The notes beneath the pieces are model-generated. The model ran no database searches and had not been told where the DNA came from. It saw only the letters and a list, made by a program, of their open reading frames with translations. A program made the position numbers and the translations under genes. This document shows, in pieces, positions 1-54,563 of a stretch of DNA of 54,563 nt. The first letter of the stretch is position 1; the number at the start of each line of letters is the position of its first letter. This DNA is from Phormidium willei BDU 130791 (GTDB lineage Bacteria > Cyanobacteriota > Cyanobacteriia > Cyanobacteriales > Geitlerinemataceae): NCBI GenBank assembly GCA_001637315.1, contig LSZA01000014.1:1-54563 (forward strand), given 5' to 3'.

Positions 1-14
1 ATGCCTTCTCCCCC

Positions 15-42
15 CTGTTCCCTGTTCCCTATTCCCTGTTCC
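15..42. repeat. CTGTTCC heptamer array (short tandem repeat)
   Basis: Four tandem heptamers, the third being the variant CTATTCC, end ten bases before the ATG of the DUF1824 gene. Short tandemly repeated repetitive sequences of this kind are well known in cyanobacterial genomes. A near-identical array, also containing one CTATTCC, lies at 47431-47463 directly before another start codon. No Shine-Dalgarno sequence is visible between array and ATG. Confidence 0.85.
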
Positions 43-52
43 CTTCTCCCCC

Positions 53-481
53 ATGCTAGACCACGAACAAACCCTCCTAAAACGAGTTGGACTGATTGAC
101 GAGGCGATCGCCGATCGCGGGGCCGTCCGTCAGGCCCTTTATGCCATCACCCCTCACTGTGACTATCAAATTTTCGGGATCTGTGCCGAGAGTAGCCAGG
201 AGGCGATCGCCGCCCTCAACCGCTACACCGATGTATTAGGATATCCTCGCGCCCCCGAACTCGATGCGATCGCCGGGGCCGTCTATCTCAAATATAATCC
301 TCGTACCGACCTCTGTTACCTCGACAGCTACGAAGGCAACGAACGGGGGGTTCTCATTTCTTGCCAGTCCGTTTATGACGATGGCATTCGAGACACCTAC
401 GGCCATTTTCCCTTAGATCTATTTGACGACATCTCCCCAGAGGAAATTCCCGAGGAGATTCCCTCAAAACTGCATTCCTAG
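53..481 (+). CDS. DUF1824 family protein
   Basis: A 142-residue soluble protein with no signal peptide or membrane segment. The middle part (YLKYNPRTDLCYLDSY, then a stretch including GVLISCQS and a C-terminal acidic tail DDISPEEIPEEIP) fits my memory of DUF1824, a small family confined to cyanobacteria and of unknown biochemical role. The ATG at 53 sits just after the heptamer repeat array and has no clear ribosome binding site. The following SDR gene starts 24 bases after the stop, so the two may be co-transcribed. Function unknown; the family call is by recalled consensus. Confidence 0.75.
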   Translation: MLDHEQTLLKRVGLIDEAIADRGAVRQALYAITPHCDYQIFGICAESSQEAIAALNRYTDVLGYPRAPELDAIAGAVYLKYNPRTDLCYLDSYEGNERGVLISCQSVYDDGIRDTYGHFPLDLFDDISPEEIPEEIPSKLHS

Positions 482-505
482 GCGTTTTTTAGAGAGTATA
501 GACCT

Positions 506-1327
506 GTGAACATTGCAATTCTTGGTTGTGGCTATGTCGGCATGGCAGCGGCCCGCCATTGGCAAGCCGCCGGCCATCACGTCACCGCCACCACCACCAA
601 TTCCGAACGAGTGTCCGAACTTGAGGCGATCGCCTCCCGCGTCGAACTCGTCCAAGGCAACAACCCTGACGACCTCAAACGGCTATTACAGGGACAAGAT
701 ACCCTAGTGATGAGTGTCGCCAGTAAAGGGCGGGCCTCCTACCAAAGCGTTTATCTGGATACCGCCAAAACTCTCGTGTCCGTTCTCCCTGACGTCCCCC
801 AACTGCGGCAGATTATCTATACCGGCAGTGGTAGCGTCTATGGCAACTGGGGAGGCGGTTGGGTGAACGAAACCACCCCTGCGAAACCGACGATGGAGAA
901 TTACGAGATTTTAGTCGAGACGGAACAAACCCTATTAAACGCCGCGAATGACGACTTGCGAGTTTGTATCCTCCGCCTGGGAGGGATTTATGGCCCCGGC
1001 CGGGAGATCGATCGCATCTACCGCCATTGGGCCGGACAAACCCGTCCAGGAGATGGATCTCGCCCCAGTAACTGGATTCACCTCGATGATATTGTCGGGG
1101 CCATGGCCTTTGCCCAAGACCAGCGTCTTGCGGGGATTTATAATCTAGTCGACGACGACCACCCACCAACCCGAGAGGTAGTTGAGGCGGTCTGTCAAAC
1201 CTATCAGTTGCCCCCCGTCACCTGGGATGGATCTGAACCGGCGACCGTTCGCTATAGCGGTAAACTCTCCAACCAGAAAATTAAGGATGCCGGCTATGAG
1301 TTGATTCATCCTCATCGCATCATTTAG
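506..1327 (+). CDS. NAD-dependent epimerase/dehydratase (extended SDR) family protein
   Basis: A 273-residue Rossmann-fold oxidoreductase or epimerase. The N-terminus reads MNIAILGCGYVG, the GxxGxxG-type dinucleotide-binding loop (residues 4-13), followed by SMSVASKG-like and TGSGSVYGNWGG segments at about residue 110, where extended SDR enzymes carry the catalytic Ser and Tyr region. LRLGGIYGPGR (about residues 156-166) is the typical SDR substrate-side motif. The start is GTG at 506. The downstream holB gene starts only 4 bases after the stop, suggesting a small operon DUF1824-SDR-holB. Proteins of this type are often annotated as nucleoside-diphosphate-sugar epimerases; the substrate cannot be read from sequence. 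Confidence 0.85.
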   Translation: MNIAILGCGYVGMAAARHWQAAGHHVTATTTNSERVSELEAIASRVELVQGNNPDDLKRLLQGQDTLVMSVASKGRASYQSVYLDTAKTLVSVLPDVPQLRQIIYTGSGSVYGNWGGGWVNETTPAKPTMENYEILVETEQTLLNAANDDLRVCILRLGGIYGPGREIDRIYRHWAGQTRPGDGSRPSNWIHLDDIVGAMAFAQDQRLAGIYNLVDDDHPPTREVVEAVCQTYQLPPVTWDGSEPATVRYSGKLSNQKIKDAGYELIHPHRII

Positions 1328-1331
1328 AGAC

Positions 1332-2267
1332 ATGGTGGCTTTAGACAAACCCATCGGCCAGACGGCCGGCTTACGATTTATCGAGGCCGCCATTGCCCGC
1401 GATCGCATTGCCCCGGCCTATCTCTTCGTCGGGGCTGAGGGAATTGGCCGGGCGATCGCGGCCCGTTATTTTGCCCGACAACTCCTTAAGACCTCTCGGC
1501 CGGATTTGGGCAATCATCCCGACTTCCTTCAGGTTGAACCCACCTATCTCGACAAAAAAGAACTCTATACCGTCAGCCAGGCCCGCGAGAGAGGACTCAA
1601 ACGCAAATCACCGCCGCAAATTCGTCTGCAACAAATTCGCGATCTGAGTCAGTTTCTGGCCAACCCTCCCTTAGAAGCTTCTCGCAAAGTCATTATCATC
1701 GAACAGGCCGAACGCATGGCCGAAGCCGCCGCCAACGGACTGCTGAAAACCTTAGAAGAACCCGGACGGGCCACGTTAATCCTGATTGCCCCATCCTCGG
1801 AGAGTTTGTTGCCGACACTGGTTTCTCGCTGTCAGCGGATTCCCTTTTCTCGTCTTTCGGGGGAGGAGATGTCCCAGGTGTTGCAGATGACGGGACATGA
1901 GGAGATTCTCAACCATCCGGCCATCTTGGCCATCGCCCAGGGAAGTCCGGGAGTCGCCATTGCGGCGTGGGACCAACAACAGGCCATTCCCGCCGAATTG
2001 TTAGAGAAAGTCCATCAGTCTCCCAGCAGTTTACGGGAAGCTTTGCAGTTAGCCAAGGAAATCAGTTACACCCTGGACACCCCGGAACAACTTTGGTTAC
2101 TCGACTATCTCCAACAAGCCTATTGGCGGTCTAGTGGCGGGAGTCTGTCTCCGACTGTGCTACAACCGTTAGAAGATGCCCGGCGACATCTCAATCGCTT
2201 TGTACAGCCACGTCTAGTTTGGGAAGTGACCTTGATGCAGCTGGCTGAGGCGATCGCCGTCCGTTAG
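1332..2267 (+). CDS. holB: DNA polymerase III subunit delta'
   Basis: A 311-residue clamp-loader protein of the DnaX/HolB AAA+ group, which helps load the sliding clamp during replication. Evidence is the N-terminal IAPAYLFVGAEGIGR, a P-loop-like segment lacking the Walker lysine, as expected for non-ATP-binding delta'. VIIIEQAERMAEAAANGLLK and LKTLEEP follow (about residues 117-142), then LVSRCQRIPF with the sensor-like SRC motif (about residues 163-172). A cyanobacterial delta' of about 310-320 residues is usual. ATG at 1332 follows the SDR stop by 4 bases. Confidence in the delta' call is high; a tau/gamma subunit would keep Lys in the P-loop and be longer. Confidence 0.9.
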   Translation: MVALDKPIGQTAGLRFIEAAIARDRIAPAYLFVGAEGIGRAIAARYFARQLLKTSRPDLGNHPDFLQVEPTYLDKKELYTVSQARERGLKRKSPPQIRLQQIRDLSQFLANPPLEASRKVIIIEQAERMAEAAANGLLKTLEEPGRATLILIAPSSESLLPTLVSRCQRIPFSRLSGEEMSQVLQMTGHEEILNHPAILAIAQGSPGVAIAAWDQQQAIPAELLEKVHQSPSSLREALQLAKEISYTLDTPEQLWLLDYLQQAYWRSSGGSLSPTVLQPLEDARRHLNRFVQPRLVWEVTLMQLAEAIAVR

Positions 2268-2293
2268 GCCGGGATTAACGAAGCCAAGATTAA

Positions 2294-2890
2294 CTAAGCT
2301 GCGATTAACTCTCGATTTTCCTTGTGCATCACCAGCCAATGTTTGGAAGCATCCAGAAATAGGCGATTTTGGCGTTTGAACTCTCCTAAAATGCGGGTTA
2401 CGGTGACGCGATTGACACCGATCGCATTGGCTAAGTCTTGATGAGTCAGCCTGGCTTTAAGGCGAACGCCATCGGCTGTCGGTTGTCCCATTTCCCGAAT
2501 CAACAGTCGTAGTAAGTTTTCCAGGCGATCGCTGGCCCGTTTCTGGGCGGTAATACTCAACAAATGTTCTAATTGATAGAGTCGCTTGGCTTTCTGCTGA
2601 ATCAACGTGTAGCCAAGTTGAGGACTACGTTCAATCTCATCGAGGGGATACCAGGTCATCATTACCCGAGATAGGGCTTTCATTTGATGGTTATGACGAG
2701 TGGTTAATCCTTCTCCTAACCACATCGAGGGACCCACCCAGCCTAACACTCGTTCTTCGCCCATCACCATGTAGGTGTTGAGTTGGACCCAACCTTGGCA
2801 AACTTGCCAAATTCCAGTGCTTGATTGCGGTAAGAGATCGCCGCGATCGTAAATACGACTGGTTCGATGACGCATGACGGTCGGTTGCAT
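2294..2890 (-). CDS. Crp/Fnr family transcriptional regulator
   Basis: A 198-residue regulator with an N-terminal cyclic-nucleotide-binding-like beta-roll and a C-terminal winged helix. The recognition region LTHQDLANAIGVNRVTVTRIL (from about residue 145) is the Crp/Fnr helix-turn-helix and resembles that of NtcA. The beta-roll is short and lacks an obvious cAMP-binding motif, so the effector is unknown. An upstream in-frame ATG exists at 2950, but GGAGG lies just before the ATG at 2890, which decides the start. It is convergent with holB (26 bases between stops) and divergent from the hemerythrin gene, so it could control that gene. Confidence 0.85.
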   Translation of the reverse strand: MQPTVMRHRTSRIYDRGDLLPQSSTGIWQVCQGWVQLNTYMVMGEERVLGWVGPSMWLGEGLTTRHNHQMKALSRVMMTWYPLDEIERSPQLGYTLIQQKAKRLYQLEHLLSITAQKRASDRLENLLRLLIREMGQPTADGVRLKARLTHQDLANAIGVNRVTVTRILGEFKRQNRLFLDASKHWLVMHKENRELIAA

Positions 2891-3217
2891 AATTTCCTCC
2901 CCGTGGGGTGTGTGGCAGCGAGGACTCGGAGACCGATAGGATTTCTCCAACTAGCCCTAAAGCTTAGAATAGGGAGTCAACGTTAAATTTCCGTAAAGAC
3001 AAGGCAAACTTTAGGAATAGCTTAGCCCTGTTGATCTCGACTGTTGTAACACCTTTTGACTGAGTCTGGGTAATCTTTGACAGATTTAAGCTGAAAAATG
3101 CTTTAAAATCAAGACCATAGCACTGAGAAATGAGGAGATAGACTCTCCAAGACTCTCTTGGGCTACCTAGTTCAGTGATTGACCCGAAACGTTTACTGTT
3201 CATTGGGACTTAAAGCG
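2891..3217. other. Intergenic region between Crp/Fnr regulator and hemerythrin
   Basis: About 330 bases separate two divergent genes. The stretch is more AT-rich than its neighbours and should hold both promoters. I saw no perfect NtcA-type GTA-N8-TAC box, no tRNA and no strong terminator. Reading frames that cover it (for instance an unlikely 79-residue frame on the minus strand) have no ribosome binding site. Confidence 0.5.
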
Positions 3218-3619
3218 ATGCGAACGATTCCTTGGGATGAGTCTTTGCGAATTGGAATTGATACGATTGACAAGCAACATCAACAATTGATTGAACATCT
3301 CAATCTGTTAATGGTGGCGTTGGAAGAAAATAAAGGAAAGTCGGAAATCGAAAAAATCATCAAGTTTTTGGATCGATATATTGCACTTCATTTTGGTTTT
3401 GAAGAAAACTGCATGAATGCCTATCAATGCCCAATCGCCTGCAAGAACAAAGAGGCTCATGCCTATTTTCGGCAAACCTTTGAAGAGATAAAAACCCAAT
3501 TTCGTCAAGAAGGTGCAAGTCTTTCGTTGGTTCTAAAAGTCAACCAAAAACTTCTAGATTGGTTTATCAACCATATCCGCAAAATCGATATGCAGCTCAA
3601 ACCCTATACACAGAGTTAA
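3218..3619 (+). CDS. Bacteriohemerythrin (hemerythrin-like di-iron protein)
   Basis: A 133-residue four-helix O2-binding protein. The family signature is complete: the opening IPWDESLRIGIDTIDKQHQQL supplies the first His, LHFGFEENCM the HxxxE-type pair, EAHAYFRQTF the next His, and FINHIRKID the HxxxxD pair near the C-terminus. These His, Glu and Asp residues bind the diferric centre. The frame is open from 3179, but MRTIPWDESL at 3218 matches the family N-terminus, so I chose that ATG. Single-domain bacterial hemerythrins store or sense O2, or protect O2-sensitive enzymes. It stands alone, divergent from the Crp/Fnr gene. Confidence 0.92.
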   Translation: MRTIPWDESLRIGIDTIDKQHQQLIEHLNLLMVALEENKGKSEIEKIIKFLDRYIALHFGFEENCMNAYQCPIACKNKEAHAYFRQTFEEIKTQFRQEGASLSLVLKVNQKLLDWFINHIRKIDMQLKPYTQS

Positions 3620-3665
3620 CAGCAAGGTTAACCGCAAGGGTCGTGACTGATTGTGTTAAGTGTTG

Positions 3666-4331
3666 ATGGCAAATGACGACAGTTTCAATTACGATAACTT
3701 CATAACTTCTATGATGCGTGTATTGGCGATCGCCCTCACCCTACCCCTAAGCCTCTCCCTGGCCACTGGTCTCCTGACCAGTTCTGCCCAGGCTGAGATC
3801 CGATCGTGTCCTACCGCTGCCCGCAATACGCCCTGGGGCGAGTGTTACCGGGACTTACGCCAGGGACTAGCCAACTCAGCGGTCTCACTCTACCGTATGG
3901 GAGTCTTGGCCCAATCGTCTCAACCGGCAACGGATGCAGATCGCGTGATGATTCCCTTTGAAACCGAAATCCAAGGCAACTACAGTGGTGTGCATGAGTC
4001 TTTTGAGAAGCACATGACGGATGAGTCGGACTGGCAGCGTTTTTGGCAACAACTTCAGGGGAACACCTCGCCAGCGGCCGACATTCCCGAGATTGACTTT
4101 GAGCAGTATAGTCTGATTGCCGTGGGATTGGGCGATCGCCCCGATGGGTCCTATGGTGTCCAAATAGACCGGGTACGGCAACAAGACGAGGGTCTAGTTG
4201 TCCACTATTTAGAAACTCGTAGTTGTGGCATGGCGACCATGGCGATTACTCAGCCGTATCAAATCATACGCATTGAACGCACCCGTCTTCCGGTGAGTTT
4301 CCAGCATCATCAGGCACCTCGGGACTGTTAA
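3666..4331 (+). CDS. Exported protein with PrcB-like C-terminal domain
   Basis: About 221 residues. A hydrophobic segment (ALTLPLSLSLATGLLTSSAQA) ends in an AQA signal-peptidase site, so the protein should be exported. The C-terminal third (YSLIAVGLGDRPDGSYGVQI, then VHYLETRSC and PYQIIRIERT) resembles the PrcB_C domain (named after the dentilisin complex protein PrcB): a beta-sandwich with a G-x-x-P-x-G-x-Y core. Three starts are possible: GTG 3660, ATG 3666 and ATG 3711; the last gives the most standard signal peptide. Two Cys near the N-terminus of the mature part and one near the end could form a disulphide. Role unknown; the S8 protease at 40.4-42.5 kb is not adjacent. Confidence 0.7.
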   Translation: MANDDSFNYDNFITSMMRVLAIALTLPLSLSLATGLLTSSAQAEIRSCPTAARNTPWGECYRDLRQGLANSAVSLYRMGVLAQSSQPATDADRVMIPFETEIQGNYSGVHESFEKHMTDESDWQRFWQQLQGNTSPAADIPEIDFEQYSLIAVGLGDRPDGSYGVQIDRVRQQDEGLVVHYLETRSCGMATMAITQPYQIIRIERTRLPVSFQHHQAPRDC

Positions 4332-4389
4332 CCCTTGCGAGAACCTGGAATAATGGGATCGATGCCAACACTGCAATGCCATTCTTCCT

Positions 4390-5709
4390 ATGAGTAGCCC
4401 AAAAATCATTGTTCTCGACGACGATCCCACCGGTTCCCAGACCGTTCACAGTTGTCTCTTGCTCACCCAATGGGATGTCGAGACCTTAAAATTGGGACTC
4501 GTGGATGAGGCGCCGATTTTCTTTGTCCTCACCAATACTCGCGCCTTGGCCCCTGAAGCGGCCCGTCAAGTGACCTGTGAAGTTTGTCAAAATCTCAAGA
4601 CGGCGATCGCCCAAGTGGGGATTGACGATTTCCTGGTGGTTAGTCGCTCCGACTCCACCCTACGGGGTCATTATCCCATCGAAACCGATGCGATCGCCCA
4701 AGAACTCGGCTCCTTTGACGCGCATTTCCTCACCCCCGCCTTCTTTGAGGGAGGACGCATCACCCGCGACAGCATCCATTATCTCCATGTAGACGGACAA
4801 CCGGTTCCCGTCCATGAAACCGAATTTGCCCGCGATTCCGTTTTTGGCTATCACCACAGCTATCTCCCCGACTATGTGGCCGAGAAGACCCAGGGAACCA
4901 TTGCCCCTGAGGCGGTGGAACGGTTTACTCTGGATGAGGTGCGATCGGGCTGTTTCGAGCGGTTAATGGCCTTAGACAACAACACCTGTGGCGTAGTGGA
5001 TGCCGAAACCCAAACCGATTTAGACCAATTCGCCGCCGACATCCTCAAAGCCGCCAGTCAAGGCAAACGCTTTCTCTTCCGCAGTGCCGCCAGTCTCCTC
5101 ACCTCCCTAGCCAATCTCGGCCCCCAACCCATCGCCGCCGAAGACATGGCCCAATATGTGCGGGGTGGCAAACCGGGGGCTGTCTTAGTCGGGTCCCATG
5201 TCAAGAAAACGACCCAACAACTTCAGCATTTATTACAAGAAACGGGAGTGGCTGGGGTGGAAGTGGATGTTCGCCATCTCCTGGATGAGTCTCCCCAACA
5301 GCGAGAGGCGTTGTTAACAGGGGTTTTAGAGAAAGTGCAAGAGAGTTGGTCCAGTGGCCAAACTCCCGTTATCTATACCAGTCGTGAAGAATTGCAATTT
5401 CCCGACCCCGATACCCGTCTCAAGTTCGGCGTTGCGGTGTCTCAATTACTCATGGATGTGGTGCGGGGATTACCGCCGGAATTGGGCTTCCTGATTAGTA
5501 AAGGGGGCATTACCTCCAATGATGTCTTAAGTGAAGGGTTGGCCCTGCGAACGGCGAAACTCTTGGGGCAAATTCTGGCAGGCTGTTCCGTCGTACGGAC
5601 TCCCGAGACTCATCCTCAGTTTCCCAATTTACCGGTGGTTCTCTTCCCCGGCAATGTGGGAGATGAGCGGGGGTTAGCGACCGTCTATCGTCGCTTTGCT
5701 GGGGATTGA
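4390..5709 (+). CDS. Four-carbon acid sugar kinase family protein (DUF1537)
   Basis: A 439-residue ATP-dependent kinase of the DUF1537 (OtnK/DtnK/YgbK) family, which phosphorylates threonate- or erythronate-like sugar acids. The N-terminal DDDPTGSQTVHS (residues 9-20) is the substrate-binding signature of the family. Near the C-terminus, ISKGGITSNDV and LFPGNVGDERG form the nucleotide-binding motifs. Length matches the family. The partners usually encoded with it in heterotrophs (dehydrogenase PdxA2, aldolase) are absent here, so the pathway is unclear. Its 3' end overlaps the alginate-lyase-family gene on the other strand by 25 bases. Confidence 0.88.
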   Translation: MSSPKIIVLDDDPTGSQTVHSCLLLTQWDVETLKLGLVDEAPIFFVLTNTRALAPEAARQVTCEVCQNLKTAIAQVGIDDFLVVSRSDSTLRGHYPIETDAIAQELGSFDAHFLTPAFFEGGRITRDSIHYLHVDGQPVPVHETEFARDSVFGYHHSYLPDYVAEKTQGTIAPEAVERFTLDEVRSGCFERLMALDNNTCGVVDAETQTDLDQFAADILKAASQGKRFLFRSAASLLTSLANLGPQPIAAEDMAQYVRGGKPGAVLVGSHVKKTTQQLQHLLQETGVAGVEVDVRHLLDESPQQREALLTGVLEKVQESWSSGQTPVIYTSREELQFPDPDTRLKFGVAVSQLLMDVVRGLPPELGFLISKGGITSNDVLSEGLALRTAKLLGQILAGCSVVRTPETHPQFPNLPVVLFPGNVGDERGLATVYRRFAGD

Positions 5710-7142
5710 GAGGATTCGCCATAAATAAAGGTGAAGACACTGGCGGGACTATGGAGAGGATGGGCCGTCTCTTGGGGGATTAACTTCGGCGCGTTGGCGG
5801 CGATGATGTCTTCATAAAACGGGGCATCTTCGGGGTAGTAGTCTTGGGCCAGGAGAAACAGATAGAGGGTATGGTATTTGGGGTTTTCCCCAAAATAGGG
5901 TTCATAGGCGATGGGACAATCGCCGTCGTAGGGGTCGGGGGAGGGTTCGAGGTCTTCGATATCTCGGCAGTCCTCCCGTCCCCAGGGATAGTCTAGGTAA
6001 TACTGGCCGTAGAAGCGCAGGGCATTGCGAATCGATTGGTTTTCAACGTCTATCAATCGCTGGTCTGGGTATTGCAGGCCGTTGAGTTCCGCCATATGGG
6101 CCGTGAGGATGAGGCCTTCGAGGTGGAAGACGCTGTAGGCAAATCCCACTCCTTGGGTCACGTCTTCGTCCCACCAGCGATGGCGGTCGTAGATGTCGTT
6201 TTGGGCGGGGGGATGGGGGAGACTGCGGTGGCGATCGTAGATTTCCCCGGTTCGCGCTTGAATGGGCAAATGAGAGAAGCCCCGGTTCCGGCGAAAGAGA
6301 TTATCGGGGTTATCTTCCTCATAAATGGCATCCCGGACTAAGTTGGCATAGTTCCAGGGACTGTCGTCTAAGACATAGTCCAGTAACTCATCATCTTCAC
6401 CATAGAGGGCTGCAATCAACATCCCTTGTAAATGTCGGGAGAGGTGGTTGTTGGCCCCTTCGCGAGAGAGGTGACGCAGCCAATAGCGATGACTGGTTTG
6501 GATTTGTTGACCCAGGGCCAGGAACCAATCTCGAACCTGTTGCTGTTCTCTCGGCGACATCTGGGGGGCGACGAGTTGAAAGGCTTGGGCGTAGTAGTGA
6601 AAGAGGCGGCCGATATCGAGTCCGGCCCCGATGAGATCGTCACGGTGTCCTTGTCCGACTTGGGTTCCGCCGTCAGCTTCGGCCCAAGCTAGGAGGGTAT
6701 CGATGGTGGTTTGGCAATGGTCGGCGGCCGCTTCGATGACGCAAACTAAGGCGGTATAGAGGCTGGGGGTGAGTCCGGTGGTGGCGGCTTGGCGGTAGTC
6801 GTCGCGTCGGGTTCCGGTGTAGACGGGTGGGGGGGAGTTTTGGACTCGTTGTTGGAAGCGATCGGCTTTGCGTTTAATGTCCCGATAGGCGGCGTGGGTG
6901 AGGGGATAGTGGTCTGGGGATTGTTGGAGTCGGTGTTGGGCTTGTTGTAAAGCCTTATTACTAAACAACACTGGGCTAAACTCTGTGGAAGTTATGCCCT
7001 GGGTCTTTGTCCTTAGTTGCCAAGTTAATGGGAGAAATGCTGATTCAAAAGTTTCATACCCCGGCTCTAATTGAATCTGGTGCAAGCTAAGTGAACTTAC
7101 AAGAATAAGCAAAATCAAACCAATCAAAGTTTTGGGAGTCAT
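5685..7142 (-). CDS. Alginate lyase family protein (membrane-anchored or exported)
   Basis: A 485-residue protein. The N-terminal hydrophobic stretch TLIGLILLILVSSLSL is a signal peptide or anchor, so it acts outside the cytoplasmic membrane. The body is helical and resembles the (alpha/alpha) toroid of alginate-lyase-like (PL5-related) proteins: LFSNKALQQAQHRLQ, then NNHLSRHLQGMLIAALYGED (the NNH core), then an Arg/His/Tyr-rich segment (GFSHLPIQARTGEIYDRH), then VGFAYSVFHLEGLILTAHMA. Expected role is beta-elimination of a uronic-acid polymer or periplasmic binding of it. It lies 3 bases downstream of the sulfotransferase-like gene, so the two form an operon. Base composition changes inside the gene: the first 60 codons or so are AT-rich, the rest GC-rich. 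Substrate not determinable. Confidence 0.75.
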   Translation of the reverse strand: MTPKTLIGLILLILVSSLSLHQIQLEPGYETFESAFLPLTWQLRTKTQGITSTEFSPVLFSNKALQQAQHRLQQSPDHYPLTHAAYRDIKRKADRFQQRVQNSPPPVYTGTRRDDYRQAATTGLTPSLYTALVCVIEAAADHCQTTIDTLLAWAEADGGTQVGQGHRDDLIGAGLDIGRLFHYYAQAFQLVAPQMSPREQQQVRDWFLALGQQIQTSHRYWLRHLSREGANNHLSRHLQGMLIAALYGEDDELLDYVLDDSPWNYANLVRDAIYEEDNPDNLFRRNRGFSHLPIQARTGEIYDRHRSLPHPPAQNDIYDRHRWWDEDVTQGVGFAYSVFHLEGLILTAHMAELNGLQYPDQRLIDVENQSIRNALRFYGQYYLDYPWGREDCRDIEDLEPSPDPYDGDCPIAYEPYFGENPKYHTLYLFLLAQDYYPEDAPFYEDIIAANAPKLIPQETAHPLHSPASVFTFIYGESSQSPAKRR

Positions 7143-7145
7143 GGT

Positions 7146-8411
7146 TTAGAAAGAATTAGAATTCACGACAATTCGGCATACTAAATTCTGCCATTCAGGC
7201 AAGTTCGTTAAATCTTCAGAATTAAACGACTCACCATGACATATGGACAACTGAAGGAAGCGATTCAACCAATCTATAATGAATTCCGTTTTGGAAAAAT
7301 CGGAATAACGCTGTGATTTTTGCAGCCGTGACGCCATTTCAAAGAAATCTCCTTGACAATAAGCTGCCCAAGCTTCCCAGACAAGGCATTGGTAGCAAGC
7401 ATCAGGATCTTGAGCAACAGATTGTTGAAACTTAAAGCGCCGAATTATCCAATCTTTTTCTTGATTATTACGTTGTATATTTTGCAGATTTTCTTGTGTC
7501 TTATGAAGTTGACAAACATAAAGTCTTAGTTTGTTTTTTAAGGTTTTTATTAGCTGATTTGCTTCTTGCATTTCCATATTTAGCTTTTTAACATGTAACC
7601 AATCTTGAATTGTCCATTGTAGAGATGAATGGTCAGCAATTTTTGATTTTTTATCCGTTTCATACTGATCATGAGTAGTCCACGCCTGTTGGTTTAAAGT
7701 TTCGTAAAGTGCGATCGCCTCAGGATACCTGTGAGTGATAAGATGTCGCAGTCTGTACTCCTCAGAGATTTCATTTTTGAACTGATTTATCAGTTCTGTT
7801 GAGATTAACGACTCATTAATTGGCGATGTAAATCGTGTCTTAATTTCTTGAAGATAGGCTTCGGGCTCATTATAAACACTATCAAACTTAGCCAATAGAC
7901 AATCTTGAGGATACATAGCACAAAAACTAGAAATCACTTGATTATACTGACTCCATAATTCAATAAATTTATTTAAATTTTCATCAAAAACAGCTTCAAA
8001 CTCTTCATAATATCGATTCAAGATAGACCAAGGAGAATCGTAGATCAAAATAAATTTTGCATTAGGAATTTGATATTTCCAGAATTCTAAAAATAAACTT
8101 GTATAAGGATCAGACCAACCCCATAAATATAGATGATTGCGACAAGAAATTAATGTTTGAGCTTGACTTTTGTGATAGTCGTCTAACAAAATTGTTTCAT
8201 CAGAAGCCGATGAGGCGATAATTTCTTCCTGAAAATTGCTGAAGCTACCGAGAGCCTGGTCTTGATCCATCGTTACTCCACTCCCCTTAAGTAGGGAGGA
8301 AGCCAAAGATAGTCCTGAGTAATGCATTCCCGTAGCCACGAAAATAGAACGATTAGAAAGGTTGAACGTCTTGGAAGACTTAGTCATCGTTAATCCATCG
8401 ATAAGATCCAT
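7146..8411 (-). CDS. Sulfotransferase-like P-loop protein with shared C-terminal module
   Basis: A 421-residue protein. Residues about 24-40 (FVATGMHYSGLSLASSLL) match the GMHRSGTS-type PAPS-binding loop of sulfotransferases. NAKFILIYDSPWSIL is the place of the second PAPS motif, but the usual Arg is replaced by Asp. The middle (about 270-330) is a charged coiled coil. The C-terminal 75-80 residues (LVWEAWAAYCQGDF to EWQNL) closely parallel the C-terminus of the GT2 enzyme at 14714-15685. ATG at 8411 is used; ATG at 8387 is also possible. It is AT-rich and sits in the island, 3 bases before the alginate-lyase-family gene and divergent from the BNR_4 gene. It could sulfate a glycan, but the Asp replacement leaves activity in doubt. 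Confidence 0.7.
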   Translation of the reverse strand: MDLIDGLTMTKSSKTFNLSNRSIFVATGMHYSGLSLASSLLKGSGVTMDQDQALGSFSNFQEEIIASSASDETILLDDYHKSQAQTLISCRNHLYLWGWSDPYTSLFLEFWKYQIPNAKFILIYDSPWSILNRYYEEFEAVFDENLNKFIELWSQYNQVISSFCAMYPQDCLLAKFDSVYNEPEAYLQEIKTRFTSPINESLISTELINQFKNEISEEYRLRHLITHRYPEAIALYETLNQQAWTTHDQYETDKKSKIADHSSLQWTIQDWLHVKKLNMEMQEANQLIKTLKNKLRLYVCQLHKTQENLQNIQRNNQEKDWIIRRFKFQQSVAQDPDACYQCLVWEAWAAYCQGDFFEMASRLQKSQRYSDFSKTEFIIDWLNRFLQLSICHGESFNSEDLTNLPEWQNLVCRIVVNSNSF

Positions 8412-8560
8412 TGTCTATTCTTTATCCTGGGTATCTGAGCCTTTAACCGGATAATTCAGAATAAATCTTAAATTTATCCGGAATTCGGTCTAGCAAGACT
8501 GAGGATATAGACTGAGCTATTTGTTTCCTATAGCAAAGTAGTTGATCTAATGTCATAAAA
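8412..8560. promoter_or_regulatory. Divergent promoter region with inverted repeat
   Basis: This 149-base AT-rich spacer lies between two divergently read glycan genes. It contains an exact inverted repeat, CCGGATAA at 8447-8454 and TTATCCGG at 8474-8481, with a 19-base spacer. The symmetry and central place suggest an operator or a leader hairpin shared by both genes; that role is inferred. Confidence 0.4.
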
Positions 8561-10081
8561 ATGAAATCAGAAAAAAACAATCATAAAAAAACAACTTTTT
8601 ATACGTTATCACTAATAACTAGATGCAAAAACCAAGAAAATCTGCTTGAGAGAGCTTGGTTTTATTTAGATAGACAAAATATCTTAAGTCATCAAAAGCC
8701 TGTCTCATTATCAAACATCAATATTTTTTTCGACAAAGACAAAAACCACGTACAAGTAAATTTTCTTAATACAATTAACAACAAGCAAAGTAAAAAGTCA
8801 TGCATTCCTGCTTTAAATTGTATTCAACTGGGTCAAGCTTGGTCTGGAAATACTATTAATACTGTCATTTTTCGTCATCACGGTATTCTCACCGCTCAAA
8901 ATTATCAGTTTACAGCTTACTATGATCACAATAAGCAATTACAACTAATCAAAAGAGATTTAACAAATCAGTCTATAACTCGTTATGTAATTAACAAAAC
9001 TTATAGCATTGAAGATGCCCATAACTCTATTAGTCTGGGAATTGATGCTCAAGGCTATCTCCATTTATGCTACGACCACCATGTTCATTCATTACACTAT
9101 CGAAAATCTTCTCAGCCATTTTCAATTAATTCTTGGACGGAAACATTATCAATGACAGGAGAAAATGAAAAACAGGTAACCTATCCAACATTTATTATCG
9201 AGCCTAGCTCAGGGAGCTTACTATTCATGCATCGAGATGGTAACCCTTATAGAGGACGGGCATTTTTAAAATACTATGATGTCTCTCAAAACACTTGGAT
9301 TGACTATCCACACGCTATTTTATCCGGTTACGATCATAAACCTTGGACTAGCAATCCTTACTGGAATCATCCAGTTTTTGACCTCGAGGGTAAACTTCAT
9401 TTATCTTATGTCTGGCGTAGTCGTTCTCTTGGCAAGCACCAGAAAATAAATAATATTGGTATTGACTATACTTACTCTCCAAATTTAGGGAATGACTGGT
9501 TAACGGTTCGAGGAATCCCCTTACAGATACCAATCACTCAAGTTAATAGTGAAACAATCTGGGCAATTCCTCGCGGAGTAAATCTCATCAATCAAACCAG
9601 CATGGCAGTAGACAGCAAAGGTCATCCTCACATCGTTTTTTATGCTAATGATAATTATCAAATTCCACAATATCAGCATCTATGGTTTAATGGTATAGAA
9701 TGGTGTCATCAAATTATCTCTCGTCGAAACAAAAAATTTGATTTGCTAGGAGGAGGAACTCTACAAATTCCCATGAGTCGTCCAGAGATCGTTATTGATG
9801 AGAAAGATTATATATATGTAATTTATAGGGCTGATATAACAAAACATCAAATGGCCGTTTTGACCTTGTTCCCAGATGATTATTCTTTAGAAAAAGGTGT
9901 AGAGCGAAGACTATCTGAGGAACCTTTAGGTTTTTCAGAACCTATTATTGATCGTTTACGGTGGAATCGTGATAGAATCTTATCTATGCTAATTGGTTAT
10001 AATAATCAACCAAGTCATGATAAAAATATACAAGAAACACAGCATCCTATTTATATAATGGACTGGGATATTAGATTGTAA
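8561..10081 (+). CDS. BNR_4 family propeller protein, ulvan-lyase-like
   Basis: A 506-residue protein. From about residue 88 it follows the BNR repeat-containing family (BNR_4), seven-bladed propellers that include ulvan lyases PL24/PL25. Marker segments are TVIFRHHGILTAQNYQFTAYYD (split at residues 101-122), EDAHNSISLGIDAQGYLHL (151-169) and YDHHVHSLHY (171-180); the His, Tyr and Asn in them are the likely catalytic or binding residues. MHRDGNPYRGRAFL and SMAVDSKGHPHIVFY form later blades. There is no signal peptide, unlike secreted ulvan lyases. The first 85 residues are extra; LSLITRCKNQENLLERA looks faintly like a GT2 start. AT-rich codon use. Substrate unknown; a sulfated or uronic-acid glycan made by neighbouring enzymes is my inference. 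Confidence 0.72.
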   Translation: MKSEKNNHKKTTFYTLSLITRCKNQENLLERAWFYLDRQNILSHQKPVSLSNINIFFDKDKNHVQVNFLNTINNKQSKKSCIPALNCIQLGQAWSGNTINTVIFRHHGILTAQNYQFTAYYDHNKQLQLIKRDLTNQSITRYVINKTYSIEDAHNSISLGIDAQGYLHLCYDHHVHSLHYRKSSQPFSINSWTETLSMTGENEKQVTYPTFIIEPSSGSLLFMHRDGNPYRGRAFLKYYDVSQNTWIDYPHAILSGYDHKPWTSNPYWNHPVFDLEGKLHLSYVWRSRSLGKHQKINNIGIDYTYSPNLGNDWLTVRGIPLQIPITQVNSETIWAIPRGVNLINQTSMAVDSKGHPHIVFYANDNYQIPQYQHLWFNGIEWCHQIISRRNKKFDLLGGGTLQIPMSRPEIVIDEKDYIYVIYRADITKHQMAVLTLFPDDYSLEKGVERRLSEEPLGFSEPIIDRLRWNRDRILSMLIGYNNQPSHDKNIQETQHPIYIMDWDIRL

Positions 10082-10179
10082 TCATGAAACCATCTCTAGC
10101 TTTTAAAAGTCATTCTTGATATAGCCATAGTCATGTATGACAAGATTTACAAAGTATAACAACTATGTTTCTGCGATGA

Positions 10180-10223
10180 TATAAAAATAAGATCAACGTA
10201 GTTACGTTGATCTTATTTTTATA
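10180..10223. terminator. Bidirectional intrinsic terminator
   Basis: A perfect 21-base inverted repeat (10180-10200 with 10203-10223) and a 2-base loop between two convergent genes. The outer parts of the arms are A-rich and T-rich, so either RNA strand forms a GC-containing stem (GATCAACGTA core) followed by a U-rich 3' side. It can end transcription of both the BNR_4 gene and the sulfotransferase gene. Confidence 0.85.
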
Positions 10224-10835
10224 CTATACTTTCAATTTAGTATTTGAAACATTTTTGTGAGGGAATGATTCAGCGGGTATTGGTAACCCCAAAAATGGGG
10301 CTAATCGCTCAAATCCATCACCTGCACAGATATTCATGATTAGTAAATCTTGAGGTCGATCAGCAAAGTACTCAGTAACAGCTCGGTAATGATCGCGTTT
10401 TTCCTTTCGCCATTTAGGCTCATCGATTTTCACAAATGGACTGTCATAGTCACCCCGTTCTTTGGCTGCCAAGTTTTGATTAATATGCTTGACTCGACTT
10501 TTAATCCAAGTATCTTCATCCCGATCAGTATAAATGAACTTGCTATTTGGATATTGTTTATCCAGAATGTGAAAACTTTTAATGATTGGGTAAATGTCAC
10601 TGTAAGCGTCATAGTTGCTCCAACGACCCAACATAGGCTTGTTCTTTTTCAGGGACTGATTCATTTCCTGTCGAATAGTCTTAGATACAATCATCATTTC
10701 ACCGGTAGAATCTAAATCAGAGGGAGCCCAGTGCAGCGATCGCAAGCCAAGCATCAAAAATCCATAATGTAAACTCGTAGTACCAGTCTTATTCAGTCCG
10801 ACGCAGAAAATTTTGTTGAAAGATTTGTTCGTCAT
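10224..10835 (-). CDS. Sulfotransferase family protein
   Basis: A 203-residue P-loop sulfotransferase. FCVGLNKTGTTSLHYGF (about residues 8-24) is a well-preserved PAPS 5'-phosphosulfate loop (NKTGTTS). PNSKFIYTDRDEDTWIKS (about 95-112) is the strand-loop binding the 3'-phosphate. The C-terminal CAGDGFERLAPFLGLPIP is typical of the family that includes Sulfotransfer_4. It would transfer sulfate from PAPS to a sugar or other hydroxyl. The frame runs from 10874, but MTNKSFNKIF at 10835 is the sensible start. It is the last gene of the minus-strand run that begins at the GT2 gene, and it ends at the bidirectional terminator. Confidence 0.85.
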   Translation of the reverse strand: MTNKSFNKIFCVGLNKTGTTSLHYGFLMLGLRSLHWAPSDLDSTGEMMIVSKTIRQEMNQSLKKNKPMLGRWSNYDAYSDIYPIIKSFHILDKQYPNSKFIYTDRDEDTWIKSRVKHINQNLAAKERGDYDSPFVKIDEPKWRKEKRDHYRAVTEYFADRPQDLLIMNICAGDGFERLAPFLGLPIPAESFPHKNVSNTKLKV

Positions 10836-10909
10836 GAGTTTAGATTTAATGTCAAGTATTTGACCAGGCAACAAAGTAAAGCAGGTTGAATAACTTCAGA
10901 ATTCACATA

Positions 10910-13900
10910 TCAGAAGGGTTCGTGAGGTTTTTGCGTAACAAAAGTGATAAGTCGTTGTACTTCTGGATGTGGATTATCAAGTTTCCATAACTTTACGTCG
11001 TAACCAATATCTTTTAGTGAATCCACAATATCAGCGCCAAAATCAGTATAAACAATACAGGAATTTCCTCGCCCATCTCCATGATATCTAGGCTCCAAAA
11101 GATGGATATCCTCAGGCCCTGAGACATCAACTCGATAAATTGTCTGTTTAGGTAAGGGAAACTGCACCGGGATAGAAAAAACATGATAGCCACCAGGCTT
11201 CAGAACTCTATAGACTTCTTTAAAAGCTATCCAAGGATGTCTGATATGCTCAAAAATATCAGAGGTAATGATTAGATCAAATTCATTATCTGGATGAGTA
11301 AGATTTTCAAGATCTTGACATTGAATGTTATTGTGATACTCACCTGAAGGAACATCATCCCAGTAAAAGGATGTTGTATAATGCTTGAGATTTTCTTGGA
11401 ATACTGTTCTGAAAGAACCTGTAATACCTGGCTCATAGACGTTCAATTCTTGAAAATTCTCTTCCTGACAGAGTTCAGCTAGAGAAGATGACCGGTTCAA
11501 GCTATAAAGTTTTACAAGCGCTTCAGCTTGTCCCTGATATCTCAGAGATGCCTTGCAATTATTGCAGCGGTATCCTTCTCGTAAGGAGCGATTTGCTTTT
11601 TCAAATTTCTGAGAATGTCCACAAACTGCGCAAGTGCCATTATAGCTATATTTAGACAAAGACTTTGTTTCTATTTTTTTGTAACTCTGAGGCATCGCTG
11701 ATAACTTCGCTAAGTGAGGACGTGGGGCTGAACTGATACTTTTAGGATGATCCTGAAGGAACTCATCAATGTGCCTTGAAAAACGAACTTCCCAGCTGTT
11801 CTCTCGAACATAGTTTTTCGAAGTCGCTAAGTCTGGCTTGGGTTGTGTTAAAGTTTTTTGGATTTGAGTTAAAAACTCTTCATGGCTGTCAGCTATCCTA
11901 ATCATCTTACAGTTTCGATCAATGTTACTAACTTTTGTTGAAACTACAGGAATATCCAGAGCAAGATAAACAAACACTTTTAAAGGATTCATGTTGTTGG
12001 TTAGCTCTGTTTTTAAATGGGGCACAATCCCCACATCAAATCGAGATACCCAAGCTCCAACTTCACGGTAAGGAATTACACCGGGCATCCGAATATTTTG
12101 GTATTTTTTTAGATCTAATACTTTAGGATTTGCATGAGTTGAACCAATTAGAACAATTTGACAGTCCTGAAAAGTGGTAGCTAGTTTTTGAATCAACTCA
12201 ATATCGATTTTTGATTCAAGATTGCCAATATATCCAATTGTTTTTCCTGGATAATCACAAAATTCTGTGAAAGAATGTGAATTTTTGGGCTCAATAATTG
12301 GAATTTGCGTATCACAGCCATTAGGAACTAAGCGAATATCACTACAGAACTCTTGCATCGATAACAAGACTTGCTGACAATTTGTGAAGGTCATATCAGA
12401 TAAATCAAGAATATCCTGGTAGTTTTTGGCTAAACGAGCTTTTTCAGCTTCAGAGGTGTTGGGCCAACATCGATGATCATCTACCACATCTACAACAACT
12501 TTGCTTGGATTAAAATGATGTATAATTTCGGGCGCAGAATAATTTTTAGGGTAAACCCAAAAAATAGACTGGCTTGGTTCGATGTGTTCACGCAGAAATA
12601 CTTCCTCCAAGTAAGGAATATACCCCTCAGTTAGTTTGGGGCGATCTACTTGCTTTTCGTTGGTCTGATAAACACCAGGAGGGTAAACAAATAGAGTATA
12701 AGAAATTTTCGAATTATCCTGTTTTCCTAGAAGTTTTTCATAAGTTCTGATATAAATCCAGCGATCTTGATTCCCTTCACGACTGGAGACTTGCTTCTGA
12801 ATTAAGTCAAATTCAGACATGGGTGCATCAACAACCAGCACTTTTCGGACATCGGAACGCGATGCTAAATACTCCACAATCATATCATGCCGTCTTCCGT
12901 ATAGCCCTGTGTCATTTTGTTTCCAAAAAATAACAATATCAACTCCGGCATTGGGTTTTGTGACTTCAGTGTTTAGGGGCCTGAAGTGATTTATTAAGGC
13001 ACTAATTCTGGAAACAACTTTATTGTTATTGATAGCTTTATCTGACTGTGGTGTCGAGATAACCCGTTCTAAGACTTGTCTAATTGCCTTGGCAGATGAT
13101 TGATAACTATAGTGAGACAAGAATCTATCTCTGAGGGTGTTTTTATCTTGTTTTTTATAAAAATTACGGCAGCCTACTTGCTCTAAGGTTTGGGGCAAAC
13201 TTTCAAAATCAATGAGTTGAGCTACACCATGGTCAACTAAGTCCATAAGAGGCTCAGTCCGACTAACCAGAAGTGGAACTCCCATTGCGATCGCATCAAT
13301 GGCCTTGGCAGGAAGTTGATATTTAGAAATTGCATGATCTTGATTTTGTGGCAAACACACAACATTTGCCATAGACAAAATTTTAGGAATGTCATTAAAT
13401 GGCTGATTCGGCATGTAGATAATACGGTTTGGAGCCAAACTATCTAATTTATTCGTGACACTACGATCCGTTGTGCTACCGACAATTAAGAGTCGAAAAT
13501 CCGTATCTTTGATAGCATTGACTGCTTTCGCTAAGGTATCTAAGCCTTTATGAAGACGGGGAGTGCCAAAAAATAAAACAATTTTAAAATGTTTGGGAAT
13601 ACCATAGTGTTCTCGAAACGCTGTTCCATCATGTAGATTAGGATCAAAATGTGTTTCATTTCTGACATGAGGAATAATAACTCCACCAAATTTCTCTTGT
13701 AAAGCCCGGTTTGAAACTAAAACCTCGTCTGTAAATGGCAATAAACTTTCGGTTAAGCGTGTCCAAACTTCTTCATAGGGTTCTGATGTCTCTAGCTTGC
13801 TTTGCTCTGCAATAAACTCCAGCTCAGACAAACTTAATTGAGTTTTGTTTTTAAAGAATGATAGTTCATGATCATCTACGTCAACAAGAACAGGACACTT

Positions 13901-14596
13901 GAGTTTCTGTTTCAGTTTCAACCCTAAATAAACGGATGGAAAACGGGATTTGCAGGCAATCACCACATCAGGCTTGATTCTATCTGCAATCTGTTCTAGG
14001 GTTAAGTTAAAATCCGGAAAATCAGAGCCAGGAATACTAATAACAGGTAGTGTTCCATCAGAGACAGGTTCCCAAATTTTATTCCCATAACGTGGAAACT
14101 GAAATCCCATAATGACAGTATGTCGTGCAACTCTCTGCACAACCTCAGCTAACATATAGGCTCGTCCCAAAGGATTATGACCAACATCCCAACTTATAAC
14201 TAATACAGTAATAGGAAGTTTTCGTTGAGAGCGGCTAATGGTTTGAGTTTTAAGCTGATGAAGTACTCTGTGATTGGTAGATTTAAGTCCAACCTTAGCA
14301 AATTTCGGTAAAATCTTTGGTTCTGTTAGCGCCGTAGGCTTAAGGGATGGTTTCTGTAACTGTCGATAGACTCGATATAAATTCTGAAGTACCTCTTTTT
14401 GACTACCTTTGATCTCATTAAGAATACACTTAAATTCATGATCATAGCCGAGTTCTAGTAAAGCATGACCGAGATTAAAATAAGCGGGGTAAAAGCCTGG
14501 GTTTAGGGCTATAACCTCTCGGTAAGCTGCGATCGCGGCTTCAAGTTTATCCTGCTGAAATAGTCGATTAGCTTCTCGAAAATGTTGTTTAGACAT
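10910..14596 (-). CDS. TPR-glycosyltransferase-glycosyltransferase-methyltransferase fusion protein
   Basis: A 1228-residue four-part protein. (1) TPR-like helices at about 1-70 (FREANRLFQQDKLEAAIAAY). (2) A GT-B, GT4-type glycosyltransferase at about 127-500, with FGTPRLHKGLDTLAKAV and AIAMGVPLLVSRTEPL. (3) A second GT-B unit at about 549-945, with RLVPNGCD, IGYIGNLESKIDIELIQ and NNMNPLKVFVYLA. (4) A zinc ribbon (CAVCGH, then CNNC) near 985-1013 and a class I SAM-dependent methyltransferase at about 1035-1228 (FDLIITSDIFEHIRHPW, VLKPGGYHVFSIP). It should build and methylate a glycan on the cytoplasmic face. ATG 14596 is preferred to 14614. It lies between the GT2 and sulfotransferase genes, and is AT-rich throughout. 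Confidence 0.85.
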   Translation of the reverse strand: MSKQHFREANRLFQQDKLEAAIAAYREVIALNPGFYPAYFNLGHALLELGYDHEFKCILNEIKGSQKEVLQNLYRVYRQLQKPSLKPTALTEPKILPKFAKVGLKSTNHRVLHQLKTQTISRSQRKLPITVLVISWDVGHNPLGRAYMLAEVVQRVARHTVIMGFQFPRYGNKIWEPVSDGTLPVISIPGSDFPDFNLTLEQIADRIKPDVVIACKSRFPSVYLGLKLKQKLKCPVLVDVDDHELSFFKNKTQLSLSELEFIAEQSKLETSEPYEEVWTRLTESLLPFTDEVLVSNRALQEKFGGVIIPHVRNETHFDPNLHDGTAFREHYGIPKHFKIVLFFGTPRLHKGLDTLAKAVNAIKDTDFRLLIVGSTTDRSVTNKLDSLAPNRIIYMPNQPFNDIPKILSMANVVCLPQNQDHAISKYQLPAKAIDAIAMGVPLLVSRTEPLMDLVDHGVAQLIDFESLPQTLEQVGCRNFYKKQDKNTLRDRFLSHYSYQSSAKAIRQVLERVISTPQSDKAINNNKVVSRISALINHFRPLNTEVTKPNAGVDIVIFWKQNDTGLYGRRHDMIVEYLASRSDVRKVLVVDAPMSEFDLIQKQVSSREGNQDRWIYIRTYEKLLGKQDNSKISYTLFVYPPGVYQTNEKQVDRPKLTEGYIPYLEEVFLREHIEPSQSIFWVYPKNYSAPEIIHHFNPSKVVVDVVDDHRCWPNTSEAEKARLAKNYQDILDLSDMTFTNCQQVLLSMQEFCSDIRLVPNGCDTQIPIIEPKNSHSFTEFCDYPGKTIGYIGNLESKIDIELIQKLATTFQDCQIVLIGSTHANPKVLDLKKYQNIRMPGVIPYREVGAWVSRFDVGIVPHLKTELTNNMNPLKVFVYLALDIPVVSTKVSNIDRNCKMIRIADSHEEFLTQIQKTLTQPKPDLATSKNYVRENSWEVRFSRHIDEFLQDHPKSISSAPRPHLAKLSAMPQSYKKIETKSLSKYSYNGTCAVCGHSQKFEKANRSLREGYRCNNCKASLRYQGQAEALVKLYSLNRSSSLAELCQEENFQELNVYEPGITGSFRTVFQENLKHYTTSFYWDDVPSGEYHNNIQCQDLENLTHPDNEFDLIITSDIFEHIRHPWIAFKEVYRVLKPGGYHVFSIPVQFPLPKQTIYRVDVSGPEDIHLLEPRYHGDGRGNSCIVYTDFGADIVDSLKDIGYDVKLWKLDNPHPEVQRLITFVTQKPHEPF

Positions 14597-14713
14597 GATT
14601 ACACCGTGCATCACATAAATTTAAATATTTTTTGCAAAAGCAGCCAGAAATATTGCAACTAAAAGTACTGCTTTTTAATGTATAAAAAGCTTATTTTTTT
14701 GCCCATACAAAAT

Positions 14714-15685
14714 TTAATATAACTGTTGTGAAACCTGTTGCCATTCCCAAGAGGTGCTTAACTGTTTACTATCAAAAACTCGCCCATACTCCGCCTCATA
14801 CCGCTCAAACCAACGCAGCCAATCCAAAATGACCTCCGTCCGAGATTGATGACCACACGCCAAAGACTTCCTCAAATAATCCCTCATTAGAGAAAACTCA
14901 CCCGTCGAGTACAACCGCCAAGCACTCCAAACCAGATTGTTATAGCGAGCCTGAGACTCAAGCCGCCGTATCTCTGGTGGGAGATGAGGATGAGCAAACA
15001 TCTCATCTAAAATTTGCTCACACTCGCGCACCTGCACTCGCGTTTCCCGCGAAGCATTGCCCGGATGTTGGCGATAGGAAACCGTTGGCCGAGAAACCCA
15101 GGCCGCTTGGCATCCTCTTAGTATTAACTGCAAAACCAACGCCACATCCGGAGTTTTTTCCAAGGTTTTATCAAACCCCCCCACCTCCTCAAAACCCGAT
15201 CGCCGAAACAGCATCGCCCCCAAAAACACCGGCTTCCACAACAGCCACGCCGCCAAATCCAACTCAGGAATCCCCTCCCTCGGATTCACCGTCGACAACC
15301 GCGCTCCCGCCGCATCCACCACAAACCAACCACTATGAACCATCCCCAGATGGGGCGACTCCTGCAACGCCGCCACCTGAACCTCGAACTTCTCCGGCTC
15401 AAACCAATCATCCTGATCCAAAAAAGCAATAAACTCCCCTCGCGCCACCTCCAGGCCCCGATTCCGCGCCACCGCCACCCCCTGATTCTCCTGGCGAATA
15501 TAGCGCAGCCGCGAGCCATAGGGCGCAATCAGCGGCTCGATCGCCTCCGTCGAGCCATCATCCACCACAATCAACTCCCAATCCCTATAAGTTTGCACCA
15601 AAACACTGGCGATCGCCTCCCCCAAAAAGCGCCCACCATTGTAAACCGGAATAATCACACTCACCCGAGGATTCACCACAGACAT
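14714..15685 (-). CDS. Glycosyltransferase family 2 protein with shared C-terminal module
   Basis: A 323-residue GT-A glycosyltransferase. SVIIPVYNGGRFLGEAI opens the fold; WELIVVDDGS and EFIAFLDQDDWF carry the DD and DxD-type residues that bind nucleotide sugar and metal. The last 80 residues (LVWSAWRLYSTGEF to WEWQQV) match the C-terminus of the sulfotransferase-like protein at 7146-8411. The frame reaches 15718 with a TTG, but ATG at 15685 has GAGG eight bases before it, so I chose it. It is GC-rich, unlike the next gene downstream, so the AT-rich island starts right after its stop. Donor and acceptor sugars unknown. Confidence 0.88.
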   Translation of the reverse strand: MSVVNPRVSVIIPVYNGGRFLGEAIASVLVQTYRDWELIVVDDGSTEAIEPLIAPYGSRLRYIRQENQGVAVARNRGLEVARGEFIAFLDQDDWFEPEKFEVQVAALQESPHLGMVHSGWFVVDAAGARLSTVNPREGIPELDLAAWLLWKPVFLGAMLFRRSGFEEVGGFDKTLEKTPDVALVLQLILRGCQAAWVSRPTVSYRQHPGNASRETRVQVRECEQILDEMFAHPHLPPEIRRLESQARYNNLVWSAWRLYSTGEFSLMRDYLRKSLACGHQSRTEVILDWLRWFERYEAEYGRVFDSKQLSTSWEWQQVSQQLY

Positions 15686-15747
15686 TGATTTAACCTCATC
15701 AACATCCGCTCTCTTCAATCTCTCCCGATCCTTCTCAGGATTCCCCC

Positions 15748-16509
15748 CTACACCGTATCCGGATCAACCCCCAACGCGCGCAACTGTTCCGCCAACCGCT
15801 GAGCCCACTTCTTCGCTCGTTCCGTCCGTTGATTCGCCTGCAACAACTGCGACTCAATCCGTTCCGCCCGCTTCTCATACTCCTCGCGATCCAACAACTC
15901 CTGCTGAGCCAACTCATAGCCCGTCGGTAAAATATTGCCCTGCTGATCACACCAACGCAACCAGAGGCCATCCTTATCCTCAAACTCCCCTTGCCACAGC
16001 ATCAACCCCAACCCTACCTGATCCAACCAAATTGGCTTATCCAGCTCATTAAACTTGGCAATCTCAAAATAGCACTTACCCCGCAACTCAAACGCCCGCA
16101 ACCGGGGACCCCCCAGCACCCGTTCAGGATCAAACAGCACATAGTAACTCACCCGTAACCGCTCATACACACTCAGCTTCGCCCCCAACTCATCCCCCGT
16201 CGCCGTCGAGACAACTTCCATCACCAAATCCGGAGACTTGCCAAACTCCCACAGAGAATAAGGATGATGACGATGCGTCCACCAATCATCACCAATATCC
16301 AAACTCAACATCAAATCCGGGGCCACCAGAGGCTGTCCCTGAGTATGGAGAATACCGATATTGCTTTCAATCAAGAACGGTTGTCCATGCAGAGACGTAT
16401 ACAGCGAATCCGTCAACAGACGCTTCTGTTTCGCCGTCACAAACGTATCGATCGCAATCTCCGTACCGGCGATCGCCTCATGGGGAGTAAAATTCGGGGA
16501 CTTATCCAT
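15748..16509 (-). CDS. Uma2 family (DUF820) nuclease-fold protein
   Basis: A 253-residue protein with the PD-(D/E)XK-like fold common in cyanobacteria. VAPDLMLSLDI, SPDLVMEVVS and KLSVYERLRVSYYVLFDP supply the Asp, Glu and Lys/Tyr pattern of the family. A C-terminal coiled coil (about 205-250) rich in Glu, Gln and Arg follows, as is usual in this family. Cyanobacteria often carry tens of such genes; their role is unknown and nuclease activity is inferred from the fold only. It is 36 bases downstream of the GH25 gene and 62 bases upstream of the GT2 start. Confidence 0.88.
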   Translation of the reverse strand: MDKSPNFTPHEAIAGTEIAIDTFVTAKQKRLLTDSLYTSLHGQPFLIESNIGILHTQGQPLVAPDLMLSLDIGDDWWTHRHHPYSLWEFGKSPDLVMEVVSTATGDELGAKLSVYERLRVSYYVLFDPERVLGGPRLRAFELRGKCYFEIAKFNELDKPIWLDQVGLGLMLWQGEFEDKDGLWLRWCDQQGNILPTGYELAQQELLDREEYEKRAERIESQLLQANQRTERAKKWAQRLAEQLRALGVDPDTV

Positions 16510-16545
16510 TATGATTTCGCAACAGTAGAACTAGAACAGCACCGC

Positions 16546-17799
16546 TTATTGGCGCCAAATACGGGCAAACTCAGCCAAATCCTCACGACTCAGACGCTCC
16601 TGGAGCCATTGCCAAGCCTGCTTCTGATGACTCATCCCTTGATAATATTGCGCCGCATTCGCCAACACAATCGGAGGATCCTGAAACTCCTGAGGCGATC
16701 GCCACCGCTGAGCAAACTCCGTCACCATCGCCGCCGTCAATTTCGTATCGAGCCATTCCAACGCCTGATTCTGACTGGCCAAATTCCGATAAAACTTCGC
16801 CACATCTACTAACTGAATCGAGGTCGTACTCGACACATCATTACGCCAACGACGCGCAAACTCCAGCAGCACCCCACTCTCCAAACTTCCCTGTAACCAG
16901 TTCAAAGCATTCGCCTGATGGGGCAAATCCTGATAGAACTTCATCACATCAATCAACTTAATCGCATCAGTCGGTGTAGGCATAGTTCCATCCGAGTCCG
17001 TCGGCCGTGATTCCGTCACTTTGCCCGTTATCGTACCATCAACCAGATAAGCCCAAGTTCGCGCCGTCACCTCACCATCAGCCTTCAATCCCACCGCCGC
17101 CTGAAACTCCCGCGTCGCCTGTTGACTTTTAGCCCCAAACACCCCATCGAGAGAGCCAATATCATAGCCCTTGCTACGCAAAGCCCGTTGTACCTGAACC
17201 ACCACCATACTCTGGCTACCCGCCTTGACCACATTAAACGAATTCACATCCACCGGCCCAGTCACACCGTTCACCGTACCGCGATCCGTAAACTGCCACA
17301 TCGTCCAGGTATTCCAACCGCCCGGAACCCAGGGACGAGCCGCCGTCGTATAATGGGCAATCCAGAGCGGATAATCGCGAAACTCCTGCCAATTCCCCAA
17401 CCCTTCCCAAAATCCCGGATACGTATAAAGAATTGGACGACGGCCCGTGGCTGACTCAACCCGAACCAACCAACTCCGAATCCCGGCCCGCACCCGCTCC
17501 GGTTCAACGCCATCATCCCGTTCAATATCCAACACCGGCGGTAAATCCCCCGGCTCAAGTTTGACCATATTCAAAAACAAATTCGCTTGAGCCAGAGCAT
17601 CCGTGCGGGGACGATAGAAATGATAGGCCCCGCGCACCAATCCCACCGAGCGAATCCCAGACCAATTGCGATGAAACGAATCCGCCACAAAGGTTCCCCC
17701 CTCCGTCGCCTTCGTAATCGCAAACTCAACTCCCGACTTGGCCACAGCCGTCCAATTGACCGTACCCTGGTGATCCGAAACATCAATGCCTCTAACCAT
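16546..17799 (-). CDS. GH25 lysozyme with peptidoglycan-binding domain and triple C-terminal repeat
   Basis: A 417-residue muramidase. Residues 1-190 are a GH25 domain: GIDVSDHQG with Asp6, PPVLDIERDDG with Asp91 and Glu93, and WTMWQFTDRG. Residues about 196-256 form a peptidoglycan-binding domain (VQVQRALRSKGYDIG, DGVFGAKSQQATREFQ). The last part carries three copies of a 40-residue unit at about 280-320, 328-368 and 377-417, each with the pattern (K/Q)(F/Y)Y-x(6)-Q-x-A-x(2)-WL and ending in a FAxxWR motif. There is no signal peptide. Phage endolysins share GH25, but no other phage gene is nearby, so a cellular wall-remodelling enzyme is equally likely. Confidence 0.88.
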   Translation of the reverse strand: MVRGIDVSDHQGTVNWTAVAKSGVEFAITKATEGGTFVADSFHRNWSGIRSVGLVRGAYHFYRPRTDALAQANLFLNMVKLEPGDLPPVLDIERDDGVEPERVRAGIRSWLVRVESATGRRPILYTYPGFWEGLGNWQEFRDYPLWIAHYTTAARPWVPGGWNTWTMWQFTDRGTVNGVTGPVDVNSFNVVKAGSQSMVVVQVQRALRSKGYDIGSLDGVFGAKSQQATREFQAAVGLKADGEVTARTWAYLVDGTITGKVTESRPTDSDGTMPTPTDAIKLIDVMKFYQDLPHQANALNWLQGSLESGVLLEFARRWRNDVSSTTSIQLVDVAKFYRNLASQNQALEWLDTKLTAAMVTEFAQRWRSPQEFQDPPIVLANAAQYYQGMSHQKQAWQWLQERLSREDLAEFARIWRQ

Positions 17800-17858
17800 A
17801 TGCCACCCTTATCTCACCCTTATCTCACAGTTTGCCCATCTTTACTGTCCTGTGTTGC

Positions 17859-18707
17859 TCAGCGATTATCCCCAAAGGTTTTGCCATCAGGCATAATGGT
17901 TTGCAACAACTCCGCATCCCGGAAATTGGTCTTATAAATCTTAGCACTCATTAGAATCGCATCATTGAGCGTGGCCCCCGTCAAATTCGACCAACTTAAC
18001 TTCGTGCGATATAAACTCGCCCCCGTCAAATTGGCACCCCGCAGCGTTGCCCAACTTAAGTTCGCGGCTCTTAACTGAGCTTTCGTTAGGTTCGCCCCAG
18101 CCAAATTGGCGCCACTCAATTTAGCAAAACTCAAATCAACCGCCGTCATATTTGCCTGACTTAAATTAGCGCCATTGAGGATACTTTTCATCAAATTTGC
18201 ATTTTCCAAATCCGCTTCCGTCAAGACAGCGATCGTTAAATTCGCCCCCTCCAAAATTGTACCCCGCATCGAGGCACGACAAAGATTTGAGCGGCTTAAA
18301 TTCACCTCCCGTAACGTCGCTTCATCTAAACTCGCCTGACTCAGATCGGCCTCATTTAAAACCGCTTCCGTTAAATCTGCCCCTTGCAATGATACCCCCA
18401 ATAACTTAGCTCCTCGTAAATTGGCCTCGCTCATCTGGGCCTGAGATAAATCGGCCTTGAGCAACTTGCTCGAAATCAAATTAGCATCCTGCAAATTGGC
18501 GCCACGGAGTATAGCGCCCTGCAACTGACATTCCCGGAGATTGACTCCACGCAAGTTGGTCTCCTGCAAATTAACCGAAGTTAAATTGGATTGCCGCAGA
18601 TTGGCCCCCGAGAGGTCTTGCCCAGATAAATTGGCGCGACTGAGGTCTATTTCCCGAAAATCCCGTTCTCCGTCCGCATATCGCTGCAAGAGTTCATCGG
18701 CTCTCAT
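17859..18707 (-). CDS. Pentapeptide repeat protein
   Basis: A 282-residue protein. From about residue 20 to 275 it is almost entirely A(N/D)LXX pentapeptides (GANLRQSNLTSVNLQ and so on), giving a right-handed quadrilateral beta-helix of about twelve coils. A short N-terminal cap (MRADELLQRYADGERDFREI) resembles that of many cyanobacterial pentapeptide proteins. No signal peptide or enzyme domain is present. Function unknown; some family members mimic DNA, most in cyanobacteria are uncharacterised. It is divergent from ilvD. Confidence 0.93.
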   Translation of the reverse strand: MRADELLQRYADGERDFREIDLSRANLSGQDLSGANLRQSNLTSVNLQETNLRGVNLRECQLQGAILRGANLQDANLISSKLLKADLSQAQMSEANLRGAKLLGVSLQGADLTEAVLNEADLSQASLDEATLREVNLSRSNLCRASMRGTILEGANLTIAVLTEADLENANLMKSILNGANLSQANMTAVDLSFAKLSGANLAGANLTKAQLRAANLSWATLRGANLTGASLYRTKLSWSNLTGATLNDAILMSAKIYKTNFRDAELLQTIMPDGKTFGDNR

Positions 18708-18931
18708 CCTGGGTGACTTGCCCCCTAAACTATCATCAACTGAATTAAATATATTTTCGCACCTAGCATGACCCCCACGTCTTATGAAACAATCAGATTA
18801 GACCAAAATCCCCCTATTATTGAAAGTCCGCCGGCCAACTCAGCCAGGTCTTCGTTGGGGAGAACTGGTTGCACCCCGGCGCGATCGCCGAGCCTCGATA
18901 CGCGTTCCCATACGAGAAAACATTAACAATC

Positions 18932-20617
18932 ATGTCCGACAATCTTCGTAGCCAAGTCGTCACCCAAGGCAGTTCCCGCACCCCGAATCGAGCCATGTTA
19001 CGGGCCGTCGGCTTTGGTGACGATGACTTTTCTAAACCTATCATTGGACTCGCCAATGGGTATAGCACCATCACCCCCTGCAACATGGGACTCGATGGCC
19101 TCGCCCAACGAGCCGAAGTCGGGATTCGCCAGGGGGGCGGAATGCCGCAGATCTTCGGCACCATCACCATTAGCGATGGCATTTCCATGGGAACCGAGGG
19201 CATGAAATACTCCCTCGTCTCCCGCGAAGTCATCGCCGACTCCATCGAAACAGTCTGTAATGGCCAAAGCCTTGACGGCGTCTTGGCCATTGGCGGCTGT
19301 GACAAAAATATGCCCGGAGCGATGATTGCGATCGCCCGCCTCAATATCCCCGCTATCTTCGTCTACGGTGGCACCATCAAACCCGGTCATCATAACGGTC
19401 AGGATCTCAACATCGTCAGTGCTTTTGAAGCCGTCGGCCAACATAGTGCCGGCAAAATCGACGATGCCGAACTCAAAGAAGTGGAACGGCACGCTTGTCC
19501 TGGCGCCGGCTCCTGTGGCGGAATGTATACCGCCAATACCATGTCTTCTGCCTTTGAAGCCATGGGCATGAGTCTCATGTACTCCTCAACGATGGCCGCT
19601 GAAGATGCCGAAAAAGCCGATAGTACCGAAGAATCCGGCAAAGTTCTCATTGACGCCGTCCGTCAGCAACGGCTCCCCCAACAGATTCTCACCCGTCAAG
19701 CCTTTGAAAATGGCATCGCCGTCATCATGGCCGTGGGCGGCTCGACCAACTCTGTGTTGCACCTGCTAGCCATCGCTAACGCCATCGGTGTTGAGTTGAC
19801 CCTCGATGACTTTGAAACCATTCGTCAGAAGGTTCCAGTTCTCTGCGATCTTAAACCCAGTGGCCAATACCTCACCGTGGACTTCCACCAAGCCGGAGGC
19901 GTTCCCCAGGTGATGAAAATGCTCCTCGAACAAGGCTTACTGCATGGAGAGGCTCTGACCATTACCGGACAAACTATCGCCCAACAACTGGCCGACATTC
20001 CCAGCACCCCGCCCCAAAACCAGTCCGTGATTCGTCCCTGGAATGATCCGGTTTATAAACAGGGTCATTTGGCGATTCTCAAAGGAAATCTGGCCGAAGA
20101 AGGGGCCGTGGCTAAAATCAGTGGCGTAAAAAACCCTAAAATGACGGGTCCCGCTCGCGTCTTTGAATCGGAAGAAGAGAGCCTCAAGGCTATCCTCGAC
20201 GGCAAAATCAACGCCGGTGATATTCTCGTGATTCGCTACGAAGGACCCAAAGGTGGCCCCGGAATGCGGGAAATGCTCGCTCCCACCTCGGCTATTATTG
20301 GCGCCGGTTTAGGTGATTCGGTGGGCTTGATTACCGATGGACGCTTCTCCGGTGGAACCTATGGCATGGTGGTGGGCCATGTGGCTCCTGAAGCAGCAGT
20401 CGGAGGGGCGATCGCCCTGGTCGAAGAAGGCGATATGATTACCATTGATGCCCACGAGCGATCGCTGCAACTTCATGTCTCAGAGGCTCAACTGAGTCAA
20501 CGTCGCGCCAACTGGACAGCCCGCGCCCCCCGCTATCGTCGCGGTGTGTTAGCCAAATATGCCAAGCTGGTCTCATCAAGCAGTATCGGCGCCGTCACAG
20601 ACCTGCCTGACACCTAA
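18932..20617 (+). CDS. ilvD: Dihydroxy-acid dehydratase
   Basis: A 561-residue iron-sulfur enzyme that dehydrates 2,3-dihydroxy-acids to 2-keto acids in branched-chain amino acid synthesis. The cluster-binding cysteines stand in [18 protein letters not shown] and [16 protein letters not shown]; the C-terminal [17 protein letters not shown] is the other signature. Length agrees with bacterial IlvD. The frame is open from 18869, but [10 protein letters not shown] at 18932 matches the usual start. It stands alone, followed 47 bases later by a universal stress protein. Confidence 0.97.
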
Positions 20618-20664
20618 ACCAGATACGCCACCCCATACCCCCCTCCCCGCTCTAGGATGGAATC

Positions 20665-21186
20665 ATGACCGACCCCTATCGCCTCCTCGTTGGCTTAGAT
20701 CAGACAACCCTGGCAGACCAGGTCTTTCAGCAGGCCCTGAACCTGGCCCAAGACCGCCAGGGTGAACTCTATCTGGTACATTGCCTCAATCTGGAGTTCC
20801 AGGGCCAACTCGGGACGATGCTAGATGCGGGGATGGGGCTGCAAAGTCGCATCAATCTCGATGAGTTGCAACAGTCTCAACAGGTGAAACAACTCAAAGC
20901 GGCGCGACGCTGGCTGCGACGACTGTGTGAACAAGCCACTCAAGGCCGGGTTCCCTGTGACTATCGCATTGACCGTCGCAGTCCCGGTCCGCTTCTATGC
21001 TATCTGGCCCAGGATTGGTCCGCTGATTTAGTGGTCGTGGGCAATGGGAAAAAGGAGGTTTGGCAAGCCTTGATTTTGGGGAGCGTCAGCAAGTATGTGA
21101 TTGAACATTCCCCCTGTCCAACCCTTGTGATTCCAGGAGGGAACCATCGCAAACGAGAGTTTCCCCCCCAAGCGAAGCTCTCGTGA
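20665..21186 (+). CDS. Universal stress protein
   Basis: A 173-residue UspA-fold protein. It opens with RLLVGLDQT, contains ADLVVVGNGK, and ends with the nucleotide-side motif LILGSVSKYVIEHSPCPTLVIP, typical of ATP-binding Usp proteins. The usual GS-R-G element before this is altered to GNGKKE. A short charged tail follows. Such proteins respond to stress, but their biochemical role is often unknown. ATG at 20665. Confidence 0.9.
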   Translation: MTDPYRLLVGLDQTTLADQVFQQALNLAQDRQGELYLVHCLNLEFQGQLGTMLDAGMGLQSRINLDELQQSQQVKQLKAARRWLRRLCEQATQGRVPCDYRIDRRSPGPLLCYLAQDWSADLVVVGNGKKEVWQALILGSVSKYVIEHSPCPTLVIPGGNHRKREFPPQAKLS

Positions 21187-21276
21187 GGAGCATCCCCCAG
21201 TCGACATCTCCTGAGCGGAATCTCCCGCTCACAGTCTCTCCAATCTCTCTAAGACAAACTCTCTAAGACCAACTCT

Positions 21277-22002
21277 CTAAGACAAAGGTGGCTCAAGGGC
21301 CTCGTCAACCTCTTCATTGAGTAAATCAGGACCGAGTAAATCGGGCCGTCGCGATCGCGTTCGTTCCCATTGTTGCGATCGCCGCCACTGGGCAATCTTG
21401 GCATGATTCCCCGATAACAACACCTCGGGAACTGACCACTGGCGAAATACGGCCGGACGCGTATAGTGCGGATAATCCAACAAACCATCCTCAAAACTAT
21501 CCGCCGCTAATGAGGCCGCTTTACCGACGGTTCCCGGCAAGAGACGGACGACCCCATTCACTAAGGCCAGCGCCGGGATTTCGCCCCCTGTTAGCACGAA
21601 ATCCCCCAAGGAGACCTCCCGAGTCACTAAATGGGTGACTCGCTCGTCCATGCCCTCATAGTGACCGCATAAGACCACTAACTGATCGCAATTGGCCGCC
21701 CAAGTCTTAAAATGCTGTTGACTCATCGGCTCTCCTTGAGGGGTCGTCAAAATTACCTCCCGCCGAGGCAAAACCGGTAACGACTCCACCGCCGCAAAAA
21801 TCGGTTCAGGCTTTAACACCATCCCCACCCCACCCCCATAGGGTTCATCATCAACCCGGCGATGTTTGTCCTGGGTAAAATCCCGAGGGTTCGTACAGTG
21901 AACCTCAGCAATTCCCCGAGCGATCGCCTTAGACATCAACCCGACCTCAAACGGGGTCTTAAAAAACTCTGGAAACAGCGTAACAATATCAAATCTCATC
22001 AT
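21277..22002 (-). CDS. trmD: tRNA (guanine-N1-)-methyltransferase
   Basis: A 241-residue SPOUT methyltransferase that makes m1G37 in tRNA and so prevents frameshifting. MRFDIVTLFPEFF at the start, DDEPYGGGVGMVLKPEPI, LCGHYEGMDERV (knot-forming SAM site), GDFVLTGGEIPAL and DGLLDYPHYTRP are all TrmD signatures. The frame runs upstream to a GTG at 22059; the tandem ATGs at 22002 and 21999 match the family start. It is not in the usual rpsP-rimM-trmD-rplS operon of other bacteria. Confidence 0.97.
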   Translation of the reverse strand: MMRFDIVTLFPEFFKTPFEVGLMSKAIARGIAEVHCTNPRDFTQDKHRRVDDEPYGGGVGMVLKPEPIFAAVESLPVLPRREVILTTPQGEPMSQQHFKTWAANCDQLVVLCGHYEGMDERVTHLVTREVSLGDFVLTGGEIPALALVNGVVRLLPGTVGKAASLAADSFEDGLLDYPHYTRPAVFRQWSVPEVLLSGNHAKIAQWRRSQQWERTRSRRPDLLGPDLLNEEVDEALEPPLS

Positions 22003-22563
22003 TCGGGCTTCAGCATCAGCCAAATTATGGCTCAATTTGGCACTCAATTGGGCGCTCACTGGCGTGAATTTCCCCTAACAGGTCCCTGGGGTCGTCAATG
22101 ACCATGATTCTGCATCAAGCCGTCGCCCCTTCAATGTTAACCCCAGACCCCCTCTGAAACTCGTGCCAGCCAAGATGGTATTATAGGAAAACTTGAATGG
22201 CTACCCGTTGTTAAGCCAATGTTAAGCCAAAAATTGACGGTTGTCGCCGTCACAAAGCGTCCCGAGTTTTTGTATACTGTTGGCGCTGTTGGCGCAAATC
22301 GGCCCCAGCCAATGTAGGGTTAGATCACCTGCGCCCTCCTTCGCTTCACCCCCATATCCCCATCGCTAGTTCACCCTTTGCGTTGACATCAACGTTACCG
22401 GCGCTCTAGCACTCTACCGCTCACGTAGCTCTCGAAGAGAAGGTGAACGTTCCGATGAACCCGCGACCCTCAGACCAACGTCCGGTAGGACATCCTTGAC
22501 TCGAAGTCCATTACGCCCTAATTCCCTATGATCCAAACAGATGCTCAATCTCTCGAACCGACG
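22003..22563. promoter_or_regulatory. Long gene-free region before cyanophycinase
   Basis: About 500 bases without a convincing gene, between divergent trmD and cyanophycinase. It has a possible -10 box TATACT at 22273-22278, followed by a tandem 9-mer (TGTTGGCGC twice, 22278-22295). At 22381-22394 there is a perfect palindrome, CGTTGA-CA-TCAACG. A long mRNA leader or an sRNA could be present; I cannot tell which. Confidence 0.4.
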
Positions 22564-23391
22564 ATGTCCCATTCCCCTCAAACAACGATTTTGGTAATCG
22601 GCGGCGCGGAAGATAAAGTTCACGGGCGCGAAATCCTGCAAACCTTCTTTAACCGTTCAGGGGGTCGGGATGCGCAAATTGCTATCATTCCCTCAGCTTC
22701 ACGCGAACCGGCGGCGATCGGTAACCGCTATCGGGATATCTTTGAGGATATGGGAGCTAAAGCCGTCCGCATTCTCGATATCCGTGAGCGCTATCAGGGA
22801 GAAGATCCCATTTGGCAAAATGACCTCGAAAACTGTACCGGTGTCTTTATGACCGGAGGCGACCAACTTCGCCTCTGTTCCTTGCTGGCTGATACCCCCC
22901 TGATGGAGAAAATTCTCGTACAAGTTCAACGAGGGGAAATCGTCCTAGCCGGAACCAGCGCCGGGGCCGCCGTGATGGGCTATCACATGATCGCCGGTGG
23001 GGGCAGTGGAGAGTCCCCCAACCGCTCCTTGGTCGATATGACCACGGGCCTGGGGATTATTCCTCAGGTGATTGTTGATCAGCATTTCCATAACCGTAAC
23101 CGCATGGCTCGATTGATTAGCGCCATCTCCGCCAACCCCGATCGCATCGGAGTCGGGATTGACGAAGATACCTGCGCCCTCTTTGAAGGTGATGGCTTAA
23201 TCCAAGTCTTAGGAAAGGGAACCGTGACCATTATCGATCCCGGCGAAGTCGATTACACCAATGAACCCTATGTCGATGCCATTAACCCCTTGAGTATCTT
23301 TAACTTAAGAGTTCATGTGCTGACCTACGGCGATCGCTTTCACATCCCCACCCGCAGCCTTCAAGTGCCTGAACAACGGCTAACGGCCTAA
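22564..23391 (+). CDS. cphB: Cyanophycinase
   Basis: A 275-residue serine exopeptidase that cuts beta-Asp-Arg dipeptides from the storage polymer cyanophycin. ILVIGGAEDKVHGREIL opens it; AGTSAGAAVMG carries the nucleophilic serine, which becomes Ser132 with this start and so agrees with the numbering of Synechocystis CphB; DQHFHNRNRMARL carries the catalytic His. An upstream ATG at 22528 is in frame (287 residues). In many cyanobacteria cphA (cyanophycin synthetase) follows directly; here a small exported protein follows instead, so cphA must lie elsewhere. Confidence 0.95.
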   Translation: MSHSPQTTILVIGGAEDKVHGREILQTFFNRSGGRDAQIAIIPSASREPAAIGNRYRDIFEDMGAKAVRILDIRERYQGEDPIWQNDLENCTGVFMTGGDQLRLCSLLADTPLMEKILVQVQRGEIVLAGTSAGAAVMGYHMIAGGGSGESPNRSLVDMTTGLGIIPQVIVDQHFHNRNRMARLISAISANPDRIGVGIDEDTCALFEGDGLIQVLGKGTVTIIDPGEVDYTNEPYVDAINPLSIFNLRVHVLTYGDRFHIPTRSLQVPEQRLTA

Positions 23392-23425
23392 CCCCGACTC
23401 CTGACTCTGTCCGCAACCCCGACGA

Positions 23426-23806
23426 ATGCGACAAAATTGCCAACTGACGCAGTGGATACTTGTACTTCTGGTGGCGATCGTCATTGGAATTCAAGTCTCC
23501 CCTGCGCTGGCCTTCGCTGACCCTCGCATCAACCGCCTCGAATCCCAAGTTCGTTACCTACAATCTCAAGTCCGACAACTCGATCGCCAGATCAATCAAA
23601 CCCAGTTTTCACCCCAACACCGTGACCCTCAAGTGGTTCCTCCGACGATTACCCCCCAGAGAACCCAATCCCCAGAATCAACCTCTACCCTAGATCGCCT
23701 CGCCACTCTAGTGGTGGAACAAAAACGCCGTCTCGAGGCTCTAGAAGCTCGGCTCGATCGCCTTGACCCTAACCCAGATCCCCCAGAATCTGGTAATTTT
23801 CCCTAG
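23426..23806 (+). CDS. Small exported coiled-coil protein
   Basis: A 126-residue protein of unknown function. ILVLLVAIVIGIQVSPALA is a signal peptide with an ALA cleavage site. The mature part has a coiled coil (INRLESQVRYLQSQVRQLDRQI), a Pro/Thr/Gln linker and a second short coil (KRRLEALEARLDRLD). Likely periplasmic or outer-surface. It starts 34 bases after cphB and may be in its operon, but the sequence gives no functional link. Confidence 0.7.
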   Translation: MRQNCQLTQWILVLLVAIVIGIQVSPALAFADPRINRLESQVRYLQSQVRQLDRQINQTQFSPQHRDPQVVPPTITPQRTQSPESTSTLDRLATLVVEQKRRLEALEARLDRLDPNPDPPESGNFP

Positions 23807-23868
23807 GTCCCAGCGGCTACTCCTCCCCAGGCTAAACACATCAAAATATCACTCTCCTTAAGTTTTCT

Positions 23869-26166
23869 GTGAAGCCTCCCGTACTGAACCGGTCTACCCC
23901 CTGGAGTCGACAGCTACTCGAGTGGATCGCCATCGCCCTCCTCTATTTCCTGAGCGCTCAACTCTCGCTAAGATTTGCGGCCCTCCCTGGCAATATCTCC
24001 TCCGTCTGGTTCCCTACAGGACTCATTCTCGGCGTGAGTCTGTGGCGATCGCAATGGCGGGCCGTTCCCGGCGTTTTTCTAGGATCGATGCTCTCGACTA
24101 GCGTCGATTTATGGCTCGGCGCCCCCCATCTCAGACCCATCGAGATCCTCTTCTGTGGCCTTCTCCACGGTAGTGGTAGCGCCTTAGAACTCAGCGTCGT
24201 TCTGGCCCTATTGCAAGCCTGGATTCCTCACAAGACTATCTTGCAACGAGTTCCTCATGTGGGACTCTTTATCCTCAGCCTCATTCCCGCATCCCTCATC
24301 GGTGCCACCCTAGGCGTCTTTCCCCTGGTGGTGATTGGCTTGGTTCCTGTCCCAGAGGTTCCCCGGTCCTTCATCATCTGGGCCTGGAGTGCTGTCCTCA
24401 GCCAACTCTTGATTACGCCGGTTTTCTTGGCGGCTATGGCCGCACCAACTCAATGGCGACCTAAACCTGGCCGCTATCGGACCTTGGAAATCACCCTCTT
24501 TTTCGGGGTGAGCATTATCATTCTCATCGGAACCTTTGGACTCGGCTATCCCGCTGAATATGCCCTGATTCCCCTCTGTGTCTGGTCGGTTCTGCGCTTT
24601 GGTAAATTTGAAACCGCCCTATTTGTATTCGGGATTTCCTTAATTGCCATTTTCACCACCGTCCAAGGCCTCGGTCCGTTTGCCGGTCATTCAATCTATA
24701 TTGCCTTTACCCTCTTGCAATCGTTTATGGGAGCGACCATTCTCACCTCCCTCGTCTTGTCAGCCAGCAACGATGAACATCATCAAGTCGAACGACAACT
24801 TCGGACCAGTAACCGAGAGTTACATAAAAGTCAAAATCGCTTATCCCAATTGCTCGAAGCGATGCCTGTGGGGGTCTGTGTTCACGATCGCCGTGGACGG
24901 ATGCTCTACCGCAATCAAACCGCTCAACATCTCCTCGGTGATGTAGAGTCCGATCTACACCAGTTTGCCCAACACTATCGCCTCTATCAAGCGGATACCT
25001 CAGACCTCTATCCCCTCGAACAACTTCCCGGACAACTGGCGCTCTCTGGACAATCAGTGCGGCGAGATGACCTCGAACTCCGTCAGTCAGACCAGACTAT
25101 TCCCCTGGATATGGCCAGTACCCCACTTCTCGATGAAGCTGGTGTCGTCGATGGGGTGATTGTCGCCTTTCAAGACATCCGCGATCGCAAAGAAGCCCAA
25201 AAACTCTTAGCCGACTATAACCAAACCCTAGAAAAACAAGTCGTTCAACGCACCACAGAATTACAAAAAACTCTCTCCCAATTACAACGAACTCAAGCTC
25301 AGTTAGTCCATACGGAAAAAATGTCAAGTCTGGGGCAGCTTGTGGCCGGAGTCGCTCATGAAATTAATAATCCAATTAGTTTTATCTTTGGCAACATCCG
25401 CTATACCCGAGAGTACATTCATGATTTACTGAAGCTCCTCAACGCCTATCAACAGATCTATCCCAATCCTGATTCTTCTATTCAAGTCCTTACCGAAGAG
25501 ATTGATCTGACCTATTTAGTCGAAGACTTACAGCGAATTTTAGACTCCATGAATTCCGGTGCAGAACGAATCCGCAACATCGTTTTGAGTCTCAGAAACT
25601 TTGCTCGCCTGGATGAATCCAAAACCAAAATCGTCAACCTTCACGATGGGCTTGAAAGCACCTTAATGGTTTTGCAATCTCGACTCAAATCGCAACGAAA
25701 TCGCCCTGAAATTAAACTCATCAAAAACTACGGAGATATCCCAAAACTGGATTGCTATGCCTCTGAAATCAATCAAGTTTTCTTGAACATCCTCAATAAT
25801 GCCATTGATGCGTTTGATACTTATGGGGACTCTCAACCTAATTTTCGGTCTAACCAAGAGCCGACCCTATCTATAGAAACAAAACAAACCGGGAAAAGTA
25901 CAATCATCATCCAAATCAAGGATAATGGCGTTGGCATGAGTCCAGCCGTCTCTCATCGGATGTTCGATCCCTTTTTCTCTACCAAGCCCGTGGGATCTGG
26001 GACGGGTCTTGGACTGTCGATGAGCTATCAAATTATCGTCGAAAAACACCAAGGAAAACTTTATTGTGAATCTGAATTAGGAAAGGGAACCACTTTTACT
26101 ATCGAACTTCCCATGAGTCTAAACCCTGCTCGTCGCCTCTCCTTAGAAAATCATGAAACATCATGA
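23869..26166 (+). CDS. MASE1-domain sensor histidine kinase
   Basis: A 765-residue membrane sensor kinase. Residues about 15-300 are a MASE1 module of some eight membrane spans (SSVWFPTGLILGVSLW is characteristic). A PAS domain (about 320-440; LEAMPVGVCVHDRRGRMLYRN) and a coiled coil follow. The HisKA box GVAHEINNP carries the phosphorylated His near residue 497, and the HATPase_c part has the N box (ILNNAIDAF), G1 (DNGVGMS) and G2 (GTGLGLSMS) boxes. GTG start at 23869. No response regulator is adjacent. Its stop overlaps the creatininase-family start as ATGA, so the two are translationally coupled. Confidence 0.93.
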   Translation: MKPPVLNRSTPWSRQLLEWIAIALLYFLSAQLSLRFAALPGNISSVWFPTGLILGVSLWRSQWRAVPGVFLGSMLSTSVDLWLGAPHLRPIEILFCGLLHGSGSALELSVVLALLQAWIPHKTILQRVPHVGLFILSLIPASLIGATLGVFPLVVIGLVPVPEVPRSFIIWAWSAVLSQLLITPVFLAAMAAPTQWRPKPGRYRTLEITLFFGVSIIILIGTFGLGYPAEYALIPLCVWSVLRFGKFETALFVFGISLIAIFTTVQGLGPFAGHSIYIAFTLLQSFMGATILTSLVLSASNDEHHQVERQLRTSNRELHKSQNRLSQLLEAMPVGVCVHDRRGRMLYRNQTAQHLLGDVESDLHQFAQHYRLYQADTSDLYPLEQLPGQLALSGQSVRRDDLELRQSDQTIPLDMASTPLLDEAGVVDGVIVAFQDIRDRKEAQKLLADYNQTLEKQVVQRTTELQKTLSQLQRTQAQLVHTEKMSSLGQLVAGVAHEINNPISFIFGNIRYTREYIHDLLKLLNAYQQIYPNPDSSIQVLTEEIDLTYLVEDLQRILDSMNSGAERIRNIVLSLRNFARLDESKTKIVNLHDGLESTLMVLQSRLKSQRNRPEIKLIKNYGDIPKLDCYASEINQVFLNILNNAIDAFDTYGDSQPNFRSNQEPTLSIETKQTGKSTIIIQIKDNGVGMSPAVSHRMFDPFFSTKPVGSGTGLGLSMSYQIIVEKHQGKLYCESELGKGTTFTIELPMSLNPARRLSLENHETS

Positions 26167-26954
26167 AAAACTTTATTCCACCTGAGCGTTTCTTTGCCTA
26201 TTTAACCTGGACTGAGATTGAGCAGTTGCCTGATAAAGCCAATACAGTTTTAGTTCAACCGGTGGGGGCTGTTGAACAACATGGCCCCCATCTCCCTCTT
26301 ATTGTTGATAGTGCCATTGGCTTAGGGGTGTTGGGGGAAGCCTTAACCCGTCTAAGTGCCGACATTCCCGTCTATGTCTTGCCTCCCCTCCATTACGGCA
26401 AATCCAATGAACATCGTCACTTCCCCGGAACCATCAGTTTATCTGCCAATACCCTGATCAGCACTCTGATGGACATCGGTGAGAGTCTCTACGCTGCTGG
26501 ATTTCGTAAACTGGTGCTGATGAACTCTCATGGAGGACAACCGCAAGTGATGGAAATTGTGGCCACAGATCTTCATGCTCGTTATGAGGATTTCTGGCTT
26601 TTTCCCATTTTTACTTGGCGAGTCACTCAGGAACATAAACGCCTCCTGAGCGAACGGGAAGTGCAAGAGGCCATGCACGCCGGTGATGCTGAAACCAGTT
26701 TGATGTTGGTGTTATTGCCTGAATGGGTGCGCATGAAGCAAGCCGTGCGAGACTATCCCCCTCAACAGCCTGGGAAATTAGCCAGCAAAGGAGGACTCAC
26801 CTTTTCTTGGTTAACTCAGGATCTCAGTACGAGTGGTGTGGTCGGCGATGCGACGGCGGCCAGTCGCCAGAAGGGGGAGAGGATTCTGGATTGGTTGGCC
26901 GACGGTTGGTGTGAGTTACTAGACGAGGTTTATCACTTTAAGGCGAAATACTAA
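26163..26954 (+). CDS. Creatininase family protein
   Basis: A 263-residue metal-dependent amidohydrolase-type protein. PVGAVEQHGPHLPLIVDS (from about residue 37) holds the Glu, His and Asp ligands, KSNEHRHFPGTIS and LMNSHGGQPQVME further conserved residues, and HAGDAETSLML the last Glu. The family includes creatinine amidohydrolase, FAPy deformylase ArfB and mycofactocin protein MftE; which reaction applies is not clear. Its ATG overlaps the stop of the histidine kinase gene by 4 bases. That coupling suggests that both act in one response, an unusual pairing. Confidence 0.9.
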   Translation: MKNFIPPERFFAYLTWTEIEQLPDKANTVLVQPVGAVEQHGPHLPLIVDSAIGLGVLGEALTRLSADIPVYVLPPLHYGKSNEHRHFPGTISLSANTLISTLMDIGESLYAAGFRKLVLMNSHGGQPQVMEIVATDLHARYEDFWLFPIFTWRVTQEHKRLLSEREVQEAMHAGDAETSLMLVLLPEWVRMKQAVRDYPPQQPGKLASKGGLTFSWLTQDLSTSGVVGDATAASRQKGERILDWLADGWCELLDEVYHFKAKY

Positions 26955-27041
26955 TTTAAGCCTCGGCTGGGTTAAGTTGAGGGACAAAATTGCTAAAATA
27001 GAGTGAGTTCGGTAACTCATGTAACAGACAGGAGGCCCCCA

Positions 27042-27185
27042 ATGGACAGGTCTTATGGTGCGCGTCTTAACCGTTGGCTGCAACGGATTCCCGGATTTGG
27101 GCAATGGTTAAAATTATCTCAACAGGTCTATCAGGCTGAGGAAATTCTTCACGATCGCCGCCGCTGCGTTCGTCGAGCTGGATAA
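27042..27185 (+). CDS. Small basic protein of unknown function (47 aa)
   Basis: A 47-residue reading frame starting MDRSYGARLNRWLQRIPGF. It is rich in Arg, Trp and Leu with an amphipathic central helix, and has no membrane segment. Support comes from GGAGG six bases before the ATG and a hairpin in the leader (TGAGTT-CGGT-AACTCA, 27004-27019). I do not recognise a family. A HIP1 hairpin at 27226-27261 could terminate it. Confidence 0.5.
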   Translation: MDRSYGARLNRWLQRIPGFGQWLKLSQQVYQAEEILHDRRRCVRRAG

Positions 27186-27225
27186 CCTCAAAGCCATCGA
27201 GATGATGAAACTCAGACTACTCAAG

Positions 27226-27261
27226 GACTGCGATCGCCCCAGATGTAACGCGATCGCAGTC
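27226..27261 (+). terminator. HIP1-containing hairpin, possible terminator
   Basis: Exact 12-base arms (27226-27237 and 27250-27261) around a 12-base loop, each arm holding a HIP1 octamer GCGATCGC. It lies 40 bases after the 47-residue gene. There is no T-run after it, so termination is uncertain; it may simply be a pair of HIP1 sites turned into a hairpin. Confidence 0.4.
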
Positions 27262-27344
27262 TTGCCTTAACCCATCCAGCAGATTTGTAAACAAATGTAA
27301 ATAGCGTTAAGATTGTAGGTGAGTCGGTAAACTATTATTAAATT

Positions 27345-27680
27345 ATGAGTCGCCCCCATCTCCCAGAGCCGAGTTTGCTCAAAAAAGTCCTCGAACCCCT
27401 GCTCGAAGACTTCCAATACTGGTTTAAACGCTCTCGGACGCTCCTGGAAACCGAAACCATCGAGTTCCTAGAAGCCCACGAACAGCAAGATCTGCTGCAT
27501 CGTGTCATCCATGCCCAGGACGAGGTGAATTCGGCCAAAATGATGCTGGAGGCGACGGGCTGTCAAGCAGGAGTCGATATGTCGGTTCTAATGCCCTGGC
27601 ATCATCTGCTCACAGAATGTTGGCAAGTCTCAATGCGATTTCGCACCCAACACTCCCAGGCCCTCAACGTGAGAGAATAA
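27345..27680 (+). CDS. DUF2605 family protein
   Basis: A 111-residue, mostly helical, soluble protein. LLKKVLEPLLEDFQYWFKRS and a later segment with GVDMSVLMPWHHLL fit my memory of DUF2605, a cyanobacteria-only family. Function unknown. In cyanobacteria this family is commonly found beside DUF2973, as here, where the DUF2973 gene follows about 160 bases later, which supports both assignments. Confidence 0.75.
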   Translation: MSRPHLPEPSLLKKVLEPLLEDFQYWFKRSRTLLETETIEFLEAHEQQDLLHRVIHAQDEVNSAKMMLEATGCQAGVDMSVLMPWHHLLTECWQVSMRFRTQHSQALNVRE

Positions 27681-27840
27681 CCCCAACCGGGGTAGTCTGA
27701 CCCTAGACCAGACCCAATCCCTCGCTTTAACACTCTGTTTTTTTAAGCCTTGACTTAACTTAGGGGAGTTCCTCGGCACAATCCGTGAACTGCCTAAACT
27801 CGCTGATTCGATCATCCCTGATTTATCTGAGGACATGTTT

Positions 27841-28167
27841 ATGTTACATCTGCTCTATATTCTCGCCTTTACCTTTCTGGCCTTTGTCGCCGTCGGAAAC
27901 CTGGTTAGAAACCTCTTAGCGTTTAGTTCAGACTCTCAGAAACCACGCTCGATGAGTCACTCTGAGTTTAGTCGTCGTCCTCAGCCGAGTCCGCACCCTG
28001 AACTCCTCGACGACTACGGCCATGTCGTTGAAGAACCCCTGTTAGTGATGCGCTCGATTGGTATCGAGGACGCTCGCGAGAAGCTCGATGCACTCTACAA
28101 CTCCTCACCGAGCAGCAAGAACAATCTCAGCGACGATGACGATACCCCCCCACCGGCGTTAATCTAA
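27841..28167 (+). CDS. DUF2973 family protein
   Basis: A 108-residue protein. MLHLLYILAFTFLAFVAVGN is an N-terminal membrane anchor, followed by a polar, Ser/Pro-rich region, a short conserved stretch (LLVMRSIGIEDAREKLDALY) and an acidic tail. Membrane start and VMRSIG-type block match DUF2973 as I recall it. An ATG at 27835 is also in frame. Function unknown; likely works with the DUF2605 protein encoded just upstream. Confidence 0.72.
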   Translation: MLHLLYILAFTFLAFVAVGNLVRNLLAFSSDSQKPRSMSHSEFSRRPQPSPHPELLDDYGHVVEEPLLVMRSIGIEDAREKLDALYNSSPSSKNNLSDDDDTPPPALI

Positions 28168-28254
28168 GCTCACTGTCATCAAAACCTAACATCCCCTCAC
28201 CCCGACGGGCGCACCCTTAGCGGTACGCCCCCACCGTTCACGAACCGCTGCCTC

Positions 28255-29862
28255 ATGACGATCGCCATCGATTTTGGTACCAGTAACACCGTCATTGCCC
28301 GTTGGAATGCCGCCAGCGAACAACCCGAAGTCGTTAAACTCCCCGGATTAAGCCGCCAACAGGGCGATAACCCCCCCGTGGTTCCCAGTCTCATCTACGT
28401 TGAGAACGCCCAAACCGGAGCCATCGCCGCCGGACAACAGGTCAGCGATCGCGGCTTAGATACTCAACAGGATACCCGCTTTTTTCATAGCTTTAAACGG
28501 GGAATTGGCTCCGATGTTCAAGGGTTTTTGCCCAGCCTCGACCAAGTCCCCATACGCTTTGAATACCTTGGAGAGTGGTTTCTGCAAACCGTACTCTCAA
28601 GCGTCGCTGAGGTTCCATTACCCCTCGACTCGCTAATCCTCACCGTTCCCGTCGATAGCTTTGAAACCTATCGTCACTGGCTAGGTTCAGTCGTTGAGGC
28701 TCCCCAACTTCCTCAAAAAATCGAGCAAGTCCGTCTCCTTGATGAACCCACCGCCGCCGCCCTGGGCTATGGGTTAAGTGACGCGGAACTGCTATTGGTG
28801 GTGGACTTTGGCGGTGGAACCTTAGATCTGTCCTTGGTGCAGTTAAACCGCCGTGCAAGTCCTGGCCGCCATCCCCTGGGCTTTATTCTCAAATGGGGCG
28901 ATAAATCCTTTCGCGAGGAATCCGGGCAAAAACTCGAAACCGCCAACGTCTTAGCCAAGTCCGGCCAAAACCTCGGCGGTACGGATTTAGATAACTGGCT
29001 CCTTGATGAGTTTGCCAGGCGGGAGGGATTGCCGAAAACCCCCCTGGCCTATCGCCTCATGGAACGGCTGAAAATTGAGTTATCGTCTCGCTCTGAGGCG
29101 ACAGAGGTTTATTTTAATGAGGACAGCTTCGAGAGTTATGAGTTAACGGTGAGCCGATCGCAGTTTGAGGAGATTCTCAAACAGCATCAGTTCTTTAAAC
29201 GCCTGGATGAGTCGTTAACCCAAGTCTTGCAGCAAGCCCGACGACAGGGGTTTGAAACCCCTGATATTGATGCTGTGTTGCTGGTGGGAGGAACCTCGCA
29301 AATTCCTGCGGTTCAAGACTGGATTAGACAATGGTTTCCGGCTGAGAAGGTTCGCTGCGATCGCCCCCTCGATGCGATCGCCACCGGTGCCTTACAACTG
29401 AGCCAAGGTATTGCCCTCAAGGACTTTCTCTATCACGGTTATGGGATTCGCTACTGGAACCGTCGTAAAAATGCCCATGATTGGCATCCGATTATTCAAC
29501 CCGGACAACCCTATCCCTTAGAGCGTCCCATTGAACTCTCGTTAGGGGCCTCGATGGCCAATCAGCCTAAACTGGAGTTGGTCTTAGGTGAGATGGCCGC
29601 CGAAGCCCCGAAAACAGAAGTCTTTTTTGATGGTGATCGCCTGATTACCCGACAATCTGAAGCGGACGTTAACGTCATTCCCCTCAATGACAGTGAGGGC
29701 GGACGCACCATCGCCAATTTAGATCCACCCGGTTCTCCGGGAAGCGATCGCGTCAAAATTCAATTTCGTATCGATGAGGAGCGCCTGCTACGCATCACCG
29801 TTGATGACTTGCTAACCTCAAATCGCTTGATGGATAACCAAGCCGTCGTGCAACTGAGTTAG
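28255..29862 (+). CDS. Hsp70 family protein (DnaK-like, shortened)
   Basis: A 535-residue protein. The nucleotide-binding domain is intact: IAIDFGTSNTVIARW (phosphate 1), VRLLDEPTAAALGYGL, LVVDFGGGTLDLSLV (phosphate 2) and VLLVGGTSQIPAVQDW (adenosine). The C-terminal 150 residues contain a short substrate-domain-like beta region (VKIQFRIDEERLLRITVDD) but not the full helical lid of DnaK. So it is one of the divergent Hsp70 proteins that cyanobacteria carry besides dnaK1-3, probably an ATP-driven chaperone or scaffold. It ends 18 bases before the stop of a convergent gene. Confidence 0.88.
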   Translation: MTIAIDFGTSNTVIARWNAASEQPEVVKLPGLSRQQGDNPPVVPSLIYVENAQTGAIAAGQQVSDRGLDTQQDTRFFHSFKRGIGSDVQGFLPSLDQVPIRFEYLGEWFLQTVLSSVAEVPLPLDSLILTVPVDSFETYRHWLGSVVEAPQLPQKIEQVRLLDEPTAAALGYGLSDAELLLVVDFGGGTLDLSLVQLNRRASPGRHPLGFILKWGDKSFREESGQKLETANVLAKSGQNLGGTDLDNWLLDEFARREGLPKTPLAYRLMERLKIELSSRSEATEVYFNEDSFESYELTVSRSQFEEILKQHQFFKRLDESLTQVLQQARRQGFETPDIDAVLLVGGTSQIPAVQDWIRQWFPAEKVRCDRPLDAIATGALQLSQGIALKDFLYHGYGIRYWNRRKNAHDWHPIIQPGQPYPLERPIELSLGASMANQPKLELVLGEMAAEAPKTEVFFDGDRLITRQSEADVNVIPLNDSEGGRTIANLDPPGSPGSDRVKIQFRIDEERLLRITVDDLLTSNRLMDNQAVVQLS

Positions 29863-29880
29863 GAATAACTTAAAGTTGCG

Positions 29881-30393
29881 TTAAAGTCGCTCTCCCATCA
29901 CACCCCGGCAAGTCTCTAACACCTGCTCATCAGTAGCGGTGAGGCCATCTAAGGGTTGGAAACCGGGGATATTAGCGTTCGTTGCCCCCTGACCAGCCGC
30001 CACCAAGGTATCCCGCCGAATCGCTAAATTGAAATCATAAGTTTGATCACTGTAGCTGTCTTGGATATTCAGGGCTAACTGATTCTCCTCAAGGCGACCC
30101 TCGAAGCAGTCAAACGAAGATGAGGGCATATAGAACCCGCCCACAATGCGATCGCCATGGGCTTCAAAGACCATATAGGTTTCACCCAACTGATGGGCCT
30201 CAGACGCTGACCCATAGACATATTCCCCATCGTCGAGACGCGCCGGGGCTAAGTCCCGCCGGGCCGCCACTGAGATCGACTCAGCCATAGCGTTGCCCGC
30301 CAGCCCTAAGCTCAGACAGAGTCCTAAGACCATCGCGGCGGTTCGGCGTTGGCGTCCTAACCACTGTTGGGGGTTGATATAGTGATTAAACAT
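29881..30393 (-). CDS. Exported protein of unknown function
   Basis: A 170-residue protein. A signal peptide with the core MVLGLCLSLGLAGNAMA ends at AMA-ES. The mature part is beta-rich (DGEYVYGSASEAHQLGETYM, VFEAHGDRIVGGFYMPSSSFDC) with two cysteines, one near the centre and one near the C-terminus, that could form a disulphide. I recall similar hypothetical exported proteins in cyanobacteria but no function. Convergent with the Hsp70-like gene. Confidence 0.65.
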   Translation of the reverse strand: MFNHYINPQQWLGRQRRTAAMVLGLCLSLGLAGNAMAESISVAARRDLAPARLDDGEYVYGSASEAHQLGETYMVFEAHGDRIVGGFYMPSSSFDCFEGRLEENQLALNIQDSYSDQTYDFNLAIRRDTLVAAGQGATNANIPGFQPLDGLTATDEQVLETCRGVMGERL

Positions 30394-30560
30394 ACGTATT
30401 TATCCTGGCTGCGAACTCAATAAACCTATTGTCTCGGATGGAGGCGATCGCGGTCAGTGACCCTAGGACAGATTTTCAGGCGATCGCATCACCCGCGTTA
30501 AGTGATATCACTTACGCATTCGGCGTGATATAAATCACCATTATCAGAATCATCAGGATT

Positions 30561-31340
30561 TCAAAACTGTTGCAACTGGGCCGCCTCGTTAAAAAAGCGT
30601 TGTCCTAAACTGGCAATCAGGAGACTGGTAGCGATAAAGTCTGTCAGGGCAATGGCAAACATGATCAGCATTTGATAAGCCGCCGCATCAATGGGATTCG
30701 CCCCACTCAACAACTGTCCCGTGACGATTCCCGGTAGGGTGACTAACCCCACCACCATCATCGAGTTGACAATTCGCACTGTCCCCGCACGAATCGCCTG
30801 CTTGCGGTAGTTGGCTAAGGCCTGTCGGGGAGTCGCCCCGAGACTGAGATAGGTTTCAATCTCTAAGGGATGATGCTCAATTAGACTCACAAACCGTTCC
30901 CCAGCAATGGCCGCTGCATTCATAGCATTTCCCATCATCATCCCTCCTAGGGGAATTAGATATTGAGGATTCGACCAAACCGCCGGCTGACGCAAGACCA
31001 AGAGATTGATATAGAGCAAGGTTAGAGCGGTACTTAAGGCAATAGCCCCCCAGACCAACATGAACAATCCCGGAACCTTGCGGCTGATGCGATTGCGGGC
31101 CACTATCGCCGCCAAACTAACCATCACGAGCAAGACGACGATCAGGATTAGGGGATTTCGCCAGGTGAAGACCACTTGTAGGATTACCCCCAGCATCAAT
31201 AACTGAAGGGTGGTGCGAGCTGTGGCCAGGGATAACTCTAAGGTGAGTCCTAACTCTTGCCAGGCGGCAATGGCAATCGCGATCGCTGCCATACCGACGG
31301 CGATCGCTAAATCGATTAAATCCAGTTGAATATAGCCCAC
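30561..31340 (-). CDS. fetB: FetB/YbbM-type permease (UPF0014)
   Basis: A 259-residue inner-membrane protein with about seven hydrophobic helices. The central GGMMMGNAMNAAAIAGERF and LSLGATPRQALANYRKQAIR are hallmarks of the FetB family, the permease half of a proposed iron exporter in E. coli. The partner ATPase FetA is not next to it in this window, so the transporter may pair with an ATPase encoded elsewhere. GTG start at 31340. It lies 20 bases downstream of the GAF-PAS gene and is probably co-transcribed with it. Confidence 0.85.
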   Translation of the reverse strand: MGYIQLDLIDLAIAVGMAAIAIAIAAWQELGLTLELSLATARTTLQLLMLGVILQVVFTWRNPLILIVVLLVMVSLAAIVARNRISRKVPGLFMLVWGAIALSTALTLLYINLLVLRQPAVWSNPQYLIPLGGMMMGNAMNAAAIAGERFVSLIEHHPLEIETYLSLGATPRQALANYRKQAIRAGTVRIVNSMMVVGLVTLPGIVTGQLLSGANPIDAAAYQMLIMFAIALTDFIATSLLIASLGQRFFNEAAQLQQF

Positions 31341-31360
31341 GTCGTTGAGTTACACCTTTT

Positions 31361-32518
31361 TTAACTGATATCTCTTAGAACACCGAGTAGCACCGGTTTT
31401 CCATAAAAGCGAGTCCGGACTCCATAAATTTCCACTAACACTCGTTTTCCTCCCTTACGTTGTCCTTGGAAAATGCAGGAAACACAGTCCGTTTGTCCAC
31501 GAATACATTTATAGACTTGTTCTGAAACTCGATCATAATGTTCATTGGTAACTAGAGAAAATATTCCTTTTAAATTTGCTAATTCTTGCCGTTTATAACC
31601 AAAAATTTTCGCAAGTTTTGGATTAGCATAGATAAATTTTCCATCCCAAACCACAATGTATAGCCCCAAGGTATTTAAACGACTTAACTGGGATTGACGG
31701 CGATCGCCCGTCACAGAACCTCCATGCGATCGTGGGGGGGGTGACTCCCGAGAGCGCCGGGATGACGACGGGCGATTGGAGGGGGGAGGAGGAGGAAGTG
31801 GGAGATGAGAAGGAGGATCAGCCCCTTGTGACGATTGTAGGGGAGGGGGACTCGACGTTGCTGACCCCGATGAGAGTCGTAACCCCGGTGGCGACGAAAC
31901 CGACGGTGTTTCTCGCTCAGGGCTTAAACAGCGCACCACCTCTAATACCAGCCCAATCCGCACCGCCACCGCTTCCATTAGCTCAGCCATCTGAACCCGA
32001 AAATGGCCTTGGTCTGGGTGCATCAAGGTGATAATGGCTAAGACGGTATTCTTCCGCAGCACCGGCACACAAAGCACAGAACGCACATGATAGGGTTCAC
32101 CGGGGAGTTGCAGCCAACGCTCATCTAAGGTCGTATCCGTAATAATGCCGATTTGTTGCCGTTGATAGACCCAGCCAGCTAACCCTTGATGGAGTACGCG
32201 GCCAACTAACGACTCACGTTCTTGGCGAATAATGGCTCCCCGAGCGAGGACTGACTCAATCACAGTCCCCCTCTCGTCGAGTAAAAATAAACTACTCTCG
32301 TCGACTAGGGTTAAACGATTCGCACTACGCAGAACTTGTTGAGATAACGCTCGCAATAATAAAGTTTGGGAGGGATGTTCACCACAGGCCAAGACCGTTC
32401 GCAGCAATTCCCCTTGTACCTCATCGGCCTGATTTTCCAGCCGCACCTGTTCAAACTCTTGGCGAACCGCCTTGAGTTCTTGGATGAGTTGCTCTTTTGT
32501 CGGTTCGCGATCGTCCAT
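31361..32518 (-). CDS. GAF-PAS sensor protein without output domain
   Basis: A 385-residue protein. A short coiled coil (1-40) precedes a GAF domain (about 45-200; ALSQQVLRSANRLTLVDESS, VRSVLCVPVLRKNTVLAIITL). Then comes a 70-residue Ser/Pro/Arg low-complexity linker (about 210-280). A PAS domain ends the protein (about 285-385; LYIVVWDGKFIYANPKLAKI, GVLRDIS). No kinase, cyclase or DNA-binding output follows, so it must signal through a partner. Two Cys in TDCVSCIF in the PAS part are notable. It precedes fetB by 20 bases. Confidence 0.82.
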   Translation of the reverse strand: MDDREPTKEQLIQELKAVRQEFEQVRLENQADEVQGELLRTVLACGEHPSQTLLLRALSQQVLRSANRLTLVDESSLFLLDERGTVIESVLARGAIIRQERESLVGRVLHQGLAGWVYQRQQIGIITDTTLDERWLQLPGEPYHVRSVLCVPVLRKNTVLAIITLMHPDQGHFRVQMAELMEAVAVRIGLVLEVVRCLSPERETPSVSSPPGLRLSSGSATSSPPPLQSSQGADPPSHLPLPPPPPSNRPSSSRRSRESPPPRSHGGSVTGDRRQSQLSRLNTLGLYIVVWDGKFIYANPKLAKIFGYKRQELANLKGIFSLVTNEHYDRVSEQVYKCIRGQTDCVSCIFQGQRKGGKRVLVEIYGVRTRFYGKPVLLGVLRDIS

Positions 32519-32692
32519 AGTAGGGTTTAGCGACGAGAAAGACTCTCGGACGGAGTAGCTATGGTCGTTAAGGTGATATCGTAGTCGATATCGTCCCTGG
32601 AGCCGTGTCCTCTAGGGGCGTTACGGTTTTCAGGCATCGGCGATAGACAGAGGGCATTTCTCGGTAGAATTGCCATAGAGATTACGGAGTTA

Positions 32693-33238
32693 TTGAGTCT
32701 TTTGGGAAATCTGGTCTTAGTTACTGGAGCGGCCCGCTCTGGAAAAAGTGAGTTTGCCGAACGGCTGGCTGAGCAACACAAGGGTATTGTCACCTATATT
32801 GCCACCGCCCGCAGCAATTCCCAAGATCAAGATTGGCAAGCTCGCATTGAACGTCACCGTCAACGTCGCCCCAATCATTGGCAGCTTCAGGAGGTTCCCC
32901 TCGCCATTAGTCCCTGTCTTGAGCAATGGAATCATCCCCAAAATTGTCTGTTGCTTGACTCGTTGGGGACTTGGGTGGCCAACACGTTACACGAGTCTGA
33001 CACAGACTGGCGCGATCGCCGTCAAGTCTTTCTGCATCAGGCCGCCAACTTTCAAGGAACTTGTATTCTCGTAGCCGAAGAAACCGGTTGGGGCGTGGTT
33101 CCGGCTTATCCATCAGGGCGACTGTTTCGCGATCGCCTCGGCGAATTAACACGTCATGTCGGAGCCATCGCTGACAAAACCTATCTAATCGTTGCCGGCC
33201 ATAGCCTGAATCTCAGCAAAATCGCTGATCCCCTTTAA
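32693..33238 (+). CDS. cobU: Adenosylcobinamide kinase/guanylyltransferase
   Basis: A 181-residue bifunctional enzyme of cobalamin synthesis that phosphorylates adenosylcobinamide and then adds GMP. VTGAARSGKSEFAERLA is its P-loop; YIATARSNSQDQDWQARIERH holds the GTP-side His; LLLDSLGTWVAN and VAEETGWGVVPAYPSGRLFRD are further signatures. Only TTG codons serve as start (32693 or 32702); GGAG at 32686-32689 lies before both and fits the second better. The gene stands alone. Confidence 0.93.
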   Translation: MSLLGNLVLVTGAARSGKSEFAERLAEQHKGIVTYIATARSNSQDQDWQARIERHRQRRPNHWQLQEVPLAISPCLEQWNHPQNCLLLDSLGTWVANTLHESDTDWRDRRQVFLHQAANFQGTCILVAEETGWGVVPAYPSGRLFRDRLGELTRHVGAIADKTYLIVAGHSLNLSKIADPL

Positions 33239-33386
33239 GAGATTCCCCGGATTAACTTTAAATAGCCTCAGAGCCATTTGCCTACATGACCTTACCTTTA
33301 TCTTAAGAATCTATACCAATTTAGTGAGCGATCTCTCCTGAAAAATCGTTTAACATAGGACTAGAGTTCTATCATTACGCATTTTT

Positions 33387-33803
33387 ATGGCTTCTGAAAC
33401 GCAAGTTAAACAGTATTTAGCAGATTGGTTTCAGCTCGGCAAAAAACTGATTGTAAACAACCAGGCAGAACTCCCTCATCCCCTTTTTGAAGGCAGTGAC
33501 TACAGCCGAGCCTTTGAACGCTGTTGGGCCGCTGTTTCCTGTCCTAAACTCAGCTATAACGCCTATCTCGAAGGCACTGAAACCAGCATCGGCCAACTCC
33601 TTGACGATGACTGGGATATTTCCTCTTGCGCCCGCTGTACCATGCCGGTCGCCCTACCGGTGGCTGGCGTGAGTCCCATCTTATGTCCCTGTCATGACCT
33701 GCCCTCCTGGCCCAATTTGAACCTCCCTAAACCGAGACGGCCCGTCAATACTCAGGTGAGTTTGCGAGAAATTTGCCGCCGCCTAGTGGCCAATCATGAT
33801 TAG
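33387..33803 (+). CDS. Cys-rich protein of unknown function
   Basis: A 138-residue soluble protein. The first 70 residues are helical with conserved Trp and Cys residues (ERCWAAVSCPKLSYNAYLEG). The middle part has CARC and, about 25 residues later, CPCHDLPSWPNLNLP, a possible metal-binding pair. I recall cyanobacterial hypothetical proteins of this shape but no function. Its stop overlaps that of rnz on the other strand by 4 bases. Confidence 0.65.
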   Translation: MASETQVKQYLADWFQLGKKLIVNNQAELPHPLFEGSDYSRAFERCWAAVSCPKLSYNAYLEGTETSIGQLLDDDWDISSCARCTMPVALPVAGVSPILCPCHDLPSWPNLNLPKPRRPVNTQVSLREICRRLVANHD

Positions 33804-34747
33804 ACCGGTATAGCCGTTCGTTGTTTGGGAACGTCGTAGCTTAAAAAGTCATAGGCCAGATCCGTTTTGGGAAAAATCGCCCGTGCTTCATCGAGTAAAT
33901 CCTTGAGATCCAGGTCATTTCCGGGAGCATAGCGGGGACTAAAATGAGTCATGAAAAGCTGTTTGACCCCTGCACTCAAGGCCACCTGAGCCGCCATCGT
34001 TGATGTCGAATGCAACCGTTGTTCGGCTAGATTGGCGTCTCGGTGAGAAAATGTGGCCTCATGAATTAACACATCAGCCCCTTGAGCCAAGCTCACCGCG
34101 TTCTCACAATAAATCGTATCGGTACAATAGACGACTTTCCGTCCGGGTTGTGGCTCACCGCACAGATGACGACCATGGATGACCCGGCCATCCTCTAGGG
34201 TGACCGGGTGTCCCTGTTTGAGTTGTCCATATACCGGTCCCGGTGGGATTCCTAGGGCCTGGGCCTTGGCCACATCAAAGCGTCCCGGACGATCTTTTTC
34301 CTCAACCCGGTAGCCATAGGCGGGGATGCGATGATCGAGGCGATCGCACAGGACCCGATAATCCTCATCCTCATAAATGAGTCCCGGTTTGTGTTTATGA
34401 ATCGTAATCGGATAATGCAAATGGGTATGAGAATAGCGCGCACAGGCTTCGAGATAATTTTCAAGCTGAGGGGGACCATACAAATCAATGCGATCCGGCG
34501 CTCCCGCTAAACCAATGCTGGCCAGGAGTCCCATTAACCCGAAAACATGATCCCCGTGCATATGGGTAACAAAAATACGGCGAATCCGCCCCACCTTCAA
34601 ATCACTCTGAAGAAGTTGATGTTGCGTTCCTTCCCCACAGTCAAATAGCCAAATCTCGCCCCGTTGTTTCAGGCGCAGGGCTAAACTGGACACATTTCGC
34701 GATCGCGTCGGGACTCCCGAACTGGTTCCTAAAAAAACGATTTCCAC
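33800..34747 (-). CDS. rnz: Ribonuclease Z
   Basis: A 315-residue metallo-beta-lactamase-fold endonuclease that removes tRNA 3' trailers. FLGTSSGVPTRSRNVSS starts the domain; FDCGEGTQHQLL and FVTHMHGDHVFGLMGLL hold the HxHxDH metal site; CTDTIYCENAV and IHEATFSHRD follow; FMTHFSPRY closes it. The frame extends to an ATG at 34777, but the GTG at 34747 puts VEIVFLGTSSG at the start, as in other cyanobacterial enzymes, so I prefer it. Convergent with the Cys-rich gene. Confidence 0.95.
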   Translation of the reverse strand: MEIVFLGTSSGVPTRSRNVSSLALRLKQRGEIWLFDCGEGTQHQLLQSDLKVGRIRRIFVTHMHGDHVFGLMGLLASIGLAGAPDRIDLYGPPQLENYLEACARYSHTHLHYPITIHKHKPGLIYEDEDYRVLCDRLDHRIPAYGYRVEEKDRPGRFDVAKAQALGIPPGPVYGQLKQGHPVTLEDGRVIHGRHLCGEPQPGRKVVYCTDTIYCENAVSLAQGADVLIHEATFSHRDANLAEQRLHSTSTMAAQVALSAGVKQLFMTHFSPRYAPGNDLDLKDLLDEARAIFPKTDLAYDFLSYDVPKQRTAIPV

Positions 34748-34913
34748 TCGCTTGACTCTCGTTAAGGAAATTGGCAACGCAAACCGGGTTTGAGGGATCG
34801 GTCTTTAGGTCTCACGAGCGATCCAACTTCAAGACTCCTAGCTTACTATGGTATCCTAGCACCGACCTCGGTCTATCTTCGAGTCGTCGGTCACTTTTAA
34901 GGAGAAGCAAAAG

Positions 34914-36137
34914 ATGCTGCTATTGAAAATTGCCGCGTCTGTGACGGGCCGAGCCAGGGGAACGGCTCAACAGGGATCATCGCCAACGAGAGAAAAACCC
35001 CCCGAGACCCCAAAAAGGACTAGGCGAAGGCACAGGGGATTTCCTTATTTTTGGCGAGGGATGACCAGTCTTTGTTTTTGGGCCTGCTCCCTCGTTCCTG
35101 GCCTAGCCCTTGAACTGCGGGTAGCCGTCGAGAAAAATGTCGGTGAACTCACCGTGGGGAGTTCCACCCCCGCCCGCATTCGCAGCCGCTCGGGAACCGT
35201 CCTCGGTAACCTCAGTCAGATGAATGCCTTTATCGCTCGCTCTACTGGGCAAGCCGTGGCCCTCGATCGCTGGCAAGGGGAGCAATTATGGATTGAACCC
35301 ACCAACCATGGCCATGTTTATATTGGCGATCGCTGGTATCGAGGTAAAGTTCTCATCGTCCGAGGACGTTACGGGATCACCGCCGTCAACTACGTTGACA
35401 TTGAATCCTATCTCTACAGTGTCCTCGGCGCCGAAATGGGAGGAAGTTGGCCCCTAGAAGCTCTAAAAGCCCAAGCCGTGGCCGCTCGCTCCTACGTCCT
35501 CTACCAGCGCGATCGCTATGGGAATCGCACCTACGATGTCGGAGATGACACCTTCTGGCAAGTCTATCGCGGCATGCAGGAAGAGTCGAGCCAAACCCAC
35601 CGAGCCACCGACGCCACCCGCGGCCAAGTCCTCAGCCATAACGGTCAGGTCATTGAGGCGGTGTTTCACGCCTCGTCGGGGGGCCATACCGAGGATGTTG
35701 AACAGGTTTGGGATGAAGTTAAACCCTATCTCAGAGGCGTTCCTGACTTCGACCACAACTCACCCAACTATCATTGGCGCGAATCCTTCTCCCAATGGGA
35801 ACTCACCCGACGACTCGGCGGCGTCGGAACCGTGGTGGGAATCGTCCCAGAACAGCAATCTCCCAATGGCCGGCTCGTGACCGCTAAAGTGGTGGGAACG
35901 GGGGGAACGGCACTTGTTGACGGAGATGACTTGCGATCGGCGTTGGGGTTACGCAGTAGTTTGTTTACGGTCACCTCCGGTGGCGGCTATTTTACCCTCT
36001 CTGGGCGCGGCTTTGGTCATGGTGTGGGCATGAGTCAATGGGGGGCGAGACACCTGGCAGAACAGGGCTATAGTTACCGTCAAATCCTCTCCCATTACTA
36101 TCGCAACACTCAGTTAGCTCAATTACAGACCCAATAA
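34914..36137 (+). CDS. SpoIID/LytB domain protein
   Basis: A 407-residue protein. A basic N-terminal tail, then a hydrophobic segment (MTSLCFWACSLVPGLALEL, about 50-68) that anchors or exports it. The SpoIID/LytB core spans about 130-390: YLYSVLGAEMGGSWPLEALKAQ with the catalytic Glu, AVAARSYVLYQRDRYG, VFHASSGGHTEDVEQVW, and the end motif GRGFGHGVGMSQWGARHLA. SpoIID is a lytic transglycosylase acting on denuded glycan strands; cyanobacterial relatives are thought to act on the wall. GGAG (34902-34905) supports the ATG at 34914. Confidence 0.93.
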   Translation: MLLLKIAASVTGRARGTAQQGSSPTREKPPETPKRTRRRHRGFPYFWRGMTSLCFWACSLVPGLALELRVAVEKNVGELTVGSSTPARIRSRSGTVLGNLSQMNAFIARSTGQAVALDRWQGEQLWIEPTNHGHVYIGDRWYRGKVLIVRGRYGITAVNYVDIESYLYSVLGAEMGGSWPLEALKAQAVAARSYVLYQRDRYGNRTYDVGDDTFWQVYRGMQEESSQTHRATDATRGQVLSHNGQVIEAVFHASSGGHTEDVEQVWDEVKPYLRGVPDFDHNSPNYHWRESFSQWELTRRLGGVGTVVGIVPEQQSPNGRLVTAKVVGTGGTALVDGDDLRSALGLRSSLFTVTSGGGYFTLSGRGFGHGVGMSQWGARHLAEQGYSYRQILSHYYRNTQLAQLQTQ

Positions 36138-36209
36138 TTTGCCCCTCAACGGCTACAAATTTTCAACTTCGCTACCATGAAAGCTATAGATACTCTTGAG
36201 GACATGACT

Positions 36210-36320
36210 ATGGCTGATAAAAACTACTCCTGGAAAGGAAGCCCCAACGCTGGACTCGTGTTGACGATTTTGGCGGGACTCGGTGCCGTGGCGATTTTGT
36301 TTGTCGGCTTTAGCGGTTAG
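36210..36320 (+). CDS. 36-residue single-span membrane protein
   Basis: A very short gene: ATG at 36210 with TGAGGA about eight bases upstream, stop at 36320. The peptide has a polar start (MADKNYSWKGSPNAG) and one hydrophobic helix (LVLTILAGLGAVAILFVGF). It looks like the small accessory subunits of photosynthetic or NDH complexes, but I do not recognise it as a named one. Its last 11 bases overlap the gene on the other strand. psaM lies 700 bases away. Confidence 0.6.
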   Translation: MADKNYSWKGSPNAGLVLTILAGLGAVAILFVGFSG

Positions 36321-36726
36321 CCTTCTCCTCAACCGGCTCAGTCCAGACAATCGGCCGTCGCTGCGGATCGAGACGTTGGGTTTCTTCCTCGATTAGAGTT
36401 CTAACCTGAGTCGGATCAAAGTAGCGGCTGAACTGTCCCTGTAGCCCCTGGACCTGCGATCGCGTCACGTCCACGTCTTCGTGGAGTTGTTCGAGTTGGT
36501 CTTGGCTTCTGGTGTAACTCGGGAGCAGTTGGCTTAGGGCGGCGATCGCCCCCAGGGAAACCGTGACATCCACCATCAGCTTCAAACCCGTTTCCAAAAC
36601 AGACGTCCAGGAACGGCTGTTCCGCCGCTGTCGTGGGTGGGGCGAAGGACGGCGACGAGGACGACGGGGTGAAGCTCGAACCTCACCGGGATGGGGAGCG
36701 CGAGACAGGCGTTCAGGGGCGTTCAT
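36310..36726 (-). CDS. Small membrane protein with coiled coil
   Basis: A 138-residue protein of unknown function. A very basic, Pro/Arg-rich N-terminus (about 1-40) precedes a moderately hydrophobic segment (LMVDVTVSLGAIAALSQLL) and then a coiled coil (DQLEQLHEDVDVTRSQVQ). The pattern resembles cyanobacterial membrane-associated hypothetical proteins. ATG at 36726. Convergent overlap of 11 bases with the 36-residue gene. Confidence 0.6.
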   Translation of the reverse strand: MNAPERLSRAPHPGEVRASPRRPRRRPSPHPRQRRNSRSWTSVLETGLKLMVDVTVSLGAIAALSQLLPSYTRSQDQLEQLHEDVDVTRSQVQGLQGQFSRYFDPTQVRTLIEEETQRLDPQRRPIVWTEPVEEKANR

Positions 36727-37026
36727 GATTCAGTCTGAAGATAAGCTCACATCGATTGACCTGCTGTGAACACAGCATGAGTGGGGGGAATAGTTCAAAT
36801 TGAATCGAAACAGAGCCATTTTGGCAAGCCGACTGACGCACCCCATCTCCTACTCCCGAGATCCCCCTCTAGTTTAACCAAACTCAGAGCCACAGAACTC
36901 CCATTTTGGAAAACCTTTCCGTCTAGCGAGAACCGGGTCGCCACAACGGGCCAAAGCAATGGGAGTCCCGCACGTGGCGAAACTCCCAGACAAAACAGAC
37001 CAACAAGAACCGGTTGGATAACCGCC
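36727..37026. other. Intergenic region upstream of the 138-residue gene and downstream of psaM
   Basis: About 300 bases without a supported gene. On the minus strand a hairpin (TGGGAGT with ACTCCCA at 36958-36988) follows psaM by about 40 bases, but without a T-run. Open frames here (for example 36781-37089 on the plus strand) are antisense to psaM or lack a ribosome site. Confidence 0.4.
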
Positions 37027-37116
37027 TTATTTATAAAGTTCCGTCGACAGGCGGAACGCCAGGATACCCGGAATAATGGCGACAACTAACGCAGCTAAGA
37101 CTTGAACATCAGACAT
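37027..37116 (-). CDS. psaM: Photosystem I reaction center subunit XII (PsaM)
   Basis: A 29-residue, single-span subunit of photosystem I. The peptide starts MSDVQVLAALVVAIIPG and ends LAFRLSTELYK, almost the canonical PsaM sequence of cyanobacteria. It lies in the thylakoid membrane at the trimer-forming side of PSI. CAGGAG stands about 12 bases before the ATG. Length is typical (29-31 residues). No other photosystem gene is near, which is normal for psaM. Confidence 0.95.
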   Translation of the reverse strand: MSDVQVLAALVVAIIPGILAFRLSTELYK

Positions 37117-37311
37117 AAGACCTGAAAACTCCTGTATATTTAGTCCAATCGTTCACTACTCTCGATCAAAGTTAACGATTTTGAGCAAAAGTGTAATAAT
37201 TTTTCATAAAAAAACACGAGAATTAGCCCGAAATTTGGGGCGACTCGCACCTCAGAACCGACGCCACTCAGCCTGAGGGCGTCAGTTCCTCTGTGACTCA
37301 AACCAACGTCG

Positions 37312-37761
37312 TTATTCTTCTAACCAAGGTTTCAGCGCCGGCGTCCAACTGACCAGTTCCCCTTCAGAGAACCATAAGTCAATTTCCCGATTCGCCGTTT
37401 CCACCGCATCAGAGCCATGAATAAGATTGCGTCCGATATTTAAGCCAAAATCGCCACGAATGGTCCCCGGAGACGCCGTCAGCGGGTTGGTTGCGCCAAT
37501 AATCGTACGAGCGCCGGTGACCACACCGTCTCCTTCCCAAACCATCGCCACCACCGGAGAGGAGGTAATGAAGTCCACCAATCCTTTGAAAAACGGCTTA
37601 TCCCGGTGAACATCGTAATGTTGTTCGGCTAATTCCTTGCTGACGGACATCAGCTTGAGTCCAACGAGGGTGAAGCCTTTGGCTTCAAAGCGGCGAATCA
37701 CCTCGCCCACGAGTCCCCGTTGTACGCCGTCAGGCTTAATCATCAAAAATGTTCGTTCCAA
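37312..37761 (-). CDS. ndk: Nucleoside diphosphate kinase
   Basis: A 149-residue enzyme that balances NTP pools by phosphate transfer through a His. [20 protein letters not shown] begins it; [20 protein letters not shown] contains the active-site His (near residue 118) within the NxxHGSD signature. Start is TTG at 37761, supported by GAGGAGG five bases upstream; no ATG fits. Length is standard. Confidence 0.97.
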
Positions 37762-37849
37762 GATAACCTCCTCAAAATTGCATCAATTTACACAGACTTT
37801 AGAGTATCGCAACCTGTCCCGTTTGCGGCCGGTTTGACGTGGAACCCCC

Positions 37850-38902
37850 CTAGCGTTGCAGGCGGTTTAGCGTCGCTTCCATCACATCCGGGGTCTGTCC
37901 AGATACCGCATACACTAAGGCTTCTCGATAAATGCGTTGGGCCGGATGTTGACAACTGTTGGCCGCGCCCCCCGAGGCGGCGATCGCCCCATAGCTACAG
38001 CGGCCCGCTAAGTCAATGGCCCAGGCCCGCAACCTCAGGCGATCGCCATAAGACCGGGTTCCCTCATCTTCACTCTCAAAAAAGGCTTGACGACAGGCCC
38101 CCAATTCAGCATCAAGATGGTTCCAAGTTGGCTGTAAAAAGGGAAGTTGTTTCTTCTGTGCCGCTTGCTGCAACACATCCAACCCAGCCCGAGCGCAACC
38201 GAGGGCAAAAAAGCCATGATGTAGCACATTGGCTTGACTGTTTTGCTGCATCCAATAGGGCGGTTTCAGGCAGATCACCTGCTCATCAGGTAAGAACCAC
38301 CCCTTCACCTCGGCGGTAACCGTATTCGTGGACGTCAACGCCGCCATCTCCAGCGGCGAACTGATCTTAATCTCTCCCCCTCGCTCCTCCTGACCACTGC
38401 GGAAAGGCATCATGCCAAACACCGAGGTTCCATCGGGCAACATCGCCCCTAGAATAAAGCTCTCAAACAGGGTGGCGCCGGTAATCCAAGGAATAAACCC
38501 ATCGAGTTGATAGCCTCCAGGAACCAGTCGGGCTTGCATCGGCGGTGGTCCCGGACGACGCAGGTGAGAAAAGCCCACGCCCACCCGTCGTTTCCCGGTG
38601 GCTAAATGGGGTAAATAGTCCTCTCGCAAGCCAGAATTGGAGCTGCGGCTGATCAAGGCGGCGGCACTTTGGTGCTGGGTTTGTAGGAAGGCCAAGGCCC
38701 CGGAATAGCGAGAGATGGTTTCTTGGAAGCGACGAAAGAGAACTTGGTTATCGGCCCGTAAGGTGAGCAACTCGCGATCGCCCAAACCCAGAAAAGCTGT
38801 TTCTAGGGCGTGAGGATCGTGATCAATGCGATTCGCCTGGGGGGAGACATACTCATCCAAATAGGCTTGAGCCAGATCGAGGGGAGAAGAGGTGACGGTC
38901 AT
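37850..38902 (-). CDS. Acyl-CoA dehydrogenase-like protein
   Basis: A 350-residue protein with the all-alpha/beta-barrel/alpha layout of the acyl-CoA dehydrogenase superfamily: helical N-part (LAFLQTQHQSAAALI), a barrel part (VGVGFSHLR, ARLVPGGYQLDGFIPWITGA) and a helical C-part (AGRCSYGAIAASGGAANSCQHPAQRIYREALVY). The Glu catalytic base of classical enzymes is not evident; flavin-dependent monooxygenases of the DszC type share the fold. No partner genes of beta-oxidation are present. It is 38 bases downstream of argD and may be co-transcribed. Confidence 0.8.
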   Translation of the reverse strand: MTVTSSPLDLAQAYLDEYVSPQANRIDHDPHALETAFLGLGDRELLTLRADNQVLFRRFQETISRYSGALAFLQTQHQSAAALISRSSNSGLREDYLPHLATGKRRVGVGFSHLRRPGPPPMQARLVPGGYQLDGFIPWITGATLFESFILGAMLPDGTSVFGMMPFRSGQEERGGEIKISSPLEMAALTSTNTVTAEVKGWFLPDEQVICLKPPYWMQQNSQANVLHHGFFALGCARAGLDVLQQAAQKKQLPFLQPTWNHLDAELGACRQAFFESEDEGTRSYGDRLRLRAWAIDLAGRCSYGAIAASGGAANSCQHPAQRIYREALVYAVSGQTPDVMEATLNRLQR

Positions 38903-38940
38903 ACAGCAGTCGAGAATGGCTTCAGGAGGGCTAACGGGAA

Positions 38941-40194
38941 TTACGCCATTGAGGATAGGGCCGTCCGGAGAATCCCGAGGGCGCGGTCAACCTCCGCCTC
39001 TGAGACAATCAGGGGAGGAACGAATCGCAGCACTTTGGGGCCAGCAGGAACCAGTAGCAGTCCCTGTTCCATGACCGCTTTCACCACAGCAATTGAGGTT
39101 AACTCAATCTCAGCCTTGAGTTCGAGGCCATTGATTAGCCCCCAACCGCGAACCTCAGCCACAACCGCCGGAAACTCCGTGGCGATGGCTTGCAATCCTT
39201 GGCGTAACTGTTGCCCGCGATCGCGCACCTGTTGCAAAAATTCCGGTTTCTCCACCATCTGACAGACGGACAGCGCCACACCACAGGCGAAGGGATTCCC
39301 GCCAAAGGTACTGGCATGGTCCCCCGGCTCAAAGACATCACAACTCGACTTGCACAGCAGCGCACCAATGGGAATTCCACCGCCGAGGCCCTTCGCACTG
39401 GTGAAGATATCCGGTTCAATGCCTAAGTTCTCATAGCCCCAGATTCGCCCAGTTCGCCCCACACCGACTTGCACCTCGTCGAGAATCAGCAAGATATCCT
39501 TCTCGTCACAGAGTTGGCGCACCCGTTGGAAAAATGGTTTGTCCCCAGGGCGAACGCCCCCTTCTCCCTGGAGGGCTTCTAGCATAATGGCCGCCACTTG
39601 GGGCCCGTCGGCATCTAACTCAGCAATGGTGGCCTCTAGGGCTTCAATGTCGTTATAGGGGCTATAGACGAAGCCAGGAACCAGGGGATTAAAGTTTTTT
39701 TGATATTTGGGTTGTCCAGTGGCGGTAATGGTGGCTAGAGTGCGGCCATGGAAACTGGCGGTCGCGGTGATGATGGTAGGTGTCTCGATACCTCGGACCG
39801 TGTGGGCATATTTGCGGGCCAGTTTGATGGCTCCTTCGTTGGCTTCGGCCCCAGAGTTACAGAAGAAGGCGCGATCGGCCGCTGAATGGGTCACGAGCCA
39901 TTCGGCTAACGCGCCTTGGGGGGGAATGTAGTACAGGTTCGAGACATGGTGCAGGGTCTTGATCTGCTCGGTGACGGCTTCGATGAGCTTGGGGTGAGCG
40001 TGACCGAGGGTACAGGTGGCAATTCCGGCGACAAAGTCTAAATACTCCTTCTCCTGGGCATCCCAGACCCGACAGCCCTCGCCGTGGGTCAGGGCGATGG
40101 GAAACCGTCCATAGGTTTTCATCACATACTGGTCAAAGCTGGCGGTGTCGTAGGAGAGGGTCGCGGCTTGATCGAGGGTTGTGTCTGGACTCAC
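38941..40194 (-). CDS. argD: Acetylornithine aminotransferase
   Basis: A 417-residue class III PLP-dependent aminotransferase of arginine synthesis. FDQYVMKTYGRFPIAL opens it; FCNSGAEANEGAIKLARKYA binds the phosphate; LLILDEVQVGVGRTG has the Asp binding the pyridine N; FTSAKGLGGGIPIGALL holds the PLP lysine; HASTFGGNPFACG follows. The frame is open up to 40368, but a GTG at 40194 (SPDTTLDQ follows) with AGGAG before it gives the usual cyanobacterial N-terminus; the upstream 58 codons are thus untranslated. Confidence 0.95.
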   Translation of the reverse strand: MSPDTTLDQAATLSYDTASFDQYVMKTYGRFPIALTHGEGCRVWDAQEKEYLDFVAGIATCTLGHAHPKLIEAVTEQIKTLHHVSNLYYIPPQGALAEWLVTHSAADRAFFCNSGAEANEGAIKLARKYAHTVRGIETPTIITATASFHGRTLATITATGQPKYQKNFNPLVPGFVYSPYNDIEALEATIAELDADGPQVAAIMLEALQGEGGVRPGDKPFFQRVRQLCDEKDILLILDEVQVGVGRTGRIWGYENLGIEPDIFTSAKGLGGGIPIGALLCKSSCDVFEPGDHASTFGGNPFACGVALSVCQMVEKPEFLQQVRDRGQQLRQGLQAIATEFPAVVAEVRGWGLINGLELKAEIELTSIAVVKAVMEQGLLLVPAGPKVLRFVPPLIVSEAEVDRALGILRTALSSMA

Positions 40195-40375
40195 AGATTT
40201 GGCTCCTGTTGAGGATAGTCGAGTTGAGGGGTCTGTTGGGAGGCGATCGCCGGCATCGCCGGCCGTAACGCCGCCCTTGAGAATACTCTCGATTCTAGAT
40301 CGCTCTCTGGGAAGATGCGACATCTGACCATGGCGATGACATGACAATTTCGGCTTTGCTGTTCGCAACGCTCGT

Positions 40376-42460
40376 CTAGGAGCCTAACCCCACCGTTAAC
40401 TGCCAAACGTTAAGAACCCCGGTATCTCCCGCCGCGCGATCGCAAACCTTTAACGCCCAGTTTCCCTCGGCAGTGCTGCCAAACAAACGTTTCAGTTGAG
40501 GGGTATTGTTGAAATCGTAGCGTTGCCGGAACGGTCCTTGGCCCCGCGTTCCTCGCCCCTGAAGCATGACTGATTCTCCTTCGGGTGCGATCAGCATCAC
40601 CTCTAAATCTCCCCAGTCGGGATGGTCGAGTTCTACGAGAATTTCGAGTTCGAGAACCGTTAAATTGTCGCGAACCCGAATCGGACTGGTGATTCCGTTG
40701 GCGTCGCCATCGGGAATTACCATCTGGCGCTCATTGCGGCCGCGAACTCGTCGCGTCACGGATAAGGGCGCTTGGGACTGCTGTTTTGCCGCTAAGACCG
40801 CTTGGTAGGCGTTGACTTTGCCATAGCCAAACCACTTGGAATGACCATCGCCGTCATACTGACCGAAGCGAGTCCCCAATTGGGGATCACTCTCAGGGTC
40901 AACAATTTTATCGGCGGTTTTCTCTAAAATGGCTTTCACCTCCGCCGCTGTGAGGTTGGGATTGACCGATAACACCAAGGCCGCCACCCCCGCCACCAAG
41001 GGACAGGCGCTGGAGGTCCCACCAAAGCCATGGGTGTAGTCACCGGGACTGTAGCCTGGGGTTCCGCTGCGATCGCTCGTAAAAATCCCCTTCCCTGACA
41101 AGGATTTACGAATCACCGGGGCCGTATTCACATAGCCGGTTTCCTGAAGCCAAATTCCTGGAGGGGCATTATTACTCGGGGCGCAGACGGAAATTTCTTG
41201 TCCCCAGTTACTGTAGGCGGCTTTCTGATTTAAGCTCGTACAGGCTGACACGGCCATCACATCGGGATGGGCGGCAAAGCCACTGAGCCATTTGGTGGTA
41301 CCTGAGAGAATGTTTTTGGTCCAACCCTGTTCGTTGATCTCGCCCTGGGTGGGACGGTTGGCATTTCCGGCCGCAAAGACGATGACACAGCCTTTGCCAT
41401 GACGCCCCAGCCGCGCGGCCCGGGTCACAGCAGCTCGTTGCCGCATCGAGAGACGGAAATAGACCGCACTGGCCCCCCAACTACAGGAGATGACGGAAGC
41501 CCCCCGCTGGCTGGCCCAGTCAAACAGTTCTTCGATGGAACGGTCGTCTAAATAGCCGGAGGTGGCCAGGGGCATGAGGGCGCAACCGGGGGCAATGCCG
41601 ACGATTCCCTCGCCGTTTTCTTCGGCCAGACACACTCCGGCACAGGCGGTACCGTGGTTGTCACTGTCTCGTTCGGGGAGGGGTAAGCCATCCTGGTTAC
41701 GGAAGTCGCGGGGGGCGACGATTTTACCGATCCCTTGAAAGTCGGGGTGGTTTAAGTCAATGGCATCATCGGCAATGGCCACGACGATACTGCGATCGCC
41801 TCGGGTGATGTCCCAAGCCTGTTCGGCGGCAATATGGGAGTCGGGGGCTAAGTCTGGTCCCCCATGATGGTTGAGATACCACTGTTGGGGGTAGTAGCGA
41901 TCGCTCGGTCGATAACTTGGGGCGCTGTGGGTGACAATGTTCGGTTCAGCGGCCACAATGTCCTCACGCTCGATGAGTCGATTGGCAATTTTGATGGGAT
42001 TTTCGATCGCCTCTCGGGTAACTCGGTAGATAAAGGCATTGTCTAGGCCCACGAGGGGAGTTTCATCGCCTAAGCCTAAGGACTCGGTTAGGGCCTGACG
42101 CGCCGGTTGGCTGACGGACTCGGCAAACTCGATGGTGAGATCGTCGGCGAGATAGACTAGGCTTCCTGGATTGTCGACGAGGGAATAGACATGGCTGACA
42201 AAGGCGACATCACCGCGATCGCGAGTGCGGTCCATGGTTGGGGTGAGTTGGCTGGCCTCGGCCACCTCGAATTCAAGCAGGACCGCCTCGGTTCGCGACC
42301 CCACGGGGATTTGATTTAAACATTGGGCCGTCACTTGTTGCGCTAATGTGGCGATCGCCTCGGGCGCTTGTGGACGAGCCGTGAAACGAGTTTGCGTCTT
42401 TCTCAGGGCAAGGGTTTCGCCTCCCCGTTGTAGTGTTAAGTCATCGGCCACGTTCGACAC
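40376..42460 (-). CDS. S8 family serine protease with C-terminal P domain
   Basis: A 694-residue subtilisin-type protease. The catalytic triad is complete: Asp in VVAIADDAIDLNHP, His in DSDNHGTACAGV and Ser in GGTSSACPLVAGVAAL, with the oxyanion Asn in FAAGNANRP. A 200-residue prodomain-like part precedes it. The last 130 residues (VRDNLTVLELEILVELDHPD, NNTPQLKRLFGSTAEGNWAL) are a proprotein-convertase P domain. This layout is that of the calcium-dependent protease PrcA of Anabaena. No signal peptide, so it is probably cytoplasmic. Start is GTG at 42460 or GTG at 42451; GGAGG favours the second. Confidence 0.92.
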   Translation of the reverse strand: MSNVADDLTLQRGGETLALRKTQTRFTARPQAPEAIATLAQQVTAQCLNQIPVGSRTEAVLLEFEVAEASQLTPTMDRTRDRGDVAFVSHVYSLVDNPGSLVYLADDLTIEFAESVSQPARQALTESLGLGDETPLVGLDNAFIYRVTREAIENPIKIANRLIEREDIVAAEPNIVTHSAPSYRPSDRYYPQQWYLNHHGGPDLAPDSHIAAEQAWDITRGDRSIVVAIADDAIDLNHPDFQGIGKIVAPRDFRNQDGLPLPERDSDNHGTACAGVCLAEENGEGIVGIAPGCALMPLATSGYLDDRSIEELFDWASQRGASVISCSWGASAVYFRLSMRQRAAVTRAARLGRHGKGCVIVFAAGNANRPTQGEINEQGWTKNILSGTTKWLSGFAAHPDVMAVSACTSLNQKAAYSNWGQEISVCAPSNNAPPGIWLQETGYVNTAPVIRKSLSGKGIFTSDRSGTPGYSPGDYTHGFGGTSSACPLVAGVAALVLSVNPNLTAAEVKAILEKTADKIVDPESDPQLGTRFGQYDGDGHSKWFGYGKVNAYQAVLAAKQQSQAPLSVTRRVRGRNERQMVIPDGDANGITSPIRVRDNLTVLELEILVELDHPDWGDLEVMLIAPEGESVMLQGRGTRGQGPFRQRYDFNNTPQLKRLFGSTAEGNWALKVCDRAAGDTGVLNVWQLTVGLGS

Positions 42461-42784
42461 CTCCGGCTCATGTTAGGTTCGCCAAAATCCACCGCTATCT
42501 TAGCGGAGAATCTCTGCCAACGAGCAAAGGATCTCCGGATTGATCCCCTGATAAGGTGAGATGTTAAGATACCTCTGCACTCTGAATCGTTTTGCCGTCA
42601 TCGGCATTGGGCTGCGGCCGTTTTCCGTTTTCTTGTATTCGCCACAAGAATTAAGACATCTTCAAAAATGACAACTCTTGCCTTGCATGAAGTTTAATAT
42701 CCTTGGCTTGTCTTATTTGAATTGTCAATTCCTATCCCAACTGTCTCTCGTTCGGACTCCCTATTCTAACTGGTAACTCTGTCC
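42461..42784. other. Intergenic region between S8 protease and duplicated exported protein
   Basis: 324 bases between divergent genes, expected to hold both promoters. A small hairpin (CCGCTA-TCT-TAGCGG, 42499-42513) lies near the protease side. Otherwise I see no gene, tRNA or terminator here. Confidence 0.45.
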
Positions 42785-43891
42785 ATGCTCCTCCAATCTA
42801 AACCCCGTTTTTGGCATCTCTCCTCTGCTGTAACCCTGTTGGCGATCGCCGCCTCCACCGTGACCCCAACCCGAGCCATGGCCCAAACTGAGACGAACTC
42901 ACAAACGGCGATTCGGGTTCCCATGGAAGATAGTATTCTCAGTCTACCGGGCATTGAATCCCTAATTGATGAGGCCACCGCCGCTGTCTCCGCTCAGGAC
43001 TACAGCCTAGCCATTCGCAAGCTGCAAGAGGCCCGAGAGATTAGTAATCAACTCTCGAACTTTTATCAGCAGCTTTCAACGAACTTTTCAGGGATTGACA
43101 ACCGAATTTTCCAACGACAACGCAATCAAGCCCTCGAAGCGGCACAACTGCGGGATACAGCCACCTATCAACTGGCTCGGCTACACCGCGCTCAGAACAA
43201 CCCAGAACTAGCGGTTCCCCTATTGGTTCAGGTGGTGCGCTCCCAAAATCCCACTCGTCCCCTGGGGAATCAGTCCTATCGTCAACTCTATGAGTTGGGC
43301 TTTGTTAGCTCGGATTTTGCCCTCGAACAACCGTCGTCCGAAGCTGAAGCGATCGAACCCGTTGAGGCTGAGGAGGCGAATCGGAGCAACGAACTGACCG
43401 AGGCTCGCGAAGATCTCGAAGCCGCCACGGAGGTTCTCGATGAACTCGAAGCTCAGGGTGAGGCCCCAGCGGTTCTGGCTTCGGATTCTCTGTTGACCTT
43501 TGCCGGCATCGATCAGTTAATGGATGATGCCAGTGCAGCGGTGTCTAATGAAGATTATGAAGGTGCAGCCGCGACGTTGCAAGAGGCCCGAGAGTTGGGA
43601 AATCAGGTCTCGAATCTCTATCAAGATCTGGCCTCGGCGTTCTCGGGATTGGATGGGCCAATTTTTGAGGAACAGCGCAATTTAGCCCTCAGCGCCGCCC
43701 AACGACGGGATGAAGCGACCTATCAGTTGGCGCTCCTCCATCGCTCTCAGGATAATCCTGAGTTGGCGATTCCGTTGCTGGTGCAAATTGTTGAATCTCA
43801 AAATCCAACTCGTGATTTGGGACAGAATGCTTATCGCCAATTGTTTGAGTTGGGCTTTGTCAGTGAGGCGTATCCCCGCACCCGTAATTAA
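42785..43891 (+). CDS. Exported protein with two tandem copies of one domain
   Basis: A 368-residue protein. A signal peptide (VTLLAIAASTVTPTRAMAQ) precedes two homologous units of about 130 residues, roughly 49-178 and 236-365. Both units run DS(I/L)L..(P/A)GI(E/D), then A(A/T)LQEAREL-like, then (N/D)NPELA(V/I)PLLVQ, then QNPTR, then (Y/F)ELGFVS. An acidic coiled linker joins them (AEEANRSNELTEAREDLEAA). The units are helical and TPR-like. I recall single-unit hypothetical proteins in cyanobacteria; the function is unknown. Confidence 0.7.
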   Translation: MLLQSKPRFWHLSSAVTLLAIAASTVTPTRAMAQTETNSQTAIRVPMEDSILSLPGIESLIDEATAAVSAQDYSLAIRKLQEAREISNQLSNFYQQLSTNFSGIDNRIFQRQRNQALEAAQLRDTATYQLARLHRAQNNPELAVPLLVQVVRSQNPTRPLGNQSYRQLYELGFVSSDFALEQPSSEAEAIEPVEAEEANRSNELTEAREDLEAATEVLDELEAQGEAPAVLASDSLLTFAGIDQLMDDASAAVSNEDYEGAAATLQEARELGNQVSNLYQDLASAFSGLDGPIFEEQRNLALSAAQRRDEATYQLALLHRSQDNPELAIPLLVQIVESQNPTRDLGQNAYRQLFELGFVSEAYPRTRN

Positions 43892-43947
43892 GACATACTC
43901 GGGGCGAAGACAATTTCGCCCCAGGAGCGCCTGGGAGCGGTGGACGA

Positions 43948-43983
43948 TTTTTGACACTGTTTTTGACACTGTTTTTGAAACTA
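43948..43983. repeat. 12-base tandem repeat at a gene end
   Basis: Two exact copies of TTTTTGACACTG (43948-43959 and 43960-43971) and a third, diverged copy reaching into the stop codon of the methyltransferase gene. In the minus direction the repeats follow that gene's stop. Confidence 0.7.
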
Positions 43984-44604
43984 TTTGTAACCCTGAATAA
44001 TCTGTAAACTCCCTCCAGCATGGAGTTGCCGATCGCAACGCTGAAAGCCTACAGCTGAGAGTAATCCTGGTAGATCAGTCTCCAGGAATGTCCAAGCGGT
44101 TTCGGTTTCAAATACCCAGAAAAAGGGCGCAAGTCCTAGCCAAAGGAGTGGATTGGTGGGCCGATGAAAGTCGGCGATCGCAAAGACTCCTCCCGGTTTC
44201 AGGACTCGGAAAACCTGCCAGATAATTCGATTGAGGGTTTCCGGGTTCATTTCATGCAAGGCGGCACTGGTATGCACCAAGTCAAAGTGATTATCCTCAA
44301 AGGGAAGTTCCTGGGCAAAGGCTTCGATATACTCAGCCTGGGGAACGTTCTGTTGAGCGCGTTCTATCGAGCGTGGTGAGGCATCTAAACCAATGACTTG
44401 GTTGGAACGTTCGACTAAATATCGGGTGGTTTGTCCACTGCCACAACAGAGATCTAAAATCAGACTGTCGGACCTGATGTCCAAATTGGTTAGGGCTAAA
44501 GTCCGGAAGCGATCTTCTCCACCGACGCTGAGTGCGGCGGTTCGCGAGATACTGTCATAAAGCCATTGATAGCGGTAACTGAGATCACGTAGAAATGTTG
44601 CCAT
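43981..44604 (-). CDS. Class I SAM-dependent methyltransferase
   Basis: A 207-residue Methyltransf_11-type enzyme. ILDLCCGSGQTTRYL is the SAM-binding motif I, VIGLDASPRSIERAQ motif post-I, FDLVHTSAALHEM motif II-like and VLKPGGVFAIADFH motif III. The acceptor is unknown; the LPFEDNHFDLVH pattern resembles UbiE/MenG and other small-molecule methyltransferases. ATG at 44604. Convergent with the duplicated exported protein. Confidence 0.88.
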   Translation of the reverse strand: MATFLRDLSYRYQWLYDSISRTAALSVGGEDRFRTLALTNLDIRSDSLILDLCCGSGQTTRYLVERSNQVIGLDASPRSIERAQQNVPQAEYIEAFAQELPFEDNHFDLVHTSAALHEMNPETLNRIIWQVFRVLKPGGVFAIADFHRPTNPLLWLGLAPFFWVFETETAWTFLETDLPGLLSAVGFQRCDRQLHAGGSLQIIQGYK

Positions 44605-44747
44605 GTGCTTTACCTATCTTTTAAAATTGCTTAAAAGCCTAATATATCTGGGTTTAATTCACAACAATGTCTAGCTTGAAAACCTATGTTTTTAAATAGA
44701 TTAAACGATTAGCAAGATATCAAAAAAATCTAAAAAAATGTGATATT

Positions 44748-45182
44748 GTGAATATTTCTCAACGAGATTTCTCAATGGGAGTGCAATGGGGATCGGTGTT
44801 TTTAGTCGTATTTTTACTCTTGGGATATCATACGTTAATTAGTCTCTTACTCGCGAGCGCGGGGGGCATTGCGGCTGGAACAGTCACCTCCGCTTGGAGC
44901 GATCGCCGTCTCCCGGAGAATCCCCCACCCCAGTTTCCCACAGATGCCTTTCGTCGCTTCGGCACGGAAGAACCCCCTCACCACCTGCAAGAGTTGGCCC
45001 AACGTCAGGCTCGCTACCATCACCAGCGACAAGTGATCCATCGAGGTCGTCCCTCGCCGCTGTGGGAGGTGTTTCTAGCCCGCTTAGGGGTGATTCAACG
45101 CTGGGATTTTGGCTCCGGGGCCAAGTCCTCTAAATCGGATGAGGCAGAAGACTCGCCAGACTCAGAAGCGGACAACAACTGA
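44748..45182 (+). CDS. Membrane protein of unknown function with acidic tail
   Basis: A 144-residue protein. One or two hydrophobic segments near the start (VFLVVFLLLGYHTLISLLLASAG in two halves) are followed by a polar region rich in His, Gln and Arg and a Ser/Glu/Asp tail. GTG start at 44748 without a clear ribosome site. The last 88 bases overlap the phosphoribosyltransferase gene on the other strand. I recognise no named family. Confidence 0.6.
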   Translation: MNISQRDFSMGVQWGSVFLVVFLLLGYHTLISLLLASAGGIAAGTVTSAWSDRRLPENPPPQFPTDAFRRFGTEEPPHHLQELAQRQARYHHQRQVIHRGRPSPLWEVFLARLGVIQRWDFGSGAKSSKSDEAEDSPDSEADNN

Positions 45183-45802
45183 CAGACATCCTCGTCGCGG
45201 GTGGGGGAAAAGTCCTCATACCACAGTCCTAAATAGCGGAAGGGATGGGGGGTGGCCCCACAGATGACCTCATCGACATGATGACGCAGCTCCTGGCAAA
45301 TTGAGGGGGCCGCGAGGGGAACGGCGACAATTAACGCTCGGGGCGCTTGAGCGCGTATACTGGCGATCGCCGCCAACATGGTCGCCCCCGTGGCCACGCC
45401 GTCATCGACTAAAATGACCGTGCGATCGCGAATCACCGGCGCTGGACGATCACCCCGATATCGTTGTTCTCGACGCTGTAACTCCCGGCGTTCTTGGGCC
45501 ACCACCTCAGCGAAGGCGTCCGGAGAAATCTGGCAACGCTCTAAGACAAAACGGTTTTGGCTGATTTCATCCCCTGAAGCAATGGCCCCCATCGCTAACT
45601 CAGGATTGCCCGGAACCCCCAGTTTACGCACTAAGCAAACATCTAGGGGAGCCTTGAGAACCTCAGCAATGACCGCCGCCACCGGTACACCCCCCCGAGG
45701 AAGTCCCAAGATCAGCACATCTTGGCGTTGACGATAGGCCGTCAACTGTTTGGCCAATTCTTGTCCAGCTTCGGTGCGATCGCGAAAAATTGGAGTCGTC
45801 AT
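45095..45802 (-). CDS. Phosphoribosyltransferase family protein
   Basis: A 235-residue type I PRTase. RTVILVDDGVATGATMLAA is the PRPP-binding loop; LILGLPRGGVPVAAVIAE and CLVRKLGVPGNPELAMGAIA are typical of the family found in cyanobacteria and alone or fused to hydrolases elsewhere. The substrate base is unknown. ATG at 45802 has GAGGAGG five bases before. A 30-residue Ser/Glu tail (SASESGESSASSDLEDLA) has been added beyond the fold, in the part that overlaps the membrane-protein gene. Confidence 0.88.
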   Translation of the reverse strand: MTTPIFRDRTEAGQELAKQLTAYRQRQDVLILGLPRGGVPVAAVIAEVLKAPLDVCLVRKLGVPGNPELAMGAIASGDEISQNRFVLERCQISPDAFAEVVAQERRELQRREQRYRGDRPAPVIRDRTVILVDDGVATGATMLAAIASIRAQAPRALIVAVPLAAPSICQELRHHVDEVICGATPHPFRYLGLWYEDFSPTRDEDVCQLLSASESGESSASSDLEDLAPEPKSQR

Positions 45803-46035
45803 CGAGGCCTCCTCGGTAATAGCAACGTAGAGACCCCCAACTGGGGGCTGGTGTGAGTGGCTTATAACTGTCAGGAAAACGACATATTGTCCTAAAAGGC
45901 TGATAATTCTGAGTTTCCCACATCTATTCCCACATTTAAAGGATAGCGAAACGGTACAGTAGTCCTAGCCCAATTCAGGTCTATTCTTGAACCTGATTCC
46001 CTGTCCTGAGAGTTTGCAACCGGAGCTTAGGAACC

Positions 46036-47415
46036 TTGACCCACTCTTCTCCCACTCATCACCTCCTTGAGGCCGCAAAACATGGCGATCTTGACCATGT
46101 CGAGCGCTGTCTGAGTCAGAACGCGGATCCCAATGTTGGCGATCGCCACGGAACTACCCCCCTGATGTTCGCCGCCGCTCAGGGCGCGGTGAGGCTCATA
46201 CAAGTCCTGATTCAAGCCGGGGCTGATGTCAATCAACAACGGCAAACCTTTGGCGTCTCAGCCTTGATGCTGGCCGCGGCCAATCACCAACGAGAAGCCG
46301 TGATGGCTCTGCTTGAAGCGAAGGCTGATGTGAATCTCTGTAATGAAGATGGCAGCACGGCTCTCATGGCGGCGGTTCTCAAAGGCGACACGGTGATCAC
46401 GAATCTGCTCCTAGAGGCGGGAGCGGCCGTCAATGGTCGGGATCAGCAGGGGGATACTCCCCTCAACTTGGCGCTACAGCAGAATTATCCGCCTCTCGTT
46501 GAAACGTTGCTCAAAGTTGGGGCCGATGCGAATACGCTCAGCCCCAAGGGGACACCTCTGCTCGCTCAAGCGGCTGAACAAGGGTATGAGGCTATTGTGC
46601 AACGGCTGCTCGAGGCGGGAGCGACTGTGGATGCGTCGGGGGAGGATGGGGTGACGGCCTTGACTCTGGCGACAGAAGCTGGCCACGGCTCAATTGTGCA
46701 ACGGTTACTGCACGCTGGAGCGGATCCTAACGCCAGTAATCCCGATGGGAGTACGCCGTTGATGGTGGCGGCGGCTACTAATGATTGTGCGATCGCCCAA
46801 CTGCTGTTAGATGCTGGTGCTAATTGTGAGGCGGAGGATGCTGAAGGGGAAACGGCTCTCAATTGGGCGGTGGTGGAGGGACAAATTGAGATGGTGGATC
46901 TACTGTTGGAACGCGGGGCCATCGCCAACCGCGTCAACCGCCTCGGGGATACTCCTCTGTTTGTGGCCGTCTTGCAACAGCAACCGGCTTTAGCACAACG
47001 ACTCCTGGCGGCGGGAGCGGATGTGAATGGGGGTCCCCCGGATGACTCGCCCCTTTTGGTGGCCACGGCACAACAAAATGTAGAGATGGTGCGTCTGCTT
47101 CTCGATGCCGGGGGCGATCGCCTCACTCGGGACAGTCAGGGGCAAACCCCTCTACATTGGGCCGCCCGTTACAATAAGAACGACCTCCTGGAGTTGCTCT
47201 TGCAGGGGGCATCAGACTGTGATCCCCGCGATAAAACCGGCTCGACTCCCTTGATGTGGGCGGCCCATTTTGGCCATCTGGCAGCGATGCGATCGCTCCT
47301 AGCGGCCGGGGCCGATCCGAGCCTCAAAAACAACGGTGGCCATACGGCTCTCTCCATTGCCGAGTACAATCACAATCAGGGCGCTGTCCAACTGCTAAAA
47401 CATCCCCCCGCCTAA
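46036..47415 (+). CDS. Ankyrin repeat protein
   Basis: A 459-residue protein made of fourteen ankyrin repeats of 33 residues and nothing else: each follows GxTPLxxAAxxGxxxxVxxLLxAGADxN, for example GTTPLMFAAAQG and GSTPLMWAAHFGHL. No signal peptide or membrane helix. A protein-binding scaffold is likely; the partner is unknown. The start is TTG at 46036 with AGGA a few bases before it; no ATG fits the first repeat. Confidence 0.93.
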   Translation: MTHSSPTHHLLEAAKHGDLDHVERCLSQNADPNVGDRHGTTPLMFAAAQGAVRLIQVLIQAGADVNQQRQTFGVSALMLAAANHQREAVMALLEAKADVNLCNEDGSTALMAAVLKGDTVITNLLLEAGAAVNGRDQQGDTPLNLALQQNYPPLVETLLKVGADANTLSPKGTPLLAQAAEQGYEAIVQRLLEAGATVDASGEDGVTALTLATEAGHGSIVQRLLHAGADPNASNPDGSTPLMVAAATNDCAIAQLLLDAGANCEAEDAEGETALNWAVVEGQIEMVDLLLERGAIANRVNRLGDTPLFVAVLQQQPALAQRLLAAGADVNGGPPDDSPLLVATAQQNVEMVRLLLDAGGDRLTRDSQGQTPLHWAARYNKNDLLELLLQGASDCDPRDKTGSTPLMWAAHFGHLAAMRSLLAAGADPSLKNNGGHTALSIAEYNHNQGAVQLLKHPPA

Positions 47416-47430
47416 GGCCGTCCCGTTTGC

Positions 47431-47463
47431 CTGTTCCCTGTTCCCTGTTCCCTATTCCCTGTT
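47431..47463. repeat. CTGTTCC heptamer array at a start codon
   Basis: Three CTGTTCC units, one CTATTCC and a partial unit run right into the ATG at 47464. Apart from unit number it equals the array at 15-42. The spacer between the ankyrin and permease genes consists mainly of it. Confidence 0.88.
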
Positions 47464-48576
47464 ATGACCAAGCGATTGATTTCGCTATCGTTTCCGAACA
47501 TCATTGTCATCACCACCGTTGTGGTTGGCCTATTTATTCTCTGGCAACTACAAAGCTTGGTGCTGATTCTGATGATTTCAGTGGTGTTAGCCGCCTCCAT
47601 CGCCCCAGTGGTGGATATGAGTGAGCGTATGCTACGGCTACCACGCTGGTTAGCGACAATTTTTACTTATGTCAGCTTGATTTCTGTGTTGACGGGGGTG
47701 GTTCTGATTATTGGCCCGTCGGTGTTTGAGCAGATTGAGCGTTTAGTCCGACAATTACCGAAACTCTCAGAAGATGTCCTGTCGGCCCTGGAAATGACGG
47801 TGATGCGTTTGACAGATGCGCGGCCGGAATTGGTGTTGGAATTGTTTGATACTCAATCGATTACTCGCTGGCTGATTGGCTCGTCTCAGCAACTGGTGTT
47901 ACGCTCCTATAGCATTACGCGCGGGATTCTCGGGGCGGCGTTTAGTTTGATTCTGTCTCTGTTTATTTCCGGTTATATGGTGGCTGATAGTCGCAAGTTG
48001 ATTCACAGTATTGTGCAACTGTTCCCTCAACCCTGGGAAGACCGACTCGCAGACCAATCGAAGGTGGTCGGGCAACGGATGGGGGGCTATATTCGCGGCC
48101 GGGTGTTGGTTTCGATTATTTTGGCCATCGCCACCTCAACGGTTTTGACAATTTTGGGCCTGAGAGATTTTGCCTTGGGGTTAGGGGCGATCGCCGGTGT
48201 CACCAATTTGATTCCCTTTGTCGGTCCGATTTTGGGGGCGATTCCGGCCCTGATTGTGGCGATCGCTCAAGGAGGATGGATTGTGTTATGGGTGTTACTG
48301 CTATTTGTGATTATCCAAAATCTAGAAACCTATGTCCTCGATCCCTTGCTTGTCGGCAATTCCGTTGGGGTTCATCCTCTGTTTCAACTTCTCTGTGTCC
48401 TCGGTGGGGCGCAAGTTTTGGGAATTATCGGGGCGTTGATTGTTCCCCCTTGGTTTGCTGGGGCCTCGGCCCTGGTGGAAAATCTCTATCTGCGTCCGAA
48501 ACGTATTGCAGAGGCTCAAAGTCAAAGTGCGGCGATCGCCGTCTCGGCCTCCCCCGTCCCCAGTCAACGGTCGTGA
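47464..48576 (+). CDS. AI-2E family transporter (permease)
   Basis: A 370-residue membrane protein with about eight helices. IIVITTVVVGLFILWQLQ and ISVVLAASIAPVVDM start it; the C-terminal half carries GYIRGRVLVSIILAI, ITNLIPFVGPILGA-like AGVTNLIPFVGPIL and the DPLLVGNSVGVHPL motif, all typical of the AI-2E/UPF0118 family. Members export small molecules or act as Na+/H+ antiporters; substrate unknown. The start abuts heptamer repeats without a Shine-Dalgarno. The stop TGA (48574-48576) is at the very end of the tnpB element, so the native C-terminus may have been replaced. Confidence 0.9.
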   Translation: MTKRLISLSFPNIIVITTVVVGLFILWQLQSLVLILMISVVLAASIAPVVDMSERMLRLPRWLATIFTYVSLISVLTGVVLIIGPSVFEQIERLVRQLPKLSEDVLSALEMTVMRLTDARPELVLELFDTQSITRWLIGSSQQLVLRSYSITRGILGAAFSLILSLFISGYMVADSRKLIHSIVQLFPQPWEDRLADQSKVVGQRMGGYIRGRVLVSIILAIATSTVLTILGLRDFALGLGAIAGVTNLIPFVGPILGAIPALIVAIAQGGWIVLWVLLLFVIIQNLETYVLDPLLVGNSVGVHPLFQLLCVLGGAQVLGIIGALIVPPWFAGASALVENLYLRPKRIAEAQSQSAAIAVSASPVPSQRS

Positions 48577-48720
48577 CATCCTCCCGACGCTAACCCTTAC
48601 GGGTATAGCACGGGCTTCCCTTCCTCGCGGTTGGGGCTTCCTGCTTCTAATCGCTAACGCGAACGCTTCGCGAACGGGGTTCCCAGGCAACCTTCCTCCG
48701 CAGGCAGTCTCACCGACTGT
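48574..48720 (-). ncRNA. Probable omega RNA region of tnpB
   Basis: TnpB proteins use an RNA transcribed from the 3' part of tnpB and the right end, whose last bases outside the element form the guide. Here that region includes the hairpin at 48581-48617 and a perfect stem CGCGAA-CGC-TTCGCG (48658-48672). The guide would be read from the minus strand just below 48574, that is from the 3' end of the AI-2E gene. Inferred by position and structure. Confidence 0.45.
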
Positions 48721-49868
48721 CCATCGGCTACAAAGGCAAGACCACGTTGCACTACCACTTGAGCGGCGGCAACATCTCGGTCAGTCGTATATCCACATTC
48801 ATGGCAATGATGCACTCGTTCGCTGAGTTCCTTTTTCCCGGTCTGCGCTCCGCACTGAGGGCAAGTTTGACTTGTTCGATTGGGGTCAACCTGCGCGAAG
48901 TAGACACCCCGCTTCCAGCACACCCACTTGAGGATTTCTAGGAAGCTACCCCAGGCGGCATCCAAACAATGTTTTGCCAGCATCCCGCGACGGGTTGCTT
49001 TGAGGTTCAAATCCTCAGCGAAAATCATCCCGGCGTTATCGCAAAGCTTGTGAGCCGTCAGAAAGTGGAACTCACGCCGAACGTTGTAAATGTGTTCATG
49101 CAGTTGGCGAATCTTGGCTTGAATCTTCCGGTAGTTAGCAGAACCCTTTTTCTTATTTCTCAATTGGCGTTGCAGCCATCGAAGCTTGCTTTGCAAATTC
49201 ACGAAAAAGCGAGGACGTTCTACCAATTCACCCGTCGATACAGCTAGGAACTTTTCCAACCCCAAATCTATGCCAATGGGTTCACCATGAGGCATGACAT
49301 CGGGAACGGAAATATCCGCTTGCAGAATCAACTGCGCGTACCATCCAGACGGCTTGAAGACGATCCGAACTTGCTTGACCTCAAACCCATCTGGAATGGG
49401 TCGATGCAGGTTGATAGGCATCGCTCCAACTTTCGGCAGTTTGATTTCAAATCCGTTGACTGGATTCGATTTGAACTGCGGGAAGACAAACGAACGATAC
49501 TGACCCAACTTTTTGAAGCGAGGAAATCCGAATCCTCTTTCGGTGTAGAACTTGAACGACTTATCCAGTCGTTTCAGGGCATCTTGCAAGACTTGAGAAT
49601 GAACCGCTTTGAGTTCTGGAATCCTCTTTTTCGCTTCAGTCAGCGCATTCTGTTGTTTGTAGTAGTCGGGATAGGGCACGTCAGCAGGGATGATGTATTC
49701 CTGCCTAATACTGCAAGCATTGACCGGACATTTACGCGAGTTCATCCAGTCTTTACGCTCTGCCAAGGCGTAGTTATACACGCGACGACATTGCTCCAAC
49801 CAGTCAAGCATTTGTGCTTCTTGGTCAAGTCCTGGATAAATTCGATAGCTGTAGGTCAAGTTCAACAT
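48654..49868 (-). CDS. tnpB: TnpB, RNA-guided endonuclease (IS200/IS605 family)
   Basis: A 404-residue OrfB-type protein. LNLTYSYRIYPGLDQEAQML begins it, with the N-terminal helix-turn-helix after. The RuvC-like triad is intact: Asp in PIGIDLGLEKF, Glu in IFAEDLNLKAT and Asp in YTTDRDVAAAQV. The zinc finger between the last two has CPQCGA and CHECGYT. So the protein should be catalytically able to cut DNA with its omega RNA, next to a transposon-linked target motif. The length is standard and no frame is broken. ATG at 49868. Confidence 0.95.
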   Translation of the reverse strand: MLNLTYSYRIYPGLDQEAQMLDWLEQCRRVYNYALAERKDWMNSRKCPVNACSIRQEYIIPADVPYPDYYKQQNALTEAKKRIPELKAVHSQVLQDALKRLDKSFKFYTERGFGFPRFKKLGQYRSFVFPQFKSNPVNGFEIKLPKVGAMPINLHRPIPDGFEVKQVRIVFKPSGWYAQLILQADISVPDVMPHGEPIGIDLGLEKFLAVSTGELVERPRFFVNLQSKLRWLQRQLRNKKKGSANYRKIQAKIRQLHEHIYNVRREFHFLTAHKLCDNAGMIFAEDLNLKATRRGMLAKHCLDAAWGSFLEILKWVCWKRGVYFAQVDPNRTSQTCPQCGAQTGKKELSERVHHCHECGYTTDRDVAAAQVVVQRGLAFVADGQSVRLPAEEGCLGTPFAKRSR

Positions 49869-49967
49869 GGCTACATTCTAACAGATTTACACCTTTTGTT
49901 AGAAGCGATAGATAGTGTATCGATTTTCGGGGCATTGAACCCCTCAATCGACGCGGGGAGTCCATGT

Positions 49968-50004
49968 CTCCCGACGCTGACCTTGCAGGTACATCGCGGG
50001 ACTT
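49968..50004. repeat. Left-end hairpin of tnpB element
   Basis: Starts CTCCCGACGCT like the right-end copy at 48581-48617. Outer stem CCCG/CGGG and inner stem ACCT/AGGT with a 3-base loop; in the right end the inner stem is ACCC/GGGT. Both bases of the differing pair have changed, so pairing is kept. Confidence 0.7.
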
Positions 50005-50102
50005 ATAGCTCCGGTGAACCCCTCAAAAGTTAAGACGGATGTTCGGGTGCGTGGGGAACTGCGCGATCGCCTCCAAGCTTTGTTTGCTAAACTCTGACGT
50101 TG

Positions 50103-53100
50103 TTAAGATGCAATGTCTTGCCGTTCTGGGGCGATCGCGCCAAGTTGAGCGAGATTTCGCCGTTGGGCAACTGTCAACCCGGTGGCATCTGTTAGATCCA
50201 GATTTTGACACAAACGCGGTGCTGTCAGGGTTTGACCGTTTGGCGTCTCGCCGAGCGTCCAAATGCGAATGGTTTCATCTTCCCCTGCGGACATTAACTC
50301 GGTTCCACAGGGAGAAAACGCCATGGTCCAAATGGGTTTGCTATGTCCCGACAAGACGCGATCACAGGTTCCCCGAGACAAGTTCCAGAGTTCCACTTTG
50401 GCATTATCGCCCCCACAAGCCAACCATTGACCGCTCGCATCGATGGTTAAAGCCCGAATTCGAGATTTTTGAGGACGTTGCCAAGTCTGTAAACAACGCC
50501 CTGATGTAAGATCCCACAGCTTTAATTCTCCTTCATCGTCACCGCTGACCAATTTTTGACCGTCTGGAGTCCGGGCGATCGCGCGCACGTTTCCGGCGTC
50601 TAACTGCAACAGGGGTTTGGGGAGCGGATCTTCTCCCGATCCCGAGGGTAAGGCAAATACTTGAATCCCCTGTTGTTCTGTCGCGGCGATGAGTCGTTGC
50701 GTGCGATCGCACCACAGCATCGACCATAGCCAATGTTCTTGTAAATGCCAGGTTTGCGTGCAATGCCCTGTGGCTAAATTCCAACGCTTAATGCTGCGAT
50801 CGTCGCTGCCTGTCAATAAGGTTTTATCGCTCAGAAAAACTGCAAACCACGTCCAATCTTTATGTCCGCGCAAGACGCGCAAACAGTTTCCGCTATCGAG
50901 ATCCCAAAGCCGTACCGTGCAATCGTGGCTGCAACTTGCCAAAGTTCGACGGTCGGGACTTAATACTAGGTGTCGAACCCGGGCTTGATGACCAACTAGG
51001 GCTTGGACGGGGCGATTATCGTCTCGCGTCCAGTAACGAATGACACCATCATCGCCGCTGCTCAAAAACTGTAATTTATTGTCTAATGCCAGGACTGTCC
51101 AAACCCGATAGGTATAACCATGAAAGGCGCGATCGGTTTGACCAGTGAGATAGTCCCATAACACGATGCCACGATCGTCACTGCCTGCCGCTAGCCGTCG
51201 ACCATCTGCGGCAAAAGCTAGCGATCGCACCCGACCGACATCTTCGACTAAAACACGTAATCGTTCTCCAGTTTCCACATCCCAAATTGCAATCGTGCGA
51301 TCACTCGATCCGGTTGCCAACCAACGACTGTCTGGACTAAACGCCACCGACCAAACACATTTAGTATGGCCTTCTAGTACATGAGTGAGTTCGGCAATAC
51401 CCTGATTTAAAGCGTATAATCGCACCCGACAGTCAAGATCTTCGCTTCCGGTCACAATCCAGCGTCCGTCAGGACTCATACCGATGGAACGTGCGCGATG
51501 ATCGTCATAGATTCCCTTAGCAACTGGTTTTCCGGTTTGTCGATCCCACCGCCATAATTCTTGAGCGGGCATTGAAGCTGATATTACGTGACGGCCGTCC
51601 GGTTCGGCTGCCACGTAGCGAACCCAACCATACTGGCCTTCCCAGATTTGTTCGAGGCAACCGTTACAGAAATTCCAGAGTATGACTTTCCCATCATCTC
51701 CAGAACTCACGAGGTAAGGTGTGTTGGGTAGCCAGGAAATCGACCACACTTCTTGAGTGTGTCCAGTGAGGGTGTGGCAGTGTTCTAGAGTTTGCTGATT
51801 GGTCAGTTGCCAAACTCGAACCGACATATCACCACTGCCGCTGGCAAGATAGTGTCCGTCTGGACTGAACGCTAAACAGCGAATCCAACTACTATGAGCG
51901 TTGCTCACTGTATCGACTAAGGCTCCTGTTTCGAGGTTCCACAGCCGTAAGCTGGTACTATCATCCCCAGTGGCGAACAGTTTTCCATCGGGACTAAAAG
52001 CAAAACATAGCGCACTGTCAATCGCTTGAGGAAAAAGACAATCACTGATGTGAGCGCGACGCAGGTTAATCTCGCTGAGATCGGATTCGCTCCAATAAAC
52101 TTGACGGATATTGAGTTGCGAGAAATTCGCTCCGACTAGAGAAGTCTCTGACACGCGCAATAGATTAATAAGGTTCCCAGCAGCATAGCTATAAGGCGGT
52201 AGGTTGACGTGACGCAGCCGCTCGATCCAGTGATGGAGACGCTCGACGACGGCAGCCCGATCGCCGAATGCTTCAATGAGAGCGTCGAGGAGCGGCTGAG
52301 CGATCGCCCGTTCTTGAGCTAAGCGGACGTAGCGAGGCGCTTGGGCTTTGAGTAGAGCATGGGTTGAGAGAAGTTTTTCTGACTCGCCAAGAGTTTCTAA
52401 GTTATCGGGATCGCCACGCAGAATCTTGACAAAGCGTTCGATGAGTTTTTCTAGGGTATATTCTGCGATCGCGTTTTGTAAGGTATAGGTGCGATCGCTC
52501 TGTACGCGCTCGATGAGAGATTTCGAGCGGAGTTGAGCCAAGGCGTGCAAGGGATTGACGCGATGAGGCAAGGTGAGATCGGCTTGAAGTTGTTCGAGGG
52601 TTACAGGTTCTCGCTCGATGGCTAACCAATCGAGAATTTGTCGTTCGGTATCAGACAAACGCTGGAAATGTTCGTCGAGGAGGTGTTGGAAGTCGGGGAG
52701 GGTTCCAGTCGTGGGTGTAATTTCAAAGAAGTCGGCAATGGAGCCGTCAAAGACGAGTCTGATATAACTTGAGGCAATTTGTAGGGCTTTGGGGTTGCCG
52801 CGATAGTAGTCAATCAGGCGATCGCACTCGGCATCTGTTCCTACAGCCTGACGTTCGCGGAGAATTTGTCGAGCATCACGTTGTAAGCCACTTAGGGGGA
52901 AATTGATGATGGGGAAGTCGTGACTGAGTCGCTCGAAGACTGTGGGAAGTTCGCGACTGGTGAGTAGAATACAACTCTGATGGGGTTGACGGGCAATACG
53001 TTCAAAAAATTCAGCATAGGCTTCGTAACCGGGACGAAATTCTCCGGTTAACCGCTTAGGTTGCAGGAGCGACTCAGCATTGTCGAGAACCAGCAAGCAG

Positions 53101-53672
53101 CGAGCTGGGTTTAGGTAGCGATCAAACAGGAGATCGAGCGCGAGGCTTTCGTTGTGAAAACAAGCCTCCTCACTTTTGTCCCCACTCATTTCATCCAGAC
53201 GTCGAATCACGGCAGATAGTAGATCTAATAGTGGAGGTGCTTCTCGCAAACTCCGCCAGATGGCAAAATCAAAGCGATCGGCTACATCTTCTTGGGCAAC
53301 TTTTAGGGCGAGGGCGGTTTTGCCTAGGCCCCCCATGCCCAACAGTGCGATCGCGCGCGTTCCCTCACCGATCAGATTTTGGAGCTGTTGGCGATCTTCG
53401 TCGCGCCCAAAGAAATCTCCGAGTTCTGGGGCTTGCTGAAAATCGCGATCGGCTTCAGCGACCGTTCGCCAGTTGCGAATTCCTACGGCTTCGACGATGG
53501 CGATAAATGATTCAGCACGGATTGGGGTACGGCTCCAAAATCGCTTCAGGGTTGGTAAGGACACGAATGCAGTCTCAGCCCAGATCGTCGCTTGTTTTTT
53601 CCAGCGTCGTTTTCGTCGTCGGCGATCGACGTCTTGGAGTCCAGTTTTAGAACAACGGAGTGTTTTACGCAT
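50103..53672 (-). CDS. NLR-like protein: HTH-like domain, NB-ARC ATPase, 14 WD40 repeats
   Basis: A 1189-residue STAND protein. Residues 1-75 are a basic helical domain (KTGLQDVDRRRRKRRW, VSLPTLKRFWSRTPI) resembling an HTH. The NB-ARC ATPase (about 80-370) has P-loop LLGMGGLGKTAL (111-122), Walker B CLLVLDNAESLL, sensor ILLTSRELP and the GLPL-like RGNPKALQIA. A helical part and a short pentapeptide-like stretch (LVGANFSQLNIRQ) follow. Fourteen WD40 repeats, enough for two seven-bladed propellers, fill about 555-1145. The C-terminal GLTVAQRRNLAQLGAI is common in cyanobacterial NB-ARC proteins. Such proteins oligomerise after the sensor part binds a ligand; the signal is unknown. Confidence 0.93.
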   Translation of the reverse strand: MRKTLRCSKTGLQDVDRRRRKRRWKKQATIWAETAFVSLPTLKRFWSRTPIRAESFIAIVEAVGIRNWRTVAEADRDFQQAPELGDFFGRDEDRQQLQNLIGEGTRAIALLGMGGLGKTALALKVAQEDVADRFDFAIWRSLREAPPLLDLLSAVIRRLDEMSGDKSEEACFHNESLALDLLFDRYLNPARCLLVLDNAESLLQPKRLTGEFRPGYEAYAEFFERIARQPHQSCILLTSRELPTVFERLSHDFPIINFPLSGLQRDARQILRERQAVGTDAECDRLIDYYRGNPKALQIASSYIRLVFDGSIADFFEITPTTGTLPDFQHLLDEHFQRLSDTERQILDWLAIEREPVTLEQLQADLTLPHRVNPLHALAQLRSKSLIERVQSDRTYTLQNAIAEYTLEKLIERFVKILRGDPDNLETLGESEKLLSTHALLKAQAPRYVRLAQERAIAQPLLDALIEAFGDRAAVVERLHHWIERLRHVNLPPYSYAAGNLINLLRVSETSLVGANFSQLNIRQVYWSESDLSEINLRRAHISDCLFPQAIDSALCFAFSPDGKLFATGDDSTSLRLWNLETGALVDTVSNAHSSWIRCLAFSPDGHYLASGSGDMSVRVWQLTNQQTLEHCHTLTGHTQEVWSISWLPNTPYLVSSGDDGKVILWNFCNGCLEQIWEGQYGWVRYVAAEPDGRHVISASMPAQELWRWDRQTGKPVAKGIYDDHRARSIGMSPDGRWIVTGSEDLDCRVRLYALNQGIAELTHVLEGHTKCVWSVAFSPDSRWLATGSSDRTIAIWDVETGERLRVLVEDVGRVRSLAFAADGRRLAAGSDDRGIVLWDYLTGQTDRAFHGYTYRVWTVLALDNKLQFLSSGDDGVIRYWTRDDNRPVQALVGHQARVRHLVLSPDRRTLASCSHDCTVRLWDLDSGNCLRVLRGHKDWTWFAVFLSDKTLLTGSDDRSIKRWNLATGHCTQTWHLQEHWLWSMLWCDRTQRLIAATEQQGIQVFALPSGSGEDPLPKPLLQLDAGNVRAIARTPDGQKLVSGDDEGELKLWDLTSGRCLQTWQRPQKSRIRALTIDASGQWLACGGDNAKVELWNLSRGTCDRVLSGHSKPIWTMAFSPCGTELMSAGEDETIRIWTLGETPNGQTLTAPRLCQNLDLTDATGLTVAQRRNLAQLGAIAPERQDIAS

Positions 53673-53750
53673 CCCTTCTGTTTAACCTCTCATACGATAA
53701 TTTTTGGCTCATTTTGGAACGATCCATTTTGGAGAAGTCACGATGACACA

Positions 53751-54332
53751 ATGCAATTGACCTTTGAAATAAAACGGATTGAAGCCATGCAAGTGTTATC
53801 TACCGCATCTGTTACGCCAGTTGTCTCCCACAATCGTTCTGAGTTGAATTCTGATATTGAGAATCGTTTGGCACGGTGGAATCTCCAAGTATTACAAACC
53901 GATGTAGTCCGGTTTCTGGGGTTATCCCCATCTCAAGCCATGGAAGTGCTAGAACTCTACAAACAGTTTTGGATACTCTTGGCTCGGTATCCCCAAATGC
54001 CGTTGGTTCCGCCAGCTGTGGTTGATCGCATTTGGCATCTGCATATTCTTGATACTCGCCGCTATCGCGAGGACTGTCTGTTCTTAGTCGGTCAATTTGT
54101 CGATCATCAGCCCTATCGTGGTGAGATTCCTGAATCCGAGAAGCTCGAAGATGCGGCGATGTTGACCTTGGGGTTATTTGATCATTATTTCGGTTCTGAG
54201 GTGCGATCGCAACTGCAAACGTGGCAAAATCTCTTGAGTTCGTCACCGAAGACCAAGTCCGTCAACCTAGACTCGACCCCGCCAGTGGCGTTCGATCCGA
54301 TGGAACGAGGAGAGTGCTATCGCCTCTGGTAG
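53751..54332 (+). CDS. GRDP-like (glycine-rich domain-containing) family protein
   Basis: A 193-residue soluble protein. PPAVVDRIWHLHILDTRRY (about 88-106) and CLFLVGQFVDHQPYRG are the VDxxWH and HxPY signatures of the GRDP-like domain found in plants, fungi and some bacteria. Helices before it (LSPSQAMEVLELYKQFWIL) also fit. The biochemical role is unknown. The frame is open from 53592 but overlaps the start of the NB-ARC gene there; ATG 53751 leaves a 78-base divergent spacer. ATG 53787 is another option. Confidence 0.7.
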   Translation: MQLTFEIKRIEAMQVLSTASVTPVVSHNRSELNSDIENRLARWNLQVLQTDVVRFLGLSPSQAMEVLELYKQFWILLARYPQMPLVPPAVVDRIWHLHILDTRRYREDCLFLVGQFVDHQPYRGEIPESEKLEDAAMLTLGLFDHYFGSEVRSQLQTWQNLLSSSPKTKSVNLDSTPPVAFDPMERGECYRLW

Positions 54333-54419
54333 ATGAGTCCGGTTGCTCGAGAAACCAGGAATCTGGCAAGTTGGCTCTTTCAAATGTTCGAACGTTGATC
54401 AGATCCTCGGTTTCTGGCT

Positions 54420-54563
54420 TTGACATCCTCTCCCAGCAACCCAGAGCGGGTATGCCGGGAGATTCCGATTCGGTTCCCGAACGCTTCGCGATGGGTCGCC
54501 CCAAAGATTTCCTGCTTCAACAGGAACTTGTCCACTGGCTACATCACGGGGTTTGATGGACTC
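54420..54563 (-). mobile_element. Right end of a second tnpB-type element, cut by window edge
   Basis: Begins TTGACATCCTC like the right end at 48574 and contains the same kind of two-step hairpin: outer CTCCC (54430-54434) with GGGAG (54457-54461), inner ACCC (54439-54442) with GGGT (54448-54451). A 14-base block CGAACGCTTCGCGA (54478-54491) also recurs at 48660-48673. On the minus strand a frame without a start runs from 54563 to a TGA at 54399-54401; it may be the 3' end of a tnpB that lies beyond the window. Confidence 0.65.

What the first reader, a model, noticed from the sequence alone, without database searches (positions are those of the whole stretch)
5685..15685. Candidate sulfated-glycan synthesis and trimming locus in a cyanobacterium
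Two sulfotransferase-fold proteins, three glycosyltransferase modules, a methyltransferase and two polysaccharide-lyase-like proteins (alginate-lyase family and BNR_4/ulvan-lyase-like) stand within 10 kb. Known cyanobacterial sulfated-polysaccharide clusters carry sulfotransferases and glycosyltransferases. I do not know of one with BNR_4 and alginate-lyase-like enzymes built in. Export genes are absent, so an accessory modification cassette is likely.
Basis: partly seen in the sequence, partly recalled or inferred. Interest (0 to 1): 0.72.

Follow-up and report, generated by a model that had tools for sequence, protein, structure and literature searches.

The report
Capsule-assembly lyase in swapped cassette
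In this cyanobacterium a stretch of low-GC DNA, likely acquired from another lineage, fills a locus whose predicted sugar-coat genes differ from species to species, and one of its proteins is predicted to be an enzyme that would cut polysaccharide chains inside the cell while they are still being built.

Summary
The gene list is right; the grouping is not. DNA homology to sister species stops inside the alginate-lyase gene (6941-6975) and inside the GT2 gene (14765-14784), enclosing a 36.7% GC block (rest of window 52.7%). All 7 genus genomes keep the GT2 flank; 6 keep the lyase flank and one has a remnant with stops. The block differs in all six resolved genomes but always encodes glycosyltransferases and methyltransferases. 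BNR_4 occurs in 2 of 7, both at this locus, and in 2 of 386 sampled cyanobacteria. It has the PL42/GH145 propeller fold; ten PL42 active-site residues are conserved in at least 146 of 148 sequences, whereas the GH145 catalytic histidine is not. Most relatives show no obvious export signal, and 23 of 26 relatives' loci hold polysaccharide-assembly genes (KpsMTE-type export, Rml, multi-GT or coiled-coil proteins). Best reading: a cassette from an ABC-exporter-type glycan pathway whose BNR_4 protein likely cuts nascent chains by beta-elimination. The 421-aa "sulfotransferase" has lost PAPS-site residues and looks like a coiled-coil ruler protein. Catalysis, substrate and export route are untested.

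The parts
6942..14783 (.). variable low-GC block (cassette); each limit uncertain by about 35 and 20 bases
   Evidence: blastn homology to sister genomes ends at 6941-6975 (five genomes) and 14765-14784 (five genomes); the only shared DNA inside is 69% over 1.2 kb within BNR_4 with G005; GC 0.367 vs 0.527
7146..8411 (-). 421-aa sulfotransferase-fold protein with degenerate PAPS sites, heptad region (residues about 268-332) and the shared C-terminal module
   Evidence: no Pfam hit; relatives hit Sulfotransfer_3; profile hits tyrosine sulfotransferase E 0.003; alignment shows GMHYSGLS and YDSPW where relatives keep GMHRSGTS and YRSPW; heptad z 4.8
7164..7424 (-). C-terminal module (about 90 aa) shared with the GT2 protein
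8561..10081 (+). BNR_4 protein, seven-bladed propeller of the PL42/GH145 kind, predicted cytoplasmic uronate lyase
10224..10874 (-). 216-aa sulfotransferase, Sulfotransfer_4 family, loop GLNKTGTT
   Evidence: 95.6 bits; sequence
10910..14614 (-). 1234-aa TPR + two GT group-1 regions + methyltransferase
   Evidence: 56% identical over 824 aa to the protein next to BNR_4 in a Hydrogenophaga MAG
5685..7142 (-). alginate-lyase-family protein, conserved flank; its first ~55-65 codons lie in the variable block
14714..15718 (-). GT2 protein, conserved flank
   Evidence: 116.3 bits; in 7 of 7 genus genomes, cut by a contig edge in one
14717..14980 (-). C-terminal module of the GT2 protein
4390..5709 (+). 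four-carbon acid sugar kinase-like frame gene
   Evidence: SBD_N and NBD_C; 92-96% aa identity in three sister genomes
15748..16509 (-). Uma2-family frame gene
   Evidence: PF05685 47.2 bits; 97-100% aa identity in five sister genomes

Best explanation
Window 6942-14783 is a low-GC cassette, likely acquired from another lineage, that fills the variable middle of a genus-conserved locus predicted to assemble a surface glycan, and its BNR_4 protein is predicted to be a cytoplasmic uronate lyase that would trim or end the growing polysaccharide by beta-elimination before export. Shown: the fixed frame and swapped middle; the PL42/GH145 fold model; near-invariance of the PL42 active-site residues; repeated placement of relatives beside KpsMTE-type export, Rml, multi-GT and coiled-coil genes; a C-terminal module shared by the GT2 and the sulfotransferase-fold protein that in this genus occurs only at this locus. 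Inferred: the multi-GT proteins polymerise the chain; the coiled-coil sulfotransferase-fold protein acts as a ruler or scaffold in the manner of WbdD; the small sulfotransferase adds sulfate; the host's Wzm/Wzt transporter on another contig exports the product; BNR_4 acts on a uronic-acid linkage of the nascent chain. The last step is the least certain.
Against: GH145 enzymes keep the same anterior residues yet showed no lyase activity (PMC8377490, section 13), so conservation does not prove lyase action. FoRham1 Y26 is F and S170 is not kept. No substrate is known. About 17 of 120 listed relatives have a hydrophobic N-terminus in a crude screen, so part of the family may be secreted. Loci L040, L046 and L054 showed none of the assembly genes sought. 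The window has no KpsMTE or Rml genes next to BNR_4, and no tail-type protein was found in the cyanobacterial loci. The nearby sugar dehydrogenase in Burkholderia relatives is UDP-ManNAc dehydrogenase, so glucuronate is not implied there. The window's small sulfotransferase has no counterpart in the 29 loci (0 of 29). HIP1 sites are fewer in the block (0.52 against 1.71 per kb) but, against base composition, no less enriched than outside (4 seen, 0.03 expected; 80 seen, 0.87 expected), which points to a cyanobacterial rather than a proteobacterial immediate donor.
Confidence: 0.5

Rival explanations
1. BNR_4 is a uronate C5-epimerase-like enzyme that inverts uronic acids in the nascent chain, using the first half of the lyase reaction without bond cleavage.
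Against: All residues for full PL42 elimination are kept; no epimerase with this propeller fold appeared among the listed matches (best 50 rows only).
Confidence: 0.15
2. BNR_4 is a non-catalytic glycan-binding or scaffold protein of the assembly complex.
Against: Base, neutraliser and triad residues (H154, H174, Y208, R225) are identical in 148 of 148 sequences and D152 in 146, more than binding alone would need.
Confidence: 0.17
3. The locus glycosylates proteins in the cytoplasm (TPR-guided glycosyltransferases) and no polysaccharide is made.
For: TPR domains on GT, methyltransferase and G005 BNR_4 proteins; the TPR head of G005 BNR_4 is 57% identical over 101 aa to that of a methyltransferase in G001; no flippase, polymerase or ABC gene between the flanks.
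Against: Named relatives of BNR_4 and of the 1234-aa protein sit in KpsMTE/Rml loci.
Confidence: 0.12
4. One reading: one co-inherited accessory cassette in which two lyases trim a sulfated extracellular glycan.
For: All six protein types are present within 10 kb; both lyase-like proteins have uronate-lyase folds.
Against: Flank genes are conserved without BNR_4; breakpoints lie inside the flank genes; BNR_4 has no signal sequence; one sulfotransferase is degenerate.
Confidence: 0.06

Closest known systems
PL42 L-rhamnose-alpha-1,4-D-glucuronate lyase FoRham1 (PDB 7ESK-7ESN)
   Different: Fungal and used on gum arabic; the window protein has no signal sequence, sits among synthesis genes, and has F for Y26 and no S170
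GH145 BT3686 and relatives (PDB 5MUK, 5MUM, 5MVH, 4IRT)
   Different: Score under the equivalog cut-off of 700; catalytic H48 is A in the window and variable in the family
Coiled-coil ruler/terminator proteins of ABC-transporter-dependent glycans (WbdD; Klebsiella O4 and O7 terminators; PMC11231755, passages)
   Same: Catalytic head, coiled-coil-like middle and separate C-terminal region; heads swapped between relatives (L030/L031); neighbouring multi-GT proteins
   Different: Head is sulfotransferase-fold and degenerate in the window; no kinase or Kdo-transferase head; no ABC transporter in the locus itself
Synechan (xss) cluster of Synechocystis (PMC8205485, passages)
   Same: Cyanobacterial glycan locus with two sulfotransferase-type genes and several glycosyltransferases
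   Different: xss has Wzx, Wzy and PCP genes and no lyase term in the paper text (0 occurrences); this locus has none of those export genes and has a BNR_4 protein
AlgL, periplasmic alginate lyase of alginate biosynthesis (recalled; PDB 4OZV)
   Different: Periplasmic and unrelated in fold to BNR_4

Membership tests
PL42 | BNR_4 propeller fold like FoRham1 | tested here: met
PL42 | His-His-Asp triad, Tyr150 and neutralising Arg166 | tested here: met
   D152, H154, H174, Y208, R225
PL42 | Release of rhamnose from Rha-alpha-1,4-GlcA by beta-elimination | not testable with these tools
   needs enzyme assay
GH145 alpha-L-rhamnosidase | Catalytic His48 on the posterior face | tested here: not met
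   A112 in the window; H in 35 of 148 family members
GH145 alpha-L-rhamnosidase | NCBIfam equivalog cut-off | tested here: not met
   307.8 against 700 bits
PAPS sulfotransferase (421-aa protein) | 5' and 3' phosphosulfate-binding residues (motifs recalled) | tested here: not met
   GMHYSGLS and YDSPW against GMHRSGTS and YRSPW in L025 and L031
PAPS sulfotransferase (216-aa protein) | Sulfotransferase domain over curated cut-off | tested here: met
   Sulfotransfer_4 95.6 against 22.8 bits; activity untested
WbdD-type coiled-coil terminator system | Catalytic head plus coiled coil plus recruitment region | tested here: inconclusive
   heptad z 4.8 in the window protein, crude method; C-terminal module shared with GT2; recruitment untested
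WbdD-type coiled-coil terminator system | ABC transporter encoded with it | tested here: not met
   none between the window flanks; Wzm/Wzt on another contig; KpsMTE-like genes in 10 of 29 relatives' loci
PL5/PL17/PL38-type alginate lyase (flank protein) | Alpha toroid uronate-lyase fold | tested here: met
PL5/PL17/PL38-type alginate lyase (flank protein) | Full set of catalytic residues and alginate cleavage | not tested
   Asn231 and His233 invariant in 14 of 14 rows; not mapped residue by residue onto a structure
Wzx/Wzy sulfated-EPS cluster (synechan type) | Wzx, Wzy and PCP genes in the cluster | tested here: not met
   no such family among the island ORFs or flanks scanned

The most novel reading that the evidence does not exclude
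BNR_4 is a new kind of polysaccharide chain terminator: inside the cell it removes the last sugar of a growing uronate-containing chain by beta-elimination and leaves a 4-deoxy-4,5-unsaturated uronate that has no O4 to extend, so that growth stops and the chain is passed to an ABC-type exporter. The conserved anterior site of GH145/PL42 proteins would then have had this assembly role, which offers an answer to what that site is for.
Probability: 0.15. Interest if true: 0.87.

Novelty: new variant of a known kind. Interest (0 to 1): 0.6.

Why it matters
Authors of the PL42 work left open why GH145 proteins keep an intact lyase-type anterior site although the tested Bacteroides enzymes showed no lyase activity (PMC8377490, section 13). 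A large family that keeps that site, has lost the GH145 histidine, mostly lacks an obvious export signal, and sits in polysaccharide-assembly loci of many phyla makes the question directly testable. If BNR_4 cuts nascent chains, bacteria would have a cytoplasmic lyase step in capsule building; five full-text searches found no report of one (open-licence papers only). The locus also shows how a genus can change its predicted sugar coat by swapping the middle of a fixed frame, with breakpoints inside genes, and suggests a coiled-coil scaffold on which sulfate and methyl heads are exchanged.

Tried and rejected
GH145 rhamnosidase as the function of BNR_4: rejected because H48 is not kept. Glucuronate from a neighbouring UDP-glucose dehydrogenase in Burkholderia-type loci: rejected, the protein is UDP-ManNAc dehydrogenase (L057 699.7 bits over cut-off 459); tblastn hits of 25-28% to that query in other loci are distant and were not counted as the same enzyme. 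HIP1 scarcity as proof of foreign origin: dropped, since against base composition the block is as HIP1-rich as the rest; GC, breakpoints and relatives carry that claim instead. PDB sequence search with the alginate-lyase protein or its profile gave nothing; the fold came from the AF2 model only. Aggregate Pfam scan of neighbours: 82 proteins of 23 loci within two genes; I had left out L033, L039, L041, L058, L059, L060, proteins over 1900 aa and three more for size (85 to 82); sulfotransferase families were not among the 25 families shown. Five sulfotransferase-like neighbours scanned singly had no Pfam sulfotransferase hit. The tail search covered only five genes either side; L034 was borderline (E 0.63) and is not in the 14. 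I did not test alternative start codons, expression or the catalytic residues of the alginate-lyase protein. The giant genes of G004 and G005 were not scanned with Pfam; their domains are read from homology to scanned relatives. The tally '23 of 26' is mine, after dropping L033 (near copy of L032) and the distant L058 and L060; L040 and L046 are near copies of each other. The window BNR_4 lacks a signal sequence by eye; no dedicated predictor was at hand.
Full report
Observation. The 421-aa protein at 7146-8411 has no significant Pfam hit; its relatives in G004 and G009 do hit Sulfotransfer_3, and a profile of four relatives matches tyrosine sulfotransferases weakly (E 0.003).

Two compositions. 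By gene, GC is 0.54 for the alginate-lyase gene and 0.53 for GT2, and 0.34-0.39 for the four genes between them. The window is a whole 54.6-kb contig (C14) of a 4.6-Mb draft genome in 171 contigs. GCGATCGC (HIP1) occurs 84 times in it, which together with relatives named Lyngbya and Cyanobacteriota fits a cyanobacterium; the genus is unnamed in these tools. HIP1 is sparser in the block (0.52 against 1.71 per kb), but against base composition it is at least as enriched there (4 seen, 0.03 expected; 80 seen, 0.87 expected outside). So the block is likely to have come from, or lived in, a low-GC cyanobacterium.

Conserved frame, swapped middle. GT2 is found in 7 of 7 genus genomes (cut by a contig edge in G006) and the alginate-lyase gene in 7 of 7, but split over contigs in G006 and a short remnant with three stops in G003. 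The DNA between them is about 7.6 kb here, 9.2 in G001, 9.8 in G002, 9.9 in G003 (to the remnant), 22.2 in G004 and 11.7 in G005 (coordinates). The contents differ: G001 a TPR-methyltransferase and a giant TPR-LamG-GT protein; G002 a TPR-LamG-GT2-GT4 protein, a sulfotransferase, a TPR-methyltransferase and a 421-aa-type protein; G003 a giant protein, two methyltransferases and two proteins without a family; G004 GT2, GT group 1, two sulfotransferases, a cytidylyltransferase, dehydrogenases, a methyltransferase, a transposase and a giant protein; G005 a TPR-BNR_4 protein, a methyltransferase and a giant protein. The giant genes of G004 and G005 were read by homology only.

Breakpoints inside genes. 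Window DNA matches five sister genomes up to 6941-6975, that is inside the alginate-lyase gene near codons 56-68, and five from 14765-14784 on, inside the 3' end of GT2. Within the block the only DNA match is 69% over 1.2 kb in BNR_4 with G005. The giant genes of G004 and G005 are 97% identical over their first 3688 bases and then share nothing in that comparison, and their GC falls from about 0.5 to 0.35 in the same region. In the window the start of the alginate-lyase gene has been replaced; G005 and G001 copies have lipobox-like starts (LAIAGC, LAISGC; sequences) that the window copy lacks.

BNR_4 distribution. It is in 2 of 59 near relatives and 2 of 386 sampled cyanobacteria, in both cases the window genome and G005, both at this locus. 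G005's protein is 83% identical to one from Limnospira sp. PMC 1295.21 and 55% to the window's; the window's closest are two metagenome proteins (83% and 78%). In a tree of 148 sequences these seven form one clade (0.985) with the window group (1.0) inside it; one of the seven, P0004, comes from a MAG labelled Ectothiorhodospiraceae. Flank proteins of the two genomes are 89% (GT2), 94% (alginate lyase) and 96% (kinase) identical. The simplest reading is two separate gains, or one gain and a replacement, in the same hotspot. Contig lengths in the protein search suggest that the 421-aa protein and BNR_4 also travel together in two metagenome contigs (16,382 and 8,210 bases), but those contigs were not seen.

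Where its relatives live. One scan of 84,980 species' genomes gave 29 loci in Bacteroidota, Proteobacteria, Desulfobacterota, Chlorobi, Acidobacteria-labelled, Nitrospirota-type and Planctomycetota records. In Oceanimonas smirnovii BNR_4 follows RmlA, RmlC, RmlD, a coiled-coil-type protein and RmlB and precedes a GT2-GT4 protein. In Paraburkholderia fynbosensis it follows KpsM-, KpsT- and KpsE-like genes, a nucleotide-sugar dehydrogenase and a 662-aa coiled-coil-type protein (KpsM and KpsE models match under their equivalog cut-offs). A Hydrogenophaga MAG adds a polysaccharide export protein with SLBB domains, a sulfotransferase-like coiled-coil protein, and a GT protein 56% identical over 824 residues to the window's 1234-aa protein. 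Over all 29 loci tblastn finds GT2-GT4 in 14, relatives of the 1234-aa protein in 9, KpsM, KpsT and KpsE together in 10, RmlC or RmlD in 8 and the 421-aa type in 6 (query loci included). Of 26 loci left after dropping one near copy and two distant members, 23 show at least one such gene (my tally); L040, L046 and L054 show none.

Coiled-coil partners. A 45-residue C-terminal tail, built from five of these proteins, ends a neighbour of BNR_4 in 14 of 29 loci (five are the seeds), 0-7 residues from the C-terminus and directly upstream of BNR_4 in 11; L034 is borderline. It was not found in the cyanobacterial loci. The 421-aa protein instead ends in a 90-residue module that the flank GT2 also carries. 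In seven genus genomes this module gives nine matches, all at this locus (six are rows of the model); outside the genus it is found more widely, for example six times in G014. In family members G009 and G008 the same coiled-coil and module (64% identity over 253 residues) carry a sulfotransferase head in one and a methyltransferase head in the other. A heptad score exceeds shuffles in these proteins (z 4.8 window, 2.6 L023, 3.5 L025, 6.5 L031, 6.2 L030) and not in two control stretches (0.4, 1.7). This recalls the terminator-plus-ruler proteins of ABC-dependent glycans, whose C-terminal part recruits the polymerase (PMC11231755, passages).

Degenerate sulfotransferase. Where the G004 and G009 relatives read GMHRSGTS and YRSPW, the window protein reads GMHYSGLS and YDSPW and G002 reads GMRQSGLS and YRSPW. 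The proteobacterial neighbours show GHPSSG-like loops and VYD. That these motifs bind PAPS is recalled. The 216-aa protein keeps GLNKTGTT, so sulfation, if any, likely rests with it.

Host exporter. The genome holds one Wzt_C protein. It lies after an ABC-2 membrane gene and before a methyltransferase and a 1336-aa sulfotransferase-triple-GT2 protein, one RmlC gene and one nucleotide-sugar dehydrogenase over cut-off lie on other contigs. A cap-recognising ABC exporter is therefore available elsewhere, but a link to this locus is inference.

Known and new. Sulfotransferase-bearing cyanobacterial glycan clusters are known (PMC8205485, passages), as are variable polysaccharide loci (recalled). 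A BNR_4 protein as a recurrent member of assembly loci was not found in five searches; the eleven papers naming BNR_4-type terms were seen as a listing only. I therefore call it a new variant of a known kind of locus, with a chain-ending lyase as the boldest open reading.

Noticed in passing
G000:C88 (L077) 2365-9737: Wzm, Wzt with Wzt_C, a methyltransferase and a 1336-aa sulfotransferase plus triple GT2 protein stand side by side: a likely sulfate- or methyl-capped ABC-exported glycan.
   Followed up: partly
G000:C46 22724-29421: Four Sulfotransfer_3 matches within 7 kb; 12 such matches in the whole genome.
   Followed up: no
L005 1952-9043, L075, L022, L024: Giant TPR-LamG-GT genes keep their first ~3.7 kb (97% in G004/G005) and swap the rest, with a GC step inside one reading frame.
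   Followed up: partly
L030 7116-8696 and L031 9137-10699: Same coiled coil and C-terminal module with a methyltransferase head in one genome and a sulfotransferase head in the other.
   Followed up: partly
window 15748-16509: Uma2-family protein beside the hotspot is 97-100% identical in five sister genomes, more than the GT2 (82-90%) next to it.
   Followed up: partly
window 3179-3619: Hemerythrin-domain ORF at 38% GC between 50-54% GC genes.
   Followed up: no
window 17859-18707: Pentapeptide protein close to HetL (238.1 bits, cut-off 260).
   Followed up: no
L024 3990-4176 and G003:C1:799948-800112: Alginate-lyase remnant with stop codons: the flank lyase is dispensable in one species.
   Followed up: partly
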